From: Selenomonadales bacterium OttesenSCG-928-I06
GTDB taxonomy: Bacteria; Bacillota; Negativicutes; Sporomusales; Sporomusaceae
Direction of reading: 5' to 3'
Assembly (NCBI GenBank): GCA_030266395.1
Contig: JAJDHX010000002.1
Location: forward strand, 1-64,000
DNA length: 64,000 nt
Shown in pieces: positions 1 to 64,000 of the stretch. The translations under genes and the position numbers were made by a program. Under the pieces are notes generated by a model. It saw only the letters and a list, made by a program, of their open reading frames with translations. It had not been told where the DNA came from and did no database searches. Within the stretch, counting starts at the first letter, position 1; every line of letters begins with the position of its first letter.

Positions 1-1
1 T

Positions 2-70
2 GCAAAACATCTAGAAGTTTCTCTTGATTATCTTATTGGCAGAACAAATAACCCTGAAGTTAATAAATAA
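2..70 (+). CDS. C-terminal end of an XRE-type HTH regulator (partial, cut by window edge)
   Basis: Frame 2 reads AKHLEVSLDYLIGRTNNPEVNK*, typical end of an XRE HTH domain. Confidence 0.6.
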   Translation, partial: AKHLEVSLDYLIGRTNNPEVNK

Positions 71-79
71 CATATACAT

Positions 80-104
80 AAAAACCACCCTTTCGGGTGG
101 TTTA
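80..104. terminator. Rho-independent terminator
   Basis: AAAACCACCCTTTCGGGTGGTTT hairpin. Confidence 0.7.
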
Positions 105-374
105 ATTTGTTTTTAAAGCTGCTATAAACTGATATATTATATTTTTCTTTTCAGTTACACTTTTCTCCAAATAAACTTCTGTAAGCACATCCGGAATCTC
201 AATCCCCAACTCCCGATATGCCTTGATAGATTCATGCATAGCTTGATTATAATCTTTTTTATCAAGCACCCTTAGGAGTTTCTGAACAAATAAATTAATA
301 TAACTATCATTTGAATTTTCTTTAAATAATTCTGCTGCAGTTCTTATGTCTGTTGTAAGATTAATAGTTTTCAT
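102..374 (-). CDS. Hypothetical protein (90 aa)
   Basis: Supplied ORF; no recognised family. Confidence 0.5.
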   Translation of the reverse strand: MKTINLTTDIRTAAELFKENSNDSYINLFVQKLLRVLDKKDYNQAMHESIKAYRELGIEIPDVLTEVYLEKSVTEKKNIIYQFIAALKTN

Positions 375-546
375 GTCGTCTATCCTCCTATGTTCACATT
401 ATTTACTTATTCTTATTTTATCACTCACATCTCATTTTGGAAAGCGATTTAAAGAATATTTTTTGATTTTTCCGAAAATTCCATCATTAATAACTCTTTT
501 TATAAAAAAACTCCTTCCCTGTCAAAGGAAGGAGCTTTGATTAAAA

Positions 547-2055
547 TCAAGTTGTAGCCTTCATAATCTCAGCATGCACTTTCAAATTAGCAATCTCAAT
601 TACTTTATTAAGATTCAAATTCAAAGCCTTTGCTATCCGTTCGCCATAATCTTTATCAGCCATATAACAATGAGCTGCATGACGATACTTAATATTTTCT
701 GTTGTATCCGCAATATTGCGAGCCGTATTTTCAATAAGCAAACATTTCTTATCTTCTGTCATAAGACGATATAAGTCGCCTCCTTGATAGAAACAATCAT
801 CTGTCGGGTCATCTTTAGGCTCATAATGATCCATGGCACCATCAAGCGCTAAAGGCGGCTCACGGAATTCTGGCTGCTCAGCCCACTCGCCATAACTATT
901 TGGCTCATAACCAAGTGTTGCACCATAATTTCCATCAACTCTCATCATGCCATCTCTATGATATGCATGAACCGGAACCTTAGCCTGATTTACAGGAATT
1001 GAATTATGATTTACACCAAGACGATAACGCTGTGCATCTCCATAAGAGAATAATCTGCCTTGCAGCATCTTATCAGGTGATAACCCAATACCAGGCACTA
1101 AATTAGAAGGATTGAAAGCAGCTTGCTCTACATCTGCAAAATAATTTTCCGGATTACGGTTAAGCTCCATAACCCCTACCTCAATAAGAGGATATTCTTT
1201 ATGACTCCACACCTTGCTAAGATCAAAAGGATTTTCTTTATGATTTTTAGCCTGTTCTTCAGTCATGATTTGGAAATACATTTTCCAGCGAGGATACTCT
1301 TTTCTTTCAATTGCCTCAAATAAATCTTTTTGATGACTTTCTCTATCCTTACCTACTAACTCCTCTGCCTCTTGGTCTGTTAAATTCTCAATACCTTGTT
1401 CTGTCTTGAGATGAAACTTAACCCAAACGCGTTTGTTGTCAGCATTAATTAAACTAAAAGTATGACTGCCAAAACCATGCATATGTCGATAAGATTTTGG
1501 AATACCTCTGTCTGACATAACAATAGTTACCTGATGAAATGCCTCAGGAAGTGCACTCCAAAAATCCCAGTTATTTTGAGCAGAACGCAAATTGGTTTTT
1601 GGATCTCTCTTTACCGCATGATTAAGATCAGGAAATCTCAATGGATCTCTCAGGAAAAATACCGGGGTATTATTGCCAACTAAATCCCAGTTGCCATCTT
1701 CAGTATAAAACTTAATCGCAAAACCACGAATATCTCTTTCTGCATCTGCCGCACCACGTTCACCTGCAACAGTAGAAAAACGAACAAACAAATCTGTTTT
1801 CTTACCTATTTGGGAGAAAATTTTTGCTTTTGTATATTTTGTTACATCATGAGTAACAGTAAAATGACCGAAAGCACCTGAACCTTTTGCATGCATACGA
1901 CGTTCTGGGATTACTTCCCTATCAAAATGAGCTAACTTTTCGAGAAACCAAACATCTTGCAACATCATAGGTCCTCTAGGACCAGCTGTTAAAGAATTAG
2001 TATTATCAACAACGGGAGCGCCAACTGAATTCGTCAATTTTTTCTTTTTATCCAC
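547..2055 (-). CDS. katA: Catalase (monofunctional heme catalase)
   Basis: Classic catalase motifs: [57 protein letters not shown]. Confidence 0.97.
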
Positions 2056-2227
2056 TTACTTTTCCTCCTCTACTAAATCAATGTAACACAAGAATTTTTT
2101 CCATATTATGTAATTTAACTGCTGCAAAAATTTCACATTCTCCCTATACATTACTATACATCATTTCCAGAACTATTTCAATAACTTTTTTTACTAAATA
2201 ATAATTATTGCTTAGTGAGAACAAAAA

Positions 2228-2263
2228 AGAAGTAAATCTATAAATTAGATAGTTTTACTTCTC
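2228..2263. terminator. Bidirectional terminator-like hairpin between katA and the TSUP permease
   Basis: AGAAGTAAA...TTTACTTCT inverted repeat. Confidence 0.5.
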
Positions 2264-2295
2264 ATTTAATACATATTTTTACAAAATTTTTACTT

Positions 2296-3045
2296 TTAGA
2301 AACTTCCCGCAATAAATCTAATACCTAAAGCAAAAAGAGCAACCGAAAGCAAAGTTATAATAACTTTAGACTTTGTTTTTCTGGCCAATCTTGCCCCAAT
2401 TTGAGCACCAACAACAGCACCAAGCCCAATCGAAATTGCAGGCACAGCTAAAACATTGCCTAAACTAAAATGCGAAGCCACACCTACACCAGACGATATT
2501 GCTAAAACAAATTGCGAAGTTGCAGTTGCCACATGAGTAGGAAAACCAAGTACTAAAATCATCATAGGAACATGAATTATGCCTCCGCCTATTCCCATTA
2601 TACTTGAAATAAAACCAACAAAAGCACTTGCTACAACACCTATTGTTTTATTATAAGTAAAAGTATCTTTATTAAAATCTATTGCAGCTTTAGAAGATGG
2701 TTTAATAAGCATAACCAGAGCTAATGCAATAAGCAAAATTCCAAAAGATAAATTAAAACTAGAAACAGTAAAATATTGTGCCATATAACTTCCCAAAAAA
2801 GCACCCGGAATTGTTGCTAAGGCAAACCTTATCCCTGCATCATAAAAAACTTTCTTTTGCTTTATGTAAGCATAACTTCCAGATATAGCATTAAAAAAGA
2901 CTACCATAAGCGAAGTGCCCACAGCATTTTGTGGTGTGAAATTTAAAAGAAGGACAAAAACAGGAATTAAAATAAGACCCCCACCTATACCAACAAGCGT
3001 ACCGAAGGTCCCTACTCCCAGCCCTAAAACAAAATACATAATCAC
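2296..3045 (-). CDS. TSUP/TauE-SafE family permease
   Basis: Two repeats of GxxxGxxxGIGGGxxxVPxxxxL type (GTLVGIGGGLILIPVFVLL; SSIMGIGGGIIHVPMMILVLGFP). Confidence 0.9.
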   Translation of the reverse strand: MIMYFVLGLGVGTFGTLVGIGGGLILIPVFVLLLNFTPQNAVGTSLMVVFFNAISGSYAYIKQKKVFYDAGIRFALATIPGAFLGSYMAQYFTVSSFNLSFGILLIALALVMLIKPSSKAAIDFNKDTFTYNKTIGVVASAFVGFISSIMGIGGGIIHVPMMILVLGFPTHVATATSQFVLAISSGVGVASHFSLGNVLAVPAISIGLGAVVGAQIGARLARKTKSKVIITLLSVALFALGIRFIAGSF

Positions 3046-3098
3046 TGAAGTAAGGATTTTTATCTCCCCCTCTTTCTAAATAACCTTAACTGCATTTT

Positions 3099-3119
3099 TT
3101 CAGATATTCTTATAATATA
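3099..3119. repeat. attL: Putative attL core, 21-bp direct repeat
   Basis: TTCAGATATTCTTATAATATA, identical to 50359-50379 next to the integrase. Confidence 0.85.
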
Positions 3120-3263
3120 ATATATAATAATTCTATAAAAAATACAACGTCTTTAACCCTTTAAAAATCAATGTTTTTGTTTTCAAACAATAAATTTAAA
3201 CAATAGAAACAGGCTCATATTTTTAAATCCTGTGCACCAAATGTGCACCTTTAATAAAAAACA

Positions 3264-3289
3264 AGCCTCCTATCTCAGGAGGCTTTTAG
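3264..3289. terminator. Rho-independent terminator
   Basis: AAGCCTCCTATCTCAGGAGGCTTTT. Confidence 0.75.
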
Positions 3290-3294
3290 TTGTT

Positions 3295-3651
3295 TTAATT
3301 ACTATATTCTTCAATAAGCTTTTTTATTTTTTCTATTTCTTCATCTAACACGTAATAATTTTCTTGAGTAAATCTTTCTTTAAATACATTAAATTCATCA
3401 ACAGAAAGACCTTCTTGTGTTAAGTAAAAATATACACATTCAATATCAGGTATCATGATTAAGGTTTCATTATCAATCTCCATACCTTTTCTTGATAAAT
3501 ACTCAACCAATGTTTCATGCAAATATCCTTTTTCATTCATATACCCGTCACGATCTTTACGTATGTGAGAAAAGATACAGTGTTTACTTTTAATACCCTC
3601 CCAGTATTTTAATTGTTCTTTTAATACTTTTAAACGTTCATCTTCTACCAT
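3295..3651 (-). CDS. Hypothetical protein at prophage end (possible moron)
   Basis: 118 aa ORF flanked by terminators. Confidence 0.55.
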   Translation of the reverse strand: MVEDERLKVLKEQLKYWEGIKSKHCIFSHIRKDRDGYMNEKGYLHETLVEYLSRKGMEIDNETLIMIPDIECVYFYLTQEGLSVDEFNVFKERFTQENYYVLDEEIEKIKKLIEEYSN

Positions 3652-3719
3652 GTTCTTTTTCCCTTTCTTGGTTTTTAATTAATTATAGCACGATGTTAGT
3701 ACAATTAACAAAAAAATAA

Positions 3720-3753
3720 GCCCTCACCAGTCGATTAAAACTGATGAGGGCGT
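3720..3753. terminator. Strong hairpin terminator
   Basis: GCCCTCACCAGTCGATTAAAACTGATGAGGGC. Confidence 0.7.
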
Positions 3754-3767
3754 TTGTGTTTAAAAAT

Positions 3768-4148
3768 TCATAATTTGATTACTGCAACCAAGGCACAAAT
3801 TACTGCGAGAAACCCCCCAACAACAGTAATAGTTAAATTTCTATTACTGGTACTGATATTGGCGGTTATTGTATCTACTCCATCCTTGATTTCTTTTATA
3901 TTATTTTCTATTCTTTCATCATTCTTTTTGAGCCAACTTAGATTTTCATCTAATTTGGTCTCTATTCTTATTGCTGTTGCTTCTAAATTATTAACTCTTT
4001 GCTCAAGATCTGACATACCGCCACCTCCTCCAGTTCCGCCATATCGTTGATTAACACCTATATTTGATTCTATTCTCTTGCTTTTTTGCTCTTTATATTC
4101 ATTTATTTTAACAACATTTGTGTCGCTTTCGATTACACTTTTATTCAT
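3768..4148 (-). CDS. XhlA-like hemolysin/holin-associated membrane protein
   Basis: MSDLEQRVNNLEATAIRIETKLDENLSWL... coiled coil followed by one C-terminal TM helix. Confidence 0.6.
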   Translation of the reverse strand: MNKSVIESDTNVVKINEYKEQKSKRIESNIGVNQRYGGTGGGGGMSDLEQRVNNLEATAIRIETKLDENLSWLKKNDERIENNIKEIKDGVDTITANISTSNRNLTITVVGGFLAVICALVAVIKL

Positions 4149-4660
4149 TATAATTGAAACATCAATCCCAGTGATCTAATTATATCTTTTGCATCAGTAC
4201 TATCCACTTCAAATTCTAAAGATTCGCCATCCATCCTTATTATTTTTAACATTTTTGTTTTTGAATCAGCAGTATTAGAACGAGCAAGAGCATAAAAACG
4301 CAAAGGAGTGACACGCGCCGCGTCGGCCATTTCTAAAAGAGGATGCGCAGAAAGATAAAAACGAATCAAATCTTGTATAAATGCATTTGGCGTATCTGTA
4401 GACCACTCTAATTTATCTATATAACGCAAAAGAAATCTGTCAAAAAATTGTTGATTAAAGGTTAATATACCTTCAACATTTTGGCGAAAAATTTCTTTCA
4501 AAGAAAAAACCAATTCATTATAATTATGAGGCCAAGTAGGAAGATGTGAAAAAAACTTAATAGTTTGTAATGCTTTTGTAAAAATCATAGGATCATTTTT
4601 ATATGCATTTATGCATTCTTGTAAATAAGATTCAGCTTTATAGCCATTTTCGTAAGCCAT
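4148..4660 (-). CDS. Hypothetical protein (170 aa)
   Basis: Supplied ORF; ATG/stop coupled with downstream XhlA-like gene. Confidence 0.55.
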   Translation of the reverse strand: MAYENGYKAESYLQECINAYKNDPMIFTKALQTIKFFSHLPTWPHNYNELVFSLKEIFRQNVEGILTFNQQFFDRFLLRYIDKLEWSTDTPNAFIQDLIRFYLSAHPLLEMADAARVTPLRFYALARSNTADSKTKMLKIIRMDGESLEFEVDSTDAKDIIRSLGLMFQL

Positions 4661-4887
4661 ATTCTAGCCCCCCCTAAAAAATTGTTTGTAAAACTATATT
4701 TCTACAAAAATTTACCTAATCCTTTTAGGAGGTTGTTATTAGTATATTGCAAATACTGTCTCACGATTCTTAGAATTACAAAAAAATAAAGCCCCGACTT
4801 TTTCGCCAGAGCTTCTTCAATTTAACTTTAAAATATCCAAAGAAATAAGTAAAGTCCCGAACTTTTCAGTTTGTTTTTCTTAGAATT

Positions 4888-5448
4888 TTAAAATGTATAC
4901 CTTATCCCAAAATAACTTTTATTATCCTTCAAATCTTGAATCATAGCAACACCTAGGTAATGTCCACTTTTAGAAACTCTTTTAGAATAATCTATGCCAG
5001 CATACTTATCAGGATAGTAAGTTATCCCTATAATCTTCTTTTTATATGCTTTTATATTATATTGGTTTAAAACAACAGGATCATTTGGTTCAAAATCATT
5101 TATATCAAATTTATAATCAGGATTATCCGGTTTTGTGATAATGCTAAAATCAGCATTATTTTTTTTACGCTCATTTTCTGCCGTTGCGGAGATTCCCGCA
5201 ACGGTGGTTTTAACCACATATTCAGCAGGTTTGTTCTTCAACTCTTTAATCAAATCAGCGGCCTCTTTAGCCTGTTCTTCTAATATTTTAATTTTAGCGT
5301 CTTTGGCCGCTGATTGAATCCCCGAAACCGTTTCTGCTTCGTTCTGCGAGATTATTTTAATTGTTTGACCAGTTGCATTCAGATAATAAAAAAGTCCAGC
5401 CAGAACGGCTAGAATTAACGCGATTATTATGATCTTTTTCTTAGTCAT
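4888..5448 (-). CDS. Membrane-anchored coiled-coil protein, candidate inner-membrane spanin
   Basis: Likely start MTKKKIIIIALILAVLAGLFYYL (TGATG overlap with upstream small ORF); supplied ORF is longer (to 5505). Confidence 0.5.
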   Translation of the reverse strand: MTKKKIIIIALILAVLAGLFYYLNATGQTIKIISQNEAETVSGIQSAAKDAKIKILEEQAKEAADLIKELKNKPAEYVVKTTVAGISATAENERKKNNADFSIITKPDNPDYKFDINDFEPNDPVVLNQYNIKAYKKKIIGITYYPDKYAGIDYSKRVSKSGHYLGVAMIQDLKDNKSYFGIRYTF

Positions 5449-5612
5449 CAGAATATCAGCTTTCCAAGCCCTAAACCAACTAAAAATCCTATACCACAAC
5501 CCCAATAAAATACTTTTTTACATTTACTGTTCATATACTCTTTAGTTTTTTCATTGAAACCTATTAGGCTATCTGTAGCACCTGTTAGTAGATCTATTAG
5601 TTTTTGAATCAT
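5448..5612 (-). CDS. Small membrane protein (54 aa) in lysis cassette
   Basis: MIQKLIDLLTGATDSLIGFNEKTKEYMNSKCKKVFYWGCGIGFLVGLGLGKLIF*; SD-like AGGGGTGGA upstream; overlaps downstream ATG as TGATG. Confidence 0.6.
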   Translation of the reverse strand: MIQKLIDLLTGATDSLIGFNEKTKEYMNSKCKKVFYWGCGIGFLVGLGLGKLIF

Positions 5613-5788
5613 GAAGTCCACCCCTTTCTCATATAAAACGACCAGTCTAAAGCATTTGTTGGCATGTTATCGCAGCCTATCACCTCAGCACATTTATACC
5701 CGGCACAACTTTCGAAACGTTCTTGACAGAGATCTGTTTCTTTATATAAATTTTGAAACTTGCAGCCATTATCAAAATGAGGACACAT
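5609..5788 (-). CDS. Cysteine-rich microprotein (59 aa) in lysis cassette
   Basis: MCPHFDNGCKFQNLYKETDLCQERFESCAGYKCAEVIGCDNMPTNALDWSFYMRKGWTS*; overlaps genes on both sides; absent from ORF track. Confidence 0.55.
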   Translation of the reverse strand: MCPHFDNGCKFQNLYKETDLCQERFESCAGYKCAEVIGCDNMPTNALDWSFYMRKGWTS

Positions 5789-6305
5789 CTCGATACCACT
5801 TAGCCTTTCCTCTTAATACTTCCCCGCCATCTTTTATAATTCCGTCATAATCCTTAAGCTTCCACAAATCCCAACGAGTATTAGGATCGCCACTGTGTGG
5901 ACCATATCCATCTTCTAAAGCTGCTTCGGCATGAGTTTTAATGTTGTCATAATTTATTTCTAGCCCAAATTTTTTAGCCAACACTTCTATTAATTTCGCA
6001 GCGGTTTCAATTTGATTTGCAGTTGGTGGACAGTCCCCTGTTGGTAGTCCGTCTTTATCAGGACTAGCCCCAAAAGCACAACAAAGTGACACCGCTATTG
6101 AATTGGAGTTTCTACCATAAGTATGAGCTCCGCCTGTTTGAATATAAGTTTCTTTTGTATATACATCTCCGTTGCCTTTTATGCAAAATTGATAAGTACT
6201 AAATACAGTATTATAGCCGCCTGCTGTCCAATGCAGATATATTGCTTGAGGTCTAGATCCTACACACTGCATTGTTTTTATTTCGTCTAAAGTTACTTTA
6301 ATTAT
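5772..6305 (-). CDS. N-acetylmuramoyl-L-alanine amidase (endolysin); start uncertain (ATA 6305, GTG 6314, or further upstream)
   Basis: MQCVGSRPQAIYLHWTAGGYNTVFSTYQFCIKGNG, Amidase_2-like; supplied ORF extends to 6371 but overlaps the holin gene. Confidence 0.85.
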   Translation of the reverse strand: MIKVTLDEIKTMQCVGSRPQAIYLHWTAGGYNTVFSTYQFCIKGNGDVYTKETYIQTGGAHTYGRNSNSIAVSLCCAFGASPDKDGLPTGDCPPTANQIETAAKLIEVLAKKFGLEINYDNIKTHAEAALEDGYGPHSGDPNTRWDLWKLKDYDGIIKDGGEVLRGKAKWYRDVSSF

Positions 6306-6645
6306 TAGAATCACCTTCTTTTCTAATCTCATTTTCAATACTATCAGAAATACCGTTGTCATCTTTATCAACTAAGGCTTTAACTAAAAATACAATAAAA
6401 GCTAGTACTTGAGTTGCTGTAGTCGCTCTAAAAAGGTCTATAAGTATATTTAAATCAACTACACCACGATTTTTAAAATTCCAAAAATACATACCAAAAA
6501 AAGTCGCAATTATAAAAATAAGCACGAAGCAAGTTATATAAACTGCTTTCATGCTTGGGCTGCCATTTATGAATTTTTGTACCGTAGGTAAATAGTCATA
6601 CGATTTTAATAAGTATTGCTTAGCTTTATTAAACATTCTAATCAC
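6298..6645 (-). CDS. Putative holin
   Basis: Two hydrophobic segments, charged C-terminus, immediately upstream of amidase. Confidence 0.6.
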   Translation of the reverse strand: MIRMFNKAKQYLLKSYDYLPTVQKFINGSPSMKAVYITCFVLIFIIATFFGMYFWNFKNRGVVDLNILIDLFRATTATQVLAFIVFLVKALVDKDDNGISDSIENEIRKEGDSNN

Positions 6646-6986
6646 CTAATGAACCTTGAATTGTATTCTGCTTCACTTGCTGGCATGTTCATTATATCTT
6701 TAACAATCGTATCAACATGGCCGTTTCCGCCTAAATTTTTATAAACTTGGTGTAGCTCTTGAATTAATTGTTTTTCTGAATCATATGCCCATTTTCTTTT
6801 TATATAATGTTCTTTGCTTTCTGTTATCCTAATTCTTAATAAATCTGTTAAAGCTATTTCTACAGCTTTGTTTTTTAATGTGTATTCTTGAATTAACTGC
6901 TTAGCCTTTAAAAAAGCAAGACCGCCAAGAGCTAAAATGCAGGTACTAACAATAGTTGATATTATTAAAACCAAGTCTAAATACAT
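6642..6986 (-). CDS. Phage membrane protein near lysis genes
   Basis: N-terminal TM helix followed by helical charged domain; ATGA overlap with holin. Confidence 0.5.
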   Translation of the reverse strand: MYLDLVLIISTIVSTCILALGGLAFLKAKQLIQEYTLKNKAVEIALTDLLRIRITESKEHYIKRKWAYDSEKQLIQELHQVYKNLGGNGHVDTIVKDIMNMPASEAEYNSRFIR

Positions 6987-6999
6987 TTAGCGACCACTC

Positions 7000-7536
7000 C
7001 TACCCTATTTTTCTGAATGGATTAAAATGCCATGCAAGCATTTTCCTGCCTTCTTTAAACCCCATAAACTTCCAACCCATATAAATTCTAATTCCTAAGC
7101 GAGGAGCAAAAGGAATTTTATAAGTTTTTACTACATAAATCATAAATCCTCTAGAATACAAGGGCTTAGATTTATCATAACAAAAGCAGTAACCCTCAAT
7201 TGCTGGGCTACTGCTTGTTATTTTTTCATTACCTTTTATAGTTAAATTAATTTTACTCGGCAGATTATAACCTAAAACATTATACCTAAAACCATATCCA
7301 GTATTGCGATATAGCCATGTTACCCTTCTCCAATACATTGCTAACCAACTATTGCCTGGATGTCTTTTGTTGTGTTCCATGTCGCCATCAGCCCAGTTAT
7401 CATGTGTTACAAACCAGGACAACCTCTTTGGATATTCTCCTAAATTATTACTAAAAAGCACTACAACTGGATTCAAAAGGTAACATATGATTAACCATAA
7501 AATATTTAAAAGTGCATATATTAAAAATCTTATCAT
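7000..7536 (-). CDS. Phage protein of unknown function
   Basis: N-terminal TM region, Trp-rich; phage context. Confidence 0.5.
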   Translation of the reverse strand: MIRFLIYALLNILWLIICYLLNPVVVLFSNNLGEYPKRLSWFVTHDNWADGDMEHNKRHPGNSWLAMYWRRVTWLYRNTGYGFRYNVLGYNLPSKINLTIKGNEKITSSSPAIEGYCFCYDKSKPLYSRGFMIYVVKTYKIPFAPRLGIRIYMGWKFMGFKEGRKMLAWHFNPFRKIG

Positions 7537-7546
7537 TTAAACACTC

Positions 7547-7789
7547 CTAAACAGTGACATTTTCTAAAAGAAAAATGACACTACCGCTATCATCAGCAGC
7601 AATGTCATCTATCGCATATCCGACGCTTGCTGGATAACTATTTATAGTTGTATCAGCATTTAAGATATACGCTTTTAGAATATCATTTTCTGTTTTAGTG
7701 TAGAACATTTGCCCTTTCAATAAAGCTTCGGCAGCTATTACAGAACCTATTTTAGAGCCATTTATTGGAGTTATTGTTATTGCTTCCAT
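7547..7789 (-). CDS. Small phage structural/hypothetical protein
   Basis: Position downstream of tail-fibre genes; ITITPINGSKIGSVIAAEALLKGQMFYTK. Confidence 0.45.
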   Translation of the reverse strand: MEAITITPINGSKIGSVIAAEALLKGQMFYTKTENDILKAYILNADTTINSYPASVGYAIDDIAADDSGSVIFLLENVTV

Positions 7790-8838
7790 TATTCAGCCTC
7801 CTCAAAAGTAATGTTTTTAGAAATTATTGTAGCATTAAATCCAGCACCGCTCAAATAATCACTATCCGCGAAACCAACATCTACCGTTTTCCCAAGAACC
7901 TCTGCCGAAAATTTATAAGCTACATTTTTGATATCAGAATAATATAAATAGCAGTAGTTACTAAAATTACCTCCTACTATAAAAGAATCATTTTGGGACA
8001 TAAAAGAAACGCCTCGAACCGTACTATTTAAAACTGTACCAGTGTCATTAGCATAGATGTTGTCTATAAAAGTAACGGTTTCACCTTCTAGCGTATATAG
8101 TTTTGCGCGATTAGTAAAAGCTCCGCCCAATATAAATCTTGTACTATTAGCAGATATGGTTAATCCGTTGACATCCCCATTTAAAACTGTACTCGAATTA
8201 TCCGCATAAATATCGCTTACATAAGTAACTGTTGTATTCGTCAAAGTATATAGCTTAGCCCTACCCGTAAAAGAACCCGCTACAATAAATCTAGTTCCAT
8301 CATTTGTAAATGATATTTTATAAACTGTCGACCCCAAAGTTGTACTCGAATTATCCGCATAAATATCGCTTACATAAGTAACTGTTAAGCCATCTATACT
8401 ATATAGCTTTGCTCTACAACCTGTAAAAGATCCCCCAATAATAAACTTTGTTCCATCTGGGGAAAATGCTACAGCGTGTACCGCATTACTTAAAACTGTA
8501 CTCGAATTATCTGCATAAATATCGCTTACATAAGTAACTGTTGCATCTTCTATACTATATAATTTTGCAAACCCCGCAAAACTCCCAAATAAAATAAATT
8601 TAGTACCATCCGGGGAAAATGTTGCACCGTATGGGTAACGACTAGATGTAAAAACGCCATCTAATGTTTTAGGATTATTATAATTAAACGCGCCATTTAG
8701 TATATTATAAACAATGTCCCCTTTTAAAATATCTTCTCCAGCAGTTGTTGCTATTTCAGTAGCTCCTTGAATTTCAATTGGACTAGAACTACCACCAGAT
8801 CCACCGGCACTATAAATATTAATTGGCATCAACTTCAT
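7789..8838 (-). CDS. Beta-propeller-like repeat protein, candidate tail-tip/receptor-binding protein
   Basis: Five ~51-aa repeats with FSPDGTKFIxxGSFTGxAKLYSI...VTYVSDIYADNSSTVL. Confidence 0.65.
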   Translation of the reverse strand: MKLMPINIYSAGGSGGSSSPIEIQGATEIATTAGEDILKGDIVYNILNGAFNYNNPKTLDGVFTSSRYPYGATFSPDGTKFILFGSFAGFAKLYSIEDATVTYVSDIYADNSSTVLSNAVHAVAFSPDGTKFIIGGSFTGCRAKLYSIDGLTVTYVSDIYADNSSTTLGSTVYKISFTNDGTRFIVAGSFTGRAKLYTLTNTTVTYVSDIYADNSSTVLNGDVNGLTISANSTRFILGGAFTNRAKLYTLEGETVTFIDNIYANDTGTVLNSTVRGVSFMSQNDSFIVGGNFSNYCYLYYSDIKNVAYKFSAEVLGKTVDVGFADSDYLSGAGFNATIISKNITFEEAE

Positions 8839-9376
8839 CCTCCCAAACGATTTTCTCTACTTTCTTTGTGGTTGTAGCTTCTTCTATTTGTTGTCTATAT
8901 TGTCTAGCTTTAGAATGTACAGCTACAGTTCTTTGAGCTACAGCAAAAGGGATATTTAGTATTTGTGCAGCGTTTAAAAGTATTGTAGTATTATCCGCAC
9001 AAGTCCATTCAACGCTGAATTCTTCCCCTATTTCTAAAGCGCTTCTAGCTGCTGATATCGCCCAGTTTAGTCTTTCTGAAGCCAGATTATCAAAGTCAAA
9101 ATACTTCTCTAAATAAAAGAAGGGTTCGCGTTCTTTCGCGTCCCTGATATTTTTTATTTCTTGCCATTTTTGATCTTTAGCTTTAACTATTTTCTGATCT
9201 TTATATTCTTTAGTATTTGAGATATCAACTATTTCATTATTTTCTAAAATCTCATTTTCAGCAAGCATATAAGCTGCCATTTCTGTTATTTCGATTCTTT
9301 TGCCATCCTGGTTAGCTAAATGAGCAAATTCAGCATATTGAGGATTGGTGTATGGTTTATTTAATATATTCATCAT
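8819..9376 (-). CDS. Tail fibre-associated protein with DUF4376-like C-terminus
   Basis: FFYLEKYFDFDNLASERLNWAISAARSALE...WTCADNTTILLNAAQIL. Confidence 0.6.
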   Translation of the reverse strand: MMNILNKPYTNPQYAEFAHLANQDGKRIEITEMAAYMLAENEILENNEIVDISNTKEYKDQKIVKAKDQKWQEIKNIRDAKEREPFFYLEKYFDFDNLASERLNWAISAARSALEIGEEFSVEWTCADNTTILLNAAQILNIPFAVAQRTVAVHSKARQYRQQIEEATTTKKVEKIVWEDEVDAN

Positions 9377-9387
9377 TTATTATCCTC

Positions 9388-11175
9388 CTAATATCCACAT
9401 GCATACCAGTATTTTGATCCGTCATTACCAGTAACAAAACTGTTATTAGTTTTAGAACGAACAGAGAAATCTATAATATTTAATGTGTTATCTGAAGTAG
9501 AATCTCCGCCAGCATAAGCAACTGTATAATTAGTATTTGAAAAAGGCGTATTTAAATTTATAGTAACTGCCGTTCCTCCTTGTGTACTATACCCTCCTTG
9601 CTCTACCCAACCACTTTTATATTTACGATACCAAGAAGTTCCCGAAGTCCATGTTTGTATTACATAATCTATATTAGCGCTTATATTACTTAAATCTACA
9701 TTAGCTTTATTTTCTAAGCTACCTATAAATTGATTAAATTGTGCTTCAGACGCCATTACAGCAGCATTAAAAACAACTATAAAAAATGGATATTGTATAT
9801 GGCGTGGTTGCACTTGATCACCTGTGTTAACTGATTTTGAAGCATCAAAAACCATATCATAATTAGTTCCGCTTGTATTTTCAGAGCCTCTTTTAGTTTT
9901 TGTATCACTTATTCCTAATGCACCAGATACTGTAGGCGTATAAGCATAATCATGCAAACCTACAGCACTAAACGTTCCAATGATATTAACAATCTGATCC
10001 TGATTATATTTACCAAATTGCCCTGCTGTAAGAGCTTGAGCTACAAACGTCCTGTCAGCTAAACGTGGCATTCTGAATTTTTGATTAGTAGTATCTAGTC
10101 CTATTTTACCTACATTCCCATTGTTAGCGCTAGATTCTGAATTCCATTGCACATATGTGCAAGTTATAAGCTTGCCTGTAACTAAAAAATTATCATAAAA
10201 ATCAGGGAACGTATCTCTGGTATATTCTGCCCCGTCTAACCGCAAACAACCTTCAGGAACATCAGTTCTTACAGCAAAGATAATAGACCCGATTGGCATG
10301 CTACTTTGACCAGTTGTATCAATCATTATATCCTGCGACCCATTGAACATAGCCTCGCCAGTAATTGAACCGGTTAATTCTATTTTTCTAGCTGTGTTTA
10401 GCTTATTTGCTGCCTGTGCTATACCGTTTACTGCTAGAAAATCAGAAGCATGCTTACCGTCTACTGTATCTGAATCAATTATATTTCTAACTAAAAACTT
10501 AGCTGTACCATCTGTAATAGTTGATCCAGCTGCTCCCCATGAAGGTTCGCTTGTTCCTGTAATACCTGCTTGAGTACATACTAAAAGAATGTCACTTCTA
10601 GCAGATACCAAACTAGGATACCTAATGTCCCCTACAGCAACATTTTCTACATTTGCTCTTATGCGATTTAATCTTTCATGTGTATCTAAACTAGCTTTTA
10701 TCGCCGCTTGCATTTGTTCTTCTGTTATTGCCGCAGCAGGATCTACAACAATAACAACATTTTCATTATTGCTAATAGCTATATACAAGTTAAATTCTTC
10801 TTCTATCACCGTAGCTCCGCCACTAGCAGGTAAATAATCAGGTGCGGCGTCTGTATCTATAGCATACAGTATTTCACCAACATCCGGATCCTCAGCGTAG
10901 AGTCCGCACTCTCTTATATAATAGCCGTGACTTAAATCGGTATTAGAAATTATACTTGTTATCTTGCATAAACCGCCGGATATAGCTTCTTTACTGATAA
11001 TATTTGTTTCTACCCTTGGACTAATCAGATCTGTCAAATCTTCTAAAGAAGATCCTACCGGTAGCACGCCGTCTCCAAACTTCATTTTAGTTAATATTAA
11101 CTGTTGTCCAGCTTCTACTTTTGCTTGCAGATCTTTACCTTGAGTAGTCAGTATAGTTCCGTTCCAAGTAGGCAT
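9388..11175 (-). CDS. Phage tail-collar fibre protein (P2 gpH-like N-terminus)
   Basis: MPTWNGTILTTQGKDLQAKVEAGQQLILTKMKFGDG...; tail-collar segment GSIIFAVRTDVPEGCLRLDGAEY; supplied ORF begins slightly upstream. Confidence 0.85.
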   Translation of the reverse strand: MPTWNGTILTTQGKDLQAKVEAGQQLILTKMKFGDGVLPVGSSLEDLTDLISPRVETNIISKEAISGGLCKITSIISNTDLSHGYYIRECGLYAEDPDVGEILYAIDTDAAPDYLPASGGATVIEEEFNLYIAISNNENVVIVVDPAAAITEEQMQAAIKASLDTHERLNRIRANVENVAVGDIRYPSLVSARSDILLVCTQAGITGTSEPSWGAAGSTITDGTAKFLVRNIIDSDTVDGKHASDFLAVNGIAQAANKLNTARKIELTGSITGEAMFNGSQDIMIDTTGQSSMPIGSIIFAVRTDVPEGCLRLDGAEYTRDTFPDFYDNFLVTGKLITCTYVQWNSESSANNGNVGKIGLDTTNQKFRMPRLADRTFVAQALTAGQFGKYNQDQIVNIIGTFSAVGLHDYAYTPTVSGALGISDTKTKRGSENTSGTNYDMVFDASKSVNTGDQVQPRHIQYPFFIVVFNAAVMASEAQFNQFIGSLENKANVDLSNISANIDYVIQTWTSGTSWYRKYKSGWVEQGGYSTQGGTAVTINLNTPFSNTNYTVAYAGGDSTSDNTLNIIDFSVRSKTNNSFVTGNDGSKYWYACGY

Positions 11176-11176
11176 T

Positions 11177-12409
11177 TTATCCCTCCTGTACACTTATTCG
11201 AATTGGTATATTTACCGTGTTTAGTGTTCCAATTGCCTTAATAATAAAAGCACCTTCTGTTTGTTCTCCGGGGAACAATGAAAGTGCTTGATATTGTTGC
11301 ATTTCTTCTAAAGTAGCATTTATGGCAGGTGTTATATTAATAATACTGTTTTCTGTTAAACCTTCTATAGTAAATTCTTGTGTGTAATATCCGTTAATAT
11401 CTGATACCCAAACAGTGCCTATTTCTGAATCAATGTAGTTTGGTTTTTTAATATAGACTGTTTCTGCTGAAAGTATTGTAAGATAAGTATTTTCTGCACT
11501 AGCTTGTGTTAAATATGTGTTCGCCGCATTTGTTTGGGTAAGATAAGTACTTGTGGCATTAGTTATACTCAAATACGTACTATCTGCGTTATACTGCGTA
11601 AGGTAAGTACTGCCCGCTTCAGTCTTAGTTAAATAGGTACTGTTTGCATTTGTTATTGTTAAATATTTATTGTCAGCGCTGTTTTTTGTTAAGTACATAT
11701 CTGAAGCTGTATTTATTGTTAAATAGGTACTTGCTGCTTCGGTTTTAGTTAAATACTCATCTTCTGCGTTTTCTATTGTTAGGTATGTGTTTGCTGCAAT
11801 ATTAGCTGTGAGATATGTTTCCCTTGCGCTCTCTATAGTTAGAAAAGTGCTGTTAGCGGTTGCCGCGGTTAAATATCTAACATCAGCATCTATTTTAGTG
11901 ATGTAGGTATTTGCAGCAGCTGTTTTCTTTAAGAATAAATCGTTTGTTTCTTCTTTCGTGTAAGCTCCTGTAGTATCTATCACTATATCTACTTGTTCCG
12001 CGCTACTTATACCAATGTTTAATTTGAATGTTTGAGTTTGTGGGGATCCAACTTCAAGTGGCGGTATATAATCTGCGTTACTTGCAGTCATAATTATATA
12101 CAATATCTCTCCATCGTCTGGATCCTCTGCATAAAGTCCCAGTTCTCTCATGTAGAAACCTTCTGTTACATCTGAATTATCAAAACGACTAGTTATTTCG
12201 CAAACTCCATCTCTTACTATTTTTTTATTGATTATCCCAACATCTTTCTTAAAACTAATTAAATCCGTGAGATCCTCTAAAACAGAACCCGCAGGAAGTT
12301 CACCATCGCCGACTTTCATCTTTGTTAAAACTAGTGTTTCCCCTAATTCTACTTTTGCTTGAAGTGTTTTACCTGCTGTTGTTAATACCCCTTTACTCCA
12401 CTCTGCCAT
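11177..12409 (-). CDS. Phage tail fibre with 10-aa repeat shaft
   Basis: MAEWSKGVLTTAGKTLQAKVELGETLVLTKMKVGDG... followed by 15 YLTxxxAxxT decamers. Confidence 0.85.
   Translation of the reverse strand: MAEWSKGVLTTAGKTLQAKVELGETLVLTKMKVGDGELPAGSVLEDLTDLISFKKDVGIINKKIVRDGVCEITSRFDNSDVTEGFYMRELGLYAEDPDDGEILYIIMTASNADYIPPLEVGSPQTQTFKLNIGISSAEQVDIVIDTTGAYTKEETNDLFLKKTAAANTYITKIDADVRYLTAATANSTFLTIESARETYLTANIAANTYLTIENAEDEYLTKTEAASTYLTINTASDMYLTKNSADNKYLTITNANSTYLTKTEAGSTYLTQYNADSTYLSITNATSTYLTQTNAANTYLTQASAENTYLTILSAETVYIKKPNYIDSEIGTVWVSDINGYYTQEFTIEGLTENSIINITPAINATLEEMQQYQALSLFPGEQTEGAFIIKAIGTLNTVNIPIRISVQEG
11456..11905 (-). repeat. 15 tandem 30-bp (10-aa) repeats in tail fibre shaft
   Basis: YITKIDADVR YLTAATANST FLTIESARET ... 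YLTILSAETV read in frame. Confidence 0.9.
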
Positions 12410-13140
12410 ATTGTTGCCTCCTTAATGTTATAGACCCCGCTGCCGACTTTTTGATCGCTTAGTATGATAACATCAGCTTTTCGAGGATAAATGCTTATTT
12501 TTCTAAATATCCTAACTGCTCCACCCATAAATTTATTAAATGCCAGATCTGGCATTTCAAACTTCTTAGGATAAATGTGTATTTTTCTAAATATCTGAGT
12601 TGCCCCGCCATAATAAATCGTACTGTTTAAATTACGAAGAAAACTCACCCCATCCAACCAGGAACGAGTGTTTTTAGTAGACATTATAGCTTTTACTAAA
12701 TTATTTAGTGTTTTTTCATCTGGGAGCGCTCCACCTATTTGTTTTACTTTAAAACAGTAAGCATCTCCTCCATACTCCCAATTCTCTACAATTTTTGAAT
12801 CACTTAAAAATGTAGAAACAACTTGCTCAACAGCCCAAGGGGTGCCTTTTTTTCTATGCCACAAAATAGATCTTCTAACAAGGTTTCTTTTTATTTCGAT
12901 AGGTAAGCTATAATCATAAAAATCAACATGAAATTGCCAAGCTAGTTCATCTACTAACTCTTCTGAAAGAGTATCTAATCTAGCATAAATTAAAGCAAAA
13001 TTTGTTTGGATTGCTGTCTTTTTTAGTTCCTGATCTATAGTCAATGCTGCAGCTCTTACTTTTTCATCATTTTTAATACTCTCTGGTAATATATCAAGTA
13101 AACTAACATCTAATATATTAGTCATCTTCAACACCGCCAA
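12382..13140 (-). CDS. Phage tail protein I (P2 gpI-like)
   Basis: ILDVSLLDILPESIKNDEKVRAAALTIDQEL...LSEELVDELAWQFHVDFYDYSLPIEIKRNLVRRSI. Confidence 0.9.
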   Translation of the reverse strand: MAVLKMTNILDVSLLDILPESIKNDEKVRAAALTIDQELKKTAIQTNFALIYARLDTLSEELVDELAWQFHVDFYDYSLPIEIKRNLVRRSILWHRKKGTPWAVEQVVSTFLSDSKIVENWEYGGDAYCFKVKQIGGALPDEKTLNNLVKAIMSTKNTRSWLDGVSFLRNLNSTIYYGGATQIFRKIHIYPKKFEMPDLAFNKFMGGAVRIFRKISIYPRKADVIILSDQKVGSGVYNIKEATIWQSGVKGY

Positions 13141-14275
13141 ATACTATATTGACGTTAGATTCTATAGCTATTTCTTGTGCTTGTAATTCTTGAAAAATAG
13201 GACTATTTACCACTACTCTTTTTGCTCCTGCGGAAACCATTCTTTTTATCAATTCAGAAGGGTTTATATCTCTGCCTATCCGCGCCTTATTCCACAGAAT
13301 AAACTCATTTACTGCTTGATTTACTGTTTTCTGTATCTCAAGTACTCTAGCTTGGTTTTCTGAATGAATGAAATATGTTACATCTAAATCATAGTTAACT
13401 GTACTTGGAGCAGAAGCAAAGACATGATCTGTAAGAGGTCTTATATCATCAGCATTGCAGGCATCCAATACTTCTTGTAGAATATCAGGACCTGGCAATT
13501 CACCATTTTGCAGAAGCACAAACAAAGTAACATCACCTGGATTCGGATACATAACTGGCTGAACATCTACAATTAAAGGGTTTGCAGACATTGCGTAATA
13601 ACGATATGCCCCGTCTGGTCCCGCAACTGAAAAATGTTCTGCTGCTTCATGTACTCTAAGTCTATATGGATCATCTTCTTCTACATCAGATCCACCTTGC
13701 GAAGACGTCACATTAACCATGCTTAAAACATAAGGGTGCGGATCTACTATCTGATTTATTGCACCGACAGCAAAATCATTGCCGATGATTCCTTTTTCTG
13801 TACATACTGCCACTACCTGCGCCGTGGTTTCGCCAGCTGGTATGATGACGTCTTCTTCTATAGCAAAAAATATGTTATTGTCTGGGGTTACTCTGGTGTT
13901 TTTAGGTATTGTTGTTGCAGAACTAAAGGTATCAGATAATGTTATTAAAATCGTTGTAAGAGCCGCTGTAGAATCCAAACGAGGAGTGCCAACTAAATAA
14001 CCTAGTTCATCTAAAAATTTCCCTTTAGCATATCTTAAAAGATTCATTTTACCGGTATAATTTATTCCTGCTCTTAATAAAACAATCATGTATGTTATAG
14101 CTTCTAAAAATAGCATTACCGGATCTGCTCTGCCTAGCGTTCTTTTAGTTATTGCTTCATACAGATTGACCATAAGTAGCAATGTTTTTTCAGTATCAAT
14201 TTCAACAAATTGTATTTCGCCATTAACATCTGTTTCTTTAAAAAAATCCCTAATTTGATCTATTAATTCTGCCAT
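13118..14275 (-). CDS. Baseplate protein J-like
   Basis: LGTPRLDSTAALTTILITLSDTFSSATTIPKNTRV, GGSDVEEDDPYRLRVHEAAEHFSVAGPDGAYRYYA. Confidence 0.92.
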   Translation of the reverse strand: MAELIDQIRDFFKETDVNGEIQFVEIDTEKTLLLMVNLYEAITKRTLGRADPVMLFLEAITYMIVLLRAGINYTGKMNLLRYAKGKFLDELGYLVGTPRLDSTAALTTILITLSDTFSSATTIPKNTRVTPDNNIFFAIEEDVIIPAGETTAQVVAVCTEKGIIGNDFAVGAINQIVDPHPYVLSMVNVTSSQGGSDVEEDDPYRLRVHEAAEHFSVAGPDGAYRYYAMSANPLIVDVQPVMYPNPGDVTLFVLLQNGELPGPDILQEVLDACNADDIRPLTDHVFASAPSTVNYDLDVTYFIHSENQARVLEIQKTVNQAVNEFILWNKARIGRDINPSELIKRMVSAGAKRVVVNSPIFQELQAQEIAIESNVNIVFGGVEDD

Positions 14276-14587
14276 TTATCTAATCACCACCCTTACTGTC
14301 GGGATTAATTTTCCTTCAATTGGATCTCCTGCATAAAACACTTTTTTTACTTTTGCTCTAGGTTCATATTTTTGTATCGCATCAAATATTTCAGCTGTAA
14401 GTCTTGCTTGAGCAACCGGAAGAGGGGAATCCAACAACGATGCATCAATCCCGAAATCTCGATCAAGCGGAACACTGAACTTAGTGGTAGTGAGTATCGT
14501 TTTTACATTTTGAATTATTTCTGTATATATGTTTGAAGGGTAAAAATCTACCCCTTCGAGTGTTGCAGTAATATCTATAAAATCCAA
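14276..14587 (-). CDS. Baseplate wedge protein W/gp25-like
   Basis: QNVKTILTTTKFSVPLDRDFGIDASLLDSPL. Confidence 0.88.
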   Translation of the reverse strand: MDFIDITATLEGVDFYPSNIYTEIIQNVKTILTTTKFSVPLDRDFGIDASLLDSPLPVAQARLTAEIFDAIQKYEPRAKVKKVFYAGDPIEGKLIPTVRVVIR

Positions 14588-15001
14588 CTACATCACCTCT
14601 TGATCTTCTACATATTCTTTTAACGCGACATCCACATCAACACTTAAAGCTTTTCCTGTCCCATCTGTATAATTAGTAGCTTCACTCAAAGAAAGAACCA
14701 GCCACTTATTATCTGTGACTGGTTCACCAGCTACTATAAAAAATTCAATTTTTCCCTCGTCGCGCATTGACCTCAACTTTTCTAAAGAATCATCTATATC
14801 AACCCCAAGACTCTGACTTAACTTAATATTGAATGTAATATCCTCAAGGCCAGGTCCTATAAATTCCAACATAGGTTTTTGACCCAAAATTTCATGTGTT
14901 GCCACTCGTGCTGAACTGCTTCGCTTCATATCTTTAAAAGTCTGTATTTTTTCTCCTGATACTTCGAAAACAATTTCTCCTAAACTTCCTATTTGACCCA
15001 T
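14588..15001 (-). CDS. Phage tail protein U (P2 gpU-like)
   Basis: MGQIGSLGEIVFEVSGEKIQTFKDMKRSSSARVATHEILGQKPMLEFIGPGLEDITF. Confidence 0.8.
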   Translation of the reverse strand: MGQIGSLGEIVFEVSGEKIQTFKDMKRSSSARVATHEILGQKPMLEFIGPGLEDITFNIKLSQSLGVDIDDSLEKLRSMRDEGKIEFFIVAGEPVTDNKWLVLSLSEATNYTDGTGKALSVDVDVALKEYVEDQEVM

Positions 15002-15005
15002 ATCC

Positions 15006-15296
15006 TCACCCGCCTACAAAAACATTTGAACTACCCTCTGCAACAGATCCACCTATTATAACCGGATCCCCGACACGTCCGGCAGGAACATCATTTATAA
15101 AAACGGTACTACTGCCTTGAGCAATATAATCTTGGTGTGAGGAATGATCTTTGCAACTATGTGAAGCATAATGATCGCCCACTCTCCCAGCTTTTTGCCC
15201 ATTTATAAAAACGTCAGGACTTCCCTCTATCAAAGAAACCGATGGACAGGCATCATGCCCTGTATTTTTATTACCGATCCTTGTTTGCGCTGGCAT
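15006..15296 (-). CDS. PAAR-domain spike-tip protein
   Basis: Repeated ...GSPDVFINGQKAGRVGDHY..., GSSTVFINDVPAGRVGDPV. Confidence 0.9.
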   Translation of the reverse strand: MPAQTRIGNKNTGHDACPSVSLIEGSPDVFINGQKAGRVGDHYASHSCKDHSSHQDYIAQGSSTVFINDVPAGRVGDPVIIGGSVAEGSSNVFVGG

Positions 15297-15305
15297 TTAA
15301 TCACC

Positions 15306-15716
15306 TCAATTTATATTGACTGTGCTACCATTTATAATTACATCACCGACACAATTTATTTTTAGAGTACTTGTTGACCTGTCATATTCTATAGTTGTGC
15401 CATCTGAAAATTTAATATGACGTTTATCTTGACTGTTAACTGGTGGCTTATCAACCGAATTGTAATGCGTTCCTATACAAAAACCATCATTATTTCCGTT
15501 CGTGTTATTCGGCAAAAAAATACAAACTACTGATTCGCCCACGTCTGGCATCCAATAGTCTTTGTTGTTTTTACTTCCACGAGTTAAAACCGGAAGCGGA
15601 GCAGACACTAGATCATCTTTATCTGGAAATGTTACACGCACAGTACAAGTAGATGGGTCTGTTGAAGATACAATTCCTTCTCTAATCAAGTTTTGAAATT
15701 GATTATTAGTAGCCAT
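15306..15716 (-). CDS. Baseplate assembly protein V (spike)
   Basis: VRVTFPDKDDLVSAPLPVLTRGSKNNKDYWMPDVGESVVCIFLPN. Confidence 0.9.
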   Translation of the reverse strand: MATNNQFQNLIREGIVSSTDPSTCTVRVTFPDKDDLVSAPLPVLTRGSKNNKDYWMPDVGESVVCIFLPNNTNGNNDGFCIGTHYNSVDKPPVNSQDKRHIKFSDGTTIEYDRSTSTLKINCVGDVIINGSTVNIN

Positions 15717-16716
15717 CTAAACACCGCCTCACGTCTAAAGTCATGTTATAGCCATTGTTTTCACTACTTGAAATTTTTTCTATTATATATTTACCATCAA
15801 ACCAACCATACCCATTAAACATAAGTGTAGCGCCCGCAAAATACTTAATGTTGCCTGGTATAGAAAAATTACCTTTCGTCTCTTCTTTATTCCTATTTCT
15901 CAACTCTTTTTTAGCTAATTTTTCAGCCTCAGCTATAGAATTCACTTGGGCATTCACCTGAAGCGTATTACCATTTTTGTTTGGAATCCTAAAAATATAT
16001 TCTAGTTTTTCCTTAGTTTTAGGAAATTGATAAACAACTCTACAAGCCGCATAAACTTCTCTTATTGTTGTTTCGAATTTGTAGCTTTTAACTGGTGTCT
16101 CGCCTCTTGTTATTTCTGCAATTGGTTCCGCCTGTTCGTATTTTTCTTCATCAAAAATAATAATTTGATTATCTGTGATTTTTAATGCTAGACCATAATT
16201 TTTACACAACCCCATTAAAAAAGACAGATCTGATTGCTCTGTCTGTTCGACGCGTTCTATATCTATATCTTCAGTATCATAAAAAAGATCCATTCCCGTG
16301 CCTGTTGCGACATCATTTGCTATCATAGAAAATCTAGTTTTTTCCCATGATCTACTCCTCATTATTCCCCTAAGTTCAGTTTTTTCTGGAATAGAAACAG
16401 CTTTTATAGACACTTCACTTGGAGGCTCTGAAGAAGTTATATTATCTATCTCAAAAAGCCCTAGAGGTTTTTCTTCCTCTGTAGATCCATTACCGTTTTG
16501 AACTACTACAGCAACTTCAATTAAAGCTCCTTTGTCTGGAAACCAGTCGTTTTGCCACAACTTCCCTCTATCTTCCAAATTAATTGAAATATCATCAGCG
16601 TAACCACTCATTACATCATTATAGCTAAAAGATTTTAAAAAAGGGGCTATATCCTTTGATATGTCCTTATTGTTATACGTTATCTTTATTTTCGTTCTTC
16701 TTGCATAAACTTCTAT
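15706..16716 (-). CDS. Late control/baseplate hub protein D; probable ATA start at 16716
   Basis: In-frame reading upstream of supplied ORF gives EVYARRTKIKITYNNKDISKDIAPFLKSFSYNDV fused to MSGYADDISINLEDRGKLW; no ATG/GTG/TTG between stop and 16611. Confidence 0.85.
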   Translation of the reverse strand: MEVYARRTKIKITYNNKDISKDIAPFLKSFSYNDVMSGYADDISINLEDRGKLWQNDWFPDKGALIEVAVVVQNGNGSTEEEKPLGLFEIDNITSSEPPSEVSIKAVSIPEKTELRGIMRSRSWEKTRFSMIANDVATGTGMDLFYDTEDIDIERVEQTEQSDLSFLMGLCKNYGLALKITDNQIIIFDEEKYEQAEPIAEITRGETPVKSYKFETTIREVYAACRVVYQFPKTKEKLEYIFRIPNKNGNTLQVNAQVNSIAEAEKLAKKELRNRNKEETKGNFSIPGNIKYFAGATLMFNGYGWFDGKYIIEKISSSENNGYNMTLDVRRCLDGY

Positions 16717-16806
16717 AAAATCACACCCTTTTTATTCATTAAAGGTAATTTTTGGTTTTTTAGCGAATTTCTAACATAAATTAAAAAGTTAAAAGGAGAC
16801 AATAAT

Positions 16807-17286
16807 TTGAAAAAATCATTAATTCTAATCTGCATACTTACTATTTGCTTATTTGCTTTAGGGTGTAGTTCAGATAATCCAAAATTAACAATAGACGAGA
16901 AAATTAATATTCTAATAAAAGAAAGTGTTCCAGAATCGAAACTAATAAAATCAGAAATAATCACTATAGAAGATGGTAAAAAAATTGTGAATATACACGT
17001 AAAAGGAAATGAAGGTTTTACAAATGATCTAGTTAAAAAAGCAGCTTTCCAACAATCCGCAAATATATTTGAAAAATTGTATATATCAAGTTTACCGCTT
17101 AAAACCGTTCAATGTATGGTATATAGACCTTTTAACGATACAAAGGGAAATGCAGTTCAAGAAATCGCTGTAAAGTTAACATTGCAAAATGAAACTGCAA
17201 ATAAAATCAATTGGGATAAGGTTGATAAAATAAACTTCGACAAAGCCACGGATGATGTCTGGGTGCATCCAGTTTTATCAAAATAA
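16807..17286 (+). CDS. Lipoprotein on opposite strand inside tail operon (moron candidate)
   Basis: TTG start after AAAAGGAG; signal peptide MKKSLILICILTICLFALGCSS with lipobox. Confidence 0.8.
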   Translation: MKKSLILICILTICLFALGCSSDNPKLTIDEKINILIKESVPESKLIKSEIITIEDGKKIVNIHVKGNEGFTNDLVKKAAFQQSANIFEKLYISSLPLKTVQCMVYRPFNDTKGNAVQEIAVKLTLQNETANKINWDKVDKINFDKATDDVWVHPVLSK

Positions 17287-17307
17287 CAAAACAATATTTT
17301 CTATTTA

Positions 17308-17334
17308 ACCACCTTTAGGGGCGGTTTTTAATTA
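17308..17334 (+). terminator. Terminator of lipoprotein gene
   Basis: AACCACCTTTAGGGGCGGTTTTTAATT; T-tract only on + strand. Confidence 0.65.
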
Positions 17335-17361
17335 TCCTTATGCGTGAAACTCTCTTTTTCT

Positions 17362-17562
17362 TTACCTTGACCATGGCGATAAAATTGGTTTCGGTGTTTC
17401 TATATCAGGAATCAGTAAATGTATGCCTCCTTGAAAAACAGAAACATATTTTTGTTCCATATTTGCAGCAATAAGAATATCAGTGTATTTTTCACTACCC
17501 AATGTTTTATAAGCTATATAATCCCACATGTCCCCTAAGATAGTTATATAAGTACTAGGCAT
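17362..17562 (-). CDS. Tail protein X (LysM-like)
   Basis: MPSTYITILGDMWDYIAYKTLGSEKYTDILIAAN...VFQGGIHLLIPD. Confidence 0.88.
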   Translation of the reverse strand: MPSTYITILGDMWDYIAYKTLGSEKYTDILIAANMEQKYVSVFQGGIHLLIPDIETPKPILSPWSR

Positions 17563-19793
17563 ACGACCTTCTCTCCTTATTTCTTTGAATTTCTGCTATT
17601 CTACGTTCTAAATCATTTAAACTTTCGTCCACTACAGCTTTTATTTTTTGAGCTATTACAGTTGGATCAGTATTACCATTCACAGTAATATTAGGCTTAT
17701 AATCAATGTTAATACTTGTACTGCTGCCACCACCAACACCTAATATTTCGCCTGTTTTACGCCATAAACCTATATTTCTGCTTGTACGTTCATGTGGAAT
17801 AGCCGATTCACCGCTTTGTTCTGCGAAAGTAGTTAAAAAAGCACCTTTACCAAAAACCCCCCCAGTTGAAAGCCCAGGTAATGGTTGAATTCCTGTTTCT
17901 GGAGTTGACATGGTTACATTTGAGTTAATTGGAGCTCCGAGGAACCTTTTTAAACTATTCCATTTATCTTCAATCCATTTTATGGTATCTTTAAATTTAT
18001 TTAATATTGCGTCTGTGAATTGCGTTAATGCAGCTTTCGGATCATCCCATAAAAGAATAAACCACTGTTTTACTGTCTCCCAATTAGTTACTAAAGATAA
18101 TCCTGCAGCTATGAGCCAACCCACGGGAGTAAGCATTAAAGCGAATTTCACAATTGGAGTATCCCACAAGGTTATAAAAAAGTTTTTCACAGTATCCCAA
18201 TTCCTATAAAGTAGGTATCCAGCAGCGACTAATGCCATAACTCCCACTATAACCAAGCCAATAGGGTTAGCATTCATAGCTGCATTCAAGAGCCACTGAG
18301 CCTTTGTCATCCCTGTTGTTGCACTTGTCACAAGAAACATCCATCTGTGAAATTTTATCATTCCAATTAAAACTGATCCTACAGTTCCTTTTAATGCATT
18401 GTACGTCCACCCTAATATACCAACAGATAGAGTTAGACCCGCAACTGCGGCAGCAGTATAACCTAATGTCTTAGCTAATTTAGGGTTCTCATCTGTCCAG
18501 ACAACTATATTTGTCGCTACTTGTGCTGCAGACTTCATTAATTCAGCCGCTTTTGGTAAAAAAACGCTTCCAAATGCTATTGCAACACCCTCTGTTGCAC
18601 TCTGCAGCTCAATCATTGCACCCGCAGCATTATTTGTCATCGTTTTAGCCATTTTATCTGCTGCACCATCACTGTTTATAAGAGCATCTCGTAAGCCTAC
18701 CATCGCATCATTACCTTGATCAAGAGCCGCTGCCCAGCCTGAAATCGATTGAGTACCAAAAATAGCCGATAAATGCTGCGTCTTCTGTTCTTGTGTTAAA
18801 TCTTTAGTTTTATCTGACAAATCAGCCATGATAGAAGCGATATCACGCATATTTCCTTCGCCATCTATAATTTCAACATTTAGTTCTGCTAATGATTCAG
18901 CCGCGTCTTTTGGTGGATCTATCAATCTAAGCAAACCCGCTCTCATAGCCCTACCTGACATGCCTGACTTTACTGCTGCATTTGCCATTAGTCCAGCGAT
19001 AGCCGACGTTTCTTCAAGCGACATTCCTACCATTTTTGCTACCGGCGCTACATATTTCATAGTCTCCCCTAGCATTTCAACAGTGGTATTTGTGCTAGTT
19101 GCTGTTTTGGCGAAAATATCCGCAACATGACCTGCCTTTGCTGCTTCTATACCGAAACCTGTCATTGTGTCAGATACAATGTCCGCTGTCACAGCTAAAT
19201 CTACATTGCCGGCTGCTGCTAGAGACAACATCCCTGGCATTGCCGCAAGGATCTGCTGGGTATTCCACCCCGCCATCCCTAAAAATGTCATTGCTTCTCC
19301 GGCTTGCGATGCTGTATATCTTGTACTTGCACCTAATCGTCTAGCTTCTTTATCTAAAGTTGCGATCTCTTCGGCATTTGCACCTGTTATTGCTTGAACT
19401 TTGGACATGGTTGCCTCAAAGTCTGCAGCAACTTTACCCGCGTATATGAGAGGAGCCGCCATTATAGCCCCTGTCATAATAACACCTGCATTTTTTTTGG
19501 CGTCCTGCTGCAGCTTCTGATTTCATATTCTGAGCTGCATTTAACCGACTCTGCGAATCGTTCAATTTTTTAATTTGGGAGTTGGTCTTTTCCATGGCCC
19601 GGTTATATGTTTCTTGGCTAACGGTTCCAGCTTTTAAACTAGCCTCTAGCTGTTTTTGAGTATTATTCAGATCCTGCATTTGCTTTTTTGTCTTGTCTAG
19701 TATCGTATTTGCGCCATTAAAACTGTTTCTAAAACTAGCGTCTACTTTACCAGCTACTTTAAAAGCAAATTCAAACATCTTATTTCCGGCCAT
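17555..19793 (-). pseudogene. Tail tape measure protein, reading frame interrupted at an A8 tract
   Basis: ORFs 19793-19434 (MAGNKMFEFAFKVAGKVDASF...) and 19477-17555 (TP901-like ...DFEATMSKVQAITGANAEEI) join if one A of 19491-19498 is removed. Confidence 0.8.
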
Positions 19794-20283
19794 TATTTCC
19801 TTCTCCCTTCTTTCTCTATATCAATAGTTGTTTCAATCCATTCATCTAATTCCTGGAGTGATATGTTTAAATAAAACTCCATTGAGGTATGAGTATGTCT
19901 TGCCAATATCTGAACGCTCTTCCTAAATTCTTTTAAGGATTTCTTTTCTACAAATCCCCTGTGAACAAAAAACCATTCACCATACCTAAAACACTTGTAA
20001 AATCAAAGCCTTTTAGATCTAAAATATCATCGTATTTTAACCCTGTTGCTCTTGCTGCAATCAATGCTTGGTAGGTCATTGAAAAAGTGATACTAGGAGT
20101 ATTATCTCCCATACTTCGTGCTGTTTTTTCTATATTTAAAAGGTCTCTACCAGTAATTTTTTCAAAATCGAATGTTATTTTTTCTATTTTTCCTTCTTTA
20201 GTATCTAAAGATTTTTTTAAAACTACGGAATTTTTATCTTCAGCTTCTATTATTCCTGCAGTTTCTTTTTTATCTGTAGCCAT
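19793..20283 (-). CDS. Tail assembly chaperone E/E' made by -1 frameshift
   Basis: ORF 19948-20283 contains T_TTT_TTG at 19972-19966; -1 frame open to TAA 19795-19793 overlapping tape measure ATG. Confidence 0.82.
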
Positions 20284-20330
20284 ATTACCCTCCTTAAATT
20301 AAAAGGGCTGTATTATTACAGCCCTTCCTC

Positions 20331-20858
20331 TTAAAATATTCCTAACGCTTCTCTAACATCTGCTAAAATATCTGTACCACCGATAATACAAATATAATTA
20401 AACTTATCTAACTCTAAGAAAGTCTCACCATCGATAATTACTTTGATATAAACAACCTCTAAATCTGTAGTAGAACCTGTTGTCTGGCTGGCTCCAGCGC
20501 TTCCTAAACCCAATTTTTTAGGTCTACATTTCACATAGATTCGAACAGGCTGAACTTTCACCTCGCCGCTCCCAGGATCATAAACTTGTTGAGCGCCCCT
20601 TATATCTAAATCATGGGCATTAGGGGTGGATAAACTTATTAAATGTTTGTTTATTGTTCTCCACTCGAGGCTTATAGACATTGCAGAAAAATGTCCTAGT
20701 ATTGCCGCTTCCACTTCTCCAGCTATCCCTGCACCAGAAACTGTTTCGTTTAAGTTTTCTATATCTGGTAAAGTAATATTAGCTATACCTAATAAATCAT
20801 TAACACCATCATAAACCTTAGTATTTATTAATGCTTCAGGTTGTAATTTGCCTCCCAT
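20331..20858 (-). CDS. Major tail tube protein (P2 FII-like)
   Basis: NVKVYDGVNDLLGIANITLPDIENLNETVSGAGIAGEVE. Confidence 0.9.
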   Translation of the reverse strand: MGGKLQPEALINTKVYDGVNDLLGIANITLPDIENLNETVSGAGIAGEVEAAILGHFSAMSISLEWRTINKHLISLSTPNAHDLDIRGAQQVYDPGSGEVKVQPVRIYVKCRPKKLGLGSAGASQTTGSTTDLEVVYIKVIIDGETFLELDKFNYICIIGGTDILADVREALGIF

Positions 20859-20869
20859 CTAGTCACCTC

Positions 20870-22324
20870 CTAATCTTCACCAAATAAGTTTTTCAAATAT
20901 GTTGGATCATATTCTTGAATAAAATCTATTTCTCGAGCTGGTGACGGAGGGGTAATATATACATGAAACTTGACTATACCATCCATTAAATCAATAGTAG
21001 AATTTTCGTCTTCTCTAAACTCTACTCTGCCTCCTAAAATATAGCCTCTTGATGTTAAACTGTTTAACCACACATTCGCGCTTGCCACAATAGTGTCGAT
21101 AAAACGCTTGTTCATTGGAGCGTCAATTTTAGACCAATAAGTAGTGATTAATTCGTTGTTGATCCAATTAAACATTCGTCTTATTGGTATAAATGAGTCT
21201 TTGGGATCCGTCGAAGCCGGATAAACACCTGTTCTATTCCCCCAAAGTTTCCAGCCTCCTATAAAATTAAGACCAGAGACAACTCCCTGACCATTCAAAT
21301 AAGCGGCGTTGTCGACAGCCAGCATTATTTCTGTGCCGTCTTCTAGTACAGTGCCAGCAGATTGTAAATTATGGTTTGACGGGCTCCAATAAGGAACATC
21401 ATCATTAGCCGCATCTGTTGTGCAGATAACCCCAGTCGCTTGAGTACTTAGGTAATATTGTTTATCTCCAAGTTTTACTTTAGGCCAAAACACCATTTGC
21501 ATTTTATCAATATAGTTATTTTGGTTTTTCCAATTTGCAACATCTGAATATTTTTTTACTTCATCTGTAGGAATGTCTACAAGAGCCATCGCCCAGAATA
21601 TGCCATTAACGTTTTTAGCTTTTGCCGTCATTATCGCAGCCACTTCAGGATCGGTAGACCAACCAGGAGCAGATATCAAGCCAGGAATAAGTCTAAAATA
21701 AGAAAAGATTTGATTGATTAGTTCCAAACCTTTATACTGTCCCGTATTTATATCTACGCCACCTATAATGTCATCTTTATCAACTGCAGACGGATCCACT
21801 TCATCATATGCTACAGTTAAACTTGTAACTAGTTCCCCTATTGCTCCACCATTAAGAGCTGTAATAACTAACTTTTCATCAGAGTCATATAAAGCAGTAT
21901 AGTCAACATCTTTTATAAGAGGTTGACCTGCTTCTGACAATTTAACTTCTAGAGTTGATAAAATAACAGGAGCGTCTATTGTTATTGTGCGATTCTCTAA
22001 AGTTAAAGCCGTGGGAGCAACTGTTATTTTATGTGTGTTTACATCTAACACATTAATGAATACAACTGGTGCCATTGCAAATAAAGCAAACTGTGAATAG
22101 ATCATTTCACAAAGAGAATAATCTCCCCAATACTTAGACATTCCTAATTGTTTTACAGCTTCTGCATAGTTATAACACAAAATAGGCGTATTTGCTGGTA
22201 TTGGATCAGTAGCTAAGTGTATTGGCGCGGTACCTACTACTACAGGTAAACCGGACTCAATTCGCGTAGGAGGAATTATAGAAGTAGGATTTTCACTGCC
22301 ATATATACCGTGTCTGTATGCCAA
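20870..22324 (-). CDS. Contractile tail sheath protein (TTG start at 22324 preferred)
   Basis: YRHGIYGSENPTSIIPPTRIESGLPVVVGTAPIHL; GAAAGGAG 8 nt before TTG. Confidence 0.92.
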   Translation of the reverse strand: MAYRHGIYGSENPTSIIPPTRIESGLPVVVGTAPIHLATDPIPANTPILCYNYAEAVKQLGMSKYWGDYSLCEMIYSQFALFAMAPVVFINVLDVNTHKITVAPTALTLENRTITIDAPVILSTLEVKLSEAGQPLIKDVDYTALYDSDEKLVITALNGGAIGELVTSLTVAYDEVDPSAVDKDDIIGGVDINTGQYKGLELINQIFSYFRLIPGLISAPGWSTDPEVAAIMTAKAKNVNGIFWAMALVDIPTDEVKKYSDVANWKNQNNYIDKMQMVFWPKVKLGDKQYYLSTQATGVICTTDAANDDVPYWSPSNHNLQSAGTVLEDGTEIMLAVDNAAYLNGQGVVSGLNFIGGWKLWGNRTGVYPASTDPKDSFIPIRRMFNWINNELITTYWSKIDAPMNKRFIDTIVASANVWLNSLTSRGYILGGRVEFREDENSTIDLMDGIVKFHVYITPPSPAREIDFIQEYDPTYLKNLFGED

Positions 22325-22325
22325 A

Positions 22326-22586
22326 TTATTCACTCCTTTCAAAAATTTGTTGATACGCACGATATTGTGGCGTACCCTCTGTATTAATAGCCGCTTCTGT
22401 TTCAGCCATTTTTGCGACAGGTACAAAAAGCAAATTCAATAAAGAATATTTGTCAAATGCTCCTTGCGCTTGATTTAAAGGTAATCCGCCAATATAAACT
22501 GCATATTTTTGAAGTCCAAAACGTGTTAAATTTGGACCTAAATAAATAAACCGCGAACTAATCACGGATTTTGTTTTAATACTCAT
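22326..22586 (-). CDS. Small phage protein upstream of sheath
   Basis: Supplied ORF, operonic. Confidence 0.55.
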   Translation of the reverse strand: MSIKTKSVISSRFIYLGPNLTRFGLQKYAVYIGGLPLNQAQGAFDKYSLLNLLFVPVAKMAETEAAINTEGTPQYRAYQQIFERSE

Positions 22587-23052
22587 AGTTAAAAACCTCC
22601 TGAACCTGTGGAATGTTATATTCTAAATCTATAAAACCTACCCATGTTGGTACTGGCTGGTCAACTGGTTCTGGGTATTGTGAAACTAAATCATTTACTA
22701 ATCTGAAATATTTGGCTATAAATTTATTTTTTAATAAGGCTTGGCGGTTAAATTCTACCCAGTTATACAACTCGCGCCAAGCTCCGCTTTTTTCCTCGCA
22801 ATATGTAACGAAGTATAAACGCACAAAAGCCGTAGACTCACCACCACTTAAATCCAGCGGTGCATCTACGACTTTTAATAGTGAAACTTCTATTGCGGGA
22901 GCTTTTTTTTCTTTAGCATAGTCTCTAATATTAATGTGTCCGGATTCTATTTTCAAAGGAGTATCTTTTATTTTATCCTCAAATGAAAAATAATTTTTAT
23001 TTACTTCTTTTAAAAACTCTGCCAAAGAATCAATTAATATGATAGGTGTCAC
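22576..23052 (-). CDS. Phage tail completion/terminator-like protein
   Basis: Position between Z-like protein and sheath. Confidence 0.55.
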   Translation of the reverse strand: MTPIILIDSLAEFLKEVNKNYFSFEDKIKDTPLKIESGHINIRDYAKEKKAPAIEVSLLKVVDAPLDLSGGESTAFVRLYFVTYCEEKSGAWRELYNWVEFNRQALLKNKFIAKYFRLVNDLVSQYPEPVDQPVPTWVGFIDLEYNIPQVQEVFNYEY

Positions 23053-23609
23053 TTTAAAACACCTCCTAATGTCGCATCTACTTCATGCTCAAACCTTGTC
23101 TGCAGTTGTTCTGCTCCTCGTTTCTCCATTACTTTTATTACTTTCTTATTCCCTAACATTTGAGGGACAGATGGGCCTTGAAGCTGTTTGATTGGATATG
23201 CGCTTTTTGAAATTCTTCTAAAAACACTTACTCCTTTTTTACCGCGCGCCAAAAAAGCACCCTCTATAATACCTCCACCTGATTTCTTAACTTTAACAGT
23301 AACAGGTCTTTTAGGTTTCCCAGAAGGCGCCTTATTTGGTGACACTTTAAATTCAATAAGTGGCTTAGATCTCCCACGTGACGTTATTTTTGAAACAAGA
23401 CTACTAGGACTCGCTTTCGTTACTTTAATGGTTCCATTTACATCTTTTGCTTTTACGATATACTCAGATCTTACTTGTTTGACTCCTGCAGTTCTTGCGC
23501 TTTGAACCGCTCGGTTCATTGCTCTACTGATTGCTTTCGGTAAAGCATTAGGAAAACTCTTGAATAATGCTTCCGCACGTTTTAAAGATTTCTCATCTAT
23601 AGTAATCAT
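23049..23609 (-). CDS. Minor tail protein Z-like
   Basis: NALPKAISRAMNRAVQSARTAGVKQVRSEYIVKAKDVNGTIKV. Confidence 0.8.
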   Translation of the reverse strand: MITIDEKSLKRAEALFKSFPNALPKAISRAMNRAVQSARTAGVKQVRSEYIVKAKDVNGTIKVTKASPSSLVSKITSRGRSKPLIEFKVSPNKAPSGKPKRPVTVKVKKSGGGIIEGAFLARGKKGVSVFRRISKSAYPIKQLQGPSVPQMLGNKKVIKVMEKRGAEQLQTRFEHEVDATLGGVLK

Positions 23610-23947
23610 AACGCTGTTAACTGTGTCAAAATTAAAGTAAGTAAGCCTTTGTCGTTTTCACTTGAAGCAACGGTATAAACTGCGTCATCAAAACGAATAC
23701 GTTGATCTTCCACAGGTACATCAAACATATCTTTAGTTCTAACATGTACAGTTATGGTTTCTCCAAAAAGCCCATCATATTTAGCATTAAGACGAATGTA
23801 AAGATCCCTACTAATATTCCCCTCTTTGATTGCAAGACATGTAACCTTTTTTTCTCTTTCTAGATCACTAAAAGTATGTTTATCAGCAAAATCCTCAAAA
23901 ACCATTAACACTTCATCAACGTCATCAAAAAGTATATCTCTCAACAT
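23606..23947 (-). CDS. Head-tail joining protein (FII-like)
   Basis: Position and YDGLFGETITVHVRTKDMFDVPVEDQRIRFDDAVYTV. Confidence 0.65.
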   Translation of the reverse strand: MLRDILFDDVDEVLMVFEDFADKHTFSDLEREKKVTCLAIKEGNISRDLYIRLNAKYDGLFGETITVHVRTKDMFDVPVEDQRIRFDDAVYTVASSENDKGLLTLILTQLTAL

Positions 23948-23951
23948 TACC

Positions 23952-24239
23952 TTAATCTCCTTGTGTGTCTTCTGGATCTACATCAGGGATATCTACTCCA
24001 TTTTCACCTTTTTCATTTTCATTCTCGGTTTCATCACCACTTTTAGGTTTATCCCCTTTATTAATAGGTGGCTTCGCTTTTGCACGTTCTACAATTGCCC
24101 CTCCCACTGCATTTTTGATTAAGGTATCGGCAATTTTATCATTAACATTAGGGATAATTGGTCCATTTTCTGTACCAGGACCATATAATTCACCTTTATA
24201 TTTAACTTTAAATCTTTTAACTTCTAATGTCTTAGTCAT
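23952..24239 (-). CDS. Hypothetical structural/head protein
   Basis: Operonic position after capsid. Confidence 0.5.
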   Translation of the reverse strand: MTKTLEVKRFKVKYKGELYGPGTENGPIIPNVNDKIADTLIKNAVGGAIVERAKAKPPINKGDKPKSGDETENENEKGENGVDIPDVDPEDTQGD

Positions 24240-24248
24240 AGTTCCCTC

Positions 24249-25301
24249 CTATTTAACTTTGATAGTATAAAAATCGTTGCCATCTGCTGGCATAATTATT
24301 TGTCTGCTTGACACTTTTAATGTTTCCGTATCACCTGCGATGTCGCATACATATTTAGGGATGTACATGCCTTCATAAGTTCTCCATGTGCCTTTTCCCT
24401 CAGTTCCTTCAAGTTGAGTAATAGCACCATAAAGTCTTGTACCTTGTCCTGGAACACCTACAATAAAATAATCGTTTGGAAGATAATCCTTCATTGTTCC
24501 GTCAAAATCTTCATATTTACCTGAATATGTGTAAATTTCTAGACCTCTATATTTACCAAAATAGCTAAATCCTTGATATGTTATGAATTTAGGAGCTAAA
24601 CTACCAACTTCTATATTTCGATAATCAAAAAATTTAGTAAACTCATCATTATCTAAAAGATACTCTGTTACATTAGGGGAACACACTGAAAAAATAGAAT
24701 TAGGGTTTATCGCAGAAGCCACTACAGCATCGATTGCCTTTTGAAGGTCTTCGGTAACAGTTGCTGTAGCTTTATCCCACGTATGAGTATCTGTTAGAGT
24801 GATTATTCCATCACCCGGGAAATCTATAGTACTTACAATTGGAGTCACCGCATCATCAGCGAACCCATTAATTGTAACTTGACGACCTATTAAAAAGTCT
24901 GCTACCATTTTTTCTTCTGCACGGATATTCATATCACGCAATTCAACTAAATCTTTAGCTCTAATCGTTGCGGCACGTTGCGCAGGGGTTTTAGTACTAT
25001 AAACATTTTCACCGAATCCTGCCCCTTGTATCTCACTTTTAGTAAGCGGTCTTTGAGGTCCTGTCATTGGGGGCTTATATTTAAATTTAGTGAATCCGTC
25101 GCGAGCTACGTTTACACCACGACTAAAACCTTCTACAATATAAGGTGCTATTTTTTTACCACCTTTTCTATAGTCGAATTCAACTTCTTCAGTCACAAAA
25201 GTTTCCACTTTAGGGAAAAATAGATCCCTTAGAGATACTACCGGTTGCGGTATTCTCTCAATCGCGCCTAGCATTGTTATTGTTTCATTCATATTTGCCA
25301 T
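24249..25301 (-). CDS. Major capsid protein E (lambda gpE-like)
   Basis: LRDLFFPKVETFVTEEVEFDYRKGGKKIAPYI... Confidence 0.92.
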   Translation of the reverse strand: MANMNETITMLGAIERIPQPVVSLRDLFFPKVETFVTEEVEFDYRKGGKKIAPYIVEGFSRGVNVARDGFTKFKYKPPMTGPQRPLTKSEIQGAGFGENVYSTKTPAQRAATIRAKDLVELRDMNIRAEEKMVADFLIGRQVTINGFADDAVTPIVSTIDFPGDGIITLTDTHTWDKATATVTEDLQKAIDAVVASAINPNSIFSVCSPNVTEYLLDNDEFTKFFDYRNIEVGSLAPKFITYQGFSYFGKYRGLEIYTYSGKYEDFDGTMKDYLPNDYFIVGVPGQGTRLYGAITQLEGTEGKGTWRTYEGMYIPKYVCDIAGDTETLKVSSRQIIMPADGNDFYTIKVK

Positions 25302-25307
25302 TTATAA

Positions 25308-25688
25308 TTAGCCCTCCTTGTGATATTTTTCGCTAGTTAAGTAAATATTTAAACCTCTTAACGCCTCTTCGTGATCCGCTATTTCATCAGATCCGCCCAC
25401 AGTGAGATATTCTCTGTTAAACATACCTGACATATAGCAATCAATATCAACATCGCCTTCTGTTGTATCTATTTCTTTAGCCAAAACATATTTAGCTGTT
25501 TCAGACCCATCAGTAGAAGCACTATCTACTAATTTACCTTTACCGCTGTCTGTAACCACACCCAATACTGAACCTCTTTTTAAAATACCTTGACCACTTG
25601 CAACAGTAATAACTTTTAACAGTGCTGTAGGTTCTGTACCACCGATAAGTTGATCAAAACCAAAATTTATTGACGTTGTATAAGCCAT
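25308..25688 (-). CDS. Head decoration protein D-like
   Basis: ITVASGQGILKRGSVLGVVTDSGKGKLVDSASTDGSETAKYVLA. Confidence 0.85.
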   Translation of the reverse strand: MAYTTSINFGFDQLIGGTEPTALLKVITVASGQGILKRGSVLGVVTDSGKGKLVDSASTDGSETAKYVLAKEIDTTEGDVDIDCYMSGMFNREYLTVGGSDEIADHEEALRGLNIYLTSEKYHKEG

Positions 25689-26261
25689 TTACTTCAAACC
25701 TCCTACCATCAAACTAATTATTTGTTCTCTTTGTTCATCTTCTGTAATCTCGCCTGGGTCTAAACTTTGCTCTACTTTTTGAGCCCCAGAAACTTCAATA
25801 TCTTTTTTTACCGCATTAAAAAACGCCCCACCACTTTTCATATAATCCATTGCAAGTGTCTGGGCGTCTGAGAAACTCTCGTATTTAGCTTTATTTACAA
25901 TCTCTGAAGGAATATTAGTAGATATATTGTCTATTTCTTTAATGCGACTGCGTTCAGCATGCACACCATCCTCTAAAACAGCATTATAGATATCCGGATA
26001 TTCCTTCTGTAAAAGTTCTTTAGTAAGTTCGATTTTTGTTCCTTCCAAAGGTTTTACCTCCTTATCTTTACTTAGATTGATAAAATCGTCTAGCTTATTT
26101 AAAATTTTAGTTAAAAGCCCTTTCTCTTCTGCCTCCAATGTTTTCTCTTCCCCCTTTTTATTAATTAACTGGGCACAATTCAAAAATTGAGTCTGCCCAG
26201 GAATTGCATTAAGCGGCATTTCTACACCATTTGAATTTACTATTTTATTTTGAATTGACAT
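25689..26261 (-). CDS. Nested in-frame scaffold protein (alternative start within protease gene)
   Basis: AAGGTGAAATAAAAATG in frame at 26261 (MSIQNKIVNSNGVEMPLN...), same layout as lambda C/Nu3. Confidence 0.55.
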   Translation of the reverse strand: MSIQNKIVNSNGVEMPLNAIPGQTQFLNCAQLINKKGEEKTLEAEEKGLLTKILNKLDDFINLSKDKEVKPLEGTKIELTKELLQKEYPDIYNAVLEDGVHAERSRIKEIDNISTNIPSEIVNKAKYESFSDAQTLAMDYMKSGGAFFNAVKKDIEVSGAQKVEQSLDPGEITEDEQREQIISLMVGGLK

Positions 26262-26813
26262 TTTTATTTCACCTTGTACCTTATCTGCAAAACCATATTC
26301 TTTAGCTTGTGCTGCAGTTAACCATGTTTCTTCATCCATTAACTCTGAGAGCTTTTCATCACTTAAATTACTCTTAGTTTTATATGCCGCGATAACAGAC
26401 TTCTTGATTTCATCTAATACATCTCCCATTTTTCTAAAAGCATGCATGTCGCCAATTACTCCAGTTAGTGGATTATGAATCATTATCATAGAACCAGCTG
26501 GCATAATAACTTTATCCGCACCACACATTACAAGAGTTGCAGCACTAGCAGCGAGACCATCAATTATAGCGGTTACTTTGCCTTTATGATTTTTTAAAGT
26601 ACTCATCATAGCTTGCCCTGCAAAAAGGCTCCCACCTGGGCTATTTATTCTAACAGTAATATCTTTGTCTTTAAGTGGCATTAATGAATTAGCTAACTCT
26701 AAAGCACCAACAGAATTATCAATCCATGACCAGTTCTCGTCGTCGGCTATTGGACCATATATTAAAACTTCAGCATTTTTCTCATCAACTGTCCAAATCT
26801 TCAATATTATCAC
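25689..26813 (-). CDS. ClpP-type prohead protease with C-terminal scaffold region
   Basis: RINSPGGSLFAGQAMMSTLKNH...GLAASAATLVMCGADKVIMPAGSMIMIHNP. Confidence 0.9.
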   Translation of the reverse strand: MIILKIWTVDEKNAEVLIYGPIADDENWSWIDNSVGALELANSLMPLKDKDITVRINSPGGSLFAGQAMMSTLKNHKGKVTAIIDGLAASAATLVMCGADKVIMPAGSMIMIHNPLTGVIGDMHAFRKMGDVLDEIKKSVIAAYKTKSNLSDEKLSELMDEETWLTAAQAKEYGFADKVQGEIKMSIQNKIVNSNGVEMPLNAIPGQTQFLNCAQLINKKGEEKTLEAEEKGLLTKILNKLDDFINLSKDKEVKPLEGTKIELTKELLQKEYPDIYNAVLEDGVHAERSRIKEIDNISTNIPSEIVNKAKYESFSDAQTLAMDYMKSGGAFFNAVKKDIEVSGAQKVEQSLDPGEITEDEQREQIISLMVGGLK

Positions 26814-28413
26814 CTCCTTCTGCTGTGTTTTCCAATGTTTGAGGTATTGCTCTAGTAACCAACTCTTTATCTTTCAAAAGTTTTTGTTCTTGTGCTATTA
26901 TTTCAATATTATCCTGCCAATCACCACCGCCCATTCCACGTGTCTCTTCCTCATTAGTAGAGAAACCATAACTCACGCGTAATGCAGCTGCTCTGACCTC
27001 TTTTTCAGGATCGACCTGACCTGGTACAGGACCATACCACGAACACTTGCTCCACGCTGCCCTTATAAGAGGATCTTCAAAAAAACCAGGGGCATCTATC
27101 CTGCCAATTGCAATCGCTTCAACCAACCATCTTTCATAAACATTTTGACAAAAATCCCTTATAAACCAAGATCTCCTTGTCCTGAATTCTTGCCAACTTT
27201 GTAATAATGCTGCTCTAGAAGCCGAATAACTAGAACTAAAGTGTTTCGTTAATATCTCATAAGGTATGTTAAGACTCGCTCCAATTCCTTTTGTTAGTTC
27301 TGACATAAAAGGCTCAAAAGCAGACATAGATCTACTACCATCTACAGTAGAAACACTGTACCCCGGAGGCAGAGTGTTTATTGTTCCTGGACCAACTTGA
27401 AGTTTGCGAGGATCGATTCTTTCTCGCTCTTCAAAACTTTGTTCAAGTCCCGTTCCAAAACCATCTGCCCCTAAATCCTGGCGAATAAATATAGTCAAAT
27501 ATGCTTTTACTATAGCTGCAGTTAATTCTGCTTGTGTATAACGCCCTATTTGCTTCAAACTTTCAATAATTGGAGCCAAAAAAGGCGTACCCCTAAATTG
27601 CTCGGCACGCTCATCATGTTTTATTTGTAATATATTCGGTAAACCTGTTTGTTTCCCAAAAGCTTCTACCCTTATAAATTTTGTTTCTTTATAAAAATTC
27701 GTCGGATCATATGAATAAGTATTGGCTACCCAATATGCTACAATAGTCCCATTTTTATCAATTTCCACGCCATCTATTATACGATTTTTATTTTTAGAGT
27801 TAATATCGTAAACTAATGTCGGAGATCCAAAAAGTGAGCTAGGGTTATTAGGATTTCTAACCCTATCTGCTTCAAAAACATGCAATCTCAAAGAATACGG
27901 CATATCAGGTGTAGGCATTGCATATTTAAATACAGCCCATCCATCCCCGTTGTCTAAATACCCTGTAAACACAATATCTTGCATATCATAAAAATTATTA
28001 ATTCTGAGAAAGTCGCATTTTACAGAACTTGCCCAAAGATCAAACTCTTTTTGTGTTTTTCTGCCCCATTCTTTCGCTTCTTCATCTTTTAAACCAAGTA
28101 TAGATTTATCCGGTTTAGCTGATAAACTAAGCCCTGATCCCACAACATTTAACCGTTCTACATTAACGGCAGCACTTGCAAGTGGAGCTCCGCCTTGTCT
28201 TAAATTACGACTTCTAGCCCTTAAAGTAGGTAAATTGGCGATTATATCGCTATCAGGACTTGAGGCAACAGGATTCCAACCTGCTAAACTGCTTCTAGTA
28301 GTACTAGCGCTTGTTTCGCTAAACCCTGTGTTTAATATTTTTGGAGCATTATAAACCCCCATTGATCTTTGTTTGTTTTTAGTAAGTTGTCTATTTCTAT
28401 TTTTCTTACTCAT
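26785..28413 (-). CDS. Portal protein (lambda gpB-like)
   Basis: GIGASLNIPYEILTKHFSSSYSASRAALLQSWQEFRTRRSWFIRDFCQNVYERWL. Confidence 0.93.
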   Translation of the reverse strand: MSKKNRNRQLTKNKQRSMGVYNAPKILNTGFSETSASTTRSSLAGWNPVASSPDSDIIANLPTLRARSRNLRQGGAPLASAAVNVERLNVVGSGLSLSAKPDKSILGLKDEEAKEWGRKTQKEFDLWASSVKCDFLRINNFYDMQDIVFTGYLDNGDGWAVFKYAMPTPDMPYSLRLHVFEADRVRNPNNPSSLFGSPTLVYDINSKNKNRIIDGVEIDKNGTIVAYWVANTYSYDPTNFYKETKFIRVEAFGKQTGLPNILQIKHDERAEQFRGTPFLAPIIESLKQIGRYTQAELTAAIVKAYLTIFIRQDLGADGFGTGLEQSFEERERIDPRKLQVGPGTINTLPPGYSVSTVDGSRSMSAFEPFMSELTKGIGASLNIPYEILTKHFSSSYSASRAALLQSWQEFRTRRSWFIRDFCQNVYERWLVEAIAIGRIDAPGFFEDPLIRAAWSKCSWYGPVPGQVDPEKEVRAAALRVSYGFSTNEEETRGMGGGDWQDNIEIIAQEQKLLKDKELVTRAIPQTLENTAEGGDNIEDLDS

Positions 28414-28421
28414 ATTTCACC

Positions 28422-28679
28422 TCAATCCACCATCAACACTTGTCGAGAGCTTCTACCTGAATACTTATCCCAATCTTTTTTTTCTTCTTGGCTTTCTGCC
28501 GCTTTTAAAATATTCCAAAGATCCTTTAACTCAGCGCGCCTTACACTTCTATTTCCTACTCTATATTCTTGAGCTATGAGCGCCTTTCTAAAAGCTCTCC
28601 TTACATCTTTTATAGAATAAATATCAGTGATTTTAAACTCCTGTTCACCAACATTTACTATGTCTTTATCAGGCATCCA
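28422..28679 (-). CDS. Head-tail joining protein W-like
   Basis: MPDKDIVNVGEQEFKITDIYSIKDVRRAFRKAL; small gene between terminase and portal; supplied ORF extends to 28709. Confidence 0.65.
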   Translation of the reverse strand, partial: WMPDKDIVNVGEQEFKITDIYSIKDVRRAFRKALIAQEYRVGNRSVRRAELKDLWNILKAAESQEEKKDWDKYSGRSSRQVLMVD

Positions 28680-30552
28680 TCCATCCCCCTCCCGTCGAAA
28701 CAACTCCATATTCTTCTTTAGTTTTCGGTTTAATTTTCTTTGTTTTTGTTTCCCCTTGTAAAACTTCTCTATATTTAGACCAATTAGGGTTTAATGATTT
28801 TAAACAAGCTAATCCATACACTTTTAAGTCTAAAGGCTCATTTCTCCCATCCGTAGATACATTTTCCCAAACTAAAGTTATGCGCCCTTTTACTTTTTTC
28901 TTAACTAATCTTTCAGAAACCAGCCCTTTAAAATAAGCTTTATTATATCCTTTATCCTCATTTAATGGAAAATGGAGCTTGTGGACTCTATCTCCCTTAT
29001 CTTCTTTCAATAGTCTTTCAAAAATATATTGTTTCCCCTGACTTACACCAATTAAGACAAGAGGGATATTGTAATTTTGAGGTTTAGAGTACTTTTCTAT
29101 TAGCGGGGCGCTAAAATTACTAGAACCCTTTATTGCAATGCGTTGTTTATGATAATTTTTTAAACAATATCTATAAACTTCTTCAGTATAATGGCCGCCG
29201 CTATCTATAAAAGTCCTAGCTACTTTTAACCCTTTACCATCAACAAACCGATAAGTTTTATCTAAAACCTCATCTAGTTTATCCCAAGTAGCTTGCTGAT
29301 CAGGCACCCCTAGTATGATACCTTTTTCAATCCCCCATTGCTCCTCATCTTCACCCCAACCACATATTTCATACTCTAATCTATTATCTTGAGTATCTAC
29401 CACTGCAGTTAAAAGTAAAACACCTTCTTGTAGTTCTGCATCATATTCCTCTCTTGCTTCCAAAAAAGGCTGTATGCTATCTACAGCCCCTTTCACTTCA
29501 TATGATTCAGCAAAACGAGTATTAAAAACAACTTTTAAATCATTTTCATCATGTTGTGCTTCTAAATATTCTTTTATTATGTCTTTCCAACTAATCCAGA
29601 CTGGAGTAAACCCGTTTACCCTAAAAGATCTAACTTGATTTTTAATCGCTTCTGGATTTTTAGAAACATATTTTTGAGGTTGTGCCTTCATGGTTTCTTC
29701 ACTAAAACTAAAACCACAATCAGGGCATTGCCATTTTACATCTTTTACTAAATATATCTTTAATAATTCATCTTGTTGGTCTTGCATTTCTATTTCTTCT
29801 GCATCCCATTCCATGTCTCTATAATTCAGAAGATGATATTCCTTACAGTTAGGGCACTCGTGTTGCCACTCTTCTTGCGTACCAAGCATATATTCTGTCT
29901 CTATCCTAGAAAAACCCTTAATGGTAGGAGTTGAAAATAATGCTGTTAACTTATTCCAAAAAGTCGTTAATCGTTTTTCAGCCAAAGCAATAGGACTACC
30001 TTCAGTACCTGCAGAAGCTTCAAATCTATCTACCTCATCACATAATAAAATTCGAATTGGTCTACTTGCTAACTCTGAAGGGCTGTTAGATCCAGTTATG
30101 ATTAAACGCCCACCAGGGAACATTTTACTTAAAATTGTACTGCTCGAATTTCTACTTTTTGGATCTGAAAATATATTTGATAAAACCTTTGAATCTCTTA
30201 TCATTGGCGAAATTCTTGATTTTGAATAATCTTCTGCCGTTGCTATAGTTGGTTGAACCATCATCATAGGACATGGATCCAAATGCGAAAACCTACCTAT
30301 AGCATTATTCATTATATCTGACTTACCTATCTGCGAAGCTGACATTACTACTATTTTATTAACACCTGATTGCGTAAAAGAATCCATAATTGGTTTCTGA
30401 TAAGGAGCAAAACTTGTGCGCCATCTTCCTTCGTAAGCATTTCCTTTACTTATAACTCTGTACGTATCAGCCCACTCACTTACAGTCATACGCGGAATTG
30501 GAGCTAAATACTTTTTAGCAAGCTTTTTGAATAAATCAATTGTCTTTTTCAT
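28669..30552 (-). CDS. Terminase large subunit (GpA family)
   Basis: SASQIGKSDIMNNAIG Walker A-like, VQPTIATAEDYSKSRI, ILLCDEVDRFEASA. Confidence 0.95.
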   Translation of the reverse strand: MKKTIDLFKKLAKKYLAPIPRMTVSEWADTYRVISKGNAYEGRWRTSFAPYQKPIMDSFTQSGVNKIVVMSASQIGKSDIMNNAIGRFSHLDPCPMMMVQPTIATAEDYSKSRISPMIRDSKVLSNIFSDPKSRNSSSTILSKMFPGGRLIITGSNSPSELASRPIRILLCDEVDRFEASAGTEGSPIALAEKRLTTFWNKLTALFSTPTIKGFSRIETEYMLGTQEEWQHECPNCKEYHLLNYRDMEWDAEEIEMQDQQDELLKIYLVKDVKWQCPDCGFSFSEETMKAQPQKYVSKNPEAIKNQVRSFRVNGFTPVWISWKDIIKEYLEAQHDENDLKVVFNTRFAESYEVKGAVDSIQPFLEAREEYDAELQEGVLLLTAVVDTQDNRLEYEICGWGEDEEQWGIEKGIILGVPDQQATWDKLDEVLDKTYRFVDGKGLKVARTFIDSGGHYTEEVYRYCLKNYHKQRIAIKGSSNFSAPLIEKYSKPQNYNIPLVLIGVSQGKQYIFERLLKEDKGDRVHKLHFPLNEDKGYNKAYFKGLVSERLVKKKVKGRITLVWENVSTDGRNEPLDLKVYGLACLKSLNPNWSKYREVLQGETKTKKIKPKTKEEYGVVSTGGGWMDA

Positions 30553-31060
30553 CTGTAAACATTCCTGGCTTATAATCTTTCAATTCTGAAAGTATATCCT
30601 CAATAGTAGTTGCTATAATATTATTTATTTCTTCTTTAGATCTATTAACTAAAACCGGTGTAAGTGTAGAACTTAGCCCTAACAATTTAGTTCTAATTGT
30701 CGAAAGCATATGCGCCATTACTTTTTCAACATCTTTTGCTGTATGCACTTCATTTTTAGCCTTTTTAACTTCTATATCTGCTAGTTCTCTTTTTGATTTT
30801 TCATGCTTGGCTTTTTCTTCCCAATACGCAGCTTGCGATTCTGCAGTATTAATTTTATCTTTATCCCCTGGTTTTAGGTAATTAACATAAGCTAAAAAAT
30901 TTTCTTGGACGTTATATTTAGCGTCCTTATCTTTTTTTAAAACACCTTCTTTTGCAAGCCCAATAATCCGCGTCCTGGTTAAATTAAAGCAGGCTGCCAA
31001 ACCATCTGAAGTTGTCAAAATTGTACTTAAATCTTTTATGCATTGCAACAAAGCTCTCAC
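30536..31060 (-). CDS. Terminase small subunit (Nu1-like)
   Basis: LAACFNLTRTRIIGLAKEGVL HTH, immediately upstream of GpA; supplied start may be too long. Confidence 0.8.
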   Translation of the reverse strand: MRALLQCIKDLSTILTTSDGLAACFNLTRTRIIGLAKEGVLKKDKDAKYNVQENFLAYVNYLKPGDKDKINTAESQAAYWEEKAKHEKSKRELADIEVKKAKNEVHTAKDVEKVMAHMLSTIRTKLLGLSSTLTPVLVNRSKEEINNIIATTIEDILSELKDYKPGMFTDEKDN

Positions 31061-31171
31061 CTCCTGATACGACAGTCAATCCCTTTAAAAAAAATTTATA
31101 TCTAGTTAAAAATCGGGGCTCGCAAGAACCTCGAGGTTTTTATTTCCCTAGAAGTACCTATGAATTTTTCG

Positions 31172-31206
31172 CAAAAAAGAAAAGCCACCTGATTATTCAA
31201 GTGACT
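31172..31206 (-). terminator. Terminator of early/middle operon before packaging genes
   Basis: minus strand CACTTGAATAATCAGGTGGCTTTTCTTTTTT. Confidence 0.6.
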
Positions 31207-31299
31207 ATTCCTATAAATTATTAATTTTAGGAGATACTTTAATAGCTATTCATGTCTTTTTCTGACACTTTTAGCTCTAAAAACATTATATCACTAAAA

Positions 31300-31342
31300 A
31301 GGTCACGTAAAAAGGTCATCTTTAGGTCACCGTAAAAGGTCA
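31300..31342. promoter_or_regulatory. Four AGGTCA direct repeats between ArpU-like regulator and terminase genes
   Basis: AGGTCA at 31300, 31313, 31324, 31337. Confidence 0.55.
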
Positions 31343-31344
31343 TT

Positions 31345-31869
31345 TTATAATGCGTCTGCACCATACAGTTTTATAGCCATTTTACGCACTAAACGATTAC
31401 TATTACGTTTAACTGTACTTTCCCCACAATGTATCTGATTAGCGATCTCATCAGTATACATCCCGTTAAAATATCTCAAATAAATAATATTTTCGTATTC
31501 ATCCCCATGTATGGTAGCTAAGGCACTTTCTATTTCTAGAATTTCCTTTTTATCACGATCCAGTTTCATTTCTAACTCTAGTATTTTAGCTTGTTGTATT
31601 TCCTCTGGGGAGAGTCTTACTCCTTGACTAATAGTAAACTTAACAATATCCTTAGATCTTCTTGTAACCTGTTCTATATTGAGATCCTCAATATCTTTTT
31701 CGTATTCTTTAATATTGATCTTTAAAATAGGATAAGCTCTAAGTCTAGCTTCTGTTTGTTTGAATATATTTCTTGGCTCTTGCTTTCCTGCTTTTATTCC
31801 CGCTTGAACCGCTTCTCTTATAGCTGCATGTATGTCAATATTTACTTTAGCTTTACTCAGTTTTATCAC
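31345..31869 (-). CDS. Sigma70-like/ArpU-RinA-type late transcription regulator
   Basis: EYENIIYLRYFNGMYTDEIANQIHCGESTVKRNSNRLVRKMAIKLYG (region-4-like HTH), located just before terminase. Confidence 0.75.
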   Translation of the reverse strand: MIKLSKAKVNIDIHAAIREAVQAGIKAGKQEPRNIFKQTEARLRAYPILKINIKEYEKDIEDLNIEQVTRRSKDIVKFTISQGVRLSPEEIQQAKILELEMKLDRDKKEILEIESALATIHGDEYENIIYLRYFNGMYTDEIANQIHCGESTVKRNSNRLVRKMAIKLYGADAL

Positions 31870-32074
31870 CTCTTAATTTCAGCATTACCTCATTCGCTAC
31901 GAGATTGATTAATTTTTTTCTTGATTCCATACTGTATATTTTCTCAGCATCTACTATACCTCTATACTCTTCATTCAGTTTCTTGATCTCTTTAACTTCT
32001 CTGTTCTGTCTCCACAGCACGTACCATAGCCAAAAGCAGGTTATTGTTAATATTACACATAATATATCTAGCAA
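31853..32074 (-). CDS. Small membrane protein
   Basis: MLDILCVILTITCFWLWYVLWR TM + charged helix. Confidence 0.5.
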   Translation of the reverse strand: MLDILCVILTITCFWLWYVLWRQNREVKEIKKLNEEYRGIVDAEKIYSMESRKKLINLVANEVMLKLRGDKTE

Positions 32075-32133
32075 ATTATCACGCTCCTTTTAACTACTCT
32101 AATCACTCCAACTATCCGAAAATTCCAGATAGT

Positions 32134-32532
32134 TCACTCCTCCACGATCTCCATTATTCCGTCTACTATATAATCTAAGATACTATCATCTATACAAACT
32201 ATCATTCCGTATTCTTCCATAATTTTCTTTTTTCTCTTTATTATTTCGTTCTTAACTTTATCTCTTTTAGTTTCAAACACATTGATACCTTCTGCTAGTT
32301 TTGTGAAGAAAGCACTTCTGCAATTCGGGAGACATAACTGCAAAGCACAAGAACCACAATTTACATTTCTTTCAGTTACCATACATGCCAAACAATCTGA
32401 GTTTATTGCTCTAGTTCCAATAATTAGTCTTTCATATATTTCTTCTTCGCTATATCCCTGTTTTTTATAAAACTCCACAGCAGTTTCAAAAACCTGTTTC
32501 GGAGAAGGTTTTAATTCAGTCATTTTGTTCAC
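32134..32532 (-). CDS. Hypothetical Cys-containing phage protein
   Basis: CLACMVTERNVNCGSCALQLCLPNC. Confidence 0.5.
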   Translation of the reverse strand: MNKMTELKPSPKQVFETAVEFYKKQGYSEEEIYERLIIGTRAINSDCLACMVTERNVNCGSCALQLCLPNCRSAFFTKLAEGINVFETKRDKVKNEIIKRKKKIMEEYGMIVCIDDSILDYIVDGIMEIVEE

Positions 32533-32944
32533 GCTCCTTGTTTAATTCTTCTAGACCAACCCACCCCATTTTATAATTACAAGGATTGCACTTATTAAAA
32601 AAACATTTTATAGCTCCTATACAATCTTTTAAAACTGCATTGCTTTGTCCTGTTGTTAAATACTTAATTTCCTTAGTGTCTTTAGGTTCTTCTATTTTTC
32701 CTCTATATTCCCAACCCTCAGCACCGTCATATTCAGAACGTTCTAAATAGAAATCGTCTCCAACTATAACTAAATCAAGAGCTACTTCTGGACTTCCAAA
32801 CCCATCATCATATTCTGTATCTGCAACTTCTAAAAAATTTTCTAACGATATTTTAAATGCATTACAGCCTATCCATTTTATATCTTCTATGGTTTTTCCA
32901 TGTTCTTTTAAAATTGCTATTGTTTCTTTAAGAAGATTAGTCAT
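32516..32944 (-). CDS. Hypothetical phage protein
   Basis: Supplied ORF, operonic. Confidence 0.5.
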   Translation of the reverse strand: MTNLLKETIAILKEHGKTIEDIKWIGCNAFKISLENFLEVADTEYDDGFGSPEVALDLVIVGDDFYLERSEYDGAEGWEYRGKIEEPKDTKEIKYLTTGQSNAVLKDCIGAIKCFFNKCNPCNYKMGWVGLEELNKEREQND

Positions 32945-33254
32945 CCTTATTCCTCCTGTCGCACTCTGCTCGGGCTAAGATTGGAGAAGTAAAATAAGTT
33001 TTTCCTATATTAGCTCCAACAACCTCAAAAAAAGCTTCCGAGCTTCTAAATAAAGTATATTGAGTGGCAACACTATCATCACTAAAACTCTTTAAAACAC
33101 TAACTCCAATTATCTCAAACTCTAATTCATCAACAATCCACTTTCTTTTAAATATTTCCTGGGCACAACATTCACATTCGCCTAAAGGCTCTAATAAACT
33201 GCTTATTCTCCATAATTTCTGCCCCAGTTCCAATTCACTCTCAAACTTCGCCAC
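32937..33254 (-). CDS. Hypothetical phage protein
   Basis: Supplied ORF, operonic. Confidence 0.5.
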   Translation of the reverse strand: MAKFESELELGQKLWRISSLLEPLGECECCAQEIFKRKWIVDELEFEIIGVSVLKSFSDDSVATQYTLFRSSEAFFEVVGANIGKTYFTSPILARAECDRRNKDD

Positions 33255-33257
33255 GAC

Positions 33258-33527
33258 TTAGCCCTCCTTAACTTCATTTGCACAAGCAGCATATCCAGCA
33301 ATGTCAATTAAAGTATCTTCCTTAAATTCTCCAGTTGTACATCTAGCTACTTTAAGTAAAATCATCATCATTGCTACGTCGCCAGCTCTCATTTCAAACC
33401 CTAAATATACTGACCATAACTCAGCTATTTTCTTAAAATTATCTGATACCGTCCCATAGTCTTGCTCTCTATCACCTAAGACATATTTCTTTGCTGTATC
33501 TAAAATTATTGATCTTTTTTCTTCCAT
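33258..33527 (-). CDS. DUF6378-like phage protein
   Basis: GDREQDYGTVSDNFKKIAELWSVYLG...DVAMMMILLKVARC. Confidence 0.7.
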   Translation of the reverse strand: MEEKRSIILDTAKKYVLGDREQDYGTVSDNFKKIAELWSVYLGFEMRAGDVAMMMILLKVARCTTGEFKEDTLIDIAGYAACANEVKEG

Positions 33528-34205
33528 CTATTCTTTCTCCTCGTCTAGTTTTCCCCACTGCTCAGCCATTGCCTTGGCTATTCCCGTGAAGGTTTTGGAA
33601 CGTATTTTTGCTCTTTCTTTTGCTGGCAAACTTAATGTTTCAAAATGTAATTTACTGTCCGTCCTTCCTGATTTATGTTTTATTATTACAGGCTCTACCA
33701 GATTAGTTGGTTTTAGTTCCGGAAGTCCTTTCAGCCACAAACAAGTTGCTTTTCTCTCTTGGTGCCCGAATTGATATGGCTGTATTATTTGAGATGGTTT
33801 TTTATATCGTGTAGACATTATTCCTATTGGATTTTCAACTGCTATTTTTTCGCAATCTGCATTAATAAACTTCATAAAAAACTCAATCGCAGCTTTTCTT
33901 TCTTCTTGGATATCTGGAAATCTTTTAGCATATTCTGGTTTATAATATTTATTTGCCGCAACAGTAAGTCTTGTGCAAGGCGGAAAAGCAAGTATCATAT
34001 CCCACTTTAAAACGCTATGTTCTTTACAATCTTGCGCCCAAAAGTCAAAAGGCGGTTCTAGGAAAAGCAAGACATCTCCTTTAATATGCCATTCTGGATG
34101 ACCTCCGCTACATGGTTCTATGTCACAACTATAAGCTTCATGACCTAGCTTTCTAAATTCGATAGTTACTGCTTGCGATTCTTCGCATGCTACTAATATT
34201 TTCAT
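33528..34205 (-). CDS. Putative DNA cytosine methyltransferase-like protein
   Basis: ILVACEESQAVTIEFRKLGHEAYSCDIEPCSGGHPEWHIKGD, DMILAFPPCTRLTVA, IAVENPIGIMSTRY; supplied ORF extends to 34211. Confidence 0.75.
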   Translation of the reverse strand: MKILVACEESQAVTIEFRKLGHEAYSCDIEPCSGGHPEWHIKGDVLLFLEPPFDFWAQDCKEHSVLKWDMILAFPPCTRLTVAANKYYKPEYAKRFPDIQEERKAAIEFFMKFINADCEKIAVENPIGIMSTRYKKPSQIIQPYQFGHQERKATCLWLKGLPELKPTNLVEPVIIKHKSGRTDSKLHFETLSLPAKERAKIRSKTFTGIAKAMAEQWGKLDEEKE

Positions 34206-34267
34206 TCTCATTACTCAGAGTAAACGTACGTTTTAGCGGTCGACCAAACCTCTACTCCTTTCACTTT

Positions 34268-34510
34268 TTAGTTTTCTATCTTTAGCGTCCTAAAAACAGA
34301 AATCTTAACTATTTTATATATCTTTTTACACTTTTTGCAGTCATGATATGCATGATGGTATATCTTTAACTTAGTTAGTTCAAATTCTTCTTTTACAGCA
34401 AGCTTTGGAATATACCCACAATGCGGACACTTAATCATCGCTGTTATCCTCTCTACGTTTCCAGGCTTTAGTATCTTCCAAGTTAATATCAAATTCATAT
34501 AATAAATCAT
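34268..34510 (-). CDS. Small zinc-ribbon phage protein
   Basis: MIKCPHCGYIPKL...HDCKKCKKIYKIVK; likely starts internally. Confidence 0.5.
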   Translation of the reverse strand: MIYYMNLILTWKILKPGNVERITAMIKCPHCGYIPKLAVKEEFELTKLKIYHHAYHDCKKCKKIYKIVKISVFRTLKIEN

Positions 34511-34622
34511 TTAATTTTTCACTATACTCATAAGGACATCCCTCTTTATTAAGATATATTATTGTTTCCCCTATTAACTCTATAAGTAATTTTTTAATAG
34601 CCTGACATTCTTTACATTCCAT
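34431..34622 (-). CDS. Small phage protein
   Basis: Supplied ORF. Confidence 0.45.
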   Translation of the reverse strand: MECKECQAIKKLLIELIGETIIYLNKEGCPYEYSEKLNDLLYEFDINLEDTKAWKRREDNSDD

Positions 34623-34845
34623 TTTTCATCATCTCCTCAATAATCTTCTCCGCAGCTTCAAAGTTAAGTCCAAACCTACACCTTAACTCATCTGTATACT
34701 GTCTAGTACAGTTTTCGTAATTACACATCTGGCATAAGTTAAAATCACCGCTTGCGTAGTCTAGATATGTGAATTTCTTGAATATTTTCATTAGGGTTTT
34801 TATTGCGTTTATGGGGTTCATGGATCTATTTCCTCCATACAACAA
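34612..34845 (-). CDS. Small Cys-containing phage protein
   Basis: LCQMCNYENCTRQYTDELRC. Confidence 0.5.
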   Translation of the reverse strand: MLYGGNRSMNPINAIKTLMKIFKKFTYLDYASGDFNLCQMCNYENCTRQYTDELRCRFGLNFEAAEKIIEEMMKNGM

Positions 34846-35018
34846 TCACAGTATAAAACTTTACCGCAGTTAGGCTTACATTGATTTTCTTCTAATTTCT
34901 CATATTCCGCCTTCATGTGATTCGCAAACTTATAACCCATATGTTTTTCTATGCACGTTATAGCTTCATCAAAATTCATAATAGTTTCATGTTTACCATT
35001 TATTGTAATTACTGGCAT
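34818..35018 (-). CDS. Small Cys-rich phage protein
   Basis: CKPNCGKVLYCDCCMEEIDP at C-terminus. Confidence 0.5.
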   Translation of the reverse strand: MPVITINGKHETIMNFDEAITCIEKHMGYKFANHMKAEYEKLEENQCKPNCGKVLYCDCCMEEIDP

Positions 35019-35050
35019 TAAATCACCTCAATTTCAACTGTTACACTTCT

Positions 35051-35416
35051 GTTACGTTAAGTAAAACACCGTTCAACCTTTATTTTATCTGACTTCATGA
35101 TTAATTTTTTACTGTTACGTTAAATTCTCTCTATTCTCCCCTACTTTTTCCTATACGTGTACACATACATATAAAGAATAATAAAAGAAGTGTAACAGCG
35201 TAACAGAACACTTATGAATATAGAGTTTCATTGAATTTAATCATGTTACGCTAGATTCATTTTTAGCGTAACTGAGCGTAACATAGCGTAACACCTAATT
35301 TTTACCAAATATTGTTTTTGTTACGCTTAAGTTACGTTTAAAATTTCTTTAACGTAACATTCACTGTTCCGCACGTTTATTGACTCTCTCTAACCTTCTT
35401 GTTACGCTGTTACGCT
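35051..35416. repeat. Iteron-like array of GTTACG/CGTAAC, candidate replication origin
   Basis: At least 12 copies of GTTACG/CGTAAC in ~366 bp, including three AGCGTAAC copies exactly 10 bp apart (35265, 35275, 35285). Confidence 0.7.
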
Positions 35417-35432
35417 TAAATGATTAATTTTA

Positions 35433-37385
35433 TTATTTTATGAAATGTCTTTTTAATTTCCCGTTTTCTGATCTTTTAGGTACACTTTCAAAGTCAAATT
35501 TTTTACAAATATCCCTCGAAAAATTTCTTTGTTCAGGTATATTTTTAATATTATTTTGCTCACACCAAATTTTAAATTCAGTAAAATGATCATTTATTGG
35601 TTTGTTTTGAAGCTCTTCAACAGATATTTCAGTATCTAAAACCCACTGCAAAGGATAAGTATTTTCCATTTGATATAACTCTAGTGCCTTTTTGACCTTC
35701 TCAGATTCGGTAAATTTACCTTGTTTCATTAACCTTTTATAACCTCTAATAGCAATGTTAAGTACATAAGACAAAGCTTTGTCTGTAGTAACTTCATCAT
35801 CAATATTAGGGTTAAAATCCTCATCCTGAGCACTAAAAACAGCATTTAAAGGGACAAGTATTAATGTTCTATAAAAACCATGGGATTTGTCTGAAACATG
35901 AGGTATTTTATTAGTAGAAAAGATTAATTTAGCATAGTTTATTAATGTAAATGGATCTTTATTTTTTCGCTCTACTGTTACCGCTTCACCACGAGACAAA
36001 CTTTTCAGTTTACTTGAATCTTTTATATGAGTATGAGGAATGTCATCACCGATATTGACTATTTTATGTTCTAATTCTGCTGTTTTAAATTTATCTTCAA
36101 GATCTTTGATAGATAGTGTAGAATAATTGTTTAAACCTGTAAAATGTCTTATTAGGCGCAAGATTGTACTTTTACCATTAGATCCTTCACCAAATAGTAT
36201 AAAAAGTTTCTGAAAGCGATTGTTTTTAATTAAAATGTACCCTAACATTTCCTCAAAAAGATTAATTAAAGCTCTATCATAACGAAACACTTTCTGAATC
36301 ATTTTATCGACTGACTCATGATATATTTTAGGATCATATGAAGCGTTTACTTGTTGAAAGTCAATTACTTCTGAGGAGTGAGAAAGAAGTTTCATGTTTT
36401 TAAGATCCAATCTACCATTTTTAAGGTTAATAATATACTCGTGTTTTTCAGGTTCACGAATATAAGAGTTTATTCTAATCCAGTCCATGACTTCATTTCT
36501 AGCTGTTATTTTTGAAGTAGGGTACAGTTCGATTATTTTCTTTAAAATCTCACTCTCACCAATGACATAAGTACCATCTTTGTAAATGTAAATTTGTTTC
36601 TTATATGAAACTATCTTCATTTCTTTCATGAGATACTCGCCCATGATGTTATGTTTAAAAACGTTCTGACCTTTTTCATTGACTTCAAACCAAGGCGTCA
36701 TGAGCTCTTGATTTTCAACGTCCGGATAAGCTTCTTCACGGCTCAATAATTTTAGCTCGCTTTTAGGTAAAGGTTCATCGAATATATAATTGTTAATTAG
36801 TCTTAATATTTCTATTGCTTCATTGTAGTTAAAGTCTCTTTTTGCTAGATCTATTTGATATTCATAAAGAGCTTGGTTACGTCCATCACCTTCACCCATA
36901 CCGCAGAATTTCCAACGATTCTGTCTTAGAGGTCTAAGCCATTTTGGTAGTTCTTCGAGTTGATCCCAGGGATCGTTTTTAATCCACTCACGCCATACAC
37001 CGTTAAGTTTTATAGCTACTTGAGATTGTTTTCCCCAGCTTCGATAATCTACAGACAACCCAATAGCAGTATTACTTTTGATTTGATTTTTGAGGGGTTC
37101 AGTAGTTTTAAACCAGAAATGACGACCTTTTGTAGTTTGCATTATTCTACATTTAATTTTTTCTTTGTTGATTAGTTCAGTTAGTTTTTCAGCTTGAACC
37201 ATATCATCTATATCAATAACGACGAAGGGTTCTTCTATTTTTAAGCCCAGATTGGGGAAGTTTTTTACTTCATCAAAATAATAAGTATCCCAAGCTATAG
37301 GGGCTTTTGTAGGTTTTAATTTTAAGAAGTTATCTAAATTAGTAATTCTAGAATTGATTGTAGTTGTTTCAAGCTCGTCACCCAA
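35433..37385 (-). CDS. D5/P4-type primase-helicase
   Basis: LFGEGSNGKSTILRLIRHFTGLNNYSTL Walker A; N-terminal primase/polymerase-like VVIDIDD; TTG start. Confidence 0.92.
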   Translation of the reverse strand: MGDELETTTINSRITNLDNFLKLKPTKAPIAWDTYYFDEVKNFPNLGLKIEEPFVVIDIDDMVQAEKLTELINKEKIKCRIMQTTKGRHFWFKTTEPLKNQIKSNTAIGLSVDYRSWGKQSQVAIKLNGVWREWIKNDPWDQLEELPKWLRPLRQNRWKFCGMGEGDGRNQALYEYQIDLAKRDFNYNEAIEILRLINNYIFDEPLPKSELKLLSREEAYPDVENQELMTPWFEVNEKGQNVFKHNIMGEYLMKEMKIVSYKKQIYIYKDGTYVIGESEILKKIIELYPTSKITARNEVMDWIRINSYIREPEKHEYIINLKNGRLDLKNMKLLSHSSEVIDFQQVNASYDPKIYHESVDKMIQKVFRYDRALINLFEEMLGYILIKNNRFQKLFILFGEGSNGKSTILRLIRHFTGLNNYSTLSIKDLEDKFKTAELEHKIVNIGDDIPHTHIKDSSKLKSLSRGEAVTVERKNKDPFTLINYAKLIFSTNKIPHVSDKSHGFYRTLILVPLNAVFSAQDEDFNPNIDDEVTTDKALSYVLNIAIRGYKRLMKQGKFTESEKVKKALELYQMENTYPLQWVLDTEISVEELQNKPINDHFTEFKIWCEQNNIKNIPEQRNFSRDICKKFDFESVPKRSENGKLKRHFIK

Positions 37386-37618
37386 ATACCAACACCCCCT
37401 GAAGCTTCTATTTCTCTTAAATGTTTATACTGTAAAGGGGTGGGTTCTTCCCCTTCTATCTTCAGTTCACAAGCTACAAATCTACCATTCCAGCAAATGA
37501 TGAGGTCGGGGCGCCCTCGACGTTCGAAGGCGTTCCCCCATGTATTTAAATAATAGACCCCTGTTTCATCTAACCAGTTAGTGATTTCTTTTTGTATCGA
37601 GTTTTCTCGCTTGCTCAT
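37334..37618 (-). CDS. VRR-NUC domain nuclease
   Basis: NAFERRGRPDLIICWNGRFVACELKIEGEEPTPLQ. Confidence 0.88.
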   Translation of the reverse strand: MSKRENSIQKEITNWLDETGVYYLNTWGNAFERRGRPDLIICWNGRFVACELKIEGEEPTPLQYKHLREIEASGGVGIWVTSLKQLQSILELLI

Positions 37619-38088
37619 GCTTTCTTTTTAGCTGCTAATCTATCTTTAAATGACATTTTTTTAGGCTCTTCAGGAGCTTCTTTTTTTGTCTCTTTTTTGC
37701 TTGATTTTTTCTTCTCAAATCCGTCTGCAGAATCGATGTATTTTTTAATGTTTGCAAAAGTACCGCCTTTGGATCCTTCTCTGTGTTCTATTTCTGCTAA
37801 TATGTAGCAATCTGGAAAATCCTCATAATCAATCTCATCTAAAGTCTGATCTTGTAGGGCTAGTCTGCCTAGTTTCGTATATATCCAATCTGCCGTTTCG
37901 TTTGGTTCATCGTCATTGTTAGTGAACATGAAATTCTCTTTCAGTGTGTTACCGTCTACGTCTTCATATATAACTACTAACTTATCAAATTCCTCATAGT
38001 TAGAATCGTCAACCTCTTTAATTCTTAATACTTGCTCACCAGCTGGAACTAGAGTAAATTTACCTTCAACTGCTTTTCTTATTGCCAT
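37615..38088 (-). CDS. DUF669-like/ssDNA-binding-type protein
   Basis: GEQVLRIKEVD...RLALQDQTLDEIDYEDFPDCYILAEIEHREG, Lys-rich tail; recombination cluster. Confidence 0.55.
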   Translation of the reverse strand: MAIRKAVEGKFTLVPAGEQVLRIKEVDDSNYEEFDKLVVIYEDVDGNTLKENFMFTNNDDEPNETADWIYTKLGRLALQDQTLDEIDYEDFPDCYILAEIEHREGSKGGTFANIKKYIDSADGFEKKKSSKKETKKEAPEEPKKMSFKDRLAAKKKA

Positions 38089-38090
38089 TA

Positions 38091-39158
38091 TTAAATAGCC
38101 TCCTTAATTTTATTTACTAATTTTACTGTTGGTGTTGTTTTTAAGTAATTTTGATATAATTCAGGATGATCGACTTGAAATGATTTACTATCAAATCCTC
38201 CATTTTCTAAGCGGACTTCCCATTCATATAAAACGCCTTCAACATTGATTTTTTTATCAGTACTTTTCATTTGAGATCTGAGTTCTTTTTTCAATTCTTC
38301 TTTTAGTTTTTTTAGTTTGTCTTCGGTTTCTTTACTTGCTTCTTTCTGGTTATCTAATTCAGCTTGTAAAGGCTCGATAGCTTTTAATAAAGAATTAATT
38401 GGATCCTCTTTACTTACTTCGACTTTTTGAGTTCTAATCACATCAAGTATTTTCTTATCTTTCTTTTTATCAAATTTGGGAGATATCCCAGTCACTATAT
38501 GTTTTTCATGCCAATTTAAAACTTGTTCTATATGACGTTCAAAATTAGGGTACTCTTGCTCAAGTGAGTAAGATAATACAAAAGTGTTTTCGGTGTTTGG
38601 GGTAAAGTTTTCAGGCGCTGCATAATCTTTGTCTTCTAAGATCGTAAGTACTAGACTGAAATTATCTATTTTATCAAGCCAAGCATATAAAGCGGCTTGA
38701 ATTTTATAATAGAATGGAGCATTTAAAACACCGTTTTTATACCAATCTTCCGCTCTTTTAGTGGTTTTTAATTCGTATATTCTGTTAGGTATGCGACAAT
38801 CCCACATACCACCTAAAATAGGCTCATTGTGATAATGGTCATATCTTAATTGCTGTACTGTTTTACCAAACCACTCGTCAGGAGTTTTGATTTTGTTTTT
38901 ACCAAAGAAATAACGCTTATCAAGATATTCAATAATTTTAGGTTCAATGATTTTGCCAGCTTTTGTGTAAATATTGTCCTCGAATGGTTCTTTATAAAAT
39001 CCAGTCATATCACACCATACTTCAAAAGGCGTTGACCATGGGTTTAGCTCTAGTATTGCTGCTAAACGTGTACCTGTTATTTTTTTAGGTTTCTTAAGTG
39101 GGTCTTTTAAGACAATACAGTCATTTACAATCTCGAAATTAGGCAGCGTCATTGTCAT
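38091..39158 (-). CDS. YqaJ-like viral recombinase/exonuclease
   Basis: ITGTRLAAILELNPWSTPFEVWCDMTG...GGMWDCRIPNRIYELKTTKRAEDW...IQAALYAWL. Confidence 0.85.
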   Translation of the reverse strand: MTMTLPNFEIVNDCIVLKDPLKKPKKITGTRLAAILELNPWSTPFEVWCDMTGFYKEPFEDNIYTKAGKIIEPKIIEYLDKRYFFGKNKIKTPDEWFGKTVQQLRYDHYHNEPILGGMWDCRIPNRIYELKTTKRAEDWYKNGVLNAPFYYKIQAALYAWLDKIDNFSLVLTILEDKDYAAPENFTPNTENTFVLSYSLEQEYPNFERHIEQVLNWHEKHIVTGISPKFDKKKDKKILDVIRTQKVEVSKEDPINSLLKAIEPLQAELDNQKEASKETEDKLKKLKEELKKELRSQMKSTDKKINVEGVLYEWEVRLENGGFDSKSFQVDHPELYQNYLKTTPTVKLVNKIKEAI

Positions 39159-39819
39159 CTATTAACTCTCCTAACGCTTCAATTATTTCTTCTGCTTGTT
39201 CTTTGGTTAACTTCTTCTTAAGTTCTTTTCTAATTTCTTCAGCTGCTTCATTTTCCCCAGCTTCTTCAAGCATATCAAGACCCATATAGATAGATTCTAA
39301 TTGTTCCTCTGTAGCTGGTTCTTTTTTAGTCTTTTTAATTTCTTGTTTAACTTCTTCTCGTGCTTCTGGACTCGTGTATTTTGGCTTAATGTCTTCTTCG
39401 TCGTTTTCCGGATCCATATTTTCAGCAACTAAGAAATTATTGGCTACGAAGTATTTAAAAGCACCTGTAGCAGCTTTATATATTCCTTTATCGCCCATGT
39501 CTGCGCCCATTCCAGAATTAGTGTAGATTTCTGATTCCCCTGTTTCGGGGTCTTTGATTAAATATTCATATTTGACTTTAACCATGTTCATTTTGTCTGA
39601 GATAGAACCTAAGAATTCTGCTTCTAACTCATTACATTTAAAATCTAATCCCGCTTCAGATAATGCTTTTTTGAAGTTGTTTTTGTATTGAGACTCAGGA
39701 ATATATTTGTAACCTTGATTTTTGTTTTTACCTGTTTTTTCCCATTCACATTTATTTAAAACATCTCTTAACATCATTAATTTTTCATTCAAACCACTAA
39801 CTTTTTTTGCTGTTGCCAT
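39139..39819 (-). CDS. Possible free ERF annealing protein from internal start
   Basis: AAAAAGGAGAGAAAAAAGAAAATG in frame at 39819 (MATAKKVSGLNEKLMMLRDVLNKC...). Confidence 0.5.
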   Translation of the reverse strand: MATAKKVSGLNEKLMMLRDVLNKCEWEKTGKNKNQGYKYIPESQYKNNFKKALSEAGLDFKCNELEAEFLGSISDKMNMVKVKYEYLIKDPETGESEIYTNSGMGADMGDKGIYKAATGAFKYFVANNFLVAENMDPENDEEDIKPKYTSPEAREEVKQEIKKTKKEPATEEQLESIYMGLDMLEEAGENEAAEEIRKELKKKLTKEQAEEIIEALGELIDDNDAA

Positions 39820-41631
39820 TTTCTTTTTTCTCTCCTTTTTAACTTTTTCAGGTTTAATACCTAAATAGTCATTAATTCTTTTTTGTGCTAAATCTATATA
39901 CCATTGACGATCTAGTCTTAATGTTTGTGGATCTTCTATGTCCGCTGGACTATAATTTATGATTTTGCATTTTTCAGGTAAATTTGCTATTTTGTCTTTT
40001 CTGTCTTGTTCAATTTTTACTTTTTTAAGTGTGCCATAAAAATCATCTTCAGTTGCAAAAACTCTATTGACATTTTGTACTTGAATCAAATTTCTACCAC
40101 GTTCCCATTCAACATAATCATAAGTACTTCCAGCTTTACAAATAATTTGGAATTTTTCTAATTCAGAACAATCATTAATAGTTAATTCTGGTGTTGTACC
40201 ATAGAGGAAGTAATTTACTATAGCTTCTTGAACAATTATTAGACTGTTAGTCTGAAAATCTCCACCATGATAATTAGTAACATAAGCACCTTTAACTTCA
40301 ACCTTGCCATAAGCGTTTAATAAAATATAATTGTTGACATCTTTCTGAACTATTTTTTTTACTTTTTCCCAACCCATTTGGAAGTTAGTACGCTCTTCCC
40401 ATGATTTAATTATCGTTCTAATTCTTTCTTCTCTCGAAGATTCAAACCCAATTATTAGTCCGTCTGTATTGGATTGTATAAGCTTAAAAGAATCAACATA
40501 TTCAAGTTTTTCAATGAGATCCACCAGATAAAGTTGACCACTTATACACACATGGTTAGCCATTTTGGGATCATATAAATTATTAAACTTCTCTTTCATG
40601 GCTCCATAGGTGCTGTTTAAGATTAGTTTTAATGCGTCTGCTGTAGTTTTATCACCTGAATTTTTAGCTTCAATTCTTTTGTTAAAAACTTCTTTATATG
40701 CTTCCGGATCCGGAACACTTCTACTTAAATATCCATTTTGAATCATGAGCGAAGGATAATAGCTTGTGACATCAATATGAACGATTTTAAAGTCTTTTGT
40801 GCTCTCAGCCTGGTAATGTTTAATTGCCCCGTGAAGTCCTCCCCAGGCTAAGATATGAGGTACTCCTGCAATGTCTGTCTCAAGTTTCTTTTTATAATCA
40901 ACTTCTTTATAAAACTCTAAAATGTGAGTGTAATTGTTAATTTTTAAGTTGTCAGGAAACTCATAGACAAACTCATCATCATATTTTTTCTTCTTAGCTT
41001 TGAGATATTTTGAAGTTAGTTTGGGATTGGTAAGTTTCAAACTTTCTTCTAAAGAAATACCTCCCATTTCACCAACTGCAATTTTATTTTTTAAATAACT
41101 CATTCTTTTTTTAAGGAGTTCGCCAGCAGCTCGCACATCATACATACAGTAATTAATGGATTCTTTTAATTCTGCTTCTGTAAGTGGTCTATCAATATCA
41201 AATGAAATTTTACTTTCCTCTATACTTAAACCTAAGTTACCTTCAATTTCTTTAAGTCTTAAGAATACTTGAGTACCTAAGTCATCCATTAAGTCTACTT
41301 GTGAGTAAAGTAATTTTTCCCAAATGTTTTTAATAAGCGGATGTTCCCAACCTTGTTGACCTGATTTTATTATCCAGTCGTTTGCTTCTTTAACTTTCTC
41401 AGGTTCTTCACCATAATAGATAATAGTTTTCAGTATCCATTGATCATAATTTTTATTGTTATACCCAGCCAAAATCATTTTTTCATCATTTAAAAAAGCT
41501 CTTAATTCAGATAGGTTTTTGACTGTGTAAGATTTCATTTCGAAGTCATGTTCTGTTATCCATTTACCTATTACGACTATCCAATCATGTGCGAAAACTT
41601 CAATATCATACAGCCATATTTTGTTTAGTAT
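39139..41631 (-). CDS. Family-B DNA polymerase fused to C-terminal ERF single-strand annealing domain; probable ATA start at 41631
   Basis: ExoI LYDIEVF lies upstream of supplied ORF; PolB motifs DVTSYYPSL, LILNSTYGAM, SNTDGL; ERF segment GMGADMGDKGIYKAATGAFKYFVANNFLV. Confidence 0.88.
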   Translation of the reverse strand: MLNKIWLYDIEVFAHDWIVVIGKWITEHDFEMKSYTVKNLSELRAFLNDEKMILAGYNNKNYDQWILKTIIYYGEEPEKVKEANDWIIKSGQQGWEHPLIKNIWEKLLYSQVDLMDDLGTQVFLRLKEIEGNLGLSIEESKISFDIDRPLTEAELKESINYCMYDVRAAGELLKKRMSYLKNKIAVGEMGGISLEESLKLTNPKLTSKYLKAKKKKYDDEFVYEFPDNLKINNYTHILEFYKEVDYKKKLETDIAGVPHILAWGGLHGAIKHYQAESTKDFKIVHIDVTSYYPSLMIQNGYLSRSVPDPEAYKEVFNKRIEAKNSGDKTTADALKLILNSTYGAMKEKFNNLYDPKMANHVCISGQLYLVDLIEKLEYVDSFKLIQSNTDGLIIGFESSREERIRTIIKSWEERTNFQMGWEKVKKIVQKDVNNYILLNAYGKVEVKGAYVTNYHGGDFQTNSLIIVQEAIVNYFLYGTTPELTINDCSELEKFQIICKAGSTYDYVEWERGRNLIQVQNVNRVFATEDDFYGTLKKVKIEQDRKDKIANLPEKCKIINYSPADIEDPQTLRLDRQWYIDLAQKRINDYLGIKPEKVKKERKKKMATAKKVSGLNEKLMMLRDVLNKCEWEKTGKNKNQGYKYIPESQYKNNFKKALSEAGLDFKCNELEAEFLGSISDKMNMVKVKYEYLIKDPETGESEIYTNSGMGADMGDKGIYKAATGAFKYFVANNFLVAENMDPENDEEDIKPKYTSPEAREEVKQEIKKTKKEPATEEQLESIYMGLDMLEEAGENEAAEEIRKELKKKLTKEQAEEIIEALGELIDDNDAA

Positions 41632-43017
41632 TTACCCCACCTCCTTACGTTTTTCTAGTTCTTTGTCAATCCGCAAAATAACATTTTCTAATTGTTTTCC
41701 AGTAAGTGATTTATGGTCTGGGAAAAATACTCTTCCTTCTTCTTTAAGTAAACTCATAACTTCAGTTTCGTTAAAGTCTCGATGTTTCATTAATGCGTCC
41801 CATATTTTCTTTTCCACTGTTTTTTCAGTTTCAAATAAAATGTAACTGCATTTTTGTTTTTGTCCTATCCTGTGAATCCTATCGCATGCCTGTTCGAATA
41901 TCTGACTACTTAAAGTAGGCTCATAAAAAATAATTGTACTGGCAGCATATAGATTAATTCCGGCGTTGGCAGTACGATACTGACAAATAATGACTTGAAT
42001 GCCTTTTTCGTTTTGGAACTGCTGCCAAATGCTTTTATCTTTTTGATTACCATCTAAAACTACATATTTTCGTTTGAGCTTTTTAACTACAGTTTCAATA
42101 TCTTTAATTGATTGTTTGAATTCTGCAAATATTACTAATTTGTCATTCCAATTCTCTAAGAAGTCTTTTAAAATTGTAGGTTTTTCACACTTTATTTTGT
42201 GTGCTTTACCGTCCGCATCTTTTAGATGACCAGAACATATTTGTCTTAATTTGACTAACCTTGATACCGCATTTTTAGCCTCTAAGTCCAATTCCTCAAT
42301 ATAGTTTTTAAGCATCTGTTTATACATAGCTTTTTCTTTTAGTTCTAGGTACTGTCTTTGAGGTGGTAATTTATCTGGCAAATCTAAACAATCTTCTTTT
42401 TTAACCGCATAAGCATGCGTATATATAATTTGTTTGAGTTCGTCTACGTTTTTATAGTAGCAAGGTTTAAAATATTCATTGAGAACGCAGTATTTCTTTT
42501 CAAATGCGGAGTATTTACCAAAAATACTAAAATGGAGAAAGCTGTATTGTGACCAAATTTCTTCCCAATGACTATTCCCTATGGGAGTGCCAGTTAAGAT
42601 GTATTTGTATTTAGCTGTTTTTGCACATTTTAAAAGAAATTTACTACGTCTAGATGTTCTGTTTTTTATATAGTGACTTTCGTCTAAAATGATACAGTCC
42701 CAATTTTTAAAGAACTCTTCACGTCGCCACACCATATCATAATTTATAATTGTCATATGTTTTAAAAGAATAGATCTAAAGAAAGGTTTGAATAGTTGTA
42801 TGTCATTAAACCATCCTTGAATTACTGGCTTGGGACAAACTACTAAACAATTTTTTATTTCACCTGACAAAAGTAGTTTTAATATGTGGGCTAGTGCACA
42901 CAATGTCTTCCCTGTCCCTTGCTCCATGAATAAAGCAAAAAAGAAATTATATCCCATACGTTCAATAGCTTTTTCTTGATGTTTGCCCGGAACTATCCCT
43001 TTAATAAAATAGTTCAT
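41632..43017 (-). CDS. SNF2-family DEAD/H helicase
   Basis: MEQGTGKTLCALAHIL Walker A, ILDESHYIKNRTSRRSK, QACDRIHRIGQKQKC. Confidence 0.93.
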   Translation of the reverse strand: MNYFIKGIVPGKHQEKAIERMGYNFFFALFMEQGTGKTLCALAHILKLLLSGEIKNCLVVCPKPVIQGWFNDIQLFKPFFRSILLKHMTIINYDMVWRREEFFKNWDCIILDESHYIKNRTSRRSKFLLKCAKTAKYKYILTGTPIGNSHWEEIWSQYSFLHFSIFGKYSAFEKKYCVLNEYFKPCYYKNVDELKQIIYTHAYAVKKEDCLDLPDKLPPQRQYLELKEKAMYKQMLKNYIEELDLEAKNAVSRLVKLRQICSGHLKDADGKAHKIKCEKPTILKDFLENWNDKLVIFAEFKQSIKDIETVVKKLKRKYVVLDGNQKDKSIWQQFQNEKGIQVIICQYRTANAGINLYAASTIIFYEPTLSSQIFEQACDRIHRIGQKQKCSYILFETEKTVEKKIWDALMKHRDFNETEVMSLLKEEGRVFFPDHKSLTGKQLENVILRIDKELEKRKEVG

Positions 43018-43892
43018 ATGTCTATAGCATCACGGAAACCAAGGAACACTGGGAATCGGGGTTTTTCTTTACTGCCAGTTGGGAAGTATTTATATTTAAC
43101 AAATGTGCCTAAAAACTCGTTTTGATTTTCCCAGATGTATTTTTTGGTCTCATCATTAAAACCGCTTCCAATTTCAAACTCCACACCACTTTTTAGATCT
43201 CTTACACTTAAAGCTCCTAGGGTGTCTTTACCTACTAGATTAGCCTTACAAGTACTTCTTTCTGTGTGCCCTAAAGCGTTTTTAGTGGGCTCATTTGCAT
43301 TGTGCATTTGCTCTACAAAGCCGAGTATTTGTGCTTCACTGTCTTCAAATCGTTTTAGCTTCATTAGATAAGCCTCTTTTAATGTACTTCTACCGAATTT
43401 GTATAGTCCGTTTGGGTCTCTGAGCATTACTCCTTCATAGCCTTCTTTTAGGTATTGAGTTTCAATTTGTTGAACTTCCTCTACATTATGGACCCATTTA
43501 TAAGGTAAAAAATTAATAGGTAGCCATTTTATCCTATCTGTAATGTATAAACACCTGTTTAAATAACCCAGATTCGGACATGTAAAATCATCAAATACCC
43601 AAAAAGTGAAATTTGGTTCTCCTTCGATAGTCATAACTCCACTGCCTGTACCTCTAAAACAAGTTGGATCGGTAGGGTCTCCTACGACAATTTCACCGTC
43701 AAAACCGTTATAAGCTGGATTACCTAATTTTCTTTGAACATATTTATTAGGGATAGGTTTTAAACTTCTGGAAAGTGCTACGCTGTCTTTAATTAGTACT
43801 CGTATACCGTCCAATTTTGGACTAGCAAGTAAAGGGAATTTTAATGTATTTATGTCTTTAATAGTAGCTGCTAACATTGGTTTAAAAGTCAT
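43014..43892 (-). CDS. ATP-dependent DNA ligase
   Basis: LLASPKLDGIRVLIK (KxDG), FDGEIVVGD, EGVMLRDPNGLYKFGRS. Confidence 0.93.
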   Translation of the reverse strand: MTFKPMLAATIKDINTLKFPLLASPKLDGIRVLIKDSVALSRSLKPIPNKYVQRKLGNPAYNGFDGEIVVGDPTDPTCFRGTGSGVMTIEGEPNFTFWVFDDFTCPNLGYLNRCLYITDRIKWLPINFLPYKWVHNVEEVQQIETQYLKEGYEGVMLRDPNGLYKFGRSTLKEAYLMKLKRFEDSEAQILGFVEQMHNANEPTKNALGHTERSTCKANLVGKDTLGALSVRDLKSGVEFEIGSGFNDETKKYIWENQNEFLGTFVKYKYFPTGSKEKPRFPVFLGFRDAIDI

Positions 43893-44364
43893 TTTCTTCC
43901 TCTCTTTCTTTATTATTTTTCATCAGCCCTAGCGCCCCGAGCGCCTTAGTCACCGTCAACTTACTCACTATACAAGCAAGTAAAGCTTTATATCTGTCTT
44001 GGATGTCATCGTCGATGTCATCAATTGTGAACTTTCTAGCCACATACTCGAAGTCTTGAAGCGGGGGAAGCTCGTTTTCACTGTATTTCACTGTTTTGTT
44101 AAGCGAAGCTCTTCTGTTTTTGTGATATACTTTGCTGAGTTCTTTGTTCGCTTTAACATAACAAGCATTACTACAATACTTTTTCTGTTCACGCGAAGTT
44201 ATAAAAACTACTCCGCAGATTTCACATTTCTTTTCTATCTTTTTGCTCTTTGATTTATTGTAAAAAAAATCTATTCTACACTCGGCATTACAGTACTTTT
44301 GACTTGTTTTTTCTGCCTTAAATCTAATACCGCAATTTTTACAAATACGTAGCATTTTTGACAC
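43882..44364 (-). CDS. Tandem zinc-finger phage protein
   Basis: CKNCGIRFKAEKTSQKYCNAEC and CEICGVVFITSREQKKYCSNAC duplicated motif. Confidence 0.6.
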   Translation of the reverse strand: MSKMLRICKNCGIRFKAEKTSQKYCNAECRIDFFYNKSKSKKIEKKCEICGVVFITSREQKKYCSNACYVKANKELSKVYHKNRRASLNKTVKYSENELPPLQDFEYVARKFTIDDIDDDIQDRYKALLACIVSKLTVTKALGALGLMKNNKEREEENDF

Positions 44365-44404
44365 CTTTCAAGTGTTCATGTTATAATTAATAATGATTAT
44401 TTGT

Positions 44405-44650
44405 TTAGACTTCACTTTGCTTGCCGGCAGTGGAGTCTTTTTCTTTGCTGCATTTACTTATCGCTAGCCATTTTCTAAAATAATGTCTCAATATTACTTC
44501 TAGCTTTTCAAGGCACTTGCCGCAAATATAATCATCGTCATATCCTAACAAGCCTTTTGTTTTCTCACAGAACATACATTTCTCTTCCTCTGATTTACAC
44601 GGTTCTGGCTCACACATGTTGCAGTCTGTCATTAAGCAACCTCCTTCCAA
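44405..44650 (-). CDS. Small zinc-binding phage protein
   Basis: CMFCEKTKGLLGYDDDYICGKCLEKL. Confidence 0.55.
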   Translation of the reverse strand: MEGGCLMTDCNMCEPEPCKSEEEKCMFCEKTKGLLGYDDDYICGKCLEKLEVILRHYFRKWLAISKCSKEKDSTAGKQSEV

Positions 44651-44817
44651 CCTTCTAGATTTTTACCAAGGGCGATCATAACGCCTTTATAAGTTTCATA
44701 CACCTTGTTTACAAATAGCTTTCCAGTAACCCCTCTAACTTTTAAGCGGTATTCTCCACACTTTGTTTTAGTAATTGAAGCAGTAGCACCATACCAACCC
44801 TTGTAATAAGTTTTCAT
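44632..44817 (-). CDS. Small phage protein
   Basis: Supplied ORF. Confidence 0.45.
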   Translation of the reverse strand: MKTYYKGWYGATASITKTKCGEYRLKVRGVTGKLFVNKVYETYKGVMIALGKNLEGWKEVA

Positions 44818-44820
44818 ATT

Positions 44821-44961
44821 TTAACCCTCCTTTCTCCTACACTTCTGGCATAAATTCTGCGCTTTCGGCTTCTTAAACCACTCAAAACCGCAGCACTTGC
44901 ATTTGTATTCTACATAACCAAGTTCGTTTAAAACTCTTGCTGTGTTTGCTTTTACTGTCAT
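44821..44961 (-). CDS. Zinc-ribbon microprotein (46 aa)
   Basis: MTVKANTARVLNELGYVEYKCKCCGFEWFKKPKAQNLCQKCRRKEG*. Confidence 0.55.
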   Translation of the reverse strand: MTVKANTARVLNELGYVEYKCKCCGFEWFKKPKAQNLCQKCRRKEG

Positions 44962-45056
44962 TTCTTCACCTCACAATACGGACACACATAATTCTTAACT
45001 TTTAAGCATTTGCTTACTGACCAGATGAGTTTACATTTTGTGCATTGTTTTTTCAT
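44958..45056 (-). CDS. Zinc-ribbon microprotein (32 aa)
   Basis: MKKQCTKCKLIWSVSKCLKVKNYVCPYCEVKK*; ATGA overlap with next ORF. Confidence 0.5.
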   Translation of the reverse strand: MKKQCTKCKLIWSVSKCLKVKNYVCPYCEVKK

Positions 45057-45400
45057 TTGTGACCTCCAATCAACGATCGAAGCACAGCGTTTTCATTTTC
45101 AAGTTCGTCAATACGTTTTTTCAGTTTAACTTTATCGCCACTGCGATCAAAATACTCATCTATCTTTTTAACAATAGGCGAGGATCCGTTTATTAAAAAA
45201 TAAAGACAATAGTCTTGATTGTTTAGTCCTACACGCTCAGCAATTAAATCTATTACATCAGTGGCAGCTTGCCACCACTTATCATATCGAGCAGTGGTTT
45301 GATCTTTGAAACGCAGTTCGTCCCTAAAACTGCTGATTGTAGGCATTTCGATTTTTTCATAATAGCTAACTGGTCTATCAAAATTACTTATGTACTCCAT
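45053..45400 (-). CDS. Hypothetical phage protein
   Basis: Supplied ORF with C-terminal coiled coil. Confidence 0.5.
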   Translation of the reverse strand: MEYISNFDRPVSYYEKIEMPTISSFRDELRFKDQTTARYDKWWQAATDVIDLIAERVGLNNQDYCLYFLINGSSPIVKKIDEYFDRSGDKVKLKKRIDELENENAVLRSLIGGHK

Positions 45401-45544
45401 TTATCTACCTCCAACTCCAAGCAATAACGTGCGCCGTAAAATAAGCCGTAGCACACCAGAGAAAGCCGTAGAATATAACATATTGTATTTTTCTGTTTTG
45501 CTCTTTGCGTTGTTCTCTGATTAGTTGCAGTTCTTCTTTTAATG

Positions 45545-45880
45545 TCATGCTGTTGCTCCTTTCGCGTTAGTACTTTCTCTTGCTTCTAAATATCGTTTTA
45601 GAGCGTCTTTTTTACACCTCAGGTCTTTCCCTTTGGTAAATAACTTAAAAGCTTCTATACCCCCACATTCTGGCGCTATTTTAAACAGATCTCGCACTGC
45701 TGCTGATGATATTTTTAAATAGTTTGCTACCATTTCAGCGGTTAGAATGTCGGGTAACTTATCAAATTCTGAATTCGGCTGGAGTAATTCCAGTTCTGTT
45801 TTAAGCTGCTCTATTTCTGTTTGCATGCCAGAAATCTGGTTAGCCGCTTGAAGTAATAGATCTGCTATGTTTTGATTCAT
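45545..45880 (-). CDS. Excisionase/MerR-like HTH protein
   Basis: PDILTAEMVANYLKISSAAVRDLFKIAPECGGIEAFKLFTKGKDLRCKKDALKRYLEARE. Confidence 0.6.
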   Translation of the reverse strand: MNQNIADLLLQAANQISGMQTEIEQLKTELELLQPNSEFDKLPDILTAEMVANYLKISSAAVRDLFKIAPECGGIEAFKLFTKGKDLRCKKDALKRYLEARESTNAKGATA

Positions 45881-45960
45881 TTTGTCACCTCCGTTTTATG
45901 TAAAACTTTTTCTAAAACGCCTCCTGTGTTATTATTATGTAAAGAAAGGAGGTGCTAATT

Positions 45961-46097
45961 TGGCTAAAACTGGTGAAAAACCGGGCAAAGGTACTTATTT
46001 GTGTACAAAGTGTGGGCAAAGAGTTGTTTTAGACGACACTACTGATACCTTACCGCCTTGCCCTAAGTGCAACAACACGGATTTTATTAAAATTTAG
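45961..46097 (+). CDS. Zinc-ribbon protein on opposite strand of early operon
   Basis: AAAGGAGGTGCTAAT then TTG: MAKTGEKPGKGTYLCTKCGQRVVLDDTTDTLPPCPKCNNTDFIKI. Confidence 0.7.
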
Positions 46098-46233
46098 AAT
46101 GTTTAACTGAAAAAGGTATTCCTAACCACATGCGCCAGGTTGCGAAGTAGCGTTCGCCGCTTGGCGTACTGTATTTTGTTGAATACTTAAATGGTAATAG
46201 TTGTTTTAAGTACCAAAGTATTTTACTCACCAT
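46087..46233 (-). CDS. Small phage protein (48 aa)
   Basis: AAGGAGGTGAG ATG: MVSKILWYLKQLLPFKYSTKYSTPSGERYFATWRMWLGIPFSVKHSKF*. Confidence 0.6.
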   Translation of the reverse strand: MVSKILWYLKQLLPFKYSTKYSTPSGERYFATWRMWLGIPFSVKHSKF

Positions 46234-46263
46234 CTCACCTCCTTAGAAAGATTTTTTTGTTTG

Positions 46264-46647
46264 TTATACTTCTTTAAATAAAGACATTTGACCAAGTACT
46301 TTTTTACGATGCTTATTAACCTTTTTCATAGTGTTACTGAAACCACTATGTGATTTCTTGATAGAATCATAAACCTTATTAACATCATGAATATCATTGC
46401 ATTTTTCTAAATACACCAAGGCTCTTCCGTCCTTATCTTTAACAGCAAATATTTCACGTCTACCGTTTTTATCTTTAACACTAGCCGCTATTCTGTTAGC
46501 TAATCTACCCAAATCCTGTTCTATGAGTTTTTCCATATCAACTAAATAATGAGGACGAATTTCTTCAATTAATTCTTGTTTACTCATCTTGGGTCTATCC
46601 TCGAATTTTTCCACTATAACTTGTCTTGCTTTCTTAATAAGGCTCAA
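46264..46647 (-). CDS. Hypothetical phage protein ending in a clamp-binding-like motif
   Basis: C-terminus GQMSLFKEV. Confidence 0.55.
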   Translation of the reverse strand: MSLIKKARQVIVEKFEDRPKMSKQELIEEIRPHYLVDMEKLIEQDLGRLANRIAASVKDKNGRREIFAVKDKDGRALVYLEKCNDIHDVNKVYDSIKKSHSGFSNTMKKVNKHRKKVLGQMSLFKEV

Positions 46648-47296
46648 CTGAAAACCTCCTTTTTACATTTGAATTTGTAACCATCATTTTAATTTTCATT
46701 AAATTATTAATTGCTTCATCTAACATACCTAAATTGATTTCATATTCATCACTACCACCAATTAAAGAATCTAGCCAAATTTCTATATCTTCTTTATCAG
46801 TTGAAACCACGCTAGGTTTGAATATAGCTTCATGAATTTCACTACTTATTTTCTTTTCGTTTCTTATTTTCGGTTTTGCATTTTTTTCTTTGACTAACTG
46901 CAATACTCTAGATCGTGTAGGTAAGTCATCATTTTCTCTGGCTTCGGCTTTGACTTGTTCCACTATGTCTTTGTTGTTGGCTAAGGTTTCGAAGCGATTT
47001 ACCTGGTCTTTGTTGAAACCTAAGTTTTGTATTACTTCAAGTTTTGGTTTAACTGAAGTTCCAGAATCAAATTTCGTATCAGTGCGTCTTTTGAAATTTT
47101 CGCTTTTTCTATCTCCACCACTATCTTTAGGAAGCTCTTTAAACAAATCCCCTAGCCTAACTTCTGCGTCTATTAGAGCCTCACTTAACATTAAAGCTTC
47201 TTCTTTTTTCTGATTCCTAACCTGTTCGGCTAACTCTAATTTGTCTATAGCTCTAATTTCAGCTCTTACGGAAACTAATTTTTCTCTACCAACCAA
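46634..47296 (-). CDS. ParB/replication-associated-like phage protein
   Basis: KPKLEVIQNLGFNKDQVNRFETLANNKDIVEQVKAEARENDDLPTRSRVLQLV. Confidence 0.6.
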   Translation of the reverse strand: MVGREKLVSVRAEIRAIDKLELAEQVRNQKKEEALMLSEALIDAEVRLGDLFKELPKDSGGDRKSENFKRRTDTKFDSGTSVKPKLEVIQNLGFNKDQVNRFETLANNKDIVEQVKAEARENDDLPTRSRVLQLVKEKNAKPKIRNEKKISSEIHEAIFKPSVVSTDKEDIEIWLDSLIGGSDEYEINLGMLDEAINNLMKIKMMVTNSNVKRRFSVEPY

Positions 47297-47357
47297 AACA
47301 AATTTTGTTAAATCTTCAATATTAGTAGGTAAATTGGAATTGATTGTTGTTATTTCA

Positions 47358-47618
47358 TTAATTTAGATCACCTCCTTGGATTTGTAGCGTATTCGCGACA
47401 GTTTGATTAAAAAAAATTTCATAAGATTCTAATACTGATAAATTAAGAATATTAACCAACATTCCTGCTTCTTCAATAGTAATAGGACAATCGCCATTTA
47501 GTTTTCTGTAAATTGTACTTTGATTACGTTCCATTAAATCCGCCACTTCTTTAATGTTAAATCCTTTTTCTACTATCTTACCTTTTAATTTATTAAGATT
47601 TACTGCTATTTTTATCAC
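47358..47618 (-). CDS. Cro-like XRE regulator
   Basis: NIKEVADLMERNQSTIYRKLNGDCPITIEEAGMLVNIL. Confidence 0.8.
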   Translation of the reverse strand: MIKIAVNLNKLKGKIVEKGFNIKEVADLMERNQSTIYRKLNGDCPITIEEAGMLVNILNLSVLESYEIFFNQTVANTLQIQGGDLN

Positions 47619-47650
47619 CCCCTCTTTGTCGCGGATACGATATAAATAAA

Positions 47651-47679
47651 ATATACACTAGGTTTTGTTGCATGTCAAT
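47651..47679 (-). promoter_or_regulatory. Early (cro-side) promoter
   Basis: Minus strand TTGACA-17-TATATT. Confidence 0.75.
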
Positions 47680-47729
47680 AGTTTTTTTCGCGCATCCGTA
47701 ATTTTTTTGTTTTTTTTGTGTTATTTTGT

Positions 47730-47758
47730 TGCATTTTTGCGAAACTGAGGTTATAATG
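47730..47758 (+). promoter_or_regulatory. Repressor (ImmR/CI) promoter
   Basis: TTGCAT-17-TATAAT upstream of repressor. Confidence 0.7.
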
Positions 47759-47774
47759 TTTTTATTAAGACCAA

Positions 47775-48320
47775 GTGGAGGTTTTGTTTATGAATATGGA
47801 TATACATGAAAGAATTAAACAAAGAAGAATAGACCTTGATCTTTCTGCAGACGATGTTGCTTTAAAACTAGGCGTTTCTAGGGCAACAGTATATCGTTAT
47901 GAATCAGCAGAAATAAAAAACATGGGAATTGATAAAATCGCACCTCTTGCAGAAGCTTTAAACACAACCCCATCCTATTTAATGGGTTGGACAGATGACC
48001 CTACCAATTATGATGACCCTGATTTAATAGCAAGCTTAAGAACTGATATTTTAGAACATTTTAATGGTAATGTAGAAAAAGCATACAAAGCACAACGAGC
48101 TATTGAAGAGGATAATATAAAAAGAAAGAATATGGCAGAAGCTGGTTTAGCTTGCGATTCCTTGCCTTTAGAATTTGAAATTTTAGGATTTGACGCAAAC
48201 AAAAAACCATTACCTTTGTTTTTTCGTATGGCTGAAGAACTAACAGAAGAAGACCTTAAAGAAATTGAAGCCCTAATGAAATTTAAAATTGAAAGACATA
48301 GAAAAAAAGCGGAGGACTAA
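47775..48320 (+). CDS. XRE-family phage repressor (ImmR/CI-like, no LexA-type peptidase domain)
   Basis: MDIHERIKQRRIDLDLSADDVALKLGVSRATVYRYESAEI. Confidence 0.88.
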   Translation: MEVLFMNMDIHERIKQRRIDLDLSADDVALKLGVSRATVYRYESAEIKNMGIDKIAPLAEALNTTPSYLMGWTDDPTNYDDPDLIASLRTDILEHFNGNVEKAYKAQRAIEEDNIKRKNMAEAGLACDSLPLEFEILGFDANKKPLPLFFRMAEELTEEDLKEIEALMKFKIERHRKKAED

Positions 48321-48326
48321 AACGAA

Positions 48327-49082
48327 TTGGCAGATATATCTAATGCATGGGATGAAGCAAGAAATGTTATAAAAGAACTGGATATTAAACGTTTGCCCAT
48401 AAATCCTTTTGAAGTAGCAAGTAATTTAAACATAATATTAGAGCCATATTCTATATTTGAATGTTACACGCCAAATATAATCAAAAAATTGCGAGACAAA
48501 AAATGCGAAGCAATAACATCGAAAGATATTGGTACTGGGGAATACCATGTTCTTTTTGACGATGTTTCTATTAGAGCCGATAGATTAAATTTCACAATCG
48601 CACATGAAATAGGGCATATTAGATTAGGGCATTGTGAAAAGTTTTATAATAACTATACCTGTTTAGAAGACTTTATACATAAAAATTATTCAGAAGAAAA
48701 AGATGCTGACAATTTTGCTGCCGAATTACTCCGTTCCCCTTTTCTTCTTATATTAATAGGTGCGAAAAATTTTTATGATATTCAAGACATATGTGATGTT
48801 TCATATAAAGCCTCTCTTGTTGGCGAACGTCAAATTAGAACCATATTACCCGCATACAATATACCTAGGTATGTTAGCGTATTTAAATTTTATATTGATC
48901 AATTTTCAGATTTTATACATGAGAGGTATTGTGAAAACTGTGGGTATAAATTCATAGGTAAAACTATAAAAACCTGTATAATGTGTGGTTCTGAAAGTAT
49001 TCCTTATCATATTAATAAAGGTTATATTCAAACGCTTGAATACCATAAAAGAACAACTATGGTGAATACAAAAACAAGCTAA
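48327..49082 (+). CDS. ImmA/IrrE-family metalloprotease with C-terminal zinc ribbon
   Basis: FTIAHEIGHIRLGH (HEXXH); C-terminal CENCGYKF...CIMCGSES. Confidence 0.88.
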   Translation: MADISNAWDEARNVIKELDIKRLPINPFEVASNLNIILEPYSIFECYTPNIIKKLRDKKCEAITSKDIGTGEYHVLFDDVSIRADRLNFTIAHEIGHIRLGHCEKFYNNYTCLEDFIHKNYSEEKDADNFAAELLRSPFLLILIGAKNFYDIQDICDVSYKASLVGERQIRTILPAYNIPRYVSVFKFYIDQFSDFIHERYCENCGYKFIGKTIKTCIMCGSESIPYHINKGYIQTLEYHKRTTMVNTKTS

Positions 49083-49117
49083 TTTTTTAGATATTAATAT
49101 ACCAATGAGGTGAAACC

Positions 49118-50275
49118 ATGGCATACATATTCAAAAAAAATAATAAATGGGCATTTAGAATAGACATAGGCAGGGATCCGCTCACAGGGAAACGTAAGCA
49201 AAAATCTAAGCAGGGTTACCGAACTGAAAAAGAAGCCATTAATGCGGCCACTTTAATGGAAGCAGATTTATTAAATGATACTTATGTAAATGACACTAAT
49301 ATAACTTTTGAGAAATACGCTGCTGAGTGGCTAGAGATTTATAAGATCAATAAAAAGCTTAGTACTGTTCGCATACGTGAGTTTACTATTGAGCATTTAA
49401 AAAAGTATTTCAAACACTTTAAAATGCAGGAAATAACTAAACGCATGTACCAAAAAGCTCTATTAGATTTTTCTAAAAAGTATTCTCATAGAACGACAAT
49501 TCTTTTTCACAGTCTAGCAAAAGTAATTTTTAGGGATGCAAAAGGATTTGAAGTAATTAAAACAGATCCAACTGAACACAGCAAGATCCCACAACAAAAA
49601 ATCTCTTTAGAAGAAATTGAAAACAACATCCCCAAATTCATGGAAAAAGATGAACTTTTAAAGTTTTTAAAAACAGTAGAAGAGTATTATAGTTTTGAGG
49701 ATTATGTTGCTTTTTATCTCCTAGCGTTCACAGGACTTCGGATAAATGAACTTTGCGGGCTACTATGGGATTGTGTAGATTTTAAAGAAAACAAAATCAC
49801 AATTAAAAGAAATTTGTTTTCGCGTCGAGCAGTAACTTCTTCTTACGAACTGACCACGCCAAAAACAAAAACATCTATCAGAACAATAGATGTTTACTAT
49901 AAAGCGATGGATTTGTTAAAACTACATCAAAAAAACCAAAATATTGAAAAAATGCAACACAGAAAGACTTGGAACAAAAGACATGATTTTGTTTTTACTT
50001 CTAAAAAACAAAAAGGAATGCCGGCATTAGACCGAAATTATTATTCTAAAATGAAAATATCATTAAGAAAAGCTGGTTTACAAAAGCATTTTACCCCTCA
50101 CAGTTTAAGACATACACATACCTCTCTGTTGGCAGCTGCAGGACGGGATCTATACGAAATAATGGAAAGATTAGGGCATTCCAACGATACAATAACACGA
50201 AATATTTATTTACACGTTACTCAAGAAAAAAGAAAAGAAGTTTCAGACAGCTTTGCAAAATATTTAGGACTTTAA
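49118..50275 (+). CDS. int: Tyrosine integrase
   Basis: TGLRINELCGLLWDCVDF, HSLRHTHTSLLAAAGRDLYEIMERLGHSN...TRNIYLHV. Confidence 0.96.
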   Translation: MAYIFKKNNKWAFRIDIGRDPLTGKRKQKSKQGYRTEKEAINAATLMEADLLNDTYVNDTNITFEKYAAEWLEIYKINKKLSTVRIREFTIEHLKKYFKHFKMQEITKRMYQKALLDFSKKYSHRTTILFHSLAKVIFRDAKGFEVIKTDPTEHSKIPQQKISLEEIENNIPKFMEKDELLKFLKTVEEYYSFEDYVAFYLLAFTGLRINELCGLLWDCVDFKENKITIKRNLFSRRAVTSSYELTTPKTKTSIRTIDVYYKAMDLLKLHQKNQNIEKMQHRKTWNKRHDFVFTSKKQKGMPALDRNYYSKMKISLRKAGLQKHFTPHSLRHTHTSLLAAAGRDLYEIMERLGHSNDTITRNIYLHVTQEKRKEVSDSFAKYLGL

Positions 50276-50358
50276 AAAAAATCTGGTGCACTTTTTGTGC
50301 ACCTTTCGCTATTTCTAATCATGAGAACCCTTTATATTAAAAGGATTTATTAAGGGTA

Positions 50359-50379
50359 TTCAGATATTCTTATAATATA
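50359..50379. repeat. attR: Putative attR core, 21-bp direct repeat
   Basis: Identical to 3099-3119; 83 bp past integrase stop. Confidence 0.85.
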
Positions 50380-50600
50380 TCTATTCCACCAAAAAGAAAA
50401 GTTTATTTTTAAAATTTTTCTAAATTCCAAATGAAAATATCTTGTCTAAAAATGAGAATTGGGCAGGAATATTTTTATTTTTTGTAGAAAGTTCAAAGTA
50501 TTGATGTCTAATTTCTGTGCAAAAGTAAAAATATACCAAAATCATTTACCCTTTCCTATTTTAAGTTTTTAAACTTAATTCAAAAAAAGGAGAGCTTATT

Positions 50601-51302
50601 ATGAAATTAGAAAAATATTTAAAAATCATAATCATAGTATTAATATTTGCTTTTGGACAAAGTGTAGCCTTTGCTGACGAAATTCTCTACAAAGAAGGCG
50701 ATGATTCATTAGAAGTTGCTAAAATTCAGCAACAACTCAATAAACAAGGCTTTTACAAAAAAAGTATTACCGGTAAATATGATAAAAACACTACAAAAGC
50801 AATCAAAAATTTTCAAAAGGAAAAGGGACTCCCTAAAACTGGACAAGTAGATGAAACTACATACAATCTTATCTACAACAAAGAATCATCTATTAAAAAA
50901 GTTACCCCAACAAAAGACACTGATAAAAACTACAAAGGCAATAATGCCATTGTAAAAACAGCTAATAGTTATTTAAACACACCTTATGTGTTTGGCGGAG
51001 CAACTCCCAAAGGATTTGACTGCTCAGGATTTGTTATGTATGTCTTTGAAAAACACAATATCATGTTGCCAAGAACAGCAGATATCCAATTTAAAGCAGG
51101 TAAAAAAATAGATAAATCCAAATTAAAAGATGGTGATTTAGTATTTTTTACAACATATGAACCTGGTGCATCTCATGTTGGTATTTATTGCGGAAACAAC
51201 AAATTCATTCATGCATCAACAAGCAAAGGTGTTATTATCACAGACTTAAACGGGCAATATTGGCAAGAAAGATATCTGGGAGCCCGCAGAATAAAAAATT
51301 AA
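50601..51302 (+). CDS. Peptidoglycan-binding + NlpC/P60 endopeptidase, secreted
   Basis: Signal peptide; VAKIQQQLNKQGFYKKSITGKYDKNTTKAIKNFQK; GGATPKGFDCSGFVMYVF. Confidence 0.92.
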   Translation: MKLEKYLKIIIIVLIFAFGQSVAFADEILYKEGDDSLEVAKIQQQLNKQGFYKKSITGKYDKNTTKAIKNFQKEKGLPKTGQVDETTYNLIYNKESSIKKVTPTKDTDKNYKGNNAIVKTANSYLNTPYVFGGATPKGFDCSGFVMYVFEKHNIMLPRTADIQFKAGKKIDKSKLKDGDLVFFTTYEPGASHVGIYCGNNKFIHASTSKGVIITDLNGQYWQERYLGARRIKN

Positions 51303-51318
51303 TAACTGAGGTGGTATA

Positions 51319-51810
51319 ATGAAGGTAGCAGTAATTATGGGAAGCGATTCTGATTATCCGGTACTTGAGCCTTTAATAAAAACTTTAGAAGAATTCGGTA
51401 TCGAGTCAGAAATATTAGTAGCTTCTGCTCATAGAACACCTGAAAAAGTACATGTATTTGCAAGTTCTGCAAAACAAAGAGGAATAAAAATAATAATTGC
51501 CGCTGCCGGTGCTGCTGCTCATTTAGCAGGAGTTATTGCCAGTGTTACTACACTGCCTGTAATAGGCATTCCTATTAAAAGCTCTGCTTTAAATGGCATG
51601 GACTCTTTGCTAAGCACTGTTCAAATGCCAGCAGGCATACCTGTTGCTACAATGGCTATAGACGGTGCCAAAAATGCAGCTCTTTTTGCAATTCAAATTT
51701 TAGCATTATCAGATAACAACCTAGCTGATAAGTTAGAAACTTATAGAGATAATTTAAAAATTGAAGTAGAACAAAAAAATGCTAATCTGCAAAAAAAATT
51801 AAATAAATAG
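51319..51810 (+). CDS. purE: N5-carboxyaminoimidazole ribonucleotide mutase
   Basis: VAVIMGSDSDYPVL, SAHRTPEKV, AAGAAAHLAGV. Confidence 0.97.
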   Translation: MKVAVIMGSDSDYPVLEPLIKTLEEFGIESEILVASAHRTPEKVHVFASSAKQRGIKIIIAAAGAAAHLAGVIASVTTLPVIGIPIKSSALNGMDSLLSTVQMPAGIPVATMAIDGAKNAALFAIQILALSDNNLADKLETYRDNLKIEVEQKNANLQKKLNK

Positions 51811-51831
51811 AAACTCAAAGGAGCTTAATCT

Positions 51832-52530
51832 ATGGCGAAAATGATATATGAAGGGAAAGCAAAACAAATTTTTTTAACACCTAACGAAGATGAATTACTA
51901 GTCTATTTTAAAGATGATGCAACTGCTTTTAACGGCCTAAAAAAAGGCACTATTGTTAATAAAGGCGAATTAAATAATAAAATTTCTTCTTTCTTTTTCA
52001 ACTTACTAAACGAAAATAATATCCCAAATCATTTTATAAAACAAGTAGATGACAGAAGTATGCTTGTTAAAACTTTAAAAATAATCCCTGTAGAAGTAGT
52101 AGTAAGAAATATAGCCGCAGGCAGCCTTGCTAAAAGACTTGGCTGGGAAGAAGGTAGAGAACTGCCTACCCCTGTTATAGAACTCTACTATAAAGATGAT
52201 GATTTAGGCGATCCTATAATAAATTACTATCACATTAATGTTTTAAATATTGCTACAAAACAGCAAATAGCTCAAATGGAAGAATACGCTTTAAAAATAA
52301 ATACTGTTTTAAAAGATTTTCTTAAAGATAAAAATGTAGATTTAGTAGATTTCAAACTTGAATTTGGCACACACAAAGGAGAAGTAATTCTAGGTGATGA
52401 AATTTCTCCTGATACTTGCCGCTTCTGGGATTCTGCTACTAAAGAAAAACTGGATAAAGATCGTTTCAGAAGAGACCTGGGAAATGTGGAAGATGCTTAT
52501 AAAGAAATATTAAACAGACTCACTGTTTAA
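51832..52530 (+). CDS. purC: SAICAR synthetase
   Basis: [33 protein letters not shown]. Confidence 0.97.
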
Positions 52531-52567
52531 TATTAGGTATTGCCCCAGTTAAAAGGAGGAACCTATT

Positions 52568-53992
52568 TTGTTTTATGATGTAAACGAAGACAAGTTAAAA
52601 GAAGAATGCGGACTTTTTGGAGTATATTCTCATACAAAACCAATATCATTCTTAACTTATTTAGGACTTTATGCTCTGCAGCACAGAGGACAAGAAAGTG
52701 CTGGAATAGCTGTAACAAACGGTACTGTTACAAACGTAAAAAAAGCTCTTGGCTTAGTAGGAGATGTATTTAAAAATTGTTTGCCTGAACTTGAATCACA
52801 ATACATTGCCACAGGACATGTTCGCTATTCTACAACAGGTTCTAATCTTGTAAGAAACACCCAACCTCTTCTGGTAAATTATTCAGGAGGTCAATTAAGT
52901 TTATCTCATAACGGTAATCTTATAAACGCCAATGAACTCAGAAAAGAACTTGAAAATGAAGGCTGTGTATTCCAGACTTCTATAGACAGTGAAGTAATAA
53001 TAAACCTTATAGCCAGATCAAGAAAATCTACAACTGAAGAAAAAATAATTGAAGCTTGTCAAAAAATCAAAGGCGCCTTCTGTCTTGTAATAATGACTTT
53101 GGACAAACTTATCGCCATTAGGGATCCGCACGGATTCCATCCTCTTTGTCTTGGAAAAATTGAAGATGATTTTGTAGTATCTTCTGAATCATGTGCTTTT
53201 GATACAGTAGGCGCTGATTTTTTAAGAGATATAGAGCCTGGTGAAATGGTTGTCATAGATAAAGATGGTTTAAAATCCTATAAAAACAGCCTGCAAGGCA
53301 CTTTAGCAAAATGTTCTTTTGAATATGTATATTTTGCCAGACCAGACAGCAACCTTGACGGACAAAATGTCTATGAAGCCAGAATGAATTTAGGAGCAAC
53401 CTTATTTAAAGAAACCAACATAAAAGCAGACATCGTAATTTCTGTTCCTGACTCTGGAACCCCTGCAGCTATAGGCTACAGCAAAGCTTCTGGAATTCCG
53501 TATGTAGAAGGACTATTAAAAAACAGATATATAGGCAGAACCTTTATTCAGCCTGACCAAAAAAACAGAGAAGCAAGTGTACACCTAAAACTAAATGTAG
53601 TAAAATCACTTGTTAAAGACAAATCCATTATTATGGTAGACGACTCTATTGTACGTGGTACAACAAGTGCCAGATTAATCAACATGCTTCGTGCTGCAGG
53701 AGCCAAAGAAGTTCATATGTGTATATCTTCTCCTCCTGTTTTATTCTCTTGTTATTATGGAATAGATATAAACCAGGGAAAAGAACTTATAGCAACTGTC
53801 AAAACTAAAGAAGAAATCCGCCAATTCATAGGGGCTAATTCTTTAAACTATATCTCTTTAGAAGGACTGAAAAGTTCTATCGAAAACACAAAAACATGTA
53901 CTCTTTGCGCGGCTTGCTTTGATGGCAGATATCCTACTGAAACTCCTTGCGAAAAAAACAATAAATTTATATTTGAAGCTGATAAAAAATAA
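52568..53992 (+). CDS. purF: Amidophosphoribosyltransferase
   Basis: EECGLFGVYSH, LQHRGQESAGIA, DDSIVRGTTSARLINMLRAAGAKEVH. Confidence 0.97.
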   Translation: MFYDVNEDKLKEECGLFGVYSHTKPISFLTYLGLYALQHRGQESAGIAVTNGTVTNVKKALGLVGDVFKNCLPELESQYIATGHVRYSTTGSNLVRNTQPLLVNYSGGQLSLSHNGNLINANELRKELENEGCVFQTSIDSEVIINLIARSRKSTTEEKIIEACQKIKGAFCLVIMTLDKLIAIRDPHGFHPLCLGKIEDDFVVSSESCAFDTVGADFLRDIEPGEMVVIDKDGLKSYKNSLQGTLAKCSFEYVYFARPDSNLDGQNVYEARMNLGATLFKETNIKADIVISVPDSGTPAAIGYSKASGIPYVEGLLKNRYIGRTFIQPDQKNREASVHLKLNVVKSLVKDKSIIMVDDSIVRGTTSARLINMLRAAGAKEVHMCISSPPVLFSCYYGIDINQGKELIATVKTKEEIRQFIGANSLNYISLEGLKSSIENTKTCTLCAACFDGRYPTETPCEKNNKFIFEADKK

Positions 53993-54006
53993 TCCAAATA
54001 AGACAA

Positions 54007-54140
54007 AATTGGATTTAGAAAAAGATAAACACACATCTACTTCACTACAAAGAAGCACAGTTACGTACAGCAAGTACGCTCCTGTACTTCTTTGTTTTTT
54101 TAGCTCGCACATGCACATTTCTCTTTTTTTAAATCCAATT
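54007..54140. repeat. Nested inverted repeats (19-bp outer, 14-bp inner, 5-bp apical)
   Basis: AATTGGATTTAGAAAAAGA / TCTTTTTTTAAATCCAATT; ACAAAGAAGCACAG / CTGTACTTCTTTGT; CGTAC / GTACG. Confidence 0.85.
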
Positions 54141-54254
54141 CGAGTGATTCCAGTTTTTCGAAAAATTTAATTCTTTAAAGAAGGAAAGCAAATAAAAATG
54201 GCGAACATGAAATAGATATATTCTTATATGATTTTAAATTACTAAAGGAGAAAA

Positions 54255-54578
54255 ATGTCCATGACAGCTAATCCTAAAATTAAAGATAAACTTTTAGACC
54301 AATTATTCCAAGCAATACTCTCTTTAAAAACAGAAGAAGATTGCTATAAATTCTTTGAAGACATTTGTACAGTAAATGAACTTAAAGCATTAGCTCAAAG
54401 ACTAGAAGTTGCTATAATGCTTCACAAAGGTTATATTTATGATGATATAGTCGCAACAACAGGTGCCAGCACAGCTACCATAAGCAGAGTAAAAAGATGT
54501 TTAAACTATGGTGCTGACGGCTATAAACTAACTTTAGAGAACTTAGGCTTTAATAAACAAGATAAAGAATCTAAATAG
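54255..54578 (+). CDS. YerC/TrpR-family transcriptional regulator
   Basis: LKTEEDCYKFFEDICTVNELKALAQRLEVAIMLHKGYIYDDIVATTGASTATISRVKRCLNYG. Confidence 0.92.
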   Translation: MSMTANPKIKDKLLDQLFQAILSLKTEEDCYKFFEDICTVNELKALAQRLEVAIMLHKGYIYDDIVATTGASTATISRVKRCLNYGADGYKLTLENLGFNKQDKESK

Positions 54579-54597
54579 AACTTTTCTGGAGGAAGAA

Positions 54598-55773
54598 ATG
54601 ACACATAATTTTTTACCTAAAATACCTTATGGCACAAGCGATTTATTACCTCGCGAAGCCAGTGAAAAAAGAAATATAGAAGCATCCTTAGCCAAACTTT
54701 TTAGATCCTGGGGCTATGAAGAACTTGTCTCCCCTACTTTTGAATTTTTAGAAACATTCACTGCCGGCTCAAGTAACGATATGTCTCAATACTCTTTTAA
54801 GTTTTTTGATAAAGATAACAGAGTTTTAGTCTTAAGACCAGACATGACAACACCTATAGCCAGAATAGTTTCTACAAGACTTAAAGACTCAAAATTCCCT
54901 ATGAGATTTTTCTATCTAAGTAATGTTTTTAGACACGAACAAGCTCAAACAGGCAGAAAATGCGAATTCTACCAAGCCGGAATAGAACTACTGGGTTCTG
55001 ATGATCATTCCTCTGACGCAGAAGTTGTCGCTCTGGCAGCAGAATCTCTTCTTAATTTAAAACTGACCAACTTCCAAATAGGACTTGGTCAAATTGAGTT
55101 TATCAAAGGAGTAATGCTGGAAAGCGGACTGCCGAAAATAATTTCTGCTAAAATAGAACAACTTTTAGTTAACAGAGACATTGTTGGCATAGAACAAACT
55201 CTTGATAATGTTGGCTTTCACCATGGTCTGTTCAAACTTTTAAAAGAAATACTTGAACTTCATGGCAAAGAAAGCGTTTTAGAGAAAGCTTACAATCTGG
55301 TACAAAATGATTTAAGCCGAAAAGCTTTATACAACTTAGCAGGTATACATACCTTACTAAAAGCATACAAACTTGAAGAATACATCAACTTTGATCTAAG
55401 TATAATCAGAGACTTTGACTATTATACCGGCATGACTATGGAAGCTTATACTCCTGGTCTTGGCTTCCCAGTGTTAGGCGGAGGAAGATATAACAACTTA
55501 ACACAATCTTTCGGTTTCAACTGTCCGGCAACAGGTTTTGCTTTAGGAATAGAAAGAGTTATCCTGGCTCTGTTCAGACAAGGTCTAACTCCTCTCACCC
55601 AAAAGAAAGATGTTTATATAGCCTGGAAAAAAGGCAAATTGCCTGATGCCATACTTGCTGCTAAAGAATACCGCAAATCAAACTTAACAGTAGAAGTAGC
55701 TTTAGCAGAACAAACAAAAGAAGAAGCCTTCGAAATCAGTAAAAATTTCAAAGAATTTATATATCTCGAATAA
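54598..55773 (+). CDS. hisZ: ATP phosphoribosyltransferase regulatory subunit
   Basis: HisRS-like class II core (PYGTSDLLPREASEKRNIE, LRPDMTTPIARI) next to his genes. Confidence 0.9.
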   Translation: MTHNFLPKIPYGTSDLLPREASEKRNIEASLAKLFRSWGYEELVSPTFEFLETFTAGSSNDMSQYSFKFFDKDNRVLVLRPDMTTPIARIVSTRLKDSKFPMRFFYLSNVFRHEQAQTGRKCEFYQAGIELLGSDDHSSDAEVVALAAESLLNLKLTNFQIGLGQIEFIKGVMLESGLPKIISAKIEQLLVNRDIVGIEQTLDNVGFHHGLFKLLKEILELHGKESVLEKAYNLVQNDLSRKALYNLAGIHTLLKAYKLEEYINFDLSIIRDFDYYTGMTMEAYTPGLGFPVLGGGRYNNLTQSFGFNCPATGFALGIERVILALFRQGLTPLTQKKDVYIAWKKGKLPDAILAAKEYRKSNLTVEVALAEQTKEEAFEISKNFKEFIYLE

Positions 55774-55775
55774 AA

Positions 55776-55806
55776 AAACTAAGGTATTTAAAATACCTTA
55801 GTTTTA
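55776..55806. terminator. Bidirectional terminator
   Basis: AAAACTAAGGTATTT-A-AAATACCTTAGTTTT perfect palindrome. Confidence 0.85.
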
Positions 55807-55823
55807 AATTAATAAAAGTTATC

Positions 55824-56831
55824 TTATAAATGATCAAGATGATTGATAACATTAAATAAAGGTTGTTTTTCCAGAAAAAGAATTAAATTTTCCACAAAAA
55901 ACTTAATGGCTCTATCTTTATATGCAGGAGAAAAAGCAGCAACATCTGGTGTTATTATAACATTTGGCATATCCCACAAAGGACTATCTTTAGATAAAGG
56001 CATATCTTCAAAAACATCCAAAGCAGCACCTTTTATTTTTTTATCTTGCAAAGCCTTTATCAAGTCTTCTTCAACAACAATTTCTCCGCTAGCAATACTA
56101 ATAAAATAAGCTGTAGGCCTCATAGCTTCAAAAATTTCTCTATCTATTATTCTTCTTGTGCTTTTTGTTAAATTAAAATTAGATAATACAAAATCACCTT
56201 CTGCAACAGCTCTTAAACAACTTTTTCTGTCTAACCTAAACACGTGATCTATAAAAAGTTCTGTATTTGTTATAGTATTTGTAACAGCAGTAACGTGCAT
56301 ACCAAAAGCCTTAGCTTTTTTAGCAATAACCCTATTAACATAGCCCAAACCAAGCAAAACTAATGTTTTATTGCAAATTTCTTCAAGTATAATCTCGTTT
56401 CTTTCCCAATTATGGTTTTGTTGTGCTCTGGCAAAAAAATTCAGACCTCTACTAAGACCAAGAATCATAGCCATAACATGTTCTGATATTGGAACCTCTC
56501 CGCTTCCTTTAGAGTTCGTTATAATTATATCACTCAACTTTGTTCCAAAATCAGACAACTCATCGTTTGGACCAGAAAAGAATACATCATCTGCTCTATG
56601 GCTCAAAAAATGAATCCATTTTAAGCGAAGGTTTTTTCTATTTAAAATTTCTTGGGGATAAGAATCTTTCACTAGCAAGATATCGGCATCATCTATGTAT
56701 TCCAATACCTCATCTTTACTTTTTATAATTACTTCGATATAGGGATTTACATCTTTTATAATATTTAATTGATTTTCAGACAACCTTGTTAAAGATAAAA
56801 TCTTTGTATTAGGAGCCGGCATAATATACAC
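55824..56831 (-). CDS. D-isomer-specific 2-hydroxyacid dehydrogenase
   Basis: LVLLGLGYVNRVIAKKAKAFGMHVTAV; ALDVFEDMPLSKDSPLWDMPNVIITPDVA. Confidence 0.9.
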   Translation of the reverse strand: MYIMPAPNTKILSLTRLSENQLNIIKDVNPYIEVIIKSKDEVLEYIDDADILLVKDSYPQEILNRKNLRLKWIHFLSHRADDVFFSGPNDELSDFGTKLSDIIITNSKGSGEVPISEHVMAMILGLSRGLNFFARAQQNHNWERNEIILEEICNKTLVLLGLGYVNRVIAKKAKAFGMHVTAVTNTITNTELFIDHVFRLDRKSCLRAVAEGDFVLSNFNLTKSTRRIIDREIFEAMRPTAYFISIASGEIVVEEDLIKALQDKKIKGAALDVFEDMPLSKDSPLWDMPNVIITPDVAAFSPAYKDRAIKFFVENLILFLEKQPLFNVINHLDHL

Positions 56832-56914
56832 CCCTCACATAAATCAATATAAATTATAGTACATAATATAATTCTGCATCTAAAAAGTAAACTCCTTTTG
56901 TTTTAAATAAATTA

Positions 56915-56962
56915 TTGACTTACCATATAGGTTATGATAAAGTGTTAGCATGGTAGCACTTT
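56915..56962 (+). promoter_or_regulatory. hisG promoter with 24-bp quasi-palindromic operator over -10
   Basis: TTGACT-17-TAAAGT; AAAGTGTTAGCATGGTAGCACTTT at 56939-56962. Confidence 0.65.
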
Positions 56963-56991
56963 AAATCACTAAAGAAAAGTAGGAGATACAC

Positions 56992-57666
56992 ATGACTTTA
57001 AACGATATGAACTATTTAACAATTGCACTTCCAAAAGGAAAATTATTTGAAAAATCACTTGTATATTTAAATAAATTAGGTTATGCAACACCAGACTTAA
57101 GTGAAAAATCACGAAAACTGGTTATAACAAACGAAGAAAAGAAAGTTAAATTCATCATCACCAAAACAACAGATCTGCCTACTTATGTAGAATACGGGGC
57201 AGCAGACATAGGAATAATAGGCAAAGATGTTCTATTAGAAGAACAAAAAGATGTCTACGAACTTTTAGATTTAAAATTTGGCTTTTGCAGAGTAGTTGTC
57301 GCTGTTCCTCAAGCCTTAAAACAAGAAAAGTTAAACGATTATGCACATCTTAGAGTTGCAACTAAATACCCTAAAATAGCAGAAAACTTTTTTCATAGTG
57401 TAGGAATTCAAATGGAAATAATCAAATTAAACGGTTCTATCGAACTTGCTCCAATGGTAGGACTTGCTGAAATGATTGTAGATATAGTAGAAACAGGTCA
57501 AACACTAAGAGAAAATAATTTAATAGAAATTCAAGAAATATACCCTACTACAGCTAGATTCATAGCAAACAGAGCCAGTTTTAAAATGAAATTTGAAAGA
57601 ATAGAAACTTTGAAAAATGAGCTTAAAGCTTTAACTGAAGAGTTTGAAAGCGAGGCGAAAAAATAA
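56992..57666 (+). CDS. hisG: ATP phosphoribosyltransferase (short form)
   Basis: LTIALPKGKLFEKSL, DIGIIGKDVLLE, LVDIVETGQTLRENNL-type motif. Confidence 0.96.
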   Translation: MTLNDMNYLTIALPKGKLFEKSLVYLNKLGYATPDLSEKSRKLVITNEEKKVKFIITKTTDLPTYVEYGAADIGIIGKDVLLEEQKDVYELLDLKFGFCRVVVAVPQALKQEKLNDYAHLRVATKYPKIAENFFHSVGIQMEIIKLNGSIELAPMVGLAEMIVDIVETGQTLRENNLIEIQEIYPTTARFIANRASFKMKFERIETLKNELKALTEEFESEAKK

Positions 57667-59019
57667 TTGCAGATATTTAATAGTAATGAATTAGATAAAA
57701 ACGAACTTAAAAAAATACTCCAAAAACCTATGCTTGATGAAGTAACACTGGGCGAAGGAGCTAAAAATAAAATAAAAGAAACTTTTGGCAAAGAAATGAC
57801 TGCCCAAGAAGTTGTTAAAGAAATCATCTTAAACATAAAACAAAAAGGTGATGAAGCAGTATTCTATTATACAAAAATTATAGATAATACCGAGCTTAAT
57901 AAAGATACTTTAGTAGTTAGCGAAGCAGAAATTAACGCAGCTTTCAGCAGAGTATCACCAGACCTTTTGGATGCAGTAAAAACAGCAATTGCCAATGTAG
58001 AAAAATTTCATGTAGAACAACTGCCAAAATCATGGTTCACAGAAAGAGAATTCGGCTCTTTGCTTGGTCAAAAATACACTCCTGTAGATAGAGTAGGAAT
58101 CTATGTACCAGGAGGAACTGCTGTTTATCCTTCATCTGTTATTATGAATGCCGTACCAGCCAGAGTAGCTGGGGTAAAAGAAATTATAATGGTAAGCCCG
58201 CCTGCCAAAGACGGTACTTTAAATGATTTAGTTTTAGTTGCGGCAAAACTTGCCGGCGTAACAAAAATCTTTAAAGTTGGCGGAGCTCAAGCCATCGCAG
58301 CTCTTGCGTTTGGCACAGAGACAATTCCTAAAGCAGACAAAATCACAGGTCCTGGGAACATATTTGTTACCTTGGCAAAAAAAGAAGTATATGGCTATGC
58401 AGACATTGACATGTTAGCAGGTCCAAGCGAGATTTTAATCATAGCTGACGAAACTGCCGATCCATCCTATGTTGCCGCAGATATGCTCAGCCAAGTAGAA
58501 CATGACGTTCTGGCTTCCAGCATACTAGTTACTACTAGCTCAGATTTAGCAAAAGAAGTAACTGTAGAAATAGAAAAACAATTAGCTAAACTTCCCAGAC
58601 AAGAAATCGCTAAAACCGCATTAGATAAAAACAGTTTAATAATAATTGCTAAAAACTTAGAAGAAGCAGCAGAATTCTCAAACGAAGCTGCTCCGGAACA
58701 TTTAGAAATATTAACAGCAGAACCTTTTGCTTTATTGCCTTTTATCAAACATGCAGGGGCAATATTTCTTGGGAAATATTCTCCTGAACCACTGGGAGAT
58801 TACATAGCAGGACCAAATCATGTCTTACCTACAGGAGGTTCGGCTAGATTTTATTCTGTTTTAAATGTGGAAACTTTTATGAAAAAAAGTAGCATAATTT
58901 CCTATACAGAAAAAGCCCTATCTAATGTGAGCGATAAAATAATTAACTTGGCATTAGCAGAAGGATTAGACGCCCATGCCAATGCAGTTAAGATCAGATG
59001 CTCTAAAGGAGAAAAGTAA
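57667..59019 (+). CDS. hisD: Histidinol dehydrogenase
   Basis: [36 protein letters not shown]. Confidence 0.97.
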
Positions 59020-59020
59020 A

Positions 59021-60073
59021 ATGTATAAATTGCGTTCAACTCTGGAAACACTTATTCCTTATACATCAGAGACAAATCCATTTCCAGTCACACTTAATGC
59101 AAATGAATATCCTACAGATCTGCCTAAAGAAGTAAAAGATGTTATAATTAAAAAGTTAACAGAGTTAAATTTTAATAGATATCCTCTAAGTGATTCTTCT
59201 CTGAGAAGTAAAATAGCAAAAGAATACGGCCTCCAAACAGAAAACGTATTCTTAGGCAATGGCTCAAGCCAGATATTAGCCGCACTTTGCTATGCTTTTT
59301 CAGACGAAAGCTCAAGTATTGTCTACCCTACTCCATCCTTTTCAATGTATAATATATATGCTAAACTTGCAGACAGAAATGGTGTAGGAGTTGAACTTGA
59401 AGAAGATTTTAAATTTAATCCAGACAAATTCTTAGATGTTTCTAAAAAAGAAAATGCTTCTCTAATAATTTTATGCAACCCCAATAACCCTACAGGTCAA
59501 GTTATTTCTAATACAGATGTAGAATACATAGCAAAAAACTCAGCATGTCCTGTAATATTAGACGAAGCCTATATGGAGTTTTACGATGAATCAGCAATCT
59601 ATCTTATGTCCAAATATCCCAACTTAGCTATAACCAGAACATTTTCTAAAGCATACTCACTTGCTTCAGCAAGAATAGGATACATCTTGGCAGCAAAAGA
59701 AATCATAACAACTTTATCAAAAGTTCTGCCACCTTATAATATGAACTCATTATCATTAATAAGTGCTGAAGTAGTCTGGGATATGAAAGATATGTTCAAA
59801 GAAAGAATTGCCGGTATTATCGCAGAACGGGGCAGAGTAGAAAAAGAATTAGAAAAAATCAACAATTTTAAAATATATCCTTCGCAATCTAATTTTATCT
59901 TATTTAAAACAAAAGACAGAGAAACTACAAAACTTATATTTAATAAATTAAAAGAAAAAGGAATTATTGTAAGAGACTTTTCCTCTCACCCATTACTTAA
60001 TACTTGTCTTAGAGTAACACTTGGTACCAAAGAGGAAAATGATCTATTTATCACAGAAATATCTTCTTTCTAA
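59021..60073 (+). CDS. hisC: Histidinol-phosphate aminotransferase (start corrected to ATG 59021)
   Basis: AAAGGAGAAAAGTAAAATG; LCNPNNPTGQ, ITRTFSKAYSLASARIGY. Confidence 0.94.
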   Translation: MYKLRSTLETLIPYTSETNPFPVTLNANEYPTDLPKEVKDVIIKKLTELNFNRYPLSDSSLRSKIAKEYGLQTENVFLGNGSSQILAALCYAFSDESSSIVYPTPSFSMYNIYAKLADRNGVGVELEEDFKFNPDKFLDVSKKENASLIILCNPNNPTGQVISNTDVEYIAKNSACPVILDEAYMEFYDESAIYLMSKYPNLAITRTFSKAYSLASARIGYILAAKEIITTLSKVLPPYNMNSLSLISAEVVWDMKDMFKERIAGIIAERGRVEKELEKINNFKIYPSQSNFILFKTKDRETTKLIFNKLKEKGIIVRDFSSHPLLNTCLRVTLGTKEENDLFITEISSF

Positions 60074-60097
60074 AACAAAAAATTTAAGGAGAAAACA

Positions 60098-60688
60098 ATG
60101 AACAGAATATCTTCACTTGAACGCAAAACCTTAGAAACAGACATTAAACTATCAATAAATTTAGATGGTACAGGAGTATCTTCAATTAATACAGGCGTTG
60201 GCTTCTTTGATCACATGCTGACTCTTTTTGCCAAACACGGTTTATTTGACTTAAACCTGTCTTGTTCTGGTGATTTAAATGTTGATTTTCATCACACAGT
60301 AGAAGATGTCGGCATTGTTCTTGGTCAAGCATTTAAAGAAGCACTTGGCGATAAAAATTCTATCAGAAGATATGGCTCGTCATTTGTCCCTATGGATGAA
60401 GCACTGGCTCATTCTATAGTAGATCTAAGCGGCCGCCCATTTTTAGCATTTAATTCTGATTTAAATATAGCCAGAACAGGTGATTTCGACTTTGAACTTG
60501 TAGAAGAATTTGTGCGAGCTTTCTGTGTACAAGCAGGAATAACAGCTCACATCAGAATTCTGGAAGGCAAAAATACGCATCACGTAATAGAAGCTGTATT
60601 TAAATCACTAACAAGAGCTTTAAGTGAAGCAGTAAGCATAAACTCAAGAATCAACGGAGTCATGTCAACTAAAGGGAGTCTTAATTAA
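60098..60688 (+). CDS. hisB: Imidazoleglycerol-phosphate dehydratase
   Basis: GVGFFDHMLTLFAKHG, DFHHTVEDVGIVLGQA. Confidence 0.97.
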   Translation: MNRISSLERKTLETDIKLSINLDGTGVSSINTGVGFFDHMLTLFAKHGLFDLNLSCSGDLNVDFHHTVEDVGIVLGQAFKEALGDKNSIRRYGSSFVPMDEALAHSIVDLSGRPFLAFNSDLNIARTGDFDFELVEEFVRAFCVQAGITAHIRILEGKNTHHVIEAVFKSLTRALSEAVSINSRINGVMSTKGSLN

Positions 60689-61344
60689 TGTCCACAAGCA
60701 GTAATAATATCGTAATCATTGATTATGGTATGGGTAATCTGAGAAGTGTGAAAAACGCTTTTTTAAAAATAAATAAACTACACAAAGAATATACTGCTAA
60801 AATTACAATAAGTCGTGATATAGATGTTATTAAAAACGCCACAAAAGTAGTTCTCCCAGGAGTAGGTGCTTTTGGCGATTGCATGAGAAACCTGCAAAAC
60901 TATGGCTTAGTAGATGTTATTAAAGAAACTATAGCATCTGGTAAGCCCTTTCTGGGAATATGCGTAGGATTACAACTCTTATTTGAAAAAAGCGAAGAAG
61001 ACCTCAATATAAATGGTCTGGGAATTTTCCAGGGAACTGTCTGCAAAATTAAAGCTCCAGATTTAAAAATTCCTCATATGGGCTGGAACGATCTCACTAT
61101 AGCAGACAAAAAAAGCTACTTATTTGACAACATCCCCAAAAATCCCTATGTATATTTTGTCCACACTTATCATGCAAAACCTAAAGACAAAAGCATAATA
61201 AGCTCCACAACAACTTATGGCGAAACCGTAACAGGATCTATCTCATACAAAAACATTCAAGCTGTTCAATTTCATCCTGAAAAATCAGGCGATCTTGGTT
61301 TAAATATATTAGTAAATTTTCAAAAAGGCGGTCTTAATTTATGA
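60688..61344 (+). CDS. hisH: Imidazole glycerol phosphate synthase glutaminase subunit
   Basis: GNLRSVKNAF, GICVGLQLLFE, VQFHPEKSG. Confidence 0.96.
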   Translation: MSTSSNNIVIIDYGMGNLRSVKNAFLKINKLHKEYTAKITISRDIDVIKNATKVVLPGVGAFGDCMRNLQNYGLVDVIKETIASGKPFLGICVGLQLLFEKSEEDLNINGLGIFQGTVCKIKAPDLKIPHMGWNDLTIADKKSYLFDNIPKNPYVYFVHTYHAKPKDKSIISSTTTYGETVTGSISYKNIQAVQFHPEKSGDLGLNILVNFQKGGLNL

Positions 61345-62063
61345 TTATTTTCCCTGCGATAGATATTTTAGGCGGTAAATGTGTACGCCTGTTTAAAGGA
61401 CAATTTGATCAACAAACAGTTTTTGCTGATGATCCTTTAGAAATGGCACTAAAATGGCAAGAAGCCGGTGCAAAATATCTTCATCTGGTAGACCTGGATG
61501 GAGCAAAAAGCGGCATCCCTTCTAATTTGCCTGTAATAGAAAGAATAGTTTCTAATATTGACATCCCAATTCAACTTGGTGGTGGCATCAGAAACCTGCA
61601 AACAATAGAAGCTTTTTTAAATATAGGCATAAGCAGAGTTATTCTAGGTTCTATTGCTGTCAAAAGCCCTGATTTAGTAGCTTTGGCTTGCGAAAAATAT
61701 GATGAAAAAATAGTAGTTGGCATAGATGCAAAAGACTCACTTGTTCAAATAGAAGGCTGGGGAGTTAGTGGTAATATCCAAGCTGAAGAACTAGCCAAAC
61801 AAATGTCTGCACTTGGTGTCAGAAGAATAATTTACACAGATATCTCCAGAGATGGAGTATTAAGCGGTGTAAATGTTGAATCTACTGTAAAGCTGGCAGA
61901 AGCAGCTCAAATAAAAGTAATTGCCTCTGGCGGTGTTAAAGGAATTGAAGATATAGAAAACCTTAAAAAAGTAGAATCTAGAGGAATTGAAGGTGTAATT
62001 GTAGGAAAAGCAATCTACACAGGCTCTTTAGATTTAAAAGAAGCTTTAAAAATAGCAAACTAA
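61341..62063 (+). CDS. hisA: ProFAR isomerase
   Basis: IIFPAIDILGGKCVRLFKGQ, QLGGGIRN. Confidence 0.97.
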   Translation: MIIFPAIDILGGKCVRLFKGQFDQQTVFADDPLEMALKWQEAGAKYLHLVDLDGAKSGIPSNLPVIERIVSNIDIPIQLGGGIRNLQTIEAFLNIGISRVILGSIAVKSPDLVALACEKYDEKIVVGIDAKDSLVQIEGWGVSGNIQAEELAKQMSALGVRRIIYTDISRDGVLSGVNVESTVKLAEAAQIKVIASGGVKGIEDIENLKKVESRGIEGVIVGKAIYTGSLDLKEALKIAN

Positions 62064-62083
62064 TATAAATAGGGGGCACAACA

Positions 62084-62842
62084 ATGCATACAAAAAGAAT
62101 CATACCTTGTCTGGATGTTAAAGATGGCAGAGTAGTAAAAGGAATCAACTTTGTAGACTTAAAAGATGCAGGTGATCCTGTTGAACTTGCTAAAGTATAT
62201 GATGAAGCCAAAGCAGACGAATTAGTCTTTCTGGATATAACAGCTTCCACAGAAAACAGAGATACAATTGTAGAAGTTGTCAGAAAAACTGCTGCCGAAA
62301 TCTTTATCCCGTTTACTGTAGGCGGTGGAATCAGAACACCAGAAGATATCAGAAAAATTCTGCAAGAAGGTGCTGATAAAATTTCTTTAAATACAGCAGC
62401 CGTCAAAAACCCATCTTTAATTACTGAAGGTGCAAAAAGTTTTGGCAGTCAATGCATTGTTGTAGCAATAGATGCCAAACAAACAGGCGAAAACAAATGG
62501 GAAGTATTCATAAATGGCGGTAATACCCCTACAGGACTTGATGTAATAGACTGGGCTAAAAAATGTATTGAACTTGGAGCAGGCGAAATACTGCTTACAA
62601 GCATGGACAGAGACGGCACCAAAGATGGCTATGACGTGCCACTTACCAGAGCAGTTTCTGAAAGTGTAAATGTGCCAGTAATAGCTTCTGGCGGCGCAGG
62701 CAATCTACAACATTTTTACGATGTATTAATAGACGGCAAAGCAGATGCAGTACTTGCAGCCTCTGTTTTCCATTACGGCACTTTCTCTATTAAAGAAGTT
62801 AAAGAATACCTCAGATCACGTCAAGTGGAGGTCAGATTATGA
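62084..62842 (+). CDS. hisF: Imidazole glycerol phosphate synthase cyclase subunit
   Basis: [30 protein letters not shown]. Confidence 0.97.
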
Positions 62843-63516
62843 CAGAACAATCTTGCAAACTAGATATATCCAAAATAAAATATGATGAAAAAGGTCTTGT
62901 CCCTGCTGTCATTCAAGATGAAAAAACAAAAACCGTATTAATGGTAGCCTATATGAACCAAGAATCACTTGAAAAAACATTGGCAGAAGGATACACAAAC
63001 TTCTATAGTCGCAGCAGACAACAATTTTGGAAAAAAGGCGAAACTTCAGGTCATGTCCAAAAAGTAAAAGAAGTTTTATATGATTGCGATAAAGATACAC
63101 TTCTTTTCAAAGTAGAACAAACAGGAGTTGCGTGCCACGAAGGAAGATTTTCTTGCTTCAGACCTTTTGATGAATCAGAAGTTCTGCCTGATGACAAACC
63201 AGAAGATATTCTTTCAGGTTTATATGACATCATAAACTCCAGAAAAAGCGACCTCAAAGAAGGAAAATTTGATTTAGATAAAATCGCCAAAAAACAATCA
63301 TCATATACTGCTTACCTCTTCCAACAAGGACAAGATAAAATACTGAAAAAAGTTGGCGAAGAATCAGCAGAAACAATCATTGCTTCTAAAAACAATGATA
63401 AAAAAGAACTTGTGTATGAAATGGCAGATTTATGGTATCACTGCTTAGTATTACTTAATTATCATGATATCGAAATAGAAGAAATCTTTACCGAACTTAA
63501 TTCAAGAAGAAAATAA
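62839..63516 (+). CDS. hisI: Bifunctional PR-AMP cyclohydrolase / PR-ATP pyrophosphohydrolase
   Basis: [54 protein letters not shown]. Confidence 0.96.
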
Positions 63517-63531
63517 TTTTCTTCTTGAATT
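63499..63531. repeat. 33-bp perfect palindrome spanning the hisIE stop codon
   Basis: AATTCAAGAAGAAAAT-A-ATTTTCTTCTTGAATT. Confidence 0.85.
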
Positions 63532-63556
63532 CTCTATATTCTTTAGTATTAAAATG

Positions 63557-63590
63557 CAAAAAAGCTCCTGCTTTTTTAGCAGGAGCTTTC
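63557..63590 (+). terminator. his operon terminator
   Basis: AAAAAAGCTCCTGCTTTTTTAGCAGGAGCTTT. Confidence 0.8.
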
Positions 63591-63671
63591 ATTTTTCTGG
63601 TTTTTTTTATATAATAAAAACTAATTACATACTGACAAATCATTCTAGTTTTCATAATATATAAATATAAT

Positions 63672-64000
63672 TTAATCGTCTAAATCTTCAAGGAAAATAA
63701 ATACCTCTCCAAACGGATAATGAATTGGAATCTGTAAATTTTTAGACATAAAAGGCTCATCATGTTGTGAATCTGCACTTACGCCTGATAATAATTGCAG
63801 CTCTTGATCTCTCTTAATACCCATAACAGAAGATAAGAAAGTTTGATTGTTCATATTAAACAACCTGGTAATAGCATCTACAGCACAATCAGTAGCAGAA
63901 ACATCTTCTCTTGTTCTTACTCTAAACTTATTAGCCAGCTCCATTAAAACATCTTCCTTCATAGCAAGAGATGCTCTAAACTTTACTTCTGTATAAAACT
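63672..64000 (-). CDS. Hypothetical protein, partial (frame remains open to the window edge)
   Basis: Frame reads FYTEVKFRASLAMKEDVLMELANKFRVRTRED... from edge; stop at 63672. Confidence 0.6.
   Translation of the reverse strand, partial: FYTEVKFRASLAMKEDVLMELANKFRVRTREDVSATDCAVDAITRLFNMNNQTFLSSVMGIKRDQELQLLSGVSADSQHDEPFMSKNLQIPIHYPFGEVFIFLEDLDD

Follow-up and report, generated by a model that had tools for sequence, protein, structure and literature searches.

A prophage gene that joins a family-B DNA polymerase to an ERF annealing domain and carries a predicted internal start for the free annealing protein

A single gene of a bacterial prophage encodes a family-B DNA polymerase that continues, within one open reading frame, into an ERF single-strand annealing domain, and a start site at the junction of the two parts is predicted to supply the annealing protein alone. 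The gene lies in the window, a stretch of 64,000 nucleotides from Selenomonadales bacterium OttesenSCG-928-I06 (contig JAJDHX010000002.1, positions 1 to 64,000), which is a prophage within an incomplete genome (a MAG of 1.33 Mb, 72% complete, in 103 contigs). For most phages, the handover from an annealing protein to a polymerase is unclear; here, both are one polypeptide. In the lambda Red exo/beta and RecE/RecT systems, an exonuclease gene is found beside the gene of the annealing protein, with an SSB-like gene nearby. In contrast, the annealing protein described here is covalently part of a phage polymerase and not a separate partner. We regard it as rather probable that this is a replication-recombination gene of the prophage and that its one frame encodes two products. 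The fusion and its second start suggest that recombination is wired directly into DNA copying in these viruses.

Architecture of the fused gene

The PolB-ERF frame is on the minus strand of the window, from 41631 to 39139, and comprises 830 codons free of stops, followed by a stop codon at 39141-39139. The plus strand across the same coordinates has many stops. A first-pass annotation had proposed one stop-free frame at 39139-41631, which the translation bears out; it had not given the strand. All the features described below are on the minus strand as well. The protein can be described as composed of a family-B polymerase, a basic linker of about 20 residues, an ERF annealing domain and a helical tail, in this order. 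The full-length AlphaFold2 model consists of two folded parts, a disordered linker and the helical tail.

The polymerase part comprises residues 1-595 (39847-41631). Its exonuclease motifs are Exo I with D9/E11 (DIE), Exo II with N58/D63 and Exo III with Y161/D165. Its polymerase motifs are motif A with D287 (DVTSYYPS, in which SYYPS follows), motif B with K335/N339/YG (KLILNSTYG) and motif C, NTDG, with D390 (SNTDG). All these residues are invariant in nine aligned sequences. In motif C, an asparagine replaces the first aspartate of the DTD-like motif, and the same replacement is seen in all aligned relatives. The 799-residue open reading frame that begins at the first ATG matches PHROG 1252 (phage DNA polymerase) at 2.7e-141, and with the polymerase profile, E. 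coli Pol II was recovered at 1.1e-5. Moreover, Foldseek matched the fusion model to archaeal family-B polymerases with an E value of 1.8e-14, although the TM score of the model as a whole is only about 0.4. By these motifs and matches, the part that ends at about residue 595 belongs to the family-B polymerases of the phrog_1252 group, and catalysis is predicted for it.

The linker consists of residues 591-613 (KPEKVKKERKKKM...; 39793-39861). It is predicted to be disordered at about residues 596-610, a segment that has pLDDT values below 50 in the AlphaFold2 model. The linker is followed by the ERF core, residues 614-736 (39424-39792), with a predicted beta-beta-beta-alpha arrangement. Pfam PF04404 matches the fusion at 9.5e-7 and 29.4 bits (range 29.4-31.9 bits, gathering cut-off 25), and this is the single match of PF04404 in the genome of the window. 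PHROG 155 (Erf-like) matches the same 799-residue open reading frame as PHROG 1252, at 2.1e-17. Furthermore, viral ERF models match the domain structurally, at 3e-8 to 2e-6. A search of the PDB with the model of free ERF gave no match at E <=0.001, RAD52 included, and a RAD52-like fold for this domain was left without PDB confirmation at that threshold. On the profile matches, residues 614-736 are an ERF annealing core, with annealing and ring formation as predicted activities. The core is shared, by Pfam and by PHROG 155, with ERF proteins such as P22 Erf, which normally stand alone; the ERF of the window is joined to a polymerase and is predicted to be made alone as well. The names that the first-pass annotation gave to both domains were correct in view of the matches to PHROG 1252, PHROG 155 and PF04404. 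In the Pfam search that it had proposed, the ERF domain was recovered above the cut-off, and no DNA_pol_B model scored on the fusion protein.

The C-terminal helical tail, residues 755-830 (39142-39369), was defined from the AlphaFold2 model and is conserved in the fusions. In the pair L023 and L024, identity is 93% in PolB and 96% in the tail, and 61% in the ERF core, and deeper members of the fusion family have a distinct ERF type. Comparison of these proteins indicates that ERF cores are exchanged as cassettes inside the fusion.

Two predicted translation starts

Within the linker, a Shine-Dalgarno sequence, AAGGAG (39832-39837), which was identified in the sequence and by comparison among fusions, precedes an in-frame ATG at codon 605 (39819-39817). 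This ATG is the predicted start of a free ERF of 226 amino acids, and it ranks first among the 27 in-frame ATG, GTG and TTG codons of the window gene. An in-frame start codon where the ERF begins, with a Shine-Dalgarno upstream of it, is present in all 26 fusions examined. The codon is ATG in 24 of these, GTG in L040 and TTG in L084; where the linker ATG has been lost, there is always another valid start codon.

Strong start sites, defined as sites of -8 kcal/mol or better, were found in 21 of 26 linkers and in 18 of 413 other segments of equal size (45 codons) that served as the control; the Fisher p of about 9e-21 is too optimistic because the rows are related and not independent. The best start site of the gene falls in the linker in 16 of 26 fusions, ties counted, while about 1.2 would be expected. 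The peptides that spell the linker site vary (KKER, SRRK, TRRK, PEEG, KES and EKED), and the site is constant. In the close group, AGR accounts for only 4-10% of arginine codons in most genes, yet AGG or AGA is used at the linker in most of them. With shuffled synonymous codons, only about half of the genes gave support for selection on the Shine-Dalgarno, a limit that is due to peptides of the KKE or EE type, which spell a Shine-Dalgarno anyway; for some genes, the synonymous p was as high as 0.8, and the linker peptide spells the Shine-Dalgarno under almost any codon choice. The case for the internal start rests on the comparison with other segments and on the change of the peptide at a constant site. 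Given the conserved linker start and its Shine-Dalgarno, it is highly probable that two proteins, PolB-ERF and free ERF, are made from the gene. The primase-helicase of T7 gene 4 is likewise made in two forms by internal initiation. The predicted arrangement is similar in that a long and a short form share one frame with an internal start; it differs in that an oligomerising annealing protein makes up the short form and the long form adds a polymerase to it.

The start of the full-length product is probably non-canonical. The first ATG of the frame is at 41538 and gives a protein of 799 amino acids. This start was ruled out, because the Exo I motif would be lost and because a strong Shine-Dalgarno is located ahead of the ATA at 41631. 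There is no ATG, GTG or TTG upstream of the Exo I motif in the PolB-ERF frame. The Shine-Dalgarno, AAGGAGG (41640-41646), pairs with the anti-SD more strongly than any other site near the N-terminus (-13.4 kcal/mol). The ATA codon (41631-41629) begins 8 nt after it and immediately past the stop codon of the SNF2 gene. From this spacing, the adjoining SNF2 stop and the lack of Exo I in a product of the first ATG, ATA is the likely start of PolB-ERF in the window. The outer start is weak in several members, being ATA in the window and CTG, TTG or GTG elsewhere. If the polymerase starts at ATA, the long form may be rare in the window's prophage.

Relatives and retention of the frame

Relatives were sought with a PolB alignment in viral contigs (IMG/VR) and in GTDB genomes, and a clean ERF profile was applied to the polymerase-free tails. 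The PolB alignment was required, as a scan of viral contigs with a single protein as query returned nothing. Besides the gene of the window, 31 fused genes were found on distinct contigs, with a few near-identical pairs among them and with L107 included on the basis of an ERF-like tail recognised via PHROG 155. The carriers include the cultured strains Paenibacillus alkalitolerans YIM B00362 (L101) and Adlercreutzia mucosicola (L107), a Clostridia MAG, a MAG labelled Deltaproteobacteria and IMG/VR contigs. One relative belongs to the same GTDB family as the genome of the window. Identity to the window fusion is 51-57% overall in the close group, 40% in the divergent L040 and 36% in L123. Two candidates, L243 and L245, were excluded as fusions, their tails being different and non-ERF. 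The claim of the first-pass annotation that the fusion is real is thus confirmed by about 30 further genes with the same architecture, and the survey of other genomes that it had called for shows that the fusion is not unique.

In a PolB tree of 141 rows, all 25 fused polymerases and the unfused one of Eggerthella phage EL753P1 form one clade (SH-aLRT 99), with the 115 others outside; the tree, arbitrarily rooted, came from a quick search without bootstrap, and the branch of EL753P1 is long. The simplest reading of these sequences is a single origin of the fusion, with splitting later. As judged from the tree, the PolB-ERF fusion is a hallmark of one PolB clade. Other polymerases of the phrog_1252 type, such as those of Staphylococcus phage PI-Sepi-HH2 and Paenibacillus phage LincolnB among the closest named phages, have identities of 39-41% and share the exonuclease, A, B and NTDG motifs. 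However, these are stand-alone proteins of about 565-590 amino acids that end where the fusion linker begins, and they have no adjacent ERF match and almost never a YqaJ gene.

Homologues consistently split by a stop codon would have spoken against the fusion; only EL753P1 and the one-base variant L054 are split. In EL753P1, genes 36-35-34 have the same order, PolB, ERF-like and YqaJ, and the polymerase belongs to the fusion clade, but PolB ends at a single stop codon ahead of the ERF-like gene. The two genes share a frame, and the sequence at their junction is TGA, GAA, ATG. In L054, a difference of one A at the junction from the near-identical L040, which is fused, leaves a GTGA stop-start overlap. 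These two cases indicate that the two proteins need not always be fused. Measured from a conserved PolB anchor to where ERF starts, the linker has about ten distinct lengths, all multiples of three and free of stops (five of the lengths were determined by eye, the anchor pattern having missed them). Such retention of the frame would not be expected if only free ERF mattered.

These observations bear on the main rival to a functional fusion, passive read-through, in which the functional ERF would be the free protein, translationally coupled to the polymerase, while the stop was lost long ago and the ERF tail is merely tolerated. The strong internal start that all fusions conserve would suit it, as would the exchange of ERF cores as cassettes in L023 and L024 and the gene order kept by EL753P1 and L054, in which stop and start almost touch, as is usual for coupled genes. 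However, drift of the frame and returning stops would then be free, and yet the roughly ten linker lengths are all in frame and of the 26 deep rows of the clade only one is unfused. We consider passive read-through unlikely on this balance.

Gene neighbourhood, proposed function and known systems

The end of the fusion gene overlaps a gene for a YqaJ/RecE-like exonuclease (38091-39158; Pfam YqaJ 1.6e-6, PHROG 434). It is followed by genes for a small, probably SSB-like protein (37615-38088), a VRR-NUC-type nuclease (37334-37618; PHROG 93 endonuclease, 2.7e-17) and a primase-helicase of the D5_N/DUF5906 type (35433-37385; Pfam, PHROG 864). Upstream are genes for an SNF2-family helicase, whose stop codon abuts the polymerase start (41632-43017; Pfam SNF2-rel_dom 1.6e-21), and an ATP-dependent DNA ligase (43014-43892; Pfam DNA_ligase_OB_2 and DNA_ligase_A_M). 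The Pfam and PHROG matches agree with the first-pass list of neighbours (YqaJ exonuclease, VRR-NUC, SNF2, ligase and primase-helicase). That annotation did not contain the Shine-Dalgarno and start in the linker, the polymerase's likely start at a codon other than ATG, the downstream SSB-like gene or the status of the fusion as a clade hallmark.

A YqaJ exonuclease gene is found downstream of PolB in 54 of 54 loci of the clade, some contigs being counted twice, and in 1 of 146 other PolB loci. The small SSB-like gene is present in 50 of the 54 and in none of the 146. The window's own small protein had no match in the profile search. Its assignment is based on its homologues, 6 of 19 of which match PHROG 378 SSB (best 8.8e-5), and the product of 37615-38088 probably binds single-strand DNA. 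The SNF2, VRR-NUC and primase-helicase genes are found beside fused and unfused polymerases alike.

We propose that translation from the far 5' start would yield a family-B polymerase permanently tailed with ERF, and that the Shine-Dalgarno and ATG of the linker would yield ERF alone, the strong internal start supplying free ERF and the weak outer start supplying less PolB-ERF. Both products are presumed to be made and to co-assemble into mixed oligomers. P22 Erf forms 11-mer rings (PMC8034648). As ERF rings have about eleven subunits, the long form would be an occasional subunit. The YqaJ exonuclease would resect DNA ends and the SSB-like protein would coat the resected strand; the ERF oligomer would then anneal the coated strand to a complementary one, and the tethered polymerase would extend the annealed 3' end. 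Mixed ERF oligomers may in this way tether the polymerase to annealed DNA, and the outcome would be annealing-primed, recombination-dependent replication or break repair. We lean slightly towards the view, raised by the first-pass annotation, that the fusion functionally couples annealing to synthesis. A wider proposal, which we offer only tentatively, is that in a whole clade of tailed phages every polymerase brings its own annealing subunit into mixed ERF oligomers, so that annealed 3' ends are passed directly to the tethered polymerase. This would be a recombination-coupled replisome, in which the weakness of the outer start and the strength of the internal one would set the ratio of the two forms.

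Alternatively, the ERF tail could be a DNA-binding domain for processivity or loading of the polymerase, annealing being secondary. Such a domain would be in keeping with the ring formation and single-strand DNA binding of ERF-type proteins, with the flexible linker and with the lack of a recognised clamp gene in the set of replication genes that was examined. However, it would have no need of the conserved start for free ERF, the YqaJ exonuclease and SSB-like genes downstream constitute an annealing recombination module, and exchange between ERF types fits an independent annealing role better, which makes a processivity tail distinctly improbable. An artefact of assembly or sequencing, in which a missed stop or an indel joins two genes, has a negligible probability: although the window comes from an incomplete MAG and single-base errors could join or split the gene in an individual contig, as the one homopolymer A between L040 and L054 illustrates, about 30 homologous fusions from different assemblies, including those of cultured P. 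alkalitolerans and A. mucosicola, exclude chance or a missed stop for the family.

Functional coupling of annealing to synthesis is the preferred reading. The frame is kept across distant phages, together with a predicted built-in route to the annealing protein alone. This coupling is directly testable in one purified protein, and tethered annealing-polymerase proteins could serve in recombineering.

The first-pass annotation had remarked that it knew of no description of this fusion, and none was found in the literature searched, which covered few subscription papers. The available portions of a 2021 survey of annealing proteins in Firmicutes describe ERF genes with ssb neighbours and contain no word beginning with 'fus' (PMC8093625). 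Both domains are known; to judge from the searchable papers, neither their conserved fusion nor its two-product design seems to have been described. Among 50,697 phage records of INPHARED, none had the fusion as one frame at the sensitivity of the search, and the only match covering at least 80% of a query was EL753P1, in which the genes are split. The top viral structure match to the model, in BFVD, was A0A8S5V6E6 from Siphoviridae sp. ctmqu18, a protein of 1154 amino acids with 33% identity over 877 alignment columns. It is annotated merely as 'DNA polymerase' and is probably another fused protein, already deposited. As it matches nearly the whole model, such proteins sit unrecognised in databases. 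Phage annealing proteins of this kind are probably undercounted, since at least one carries only the name 'DNA polymerase' in its deposited record and the second product would escape standard gene calling.

Candidate replication origin

An iteron-like cluster, composed of AGCGTAAC matches accompanied by TGTTACGTT variants, is located at window positions 35038-35416, in the gap just beyond the primase-helicase gene. Eight of the nine AGCGTAAC matches in the whole window fall inside this segment (0.9 expected for the entire window). The cluster is a candidate replication origin.

Start of the polymerase frame

The polymerase frame of the PolB-ERF fusion appears to begin with ATA (window 41629-41631), which is preceded by a perfect Shine-Dalgarno. 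Because relatives start this frame with CTG, TTG, GTG or ATG, weak polymerase starts may be a trait of the PolB-ERF family.

Variation in the fusion and in other polymerase tails

Among the scanned loci, two near-identical phage contigs, L040 (5640-5700) and L054 (7780-7840), have PolB and ERF fused in one and split in the other; at the junction they differ by a single A within a run of A's. In the pairs L023/L024 and L031/L036, the ERF core is replaced cassette-wise within otherwise near-identical fusion genes, with identities of 89-93% in PolB and 61% in the ERF core. Two PolB genes of the unfused group (L243:6995-9442 and L245:6983-9418) carry a differing, non-ERF C-terminal tail of about 246 residues, and could represent a further polymerase fusion.
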